Position numbers and translations under genes: made by a program
Shown here: positions 1 to 16,289 of the stretch, piece by piece
Layout of the letters: each line of letters begins with the position of its first letter
How positions within the stretch are numbered: position 1 is the first letter of the stretch
Origin: Fibrobacterota bacterium
Lineage (GTDB): Bacteria > Fibrobacterota > Chitinivibrionia > Chitinivibrionales > FEN-1185
Reading direction: 5' to 3'
DNA: 16,289 bases
Assembly (NCBI GenBank): GCA_003165595.1
Contig: PLWQ01000007.1
Span: forward strand, 82,110-98,398
The notes under the pieces: model-generated
Told to the model about the DNA's origin: nothing
Database searches by the model: none
The model's input: the letters and a program-made list of their open reading frames with translations, nothing else

Positions 1-1
1 C

Positions 2-730
2 AAACGCTGCCCCATCGTCGATACCTGGTGGCAGACCGAGACTGGCGGCATCCTGATCACGCCGCTGCCGGGTGCCACGCCCACCAAGCCAGGCTCCGCC
101 ACGCTCCCCTTCTTCGGCATCGTGCCCGAAGTGGTGGACGACTACGGTCGCCCCGTGCCGCGCAATTCCGGCGGCAAGCTCGTCATCCGCAAACCTTGGC
201 CCGGCATGTTGCGCGGCCTGTGGGGAGACCCACAGCGCTACCAGCAGGTCTATTGGGGCGAAGTGGAGGGCAGCTACTTCACCGGCGACGGCAGCCGCCA
301 GGACAAAGACGGCTACTTCTGGATTGTGGGCCGCATCGACGACGTCCTCAACGTCGCCGGCCACCGCATCGGCACCGCCGAGGTGGAAAGCGCGCTCGTG
401 TCGCATCCCAAGGTGGCCGAGGCCGCGGTAACGCCCATGCCGCACGAGATCAAGGGCCAGGGCCTGTACGCGTTTGTCACGCTGATCGACGGAGTCCCGG
501 AAAGCAATGAACTCAAGAAGGAACTGATGAACCACGTGCGCAAGGAGATCGGCCCCATTGCCGTGCCGGACAAGATCCAGTTCGCGCCCGGCCTTCCCAA
601 GACGCGGTCGGGAAAGATCATGCGCCGCATTTTGCGCAAGATCGCGGAGAACGACATCGGGAGCCTCGGCGATACGTCGACCCTGGCTGATCCGAGCGTT
701 GTTGATTCTTTGGTGAAGAACCGTCAGTAA
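2..730 (+). CDS. acs: Acetyl-CoA synthetase, C-terminal part (5' end outside window)
   Basis: This is the 3' portion of an AMP-forming acetyl-CoA synthetase, which activates acetate to acetyl-CoA via acetyl-AMP in the cytoplasm. The frame is open from the window edge and begins with the family core [10 protein letters not shown], followed by the ITPLPGAT stretch. The ATP/AMP-contacting aspartate region ([20 protein letters not shown]) and the hinge to the C-terminal domain ([13 protein letters not shown]) are both present. Near the end is [11 protein letters not shown]; its lysine codon at 614-616 matches the acetylation-controlled catalytic lysine of Acs. The tail [13 protein letters not shown] is typical of Acs and rules out most other acyl-CoA ligases. 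About 242 residues of an expected ~650 are visible. It lies 27 bp upstream of an acetate transporter gene, so the two probably form one acetate-scavenging unit. The start and promoter are not in the window. Confidence 0.96.
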
Positions 731-757
731 ACCTTCTCTTTACTTATGGAGGATACG

Positions 758-1348
758 ATGAACGACAATTCGCCTCTGGAAATAAAGGACACCACCGCGA
801 ACCCCGCGCCGCTCGGGCTGTTCGGTTTCGGCATGACCACCGTGCTTCTGAACATTCACAACGCGGGAATCTACGAAATGAGTTCCATGATCCTTGCCAT
901 GGGCATTTTCTACGGCGGCCTGGCCCAGCTCATTGCGGGCGTTATGGAGTGGAAGAAGAAGAACACGTTCGGCACGCTTGCCTTTACCTCGTACGGCGCG
1001 TTCTGGCTCACGCTCGTCGCGCTCATCGTGATGCCCAAGCTGGGGTGGATCGGCGCCGCGTCCCGCAGGGGAATGATCTGCTACCTGTGCATGTGGGGGC
1101 TCTTTACGCTGCTCATGTTTATAGGAACGCTCAGGATCAATAAGGCGCTGCAGGTGGTGTTCGGCACGCTCACGCTGCTGTTCTTTTTGCTTGCCCTGGG
1201 CGACGCCACCGAAAACGCGGCTGTCAAGGCGTTTACCGGATGGGAAGGAATAATCTGCGGGTTCTCGGCGATCTACGCCGGCATTGCGCAGGTGCTCAAT
1301 GAACTGTACGGGAAGACGGTACTGCCGCTGGGGCTGGTAAAGAAATAA
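758..1348 (+). CDS. satP: SatP/GPR1-FUN34-YaaH family acetate transporter
   Basis: A 196-residue polytopic inner-membrane protein of the acetate uptake transporter family (succinate-acetate permease type). The family signature NPAPLGL is at residues 15-21, just before the first hydrophobic segment. About six hydrophobic segments follow, matching the usual fold and the usual length of 190-210 residues. I chose the ATG at 758 because a GGAGG ribosome site sits about 5 nt upstream (748-752); the in-frame ATG at 746 has none and lies on top of that site. Only 27 bp separate it from the acs stop, so co-transcription is likely. Functionally it would import the acetate that Acs activates. No terminator with a T tract is visible after the stop. 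Confidence 0.93.
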
Positions 1349-1384
1349 TATATGCTGGCGTTTTGCATGATTTGAGGCTAGAAT

Positions 1385-1520
1385 CTGGGCGCCTGCCTTG
1401 TGGCACCGGGTCTTCTCCAGGCTCGGCTATTCGCCTCGGTGCCGGTCCGCCCTATGCCGGGAGACGCATCACGCTGCGTCTCTACCGGCTGGGTCGGCCG
1501 GCACTGTGCCTTGGCACACC
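1385..1520 (+). repeat. Multi-hairpin dispersed element, copy A (divergent)
   Basis: This copy aligns by eye with the copy at 4371-4507 in the same orientation. Both share the order: GGGCG, a short hairpin (here TGCC-TTGT-GGCA), GGCTCGGC, GCCTCGGTGCCG, CCGCC, then further hairpins (GACGCA/TGCGTC and GTGCC-TT-GGCAC). The stems differ in sequence but remain paired, which suggests a structured DNA or RNA element. It is the most diverged of the three copies and its ends are approximate. Confidence 0.55.
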
Positions 1521-1688
1521 TTCCGTCGCCCCTGGCGCAAGAAACGACCTCTTGCATTAGTTAAGCAAACCGTAAATGTCAAGATCCGGCGCAACTTACT
1601 GGTCGTCAACCTTCAGAAACTCTTGCTCAGGGCCGCTCTTTGCAATCTTCAACAGCAACTATTGGCCGCCGGTAGCCTGCACGCGTGC

Positions 1689-1930
1689 GTTAGGCAGGAC
1701 CGCAGCGGTGCGCAAGAGCGCAGGGCCGCCCGACCACGGCCCGAGCCGAAGCACAGGATGTGCAGAGACCACGCACGAAGTGCGCCCGAAGGGCGCGGAG
1801 CTGGACGCGGAGCGTGAACAAAGGGCCATTGTGGCGGTGCGGCACCGAGGCCAACGGCCGAGCCCAAAGGGAGGGCCGACCCTTTGTAGGGGCACAAAAT
1901 TTTGTGCCCCTACGAAGGGGAACGCCCAAA
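1689..1930 (-). repeat. Multi-hairpin dispersed element, copy B (expanded loops)
   Basis: An inverted copy of the element at 4371-4507. On the minus strand it begins TTGGGCGTT and ends CCTAACG. The block GGGCTCGGCC-GTTGGCCTCGGTGCCG-CACCGCCA is nearly identical to copy C. Two hairpins of copy C are greatly enlarged here. The first is replaced by a long palindrome (1880-1919), and the GGCCC/GGGCC hairpin carries about 80 nt in its loop instead of 3 nt. The TGCGC/GCGCA hairpin keeps its stem with a changed loop (TCTT instead of ATTG). Confidence 0.7.
1880..1919. repeat. Long near-perfect palindrome inside copy B
   Basis: Positions 1886-1913 form a perfect 28-bp palindrome: arms GTAGGGGCAC and GTGCCCCTAC around AAAATTTT. 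With one mismatch the symmetry extends to 1880-1919. It sits where copies A and C carry much shorter hairpins. It may be a nested palindromic (MITE- or REP-like) insertion. No T tract follows it, so a simple terminator is not the best reading. Confidence 0.75.
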
Positions 1931-2010
1931 CCAACTGTCAAGATTTTAGACAGGCTGCACTTCCCCCACAAGAAAGGCTTTTTGTATTATATCATTCGAT
2001 CCCAAGCCCG

Positions 2011-3354
2011 TTATCTCGGAAAGACAAACTTGACGATAGTCACTTGCTTTCCGCGCACGACATCCGCCACGGAAACGCTGTGCCGGCCGGCGGGAAGGCC
2101 GGAGAGCGACGCGACAAGGCGGCCGGCAGGGGAGTAGAATTCCACGCCGGTTGCGCCCCGGGGAATATCGATCCGGCTGTTTGCAACGGCAACGCACATG
2201 AATCGCGCAACCGGATTTGAAGCCTGTTTTGCCGGGGAATATCCCGAAGCGCCGCCGACCGCGGAAATTCCGTTCACGAGGAATCTATAGAACTCGTTGC
2301 CCGCCATGAGAAACGCGCCTTCGGTGTATTCGTCGTGGTTGGTAATGCCGAAATCGTTTGAAACCCCGCCACCGACTCCCTGCGACCAGCCTGGCAGGTT
2401 CGGCTGGTTAGGATCCACGCCAACGCAACCGATGAGTCCTTTCCACGCCTTCTTTGCAGGGCCCAGGTACGTCGCCGTATCGAGTATTCCGTTTCGTATC
2501 CCATAAAAAAGTTCGTAACAGAAGAAACCGCTGCCGCTTGCCTCCTTATTCCAGGTTGGCTGGAACAGGTCGCTGCGCCACATGCCGTCGGTCTGGTTCT
2601 GAAGCGGCAGCAGCGCTGCGGCGGTTTCCCGGATTTTCTGTTCGAACCATGCACGCCCCGGGTGACCCGGAGGCAGGAACTGATGTATCCTGCACACGCC
2701 GCAGACTCCCCATCCGCAACCGCGGCCCCACCATTGGCGCGTCGCGTTGGTGTCCGAACAGTTCGAATTGAAAAGGTGGAACTTGACATTGTAATGGTGC
2801 CGCGCGTTGGAGACCGAATACTGGTACACGGAATCGTACGTGACCGGGTCATTGAGTATCACGGCCGCGCGCGGGTGACAGGGCGCCGCCATGTGAAACT
2901 GGTCGATGATGGGCCAGGTGACGTCGCTGCATTTGTTGGGACAGGTATCGTAGGTATACCGCTTTACAAAGCTGAGTGCGGCTTGAATATGCGGCATGTT
3001 TGCGGGCTGCGGATCCGCCAGGTAGGTCTCAAGGTATGCCTGGTAGCAGCACACATCGTCGAAACTCGAGGGGAACGTGTCCGGCACGGCGGCGGCGGAC
3101 AGCCACTTGTGGAATGTTCCCCATGCCACGGTGCTGTCGAGATACTGTTTATCTTGAGTCAAGTCGTACAGGGCCATGATGCCTTCGAAATAGGTTCCCA
3201 CCTGCCAGCCGTTATAGAGCTTGGAATTGAGGCGCCCGCCGGCGACCCGCTTGCACATGTTTTTGATGCTGTCCGGCGTGAATTCCGGCTGAGAATAGCA
3301 GGTACTAAGGAGGAACAAGGCAACTAAAGCGCTTAAGAGAAATTTTGATTTCAT
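2011..3354 (-). CDS. Secreted GH105/GH88-like unsaturated glucuronyl (rhamnogalacturonyl) hydrolase
   Basis: A 447-residue exported protein. The start at 3354 is chosen because GGAG(AAGG) lies directly upstream on the minus strand (3357-3364) and a signal peptide follows (MKSKFLLSALVALFLLS, cleavage near CYS-QPE). The body matches the GH105/GH88 six-hairpin fold: NGWQVGTYFEGIMALYD (48-64); TWPIIDQFHMAAP (146-158), with D151 aligning with the catalytic Asp; the RGxGW block at 211-215; LLPLQNQTDGMWR (248-260); EASGSGFFCYELFYGIRNG (271-289); GAFLMAGNEFYRFL (346-359). Such enzymes remove the unsaturated uronic acid left by polysaccharide lyases. Residues ~385-447 are a separate beta-rich tail (GVEFYSPAGRLVASLSGLPAG), resembling C-terminal sorting or adhesion tails of FCB bacteria. 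Cysteine content is unusually high, and the usual Asn of the ARGN motif is Cys. No lyase or sugar transporter lies nearby. The fold call is firm; the substrate is not. Confidence 0.85.
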   Translation of the reverse strand: MKSKFLLSALVALFLLSTCYSQPEFTPDSIKNMCKRVAGGRLNSKLYNGWQVGTYFEGIMALYDLTQDKQYLDSTVAWGTFHKWLSAAAVPDTFPSSFDDVCCYQAYLETYLADPQPANMPHIQAALSFVKRYTYDTCPNKCSDVTWPIIDQFHMAAPCHPRAAVILNDPVTYDSVYQYSVSNARHHYNVKFHLFNSNCSDTNATRQWWGRGCGWGVCGVCRIHQFLPPGHPGRAWFEQKIRETAAALLPLQNQTDGMWRSDLFQPTWNKEASGSGFFCYELFYGIRNGILDTATYLGPAKKAWKGLIGCVGVDPNQPNLPGWSQGVGGGVSNDFGITNHDEYTEGAFLMAGNEFYRFLVNGISAVGGASGYSPAKQASNPVARFMCVAVANSRIDIPRGATGVEFYSPAGRLVASLSGLPAGRHSVSVADVVRGKQVTIVKFVFPR

Positions 3355-3729
3355 ACCTTCTCCCCGCGGTTTTAGACAGATCATTTGTTAATATACGAAC
3401 AAATGGGGTAAATGGTGCGGCAAATAAAGGATTCACCAACAAGACACGGAGAAAACAAAAGAAGACTCATCGCAAAGGCGCAAAGGCCGCCAAGGGAACG
3501 CAAGGAAGAAAGAATCGCCACGGAGAAACGAGAACATGGAAAAACAAATCAAATACTATGGTTTGAATTGCTGAGCGGGTGCAACTGTTGATCGCATCCC
3601 TGCGTCGGGTCGCAATTCGGCGACCCCAAGACAGGTAAGAGGCCTTAAATTTGGCGAATTTAGGCCATTTTGTGTTGGCATGGCTGCTGCATATACCATC
3701 CAGAACAATTCACATTCCAAGGAGGTATT
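3355..3729. other. Intergenic region with dispersed-repeat debris and hairpins
   Basis: This gap lies between the divergent hydrolase and the small exported-protein gene. Positions ~3430-3520 hold purine-rich text (GACACGGAGAAAACAAA; GCAAAGGCGCAAAGGCCGCC) related to the repeats at 11310-11385. Two stem-loops follow: 3607-3626 (GGGTCGC / GCGACCC, loop AATTCG) and 3641-3666 (GGCC-TTAAATT / AATTTA-GGCC). The second is followed by ATTTTGTG and could be a weak terminator or leader hairpin ahead of the downstream gene. No convincing small gene is present. Confidence 0.55.
3641..3672 (+). terminator. Possible terminator or leader hairpin
   Basis: An inverted repeat of about 10 bp (GGCC...AAATT paired with AATTT...GGCC, loop TGGCG, one bulged T) is followed by ATTTTGTG. 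The T run is weak. It lies 60 bp before the start of the 3730 gene, so it could be an attenuator-like leader structure rather than a terminator. There is no obvious upstream plus-strand gene for it to terminate. Confidence 0.3.
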
Positions 3730-4296
3730 ATGCAGAAGTCCAGATGCCTGGTTGTTTTGGTTCTTGGTCTTGTTGCGATGGCTCGGGCAGATGAGCAAGA
3801 CACGGTGGTCTCGCTTTCCAAAATGAACATCAGCGGTCCGAGGTTTGGGTTGACATACGTCAATTCCTTTGGCGGAGGCGATTTCGCCGCCCAGCTCAAA
3901 CAGCGGAATATTCGAAATGCCTACAGCGAGTTCGGGTGGCACTTTGAATTCAAGGTTGCGCCGGAAGGAAATACACCGTCGTTTGTCTTTGAAATCGTCC
4001 CTCTCATCGGTGCGCTGGAATATGGCGTGGCAATTCCCTCCGTGACGGTACCCATGGGCATCAGGCTGCCGAATGGATTTGAATTCGGCATCGGGCCCAA
4101 CGTTATTTTGGGTTATCCGTCGTTCAGCAGTTCGATAGTTCTGGCTGCGGGGAAAACATTCAGCTTTCATGGGGTTGGAATTCCGGTGAATGTAGCGCTG
4201 GCATCCGGCAAAGGGGGATATGCAATTTCGTGCCTGGCAGGATATGCGATTGTCAAAAGCAAGAAGAAGCTGGAGCCAATACCGGAGACTCACTGA
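3730..4296 (+). CDS. Small exported protein, probable outer-membrane or periplasmic beta-rich protein
   Basis: A 188-residue protein of unrecognised family. The ATG at 3730 follows AAGGAGG with 5 nt spacing (3719-3725), much better than the in-frame upstream extension to 3670. An N-terminal signal peptide is clear (MQKSRCLVVLVLGLVAMARA, cleavage at ARA-DEQ). The mature part alternates polar and hydrophobic residues in strand-like stretches (FGLTYVNSFGGG, FVFEIVPLIGALEYGVAIPS, GFEFGIGPNVILG, SSIVLAAGKTFSFHGVGIPVNVALAS), consistent with a small beta-barrel or beta-sandwich. It ends with a basic run (KSKKKLEP) rather than the C-terminal aromatic residue typical of many barrels, so insertion in the outer membrane is uncertain. 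It stands alone between repeat-rich gaps with no visible operon partner. A function cannot be assigned. Confidence 0.75.
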   Translation: MQKSRCLVVLVLGLVAMARADEQDTVVSLSKMNISGPRFGLTYVNSFGGGDFAAQLKQRNIRNAYSEFGWHFEFKVAPEGNTPSFVFEIVPLIGALEYGVAIPSVTVPMGIRLPNGFEFGIGPNVILGYPSFSSSIVLAAGKTFSFHGVGIPVNVALASGKGGYAISCLAGYAIVKSKKKLEPIPETH

Positions 4297-4370
4297 CAAC
4301 GCAATCGGAGCGTATGCGGCGAAAGCAAGAAAAGGGTCCGGGTGTGGAGCAGCAATAGCAAGATAAGAAA

Positions 4371-4507
4371 TTGGGCGTTGCCCCGCACTGCGGGGCCGGT
4401 CTCCCTCCGGGCTCGGCCCGTTGGCCTCGGTGCCGCACCGCCACGATGGCCCTGCGGGCCGTGGTCGGGCGGCCTGCGCATTGGCGCACCACTGCGGTCC
4501 ACCTAAC
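4371..4507 (+). repeat. Multi-hairpin dispersed element, copy C (most compact)
   Basis: A 137-bp element that folds on paper into successive hairpins: GCCCCGC-ACT-GCGGGGC (4380-4396), CGGGC-TCG-GCCCG, GGCCC-TGC-GGGCC and TGCGC-ATTG-GCGCA. It begins TTGGGCGTT and ends ACCTAAC, followed directly by GTTGGGC (4508-4514). Copies A (same strand) and B (opposite strand) share the order of hairpins. Conserved single-stranded-looking text links the stems (CTCGGCC..TTGGCCTCGGTGCCGCACCGCCA). I recall similar GC-rich intergenic elements in FCB-group genomes but cannot confirm this here. Confidence 0.7.
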
Positions 4508-4665
4508 GTTGGGCAGAAGACCTTTGCCACAATTGCCAGGTTCCGCTTCCGTAACGTCTGAAGAAGTACGGAGTCTTTCACTGTCAACTTTCAACTTCTT
4601 TCCAATGCCCCTCCCGGCTGCACACGCACGGCACACCGGGATCAACACTCATTATCAAAATCATG

Positions 4666-4694
4666 TTGACTTCTTGATTCAAAGTCGATATATT
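4666..4694 (+). promoter_or_regulatory. Sigma-70-like promoter with overlapping palindromic operator candidate
   Basis: The -35 is TTGACT (4666-4671), the spacer is 17 bp, and the -10 is TATATT (4689-4694). Transcription would start about 40 nt before the TetR start codon at 4744. The spacer contains an inverted repeat GACTT-N9-AAGTC (4668-4672 / 4682-4686) and a nested 9-bp palindrome TTGATTCAA (4674-4682). This is the expected kind of place for autorepression by the TetR-family product of the first gene. Confidence 0.65.
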
Positions 4695-4743
4695 TTACTG
4701 CCGGTCGGAAATAAGAACTGCCAGTCACAATGCAGGAGTATCT

Positions 4744-5403
4744 GTGGATCCAAAGGAACTGCGGGAACAAGCCGTCAAAGATGCAAAATGCGCAATAATT
4801 CTCGATGCCGCCCGCAAGATTTTCTCCGAAAAAGGATACATGAACGCGCGGCTGGAAGATATCGCCGCGGCCGCCGGTTTCTCCAAGCCGTCCCTGTATA
4901 GTTACTACCCGGACAAGGAATCGATCTTTCTGTCTCTTGCAATACGCGAAATGCAGAACGTTACGCAGGAGATCGTGGACACGGTCGCGTCCAACGGACC
5001 TTTTGTGGCAACACTTGAGCGCATCATGCGCATCGTCTTCGCGAATTTTGCGCAGACATTTTCCTATTTCAGCACGGCATCGAATTTTCGTTCCATGGGC
5101 GGCATGGGGATCGACACGCTTAGACGCAAAGAGCTTATGGAACAATTTCATGAGATCATGGCGAAGGGCGTCCACGCCATTGAAGAGCTTATCCGCCGGT
5201 CACGGAAGACCGGCGAGGTTGTGTCCACTCAGGAACCGGCGGAGCTTTCGTGGTACATTGTTTCGCTGATCCAGGGCGTTCAGATGCGCTCGTGGATGTC
5301 CAGCAAGGAATGCGATATCGACGCGAACGTGCGTCAGGTGACGGATTTTATCATGAACGGGGTTTCCGGAAGAAACCAAAAATCGGGCAAGGTGCACGCA
5401 TAA
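4744..5403 (+). CDS. TetR/AcrR-family transcriptional regulator of the efflux operon
   Basis: A 219-residue TetR-family repressor. The start is GTG at 4744, preceded by CAGGAG (4734-4739); no ATG in frame gives a better site. The N-terminal DNA-binding domain is clear: ILDAARKIFSEKGYMNARLEDIAAAAGFSKPSLYSYYPDKESIFLSL. The helix-turn-helix is at about residues 37-56 and includes the characteristic F-S-K-P-S-L-Y-S-Y-Y recognition helix. The C-terminal ligand/dimer domain is divergent, as is normal in this family. It is first in the operon and overlaps the next gene by one base (TAATG at 5401-5405), so it is co-transcribed with the channel, adaptor and pump it probably represses. The ligand cannot be predicted. 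Confidence 0.92.
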   Translation: MDPKELREQAVKDAKCAIILDAARKIFSEKGYMNARLEDIAAAAGFSKPSLYSYYPDKESIFLSLAIREMQNVTQEIVDTVASNGPFVATLERIMRIVFANFAQTFSYFSTASNFRSMGGMGIDTLRRKELMEQFHEIMAKGVHAIEELIRRSRKTGEVVSTQEPAELSWYIVSLIQGVQMRSWMSSKECDIDANVRQVTDFIMNGVSGRNQKSGKVHA

Positions 5404-6815
5404 TGAAAAAGATATTGTCTTGGGGTGCAGTGGCGTTCTGGGTAATTGTGGTTGCTGCAGGCCGGGCGCTCGCGGCGGATGTAGTAAAGCTGTCGCCGGA
5501 AAAGGTGGTGGAACTGGCGAAGAAGCAGAGCGTGGTTGTCAAGGCGTCGGAATACAACGTAAAGGCCCAGGAAAACGCGGTCAAGTCGGCGGCGACGGGG
5601 TTCTTGCCCACCCTGAGCGCGAGCGGGAGCGCGATGCACATTTATGACAAGCCGCTTATGGAAATATCCGGCGGTAGCGTGCCGAAATTGTCCCCTCTGG
5701 ACACGATGGGAATGGACTTTGGGGACTGGCAGACTCTTGCGTTGTTGCAGAAATATCTGGGGGGCATAAATGTTCAAACTCCCGGCAATCTGTACAATGC
5801 AAGCGTCAACATTGCTCAGCCTGTCTTTGCGGGCGGGAGGATCTTCAACGGCTACCGCGCGGCAAAATTCGGCCTTGAGGCGCAGAAATATTCGTACGGC
5901 CGCACGGTGACGGAAACCGGACTGACGGCGGAGAAGATTTTCTGGGGGTATGTGGGCGCGCTCAAAGGGCTGGACGCGGTTCGGGAAACACGCGTGTGGT
6001 TCGAGACGCTGCTCAAAGACCAGCAGCAGATGTACGATCACGGACTTATCATCGAACTCGACATCCTCAACTCCAGGATCCAACTGGACAATTTCAAATT
6101 GACGGAAGATAAGATGCGGAATTCGATCCGGACGATTGCGGACCAGCTGCTGCTCTTTATAGGGCTGCCGCAAGGGGCGACCATCGACGCGGACACCACG
6201 ATGCTGGCAGGGTTCGAGCCCGCTGCCGCGGCCGTAACACCCGATTCGGTGGACCAGTGGGTTTCCAGGCGGGAAGACCTGCTTGCACTGTCGAGCCAGG
6301 TTAAAGTGCTGCGAGCCCTGAAGGGACTCCAGCTCGGGGCATATTCTCCTTCGCTCATTGCAATCGGCTCCTATGGCGCGACCAACCAGTATTCAACCTT
6401 CGACGGCGAAATGAAGAAGAGCTCGTCGGTGGGGTTGCAGCTTTCCTGGACCCTGCTTGACTGGGGCAAGGCCTGGCGTGACGCCCAGCAGGTGGAGTGC
6501 CAGATGCAGGCGGCTCAGCTCCAGGCGGACAATATGCGTGACATGGCGAAGCTCAAGTACTTCGATCTGGGCCGCAAAGTTGACGAAAGCAAGGAAGCGT
6601 GCGCAATCGCGCGCGAGGACCTGGAGACGGCGCAAAAAGCACTCACCATCGCAAAGCTCAAATATGACGCGCAGGCGATTACCAATACGGAATTGCTCGA
6701 TGCCAGGAACCAATTGACCGGAAAAATGGTCGCATTCACCCAGGCGCGCATCAATGTGATTCTCGCGGTGGAGGAATTCAGGATCGCGCCGCTTAATAGC
6801 GGCGCTTCACAGTAG
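5403..6815 (+). CDS. TolC-like outer-membrane efflux channel
   Basis: A 470-residue protein of the outer-membrane efflux protein (TolC/OEP) family. The ATG at 5403 overlaps the TetR stop codon by one base, suggesting translational coupling. It begins with a signal peptide (KKILSWGAVAFWVIVVAAGRALA-AD). Two internally similar OEP halves follow, with the usual long amphipathic helices: LSPEKVVELAKKQSVVVKASEYNV, then a GFLPTLSASGS strand and QPVFAGGRIFNGYRAA. In the second half LGAYSPSLIAIGSYGATN, LQLSWTLLDWGKAWRDA and the long helix at residues ~370-455 repeat that pattern. The motif FAGGRIFNGYRAA / LDWGKAWRDAQQ is the classic repeat of this family. It would form the trimeric exit duct for the adaptor and RND pump encoded downstream. 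Length is normal. Confidence 0.93.
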   Translation: MKKILSWGAVAFWVIVVAAGRALAADVVKLSPEKVVELAKKQSVVVKASEYNVKAQENAVKSAATGFLPTLSASGSAMHIYDKPLMEISGGSVPKLSPLDTMGMDFGDWQTLALLQKYLGGINVQTPGNLYNASVNIAQPVFAGGRIFNGYRAAKFGLEAQKYSYGRTVTETGLTAEKIFWGYVGALKGLDAVRETRVWFETLLKDQQQMYDHGLIIELDILNSRIQLDNFKLTEDKMRNSIRTIADQLLLFIGLPQGATIDADTTMLAGFEPAAAAVTPDSVDQWVSRREDLLALSSQVKVLRALKGLQLGAYSPSLIAIGSYGATNQYSTFDGEMKKSSSVGLQLSWTLLDWGKAWRDAQQVECQMQAAQLQADNMRDMAKLKYFDLGRKVDESKEACAIAREDLETAQKALTIAKLKYDAQAITNTELLDARNQLTGKMVAFTQARINVILAVEEFRIAPLNSGASQ

Positions 6816-6872
6816 GTGCATCCACTCGACATAAACGAATATGTCTTGAATATCAACGAAGCAGAGGGCATG

Positions 6873-7931
6873 ATGAGAAAGAATATGTTGGCAACGGTGG
6901 GTGTGTGTTGCGCGGTGATGGTTGCCTCTTTTTCCGGCTGCGACAGCCTCAAGAACATGGGAAAGAAGCAGGCCAGGAACGACGCAGTGGTGCAGAGAAT
7001 AAAGGTGGACGTTGCAATCGACACGGTGGTCCGCCGCACCCTGTACCAGGAACGCAAGGTGCTCGGCACGCTGTCGGCCTACCGTGAAACGGATTTGGCG
7101 CCGCTTGCCATGGGCGCGGTCCGGGTGCGGTACCTGCCGGTGAAGATAGGCGACTACGTTGAACAGGGCCAGATCGTTGCGAAGATGGACGACGCGCAGT
7201 TCGTGCAGACGGACGCGCAGTTCGCGTCTCTCAAGTCGCAGTACGAGCGATCAAAGTCGCTGTACGAGGCAAACGCCCTTCCCAAGGCGCAATTCGAAGG
7301 CGTTGAGGCGCAGTATATGAGCATGAAGCGGCAGATGGAGACGATGGCGGAAAACACCGTGCTCAAGGCGCCGTTCTCGGGTTTGATAACGGCAAAATCG
7401 GTTGAAGAAGGGGAGCTGTACACGACATCCATGACTCCCGGCGCGTCAAAGGGACTCGTGCGCATTACGCAGCTCAATCCGCTCAAGGTGGACCTTGATT
7501 TGGACGACCAGACTGTCCAGTATGTCAAGAAGGGCATGCAGGTGCAGCTCTCGGTTGACAATGCGAAAGACAGCGCCCGCGTGACCGGCAGGGTCGATTG
7601 GGTGAACCCGGTGGCCGGTTCCATGAGCCGCACGTTTGGTGCGCGTATCATTGTTCAGAATCCGCAGCGCAAGCTCCTGCCGGGATATTTCGCGGAGGTC
7701 CATATTCTTATGGGCAGGAAGGACAATTGCCTTGCCGTGCCGCGCTCGGCCGTGGTGGACGACAGGGTTTTTGTTTTGCAGGGCGGCCTGGCGCTCGCGA
7801 AGAAAGTTGAAGTGGGAACCATTGCCGACAGCCTGGTTGAAATCGTGTCCGGATTGAACGAAAAGGACGTGGTTGTGGTGAGCGGAAACAAGGCGCTGCC
7901 GGACAGCGCGGAAGTGAATGTAATAAAGTGA
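6873..7931 (+). CDS. RND efflux periplasmic adaptor (membrane fusion lipoprotein)
   Basis: A 352-residue HlyD/AcrA-type adaptor linking the RND pump to the outer-membrane channel. The open frame extends back to 6816, but a lipoprotein signal begins at the double ATG (6870/6873). The second ATG has AGAGGG (6863-6868) at 4 nt, so I take 6873. The lipobox is S-F-S-G-C with the lipidated Cys at residue 23. The following residue is Asp, which in enterobacteria favours inner-membrane retention, as expected for an adaptor. The biotinyl-lipoyl-like halves are visible: VRYLPVKIGDYVEQGQIVAKMDD and ENTVLKAPFSGLITAKSVEEGE. A short coiled-coil hairpin lies between them, and a beta-barrel plus membrane-proximal domain follow (GYFAEVHI, AVPRSAVV). 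The TGA stop lies within the first unit of a heptamer tandem repeat. Confidence 0.92.
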   Translation: MRKNMLATVGVCCAVMVASFSGCDSLKNMGKKQARNDAVVQRIKVDVAIDTVVRRTLYQERKVLGTLSAYRETDLAPLAMGAVRVRYLPVKIGDYVEQGQIVAKMDDAQFVQTDAQFASLKSQYERSKSLYEANALPKAQFEGVEAQYMSMKRQMETMAENTVLKAPFSGLITAKSVEEGELYTTSMTPGASKGLVRITQLNPLKVDLDLDDQTVQYVKKGMQVQLSVDNAKDSARVTGRVDWVNPVAGSMSRTFGARIIVQNPQRKLLPGYFAEVHILMGRKDNCLAVPRSAVVDDRVFVLQGGLALAKKVEVGTIADSLVEIVSGLNEKDVVVVSGNKALPDSAEVNVIK

Positions 7932-8004
7932 ATAGTGAATAGTGAAGAGTGAATAGTGAATAGTGAAGAGTGAATAGTGAAGAGTGAAGAGTGAAGAGTG
8001 AAGA
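7928..8004 (+). repeat. Heptamer tandem repeat, 11 units (GTGAATA / GTGAAGA)
   Basis: There are eleven uninterrupted 7-bp units from 7928 to 8004. Each is GTGAATA or GTGAAGA, in the order A A G A A G A G G G G, where A and G denote the variable sixth-position type (TA or GA ending). The adaptor stop codon lies in unit one. The array is immediately followed by a four-helix-bundle gene fragment. A tract like this can change length by slippage and would alter the spacing between adaptor and pump genes. The reverse strand is open in several frames only because of the repeat. Confidence 0.92.
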
Positions 8005-8012
8005 AGGGTTGA

Positions 8013-8198
8013 ATGGAACCATTTATCGGGATCACTGAACGTACTTTCAAGTATGCGCTTGATATCATCAAGCTGTATCAATGTCTGGAAAAGGTGGGCG
8101 GTGCTGCAAAGAAGATTGGTTATCAGCTGTTTGATGCTGGCACCTCTGTTGGCGCAAATGTTCATGAGGCTCAGGCAGAGCCGAGGGAAAAACCATGA
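8013..8198 (+). pseudogene. Truncated four-helix-bundle (S23-type) protein fragment
   Basis: A 61-codon frame whose product starts MEPFIGITERTFKYALDIIKL and contains YQLFDAGTSVGANVHEAQ. This matches the N-terminal half of the small four-helix-bundle family related to proteins encoded in 23S rRNA intervening sequences (helix 1, then the [LR]xxGTSxGANxxEA turn). Family members are usually ~115-125 residues; this one stops after the second-helix motif, so it is probably a remnant. Its TGA (8196-8198) overlaps the pump ATG (8195-8197) as ATGA, and its final codons carry the pump's ribosome site. With the heptamer repeat it forms a 260-bp insertion in an otherwise compact operon. It could still be translated and couple translation to the pump gene. 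Confidence 0.7.
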
Positions 8199-11100
8199 CA
8201 GACCAGAATCCAGAAAACAAAATCAACCCCCTCGTTGAATTCTCCGTGAGCAAGCGCGTGACCATCACCATGCTCATCCTTATCGTCATGGTGTTCGGGT
8301 TCCTCTCGTTTACGCGGCTGCCGCTCGACATGTTCCCCGAAATGTCTTACCCCGTGATCACGGTGATGACATCGTACACCGGCGTGGCGCCCGAAGAAGT
8401 GGAGCGCCTGGTGACGGTGCCGCTCGAAGGCGCCATCGCGGGCGTCAACAACGTGAAGAAGGTCTCGTCCAGTTCGTCGGAGGGCTACTCCACCATTTCG
8501 GTGGAATTCGAATGGGGCACCAATCTCGACGCGGCGGGCCAGGACATAAAGGACTATATAAGCCGCCTCAAGGATTACATGCCCGACGGCGTGAGCGAGC
8601 CCATGGTGCTCAAGTTCAACACCTCCCAGATCCCGATCATGTTCTCCGGCGTGAGCGGCATAGAGGACCCCTATAAACTCAAAAAATTCCTCGAAGACAA
8701 TGTCCAGCAGAGGGTCCAGCGGCTCGACGGCGTGGCACAGGTGCAGGTATACGGCGGCGTCGAACGCGAAATACAGATCGCGGTCGATCCGATCCGTCTC
8801 AAGGGCAAGGGAATATCGGTTGACGGCGTGGCGAACGCGCTTCGGGCCCAGAACATGAACACGCCCGCCGGCTATATGGTGACCGGCGGAACCGACTTCC
8901 TTCTGCGCGCCATGGGCGAGTTCGGCAGCGTCGACGATATCCGGAATTCAATCATCGGCGCGGCGGACGACGGCACGCCGGTACGTCTGTACGAAGTTGC
9001 CGATGTAAAGGACACCTACAAGGAAAAGCGGAGCCTCATGCGAATGAACGGGAAACCTTCGGTGTTCCTCGTGATCTCCAAGCAGAGCGGCGCCAATACC
9101 CTGAAGGTGTCCCAGAAGATCAACAAAGAAATCGCCGACATAAAAGCGGCGAATCCCCAGCTCGTCTTCAATACGGTTTTGGACCAGGGCGAACCCGTCA
9201 AACGCGTCACGGGAAGCACCATCCGCGAAGGAATCATCGGCGCGGCGCTGGCGATCATCCTGCTCTTTGTGTTTCTCGGCAACATCAGGCCCACGCTTAT
9301 CATCTCGGTGGCCATACCGCTTTCCATCATCTCCACCTTTATCGCGCTCTACGTTGGCGGATTCACGCTCAACCTCATGACGCTCGGAGGCTTCGCGCTC
9401 GGCATAGGACGGCTCGTGGACGACGCCGTGGTGGTGATAGAGAATATTTACCGGCACCTCATGAAAGGCGAACCGCCCGTGGTTGCGGCGCGCAGGGGAG
9501 CAAGCGAAGTGAGCATGGCGATCGCGGCGTCGACGTTCACCACCATTATCGTGTTCCTGCCGCTGTTGTTTTCGACCGGTCTGGCGGGTCAGCTCACGCG
9601 CGGCCTCTGTCTTACCATCATGTTTGCGCTGCTGGCGAGTCTTTTTGTCGCATTCACCATTGTCCCCATGCTGGCATCCGTGTTCTTTCGCAAGCCGAAA
9701 AAAGACAACGCGGCCTGGTTCGATGTTGTCAAGGAATACTACGGCTCGTGGCTCTCACGCGTCCTTGACCATCCCTGGATCACCGCAAGCGTCGTGGGGA
9801 TCATCCTTGTGGTGAGTCTCGGCGTGGGCGTAAAGTTTCTGGGCAAGGAGTTCATGCCCGCGGGGGACAACGGCATGATGGTGCTGATGGTGGAAATGCC
9901 GCAGGGTACTCCGCTCGATGAGACAACGGCCCTTACCGGACAACTCTCGAAACTGCTGATGTCTTATCCGGAAGTGCAGTTTGTGGGCGAAATGGTCGGC
10001 TCGGACAACGAAAGCGCGAGTCACGGCGAGGGCGTTACCGGTCCCAACGGCGCGCAGATAATCGTCAAACTTGTGGATCCGGCAAATCGCAAAAGGACGC
10101 AGCAGCAGATCGAGGACGATTTCCGCGCCCGCCAGCCTCGGTTGAAAGGAGCGAAAATAACCCTTTCGGCTATGTCGGGGTTCAGTACGGGCAGCGCCAA
10201 ACCTCTCACCGTGCATATTTACGGCAACAACCTCGCTACCCTGAGCGATATTTCGCAGAACGTCCTCAACGTCATGAAGTCGATACCAGGCGTCAAGGAA
10301 GCCGAGTCGTCGTTCTCGAAATCCAGGCCCGAATACCACTTCGTTATTGATCGCCAGAAGGCGCTCGTGTATGGCCTAACGCCCTATCAGGTGCAGACGG
10401 CGCTGCAGTCGGCGAACCTGGGTACCGTTGCCACGCAGTACCGCACCGGCGACGAGGAAATCGACGTGCGGGTCATCCTTGATAAAAGGTATCGGGACAA
10501 GCTCGACTACCTTAAGCAGCTCCCGCTGAGGACGCCCGCGGGCGTGACCATACCCCTGAGCCAGGTGGTGACCATAGTCCCCGCCGAGGGGCCGGTGGTG
10601 ATCAAGCGCGACAGCAAGTTCCGGGTTGGCATCGTGGACGCCAACATAACGGGCAGGCCGCTGGGCGCCATTGTAGCAGACGTCAAGACACGGCTCGCGC
10701 CCCTCGAAAAATCGCTCCCCGCGGGATATACGATCTCCTACAAGGGCGATTACGAAAACATGCAGGAAAGTTTCCAGCAGCTTGCCCTGGCGCTCATCCT
10801 TGCCGTGCTCCTTATCTACATGGTGATGGCGTCGCAGTTCGAAAGCCTCGTGCATCCCTTTACCATCATGTTTACCATTCCTCTCGCCGGCATAGGGGTG
10901 GTCTGGATTCTTCTCTTGCTCGGCAAAACGCTTTCCATGGTTTCGTTTCTGGGCATCATCATCCTTACGGGAATCGTGGTGAGCAACGGTATCGTGATGG
11001 TCGATTATATCAATCAGTGCCGCCATCGCGGCATGGCCATTCGCGATGCCGTGATCGAAGGGTGCAAGACCAGGCTCCGGCCGGTGATCATCACGGCCAG

Positions 11101-11299
11101 CGCCACGGTGGTCGCCATGGTGCCCATGGGATTCTTCGGCGGCACGGAGGGATCGACAACAAGCCCCATGGCGCTCTCCGTGATAGGCGGGCTCATAAGC
11201 GCGACGTTCTTTACGCTGTTTGTGGTGCCGCTGGTGTATATGGCATTCGACAAGTTCGGCCAATGGGTAAAGGGAAAATTCAAGAAAGTTATAGGGTGA
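8195..11299 (+). CDS. HAE-1 family RND multidrug efflux pump, inner-membrane subunit
   Basis: A 1034-residue proton-driven RND transporter of AcrB type and full length. The ATG at 8195 has GAGGG at 7 nt. TM1 (RVTITMLILIVMVFGFLSF) is followed by the conserved LPLDMFPEMSYPVITVMTSYTGVAPEEVE, and the two large periplasmic loops are both present. TM4 contains GRLVDDAVVVIENI; the two aspartates at residues 409-410 correspond to the proton-relay pair D407/D408 of AcrB. TM10 reads GIVVSNGIVMVDYIN, with S-N where AcrB has A-K, a pattern common in non-enterobacterial HAE-1 pumps. The C-terminal TM11-12 region (RLRPVIITASATVVAMVPM) is intact. It works as a trimer with the adaptor and TolC-like channel encoded upstream. 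The substrate is unknown; the TetR context suggests inducible efflux of small hydrophobic compounds. Confidence 0.95.
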   Translation: MTDQNPENKINPLVEFSVSKRVTITMLILIVMVFGFLSFTRLPLDMFPEMSYPVITVMTSYTGVAPEEVERLVTVPLEGAIAGVNNVKKVSSSSSEGYSTISVEFEWGTNLDAAGQDIKDYISRLKDYMPDGVSEPMVLKFNTSQIPIMFSGVSGIEDPYKLKKFLEDNVQQRVQRLDGVAQVQVYGGVEREIQIAVDPIRLKGKGISVDGVANALRAQNMNTPAGYMVTGGTDFLLRAMGEFGSVDDIRNSIIGAADDGTPVRLYEVADVKDTYKEKRSLMRMNGKPSVFLVISKQSGANTLKVSQKINKEIADIKAANPQLVFNTVLDQGEPVKRVTGSTIREGIIGAALAIILLFVFLGNIRPTLIISVAIPLSIISTFIALYVGGFTLNLMTLGGFALGIGRLVDDAVVVIENIYRHLMKGEPPVVAARRGASEVSMAIAASTFTTIIVFLPLLFSTGLAGQLTRGLCLTIMFALLASLFVAFTIVPMLASVFFRKPKKDNAAWFDVVKEYYGSWLSRVLDHPWITASVVGIILVVSLGVGVKFLGKEFMPAGDNGMMVLMVEMPQGTPLDETTALTGQLSKLLMSYPEVQFVGEMVGSDNESASHGEGVTGPNGAQIIVKLVDPANRKRTQQQIEDDFRARQPRLKGAKITLSAMSGFSTGSAKPLTVHIYGNNLATLSDISQNVLNVMKSIPGVKEAESSFSKSRPEYHFVIDRQKALVYGLTPYQVQTALQSANLGTVATQYRTGDEEIDVRVILDKRYRDKLDYLKQLPLRTPAGVTIPLSQVVTIVPAEGPVVIKRDSKFRVGIVDANITGRPLGAIVADVKTRLAPLEKSLPAGYTISYKGDYENMQESFQQLALALILAVLLIYMVMASQFESLVHPFTIMFTIPLAGIGVVWILLLLGKTLSMVSFLGIIILTGIVVSNGIVMVDYINQCRHRGMAIRDAVIEGCKTRLRPVIITASATVVAMVPMGFFGGTEGSTTSPMALSVIGGLISATFFTLFVVPLVYMAFDKFGQWVKGKFKKVIG

Positions 11300-11573
11300 G
11301 GCGGGGGAGAGGAGAAGACTCACCACAGAGACACGGAGAAAGCAAGAAAAGATTCACCACAGAGACACAGAGAACACAGAGAGAGTTGAAAGTTAAAAGT
11401 TGAAGAGAGTGCCAAGCTCATTGCGTCCCCTCCATCTCCCTGAGGGAGCGCTACGGACCGGCGTCAGGCCCGGCCCCTCTTGACCTCACCCCCGACCCCT
11501 CTCCCACAGGGAGAGGGGGGAATATGGAGTGGTGAGAATTATAGAGAGGGGAGCGGATTGTTGCCCTTTTTGT
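11300..11573. repeat. Dispersed-repeat cluster between pump and integrase genes
   Basis: Contents in order: two copies of a purine-rich motif, CACCACAGAGACACGGAGA (about 11320) and CACCACAGAGACACAGAGA (about 11356); a GTTGAAAGTTAAAAGTTGAA segment; a CTCCCT/AGGGAG hairpin (about 11437-11449); and a GC-rich 10-bp stem with 3-nt loop at 11496-11518. I know these texts as common intergenic repeats in metagenome-derived genomes, but cannot confirm copy number here. No gene is called. The region separates convergent pump and intI genes. Confidence 0.6.
11496..11518. terminator. Strong GC hairpin between convergent genes
   Basis: A perfect 10-bp stem CCCCTCTCCC / GGGAGAGGGG with loop ACA lies between the convergent RND pump and integrase genes. 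There is no T tract on either side, so it may slow transcription or be only part of a dispersed repeat rather than a true intrinsic terminator. Confidence 0.35.
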
Positions 11574-12869
11574 TCAGGCATCCGCAGGGCTGGCAACCGG
11601 CACGCCGGGGCGGTTGAGGACGTGCGTGTAGATCATGGTTGTTGACACATCGGAGTGGCCGAGCAGCTCCTGCACCGTGCGGATGTCCGCGCCGGACTGC
11701 AACAGCTGGGTTGCAAAGGTGTGGCGCAGTGTGTGGCAGCTCACGCGTTTTGCTATGCCCGCGTCCAGCGAGGCCTGTTTGATTCGTCGCTGGAGCACGT
11801 TCGGGTCAAGGTGGTGACGCCGCACAAGCCGGGTGCGCGGGTCAACCGAGAGCTTTTCCGAAGGGAAGACATACTGCCAGATCCACTCTTTTGCAGCGTT
11901 CGGGTACTTCCGCTCGATTGAATCCCAAAGGTATACTCCCGCGATTTTACCTGCCTTGTCCTCGTTGAATATCCTCTTCGCAACCGCAAGCTGCTCCTTG
12001 AGCGGCGCCACGAAGCGCGCGGGCAGCACCGTAACCCTGTCCTTGGCGCCCTTGCCGTCGCGAATGATGATCCGGTGCATGTCGAAGTCTATGTCCTGCA
12101 CCCGAAGTCGCACGCATTCCATCACGCGCAGCCCGGATCCCCATAGAAGTCCGGCCATAACCTGCCACGCTCCGTCGAGCCCGGCGAGAAGCTTATTGAC
12201 TTCGTTTTTGGTAAGAACCGTCGGCACGCGAACGGGCCGCTTGGCCAAAGAGAAATCGGCAAAGTCGCCGGGATCCCGCCTGAGCACCCGGGAATACAGA
12301 AAGACAATGGCGTTGAGCGCCTGATTTTGCGTCGAGGAGGAAACTCTTCGCTCCTCGGCAAGATACGTGAGGTAGCGCCGGATGTCCGGAGCCCCGAGGT
12401 TTTCCGGGTTCTTGAGCAGATGAAACGAAAGAAACCGTTTTATCCAAAACAGGTATGCATCCTCTGTGCGTATCGAATAGTGGCGTACCCGGATTTCAGA
12501 TACAAATCGCTTTATGAGACCGCCATGAAGCTTGAGCAGCTTCTCATTATCGACAACCGAATCGGCGAAACTCTCCGGGCACGGAAGTGATTTTCCCGGG
12601 TCTAGTTTGAGGTGTTTGTCGAGAAGGATTTCGATGCTGTGCCGCGCCTGTTGGACCTGCCAATCCGCGATTTGCTCCTCCTTCGCAAGACCGTTGAGGA
12701 ATGCCGAAACCATATCCCGAGAGGCCTGCTCAAAAGGCAGGCCATTCAGGAACCATGCAAAACGTTTGGCCCACAGGACATAAAACTTGCTTTTGGGGTC
12801 AGAAATACCTAGTTTTTGGAGAGTTGCGGTGTAAGAATTCCAGAAAGACGCTGGGATAACGGAGGCCAT
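11574..12869 (-). CDS. intI: Integron integrase with extra N-terminal domain
   Basis: A 431-residue tyrosine recombinase that inserts and excises gene cassettes between attI and attC sites. The start is 12869, with GGAGGG 7 nt upstream (12877-12882); the ATG at 12911 lacks a site. The catalytic residues are R248 (GSGLRVMECVRL), H379 and R382 (CHTLRHTFAT), H405 (LLGHSDVSTTMIYTH) and Y414. The IntI-specific insertion that separates integron integrases from XerCD is present (SIERKYPNAAKEWIWQYVFPS, about residues 317-337, then DPRTRLVRRHH). Class 1 IntI has its catalytic Arg at residue 146, so about 100 extra residues precede the core here. They look like a second SAM-like DNA-binding domain (residues ~10-90: YVLWAKRFAWFLNG...DWQVQQARHSIEILLDKHL) ahead of the normal one (~130-197). 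It is divergent from the array, as in standard integrons. No canonical LexA box was seen upstream. Confidence 0.95.
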   Translation of the reverse strand: MASVIPASFWNSYTATLQKLGISDPKSKFYVLWAKRFAWFLNGLPFEQASRDMVSAFLNGLAKEEQIADWQVQQARHSIEILLDKHLKLDPGKSLPCPESFADSVVDNEKLLKLHGGLIKRFVSEIRVRHYSIRTEDAYLFWIKRFLSFHLLKNPENLGAPDIRRYLTYLAEERRVSSSTQNQALNAIVFLYSRVLRRDPGDFADFSLAKRPVRVPTVLTKNEVNKLLAGLDGAWQVMAGLLWGSGLRVMECVRLRVQDIDFDMHRIIIRDGKGAKDRVTVLPARFVAPLKEQLAVAKRIFNEDKAGKIAGVYLWDSIERKYPNAAKEWIWQYVFPSEKLSVDPRTRLVRRHHLDPNVLQRRIKQASLDAGIAKRVSCHTLRHTFATQLLQSGADIRTVQELLGHSDVSTTMIYTHVLNRPGVPVASPADA

Positions 12870-12969
12870 GGCGGTACCCTCCAAGTTAGTGTTGATATCG
12901 TTGGTGTCCATGTTTGTCGCCCATCGAAAAAAAGAATTCCGGTTGGCCTAAAAAAAATTTGATTAAATC

Positions 12970-12998
12970 TTGACTCTAATAGTGATACCATATATAAT
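12970..12998 (+). promoter_or_regulatory. Near-consensus promoter of the toxin-antitoxin pair (leaderless)
   Basis: The -35 is TTGACT (12970-12975), the spacer is exactly 17 bp, and the -10 is TATAAT (12993-12998). Transcription should start about 7 nt later, at or next to the toxin ATG (13005), giving a leaderless mRNA. A directly repeated ATACCAT (12985-12991 and 12997-13003, 12-bp period) overlaps the -10 and is a candidate operator for the ribbon-helix-helix antitoxin. Confidence 0.7.
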
Positions 12999-13004
12999 AC
13001 CATT

Positions 13005-13427
13005 ATGAATAAAGTAGATATCGTATTAGATACCAATATTCTGTTTTCCGGCCTCTATTCACAGTATGGCGCCTCTTACTCTCTTCTTTCAAAGATTGGA
13101 AGAGGGAAAATTAACTTGCATGTTTCCGTTCCATTGGTTTTTGAGTACGAAGAGGTATTAAAGAGGAATCAAAAAGAACTCGGACTTTCACCTGAAGAAA
13201 TTGATGACGTTCTTGAGTTCTTATGTTCCGTGTCAATGCCTCATTTTCTCTATTTTTCATGGCGACCATGCTTAAACGACCCGGATGACGAAATGCTTTT
13301 AGAACTTGCAATTGCAGCAAATGCACGCTATATAATTACCTATAATGTTCGACATTTTAAAGGCCTTCGGGGGTTCAATGTTCGGGCAATAAAACCATCA
13401 GACTTTCTAAAACTATTGGAGGAATAA
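13005..13427 (+). CDS. PIN-domain toxin (ribonuclease), type II TA system
   Basis: A 140-residue PIN-domain protein of the 'putative toxin component, PIN family' (COG1569-like) group, probably a metal-dependent RNase inhibited by the protein encoded next. The first acidic residue is in IVLDTNILFSGL (D9). A conserved Glu lies in PLVFEYEEVLKR, and the acidic DPDDEMLLELA block is followed by ARYIITYNVRHFKGL. In that last block many relatives carry GD/D and this one has YN, also common in this subgroup. The start codon has no upstream ribosome site and lies at the predicted transcription start, so translation is probably leaderless and weak. The TAA is one base before the antitoxin ATG. The gene is AT-rich compared with the backbone and sits between intI and the first clear cassette boundary. 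Confidence 0.88.
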   Translation: MNKVDIVLDTNILFSGLYSQYGASYSLLSKIGRGKINLHVSVPLVFEYEEVLKRNQKELGLSPEEIDDVLEFLCSVSMPHFLYFSWRPCLNDPDDEMLLELAIAANARYIITYNVRHFKGLRGFNVRAIKPSDFLKLLEE

Positions 13428-13428
13428 T

Positions 13429-13665
13429 ATGAGTGCAATTTCTTTGCGTTTGCCAAATTCTATCCATTCCCGAGTAAGGCATCTTGCCAAATATGATGGC
13501 GTCTCTGTAAATCAATTTATAACCGTTGCATTAACAGAAAAACTCTCGGTCATGAATGCCGCAGAATATTTTGAGGAAAAAGCAAAAAAAGGCAACAGGG
13601 AAAAATATGACAAAGTTCTTTCAAAAGTACCAAAGAGAGAACCGCTTGAATATGACAAGAAATAA
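13429..13665 (+). CDS. Ribbon-helix-helix antitoxin
   Basis: A 78-residue partner of the PIN toxin. The N-terminus SAISLRLPNSIHSRVRHLAKYDGVSVNQFITVALTEKLS has the beta-strand, helix, helix pattern of RHH (HicB/CopG-like) DNA-binding antitoxins. The C-terminus (AAEYFEEKAKKGNREKYDKVLSKVPKREPLEYDK) is the charged tail typical of antitoxins paired with PIN toxins, and would wrap the toxin's active site. It has a strong GGAGG site (13418-13422, 6 nt spacing), in contrast with the leaderless toxin, so antitoxin should be made in excess. It probably autorepresses the promoter at 12970-12998 through the ATACCAT repeats. Confidence 0.88.
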   Translation: MSAISLRLPNSIHSRVRHLAKYDGVSVNQFITVALTEKLSVMNAAEYFEEKAKKGNREKYDKVLSKVPKREPLEYDKK

Positions 13666-13995
13666 AGATGTCCGCCGAAAAACGGCGCATGCACGACCAC
13701 CAACAGCGGCAACATGCTAGGGCCTCCCCCGATGAATCGGGATTTGAATATTCTATTTTTTGCTGTACCAACGGCAAATGGACGTTATTGCCCCGATGAG
13801 CCGTCTTTGAGCGGCGTGTGAAGCGAAGATGTATCCGTTTAAGCCAGTAATATTTTGGGATGCCAGGTGAATACCATCACTGCACACCAAGACGCCATAT
13901 TGAATATACCGTTTAATATAATATTGGATATACCGTTTGCACAAATATCTTTTTATGTCGCTTGATTTCTAATACCTGTTAGGTGCAAATAAAAT
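13666..13995. other. Gap between TA pair and first cassette gene: candidate attI region
   Basis: This 330-bp AT-rich gap has no gene I can support. Just after the antitoxin is a small hairpin CGCCG-AAAAA-CGGCG (13673-13687); further on is CCCGAT-GA-ATCGGG (13728-13741). Neither has a T tract. At the right end are two 18-bp direct repeats and the core GTTAGGT (13978-13984), where the first cassette joins. The region does not resemble the attC sites downstream: it lacks the CATGAC...GTC and TTTGCAAAC blocks. It is therefore either attI or a badly decayed attC. Confidence 0.55.
13897..13984 (+). other. Candidate attI site (direct repeats plus GTTAGGT core)
   Basis: Two direct repeats differ at one base: ATATTGAATATACCGTTT (13897-13914) and ATATTGGATATACCGTTT (13921-13938), with a 24-bp period. 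The crossover-type core GTTAGGT follows at 13978-13984 inside ACCT-GTT-AGGT. In attI1 of class 1 integrons two directly repeated integrase-binding sites also lie upstream of the core. A TATAAT at 13917-13922 could be the -10 of a cassette promoter, though its -35 is poor. The core is unambiguous as a cassette boundary; the attI label is an inference. Confidence 0.45.
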
Positions 13996-14765
13996 ATGAA
14001 TAAATCAATAAACGGATGCTGGTGCAATAGTGAGCATAAGTCGCTATATCCAATCTTAAAGAAATGGTTAAATATTAATTCATTATTTGCGGAACGTGAA
14101 AATGGTCATGGTCCTTGGGGTGATACTGAACGGTCATCTGTTGGTATTTTGGCAGCAGCAGTTTGGAAATCGAACAATTATTGTTTTGAGGAATACCATT
14201 TTGAAAAACGAAATGTTAATGGACAAGGTAAAATTGAAAAAGGCAAATATAAAGGGAGAATAGATATTTGGTTTAGTGCTGCCAAAAGCGAATATGTTGG
14301 AGAAGCAAAAAGATGCTATCCAAAAGCATCATTACGAAATTCAATCAAAATCAATTTGGAAATTAACAAATCAATTAACAACGCAATGTCGCAAGTGAGG
14401 CAAATTAGAGCAATAAGAACAAAGAAAATAGCAATAGTATTTGTTAATCCGCGCTTTAATAATGGGGAAAGTAATTATACAGTGCAGGAGTTTGTAAATA
14501 AAATAACAACAGAAATTGAATGCGATGCAATGGCTTGGGTATTTCCGAAAATATCAAGGAATACTAACGTTCATGATAACGCTAAATTTCCAGGAACAAT
14601 TCTAATAATAAAGGCAAATTAAAACAGAAAAGCACCTAACAACGCGCTAAATCATGACCTTCCGCATTTGCAAACACCCTTGGTTCGCGGTCGGTCGGTT
14701 CTTCATACAAGATTCGTGGTTTGCAAAGAGAAATTGCAGTCGTAGTCAGGCATATTAGCGCGGCG
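13979..14765 (+). mobile_element. Integron gene cassette 1 (putative nuclease)
   Basis: A 787-bp cassette running from TTAGGT to the G of its attC core. The box at its start (GTTAGGT, 13978-13984) is the exact reverse complement of the box opening its attC (ACCTAAC, 14634-14640). This is required because both come from one attC when the cassette is circular. It contains one gene in the canonical orientation. Confidence 0.9.
13996..14622 (+). CDS. Cassette 1 protein, putative PD-(D/E)XK nuclease
   Basis: A 208-residue protein whose family I do not recognise. The ATG lies 12 nt after the cassette core with no ribosome site, common for cassette genes read from an upstream promoter. The central segment GRIDIWF-(7 residues)-YVGEAKR reads as the two active-site strands of the PD-(D/E)XK fold: Asp90, then Glu103-x-Lys105, with hydrophobic residues around each. 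Acidic residues upstream (Glu45, Glu65-66) could supply the helix-1 ligand. The C-terminal half has strand/helix alternation (TKKIAIVFVNPRF, IECDAMAWVFP, GTILIIKAN) consistent with the rest of an alpha/beta nuclease core. Low GC and Lys/Asn/Ile-rich composition set it apart from the backbone. A DNA-targeting defence role is plausible but not shown; a non-catalytic relative is also possible. Confidence 0.65.
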   Translation: MNKSINGCWCNSEHKSLYPILKKWLNINSLFAERENGHGPWGDTERSSVGILAAAVWKSNNYCFEEYHFEKRNVNGQGKIEKGKYKGRIDIWFSAAKSEYVGEAKRCYPKASLRNSIKINLEINKSINNAMSQVRQIRAIRTKKIAIVFVNPRFNNGESNYTVQEFVNKITTEIECDAMAWVFPKISRNTNVHDNAKFPGTILIIKAN

Positions 14766-14771
14766 TTAGGC
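14634..14771 (+). repeat. attC site of cassette 1 (138 bp)
   Basis: It opens with ACCTAAC and closes with GTTAGGC. The inner arms pair: AACGCGCTAA... with ...TTAGCGCGGCGTT, and ATGAC with GTC..GCAT with extrahelical bases. A TTTGCAAACAC block pairs with GTGGTTTGCAAA towards the tip. Length and text closely match the next two sites. Confidence 0.92.
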
Positions 14772-15352
14772 ATTAGAAATTCAATGAATAATACAAATAA
14801 CAATAATACCAATCAATTTACGCCAAACGATCTTACCGTTCTTAATCAGGATTTGAGGAATGTTTCCGGATCACTTTGCGTATTTGGAGATTGGTTTGGG
14901 CGTCCGATGGACAATTTTCACAAAGTAATTAAATTTGAAATCAAACCGGATTATTTAAGAATAGATTTCAATGATGACGAAACGTTGGAAACGTGGAATG
15001 GAAACCATGTTGAAATAAGAAATACACAATTATTAATTCACAATGCTTCTCGGGTTCGGTGGGAATGGTATTACTACGGAAAACCCAAACTACTTAAGAA
15101 TAGGTTCTTTATCGAACATACTGTTGGCGATGATAAGGTAAAAGCGGACTCAAATGCAACTTGGTACAAACCCGAATATCGACCGACCCTGAGAGCACCG
15201 GCTATAAGAATTGGATAAATGCCTAACAACGCGCTCAATCATGACTTTCCGCATTTGCAAACAGCTTTGGTTTGCGGGAGGTCGGTTCTTCATACAAGTT
15301 TTGTGGTTTGCAAAGGTAAAATGCGGTCGTAGTCAAGCATATTAGCGCGGCG
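14766..15352 (+). mobile_element. Integron gene cassette 2 (uncharacterised protein)
   Basis: A 587-bp cassette. Its opening box GTTAGGC (14765-14771) is the exact reverse complement of GCCTAAC (15221-15227), the first box of its own attC. It has one plus-strand gene occupying nearly the whole non-attC part. Confidence 0.9.
14784..15218 (+). CDS. Cassette 2 protein, uncharacterised
   Basis: A 144-residue soluble protein. The open frame extends back into the preceding attC through a TTG at 14721, but the first ATG inside the cassette is 14784, 13 nt after the core, so I start there; no clear ribosome site precedes it. After a low-complexity Asn-rich leader (MNNTNNNNTNQF) comes a compact, aromatic-rich domain: SLCVFGDWFGRPMDN, YLRIDFNDDETLETWNG, LLIHNASRVRWEWYYYG and NRFFIEHTV. 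It ends in WYKPEYRPTLRAPAIRIG. There is no signal peptide or membrane segment. The WEWYYYGKPK...FIEH stretch seems familiar from small conserved hypothetical proteins, but I cannot name the family or give a function. Confidence 0.75.
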   Translation: MNNTNNNNTNQFTPNDLTVLNQDLRNVSGSLCVFGDWFGRPMDNFHKVIKFEIKPDYLRIDFNDDETLETWNGNHVEIRNTQLLIHNASRVRWEWYYYGKPKLLKNRFFIEHTVGDDKVKADSNATWYKPEYRPTLRAPAIRIG

Positions 15353-15358
15353 TTATTT
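15221..15358 (+). repeat. attC site of cassette 2 (138 bp)
   Basis: It opens GCCTAAC and closes GTTATTT. It shares with the previous site the CATGAC, CCGCATTTGCAAACA, GGTCGGTTCTTCATACAAG, GTGGTTTGCAAAG and GCATATTAGCGCGGCGTT blocks. The closing box departs from the usual GTTRRRY consensus but is matched by the AAATAAC that opens the next attC. Confidence 0.92.
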
Positions 15359-15371
15359 TGCAAGCCGCGAA

Positions 15372-15555
15372 ATCGCCCTCCGGGCGATGGATTAATACAA
15401 AGAGATCAGAGAAGACAAAAGAGATTTAATACAATTGAGAATAAGAATGGCGCGCTGGTGGGCTTAAATGGCGGGAATTGCGCCAAGACAATTAAGACAA
15501 ATACGAATTGAAAACGATAATAAAAAGCAGCGTCGCACTCCCCCGTGCTCGCTGC
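15372..15555 (+). ncRNA. Candidate structured RNA in cassette 3
   Basis: The non-attC part of this cassette has no gene longer than 35 codons. It is bounded by strong hairpins at 15372-15388 and 15527-15555, themselves enclosed by 17-18 nt complementary ends. Small RNAs encoded by ORF-less integron cassettes are known from Xanthomonas. No promoter with both boxes is evident, and the strand is assumed from cassette orientation. Confidence 0.3.
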
Positions 15556-15575
15556 GAGGCGGCTTGCGAAAATAA
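15468..15575 (+). CDS. Possible 35-residue small ORF in cassette 3
   Basis: An ATG frame starting at 15468 gives a basic 35-residue peptide (MAGIAPRQLRQIRIENDNKK, then QRRTPPCSLRGGLRK). It stops at a TAA lying inside the AAATAAC box of the attC, the same stop placement as the gene of cassette 4. There is no ribosome site and no recognisable motif, and it overlaps the strong hairpin at 15527-15555. It may be chance; I list it because it is the only candidate gene in this cassette. Confidence 0.2.
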   Translation: MAGIAPRQLRQIRIENDNKKQRRTPPCSLRGGLRK

Positions 15576-15707
15576 CAAGGCGTTAAATCATGACTGTCCG
15601 CGTCTGCAAACACCTTTTGCGTGCCAGCACTCTCCCACTATCGGAAAAGTGGTGGTTTGCGGAGAGAATATGCGGTCGTAGTCCAGCATATTAACGCCGC
15701 GTTAGCC
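15570..15707 (+). repeat. attC site of cassette 3 (138 bp)
   Basis: It opens AAATAAC and closes GTTAGCC. The inner arms GGCGTTAA / TTAACGCC differ from the GCGCTAA / TTAGCGC of the other sites but stay paired, a compensatory change that supports selection on the folded strand. The central tip is diverged from the first two sites, yet total length is the same. Confidence 0.92.
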
Positions 15708-15737
15708 TTGAAATAATCAAGGCATTGAGGAGTATGA

Positions 15738-16271
15738 ATGAATATCTATTTTGAAAAAGAATTTATGCTCGTCTCCTTTCGGAAAAGACAGAAATATATT
15801 GTATGGTCTCATTCTAATTTGGCGAACAAGCTGCTTTTTCTTTTTGCTGCAATTTGTACTATAAATTTGTTTGTTACGGAAACACACGTTGTCGTTGTTG
15901 GAAATTCATCAACACAACAAATAGGTGGAGCGTGGTCAAATACTTCAATTCTACTTCTTATTTTTATTTGTTGTTTCTACCTTCAAAACAATTGGGAATA
16001 TTTCAAACATCTTAGAAAATTAATTGGAATCAATGCAATTCAATTCATTGAATTCAATGAAAACGGAATAAGATATGGTTGGAAAGAATTATGGGAAATT
16101 AAATCATCATGGGTAACCGTAACAAGATATAACCTTAATTCATCTGGAACCATTTCTTTTAGGATATCTGGGAAAAGAATAATTATTAATCGAAATTACT
16201 TTACTGAAAATCAAATTGAAGAGATAAAAATATATTTAGAAAGCAACGAAATAGGAATTAAGAAAGGCTAA
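15738..16271 (+). CDS. Cassette 4 protein, two-TM YcxB-like membrane protein
   Basis: A 177-residue protein with a ribosome site GAGGAG (15727-15732) 5 nt before the ATG, unlike the first two cassette genes. The layout is a short cytoplasmic N-terminus, TM1 (NKLLFLFAAICTINLFV, about residues 30-46), a brief polar loop (NSSTQQIGGAWSN), TM2 (TSILLLIFICCFYLQ, about 69-83) and a C-terminal soluble domain. That domain contains FIEFNENGIRYGWKELWEIKSSWVTVTRY, then SGTISFRISGKRIIINRNYFTENQIEEIKIYL. This resembles the YcxB-like C-terminal domain: an ENGI-x(n)-W strand pair, then a segment ending in R-x-F/Y before the final helix. The family's function is not established. The TAA stop lies inside the GGCTAAC box of its own attC, so gene and recombination site overlap. 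Confidence 0.75.
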   Translation: MNIYFEKEFMLVSFRKRQKYIVWSHSNLANKLLFLFAAICTINLFVTETHVVVVGNSSTQQIGGAWSNTSILLLIFICCFYLQNNWEYFKHLRKLIGINAIQFIEFNENGIRYGWKELWEIKSSWVTVTRYNLNSSGTISFRISGKRIIINRNYFTENQIEEIKIYLESNEIGIKKG

Positions 16272-16289
16272 CATATAGATAAAGGTCCG
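16266..16289 (+). repeat. attC site of cassette 4 (start only)
   Basis: GGCTAAC (16266-16272) is the exact complement of the box at the start of this cassette (15701-15707), so it should be the left end of the next attC. Only 24 bp are visible. The text after the box (ATATAGATAAAGGTCCG) already differs from the other three sites, so this attC may be of a different type. Confidence 0.65.

Follow-up and report, generated by a model that had tools for sequence, protein, structure and literature searches.

Sedentary chromosomal integrons, such as the Vibrio cholerae superintegron, combine an integrase gene (intI) divergent from an array of attC sites with an attI site and cassettes of unknown function, and a genus-specific attC family is one of their marks. 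To our knowledge, structural and biochemical work on IntI rests on a short form of the integrase (IntI1, VchIntI). One survey of the tyrosine recombinases places integron integrases among the "simple" ones, which have two domains, whereas the arm-binding-domain recombinases, such as phage and ICE integrases, have an additional N-terminal domain before the core-binding and catalytic domains (PMC8138268). Some insertion sequences also use integron sites: IS1111-attC elements are directed to one end of particular attCs (PMC11187229).

Here we analyzed a stretch of 16,289 nucleotides (the window) that runs from base 82110 to base 98398 of a contig of 98,398 bases, so that its right end is the contig end. 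The genome (5.39 Mb, 42 contigs, estimated to be 98% complete) belongs to a member of the Fibrobacterota. The right end of the window is confirmed as a chromosomal integron with an intI gene, an attI site, three complete attC sites, and one further attC of which the first box is seen. We have little doubt that the best explanation is a sedentary chromosomal integron with a "long" integrase that carries two tandem core-binding domains. The platform is of a known kind, with a textbook-like anatomy in a non-proteobacterial host. It shares with other sedentary chromosomal integrons the divergent intI and attC array, the attI, the cassettes of unknown function, and one dominant attC family across the genus. 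Unlike them, it has a host outside the Proteobacteria, two intI loci in the genome, and an integrase with a duplicated core-binding domain. Efflux (AcrB-type) and metabolic genes adjoin intI on the 98-kb contig, a chromosomal context from which a mobile-element frame is absent. We found no account of integrons in Fibrobacterota in the open-access literature, and this locus, in which a genus-specific attC family goes together with an attI, is a well-formed example from a phylum unmentioned in the open-access surveys that we searched.

An integrase with two core-binding domains

The intI gene lies at 11574-12911 on the reverse strand. The first ATG gives an open reading frame of 445 amino acids, but the ATG at 12869 is the likelier start: it yields a protein of 431 amino acids, a length that fits its relatives, and GGAGGG stands 8 nt before it. 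The protein scores 446.6 bits with the integron integrase model TIGR02249 (cut-off 265), against 152 and 148 with the XerC and XerD models, and Pfam recognizes two SAM_4 stretches followed by Phage_integrase. Its closest relative in the PDB is the V. cholerae integron integrase (2A3V, E-value 7.6e-89). The IntI-specific insertion that had been reported from the sequence was recovered in this alignment, which runs through it, and the catalytic residues are all retained. In trees, the protein groups with IntI1 and VchIntI, apart from three Xer proteins. The sequence thus supports an assignment of the recombinase to IntI rather than to XerC/D, as the original prediction had it.

With VchIntI (IntI4) and IntI1 the window integrase shares the canonical core-binding domain (residues 132-213) and the catalytic domain with the IntI insert (residues 232-432), at about 45-49% identity over residues 140-445. 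Unlike them, it has about 115 added residues before the classical core-binding domain, and these hold a second SAM-like core-binding domain (residues 20-108). Taken alone, the extra stretch matches Phage_int_SAM_4 with 30.8 bits (cut-off 27), and the corresponding stretch does so in 14 of 26 aligned sequences. AlphaFold models it as a four-helix bundle, with a pLDDT above 90 over residues 21-100, and the best match in the PDB is the core-binding domain of VchIntI itself (2A3V, Z 12.7 over 89 residues), with XerA close to it (Z 11.7), whereas unrelated helical bundles score about 5. Codon differences among the integrases of the genus fall mainly on third positions in this stretch. The agreement of the Pfam match, the AlphaFold model, the PDB comparison, and the codon-position pattern leads us to conclude that the extra stretch is a genuine coding region and forms a second core-binding domain. 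The window integrase therefore departs from the classical two-domain IntI, which has no further domain. The arm-binding-domain recombinases also have an additional domain in front of the other two (PMC8138268), but that of the window integrase repeats the core-binding fold.

The outer copy most likely acts as an arm-type DNA-binding (or protein-contact) domain. We infer that it would grip the direct repeats that stand upstream of the attI core, and that this grip would help to favor attI as the entry site. A serious contender, somewhat short of an even chance, is that the outer domain is instead a protein-protein module, for synapsis or for a partner, or a mere regulatory appendage. The core-binding domains of tyrosine recombinases make subunit contacts as well, and sequence conservation is much lower in the outer domain than in the inner one. 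Its fold and family are, however, those of a DNA-binding domain, and two 18-bp direct repeats do lie upstream of the attI core, although both points are indecisive. The repeats in attI may also be incidental. If an arm-type domain does bind them, it would offer a handle on what directs cassettes to attI rather than elsewhere.

The long form is not confined to this genome. It is shared by each of the 14 complete IntIs that we detected in the phylum, and further long IntIs come from Thermodesulfobacteriota, Nitrospirota, and Nitrospinota. When 369 genomes were drawn evenly from the gammaproteobacterial class, 33 of the 150 listed IntI open frames were 425-519 amino acids long while most had 320-400, a bimodal distribution in which open-frame length serves as a proxy; the domain itself was verified for those loci that we read individually. 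The long form would thus make up about a fifth of the gammaproteobacterial IntIs in that draw and every complete one in the phylum. On a quick tree, the long/short trait needs only two to three changes, compared with about 31 for shuffles. A reading of that tree, rooted on Xer proteins, in which short IntIs are nested in long ones, with loss of the domain in IntI1, was dropped because a tree that holds all long forms together had a higher likelihood and was not rejected (p-AU 0.77). The long IntIs are accordingly compatible, as far as these sequences tell, with one clade. It is tempting to propose two deep forms of IntI, one classical and one long with tandem core-binding domains, in which the outer domain of the long form would read accessory repeats at attI in the manner of the arm sites of phage integrases, the window integrase being a member of an undescribed long form; we regard this wider proposal as possible but rather unlikely. 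NCBI already applies the label "integron integrase" to one long protein, from Thiodictyon, and our search of the open-access literature found no description of integron integrases with an extra domain at the N terminus.

The attI site and later insertions

The attI site occupies 13897-13984 on the forward strand, with the direct repeats at 13897-13914 and 13921-13938, then TATGTCGCTTGATTTCTAATACCT, and the core GTTAGGT at 13978-13984; crossover is expected after G13978, in line with the G/TTRRRY site at which cassettes enter integrons. A core of the type CTAATA----GTTA is common to five of five integrons aligned, namely, those of the window, of contig C9 in the same genome, of the sister species (G031), and of genomes from the same family (G032) and the same order (G003). 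About 75 bp of weaker similarity accompany the core in this alignment. The second intI of the genome, on C9, is 70% identical to that of the window.

In contrast to other sedentary chromosomal integrons, the attI of the window stands 1.1 kb from the integrase start, compared with about 0.15-0.2 kb on C9 and in G031, since the two are separated by a PIN/HicB toxin-antitoxin pair. This module of about 710 bp (12969-13676, forward strand) comprises a PIN_3 toxin-like frame (13005-13427; 75 bits in Pfam) and a HicB/CopG-like antitoxin frame (13429-13665; HicB, 27.9 bits). It is missing between intI and attI on C9 and in the sister species. A 709-bp copy, 81.7% identical, lies outside any integron in G032, which argues that the pair is a mobile module and not a cassette. 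The displacement of attI, by about 0.9 kb, may affect function.

A second interruption closes the visible array. After the R'' box of the fourth attC (GGCTAAC, 16266-16272, by direct reading), the window reads A and then TATAGATAAAGGTCCG, the end of an insertion sequence (16274-16289, forward strand) placed between R'' and L'' of attC4, at which the contig stops. The identical junction follows the R'' of two other arrays, also at contig ends (C9:1-15 and C20:117318-117332), so that three arrays read R'', A, and then TATAGATAAAGGTCC. The opposite end of the element, GGGGGCCTTTATCTATA followed by ATATC, precedes an attC L'' on C19 and C29 and on C35 of G031. These shared junctions at both ends point to a multicopy insertion sequence that sits at a fixed place and in a fixed orientation between R'' and L'', and its presence in attC4 explains why the array breaks off where the contig ends. 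The original prediction of a complete integron is thus borne out for the integrase, attI, and the cassettes but not for the array, which ends after the first box of attC4. Four cassettes are visible, the assembly being fragmented at these repeats, and related attCs at other contig ends show that the arrays go on.

The element resembles the IS1111-attC elements ISKpn4 and ISPst6 in that it inserts in one orientation and at one set position close to an end of attC, and in having inverted repeats of about 12 bp just inside its ends (PMC11187229). Unlike these elements, it has no transposase in any assembled copy: the bodies of the element are not in the assembly, and PF01548 (the DEDD, IS110-type transposase) is absent from the assembled genome. 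By analogy, the element would belong to an IS1111-attC-like family. The only IS110-type transposase of G031, considered as a candidate for its transposase, belongs to a different element.

Such interruptions raise the question of whether the integron is a fossil in which the integrase is intact and the array has been frozen by insertions of the element into attC4 and of the toxin-antitoxin module. Three arrays of the genome in which the element immediately follows R'', a 5′ remnant of intI on C40, an interrupted attC on C34, and the displaced attI would all fit such a history, but intI is open and, by codon-position counts, under purifying selection, its catalytic residues are kept, the first three attCs are intact with matched R boxes, and C9 carries another integron, whose attI is undisturbed. 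We therefore consider a fossil improbable. The integron of the window is probably active, the insertion sequence and the toxin-antitoxin module being later interruptions of the array.

Cassettes and attC sites

In an integron of this kind, IntI would bind the folded bottom strand of the attC hairpin and join attC to the double-stranded attI beside the integrase gene. Promoterless cassettes would thereby be added at attI, and they would be excised through attC × attC exchange. All four cassettes lie on the forward strand. Cassette 1 (13979-14765) contains a frame of 208 amino acids (13996-14622) that has no match in Pfam, NCBIfam, PADLOC, or PHROG, and its ends, GTTAGGTGC and GCACCTAAC, are complementary. 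Cassette 2 (14766-15352) encodes 144 amino acids (14784-15218) with no family match. Cassette 3 (15353-15701), with nearly complementary ends GTTATTTTGCAAGCCGC and GCGGCTTGCGAAAATAAC, has no convincing gene, its 35-codon frame ending in the R'' box. Cassette 4, whose attC is truncated, spans 15702-16273 with the ends GTTAGCCTT and AAGGCTAAC; its frame of 177 amino acids (15738-16271) is without a significant match. None of the cassettes was assigned a function by Pfam, NCBIfam, PADLOC, or PHROGs.

The ends of a circular cassette that carries a foldable attC must be complementary, and the observed ends are as expected. The complementarity between each opening core box and the R'' box of the same cassette's attC had been noticed from the window alone, and it holds for the four pairs there and for all 13 cassettes of the two species, the window genome and G031. 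In the window, every pair of ends has an exact match that extends past the 7-nt box (9, 10, 8, and 9 bp). Over the 13 cassettes, complementarity reaches at least 7 nt in 13, at least 8 in 10, and at least 9 in 6; it ranges from 7 to 11 bp with a mean of 8.5, compared with 5.4 for shuffled pairings, and none of 20,000 shuffles attained the observed mean. A match past the 7-nt core is also seen in well-known cassettes such as aadA. This genus set was used in place of 80 named loci, on which our home-made attC detector was too strict (15 cassettes).

The three complete attC sites, all on the forward strand, are each exactly 138 bp long by direct reading, as first noted: attC1 at 14634-14771 (R'' ACCTAAC, R' GTTAGGC), attC2 at 15221-15358 (R'' GCCTAAC, R' GTTATTT), and attC3 at 15570-15707 (R'' AAATAAC, R' GTTAGCC). 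Their sequence similarity is equally clear, since a repeat search places them in one family, with 90% identity to the first site for the second and 69% for the third. When the bottom strand was folded as DNA and compared with shuffles, attC1 gave a z-score of -3.7, while those of attC2 (-2.0) and attC3 (-1.6) were moderate. Helix covariation, seen for attC1 and attC2 as well, includes compensatory changes in the L-stem of attC3, GGCGTTAA/TTAACGCC. Across 18 sites from the two species, 89% of the R, L, and central cells of the hairpin are paired, compared with 28-40% after a shift of one side by 1-3 columns, and 3 of 500 shuffles gave a covariation score as high. Both partners have changed in four of ten L-stem pairs, for example, CGCGCTAA/TTAGCGCG versus GGCGTTAA/TTAACGCC. 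A covariance model built from eight sites of the genome, which is not independent for the window sites, scores the unseen sites of the sister species mostly at 85-155 bits; an Rfam search of the window gave no match.

The family model finds 13 places in the window genome (G000), some of them decayed, and 19 in the sister species but none in G032 or G003. The attC family is thus genus-specific and common to two species of the genus, in line with the sedentary chromosomal integron that the original prediction had proposed. Some attC-like copies that have lost their R boxes stand alone on other contigs (for example, C37:238414-238558, inside a 673-kb contig, and copies on C24 and C19), which would be the pattern of a dispersed palindromic, REP/MITE-like repeat beside an Xer-like recombinase with a merely coincidental likeness to an integron; this we consider extremely improbable and have dropped, since the lone copies resemble attCs in decay and those in arrays are intact in their R boxes with complementary cassette ends, while both the model and the trees make the recombinase an IntI, and both intI genes of the genome and that of G031 adjoin an attI and sites in the same orientation.

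The host had been suspected to lie outside the well-studied proteobacterial set, which agrees with the 13 copies of Fib_succ_major (Fibrobacter major paralogous domain) in the genome. The make-up of its phylum in the genome set, 167 genomes with one dominant family, likewise suggests Fibrobacterota. Ten genomes of other phyla contained 0 copies, and the domain is found in Bacteroidota too.

Insertions in attC sites

The ends of a multicopy insertion sequence, which carry the inverted repeats TATAGATAAAGGYCC, lie between the R'' and L'' boxes of attC. They were found in the window (16274-16289), on contigs C9 (1-15), C20 (117318-117332), C19 (73-87), C29 (1-15) and C36 (3-17) of the same genome, and in a sister species of the genus (G031, contig C35, 97571-97585). 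No transposase was seen for this element, which is probably a relative of the IS1111-attC insertion sequences; the phylum would be new for them. An attC on contig C34 (181877-182181) is split by an insert other than this insertion sequence, palindromic and roughly 190 bp long.

A second integron, possible further loci and probably decayed sites

The genome harbors a second integron on C9 (3025-4290 and 1-2615), with an undisturbed attI and an intI 70% identical to that of the window. Its array, also interrupted by the insertion sequence, reaches the contig start. On C20 (locus L210), an attI-like sequence, GACGACATTATG...TTTGATGACTAGTACAC directly followed by GTTAGGG, lies ~0.75 kb before the contig end. 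It is accompanied by one cassette, no intI match was found on that contig, and it is possibly an orphan attI. A fragment similar to IntI residues 1-45 (C40, 4816-4944) and an attC-like site at the end of the same contig (7468-7576) might be the remains of a third integron.

Lone attC-like copies on C37 (238414-238558), C24 (905-1034), C19 (108-204) and C23 (9010-9140) retain the central hairpin and have lost the R boxes; several share TTCAAGAAAGAT where array sites read TTCATACAAGAT. These copies are probably decayed attCs.

Other features of the window

A PIN_3/HicB-like toxin-antitoxin module (12969-13676) separates intI from attI, and a genome of the same family carries an 81.7% identical copy at a site outside any integron. 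Cassette 3 (15353-15576) is without a convincing gene, and its 5' and 3' ends are almost complementary across 17 nt, far past the R boxes.
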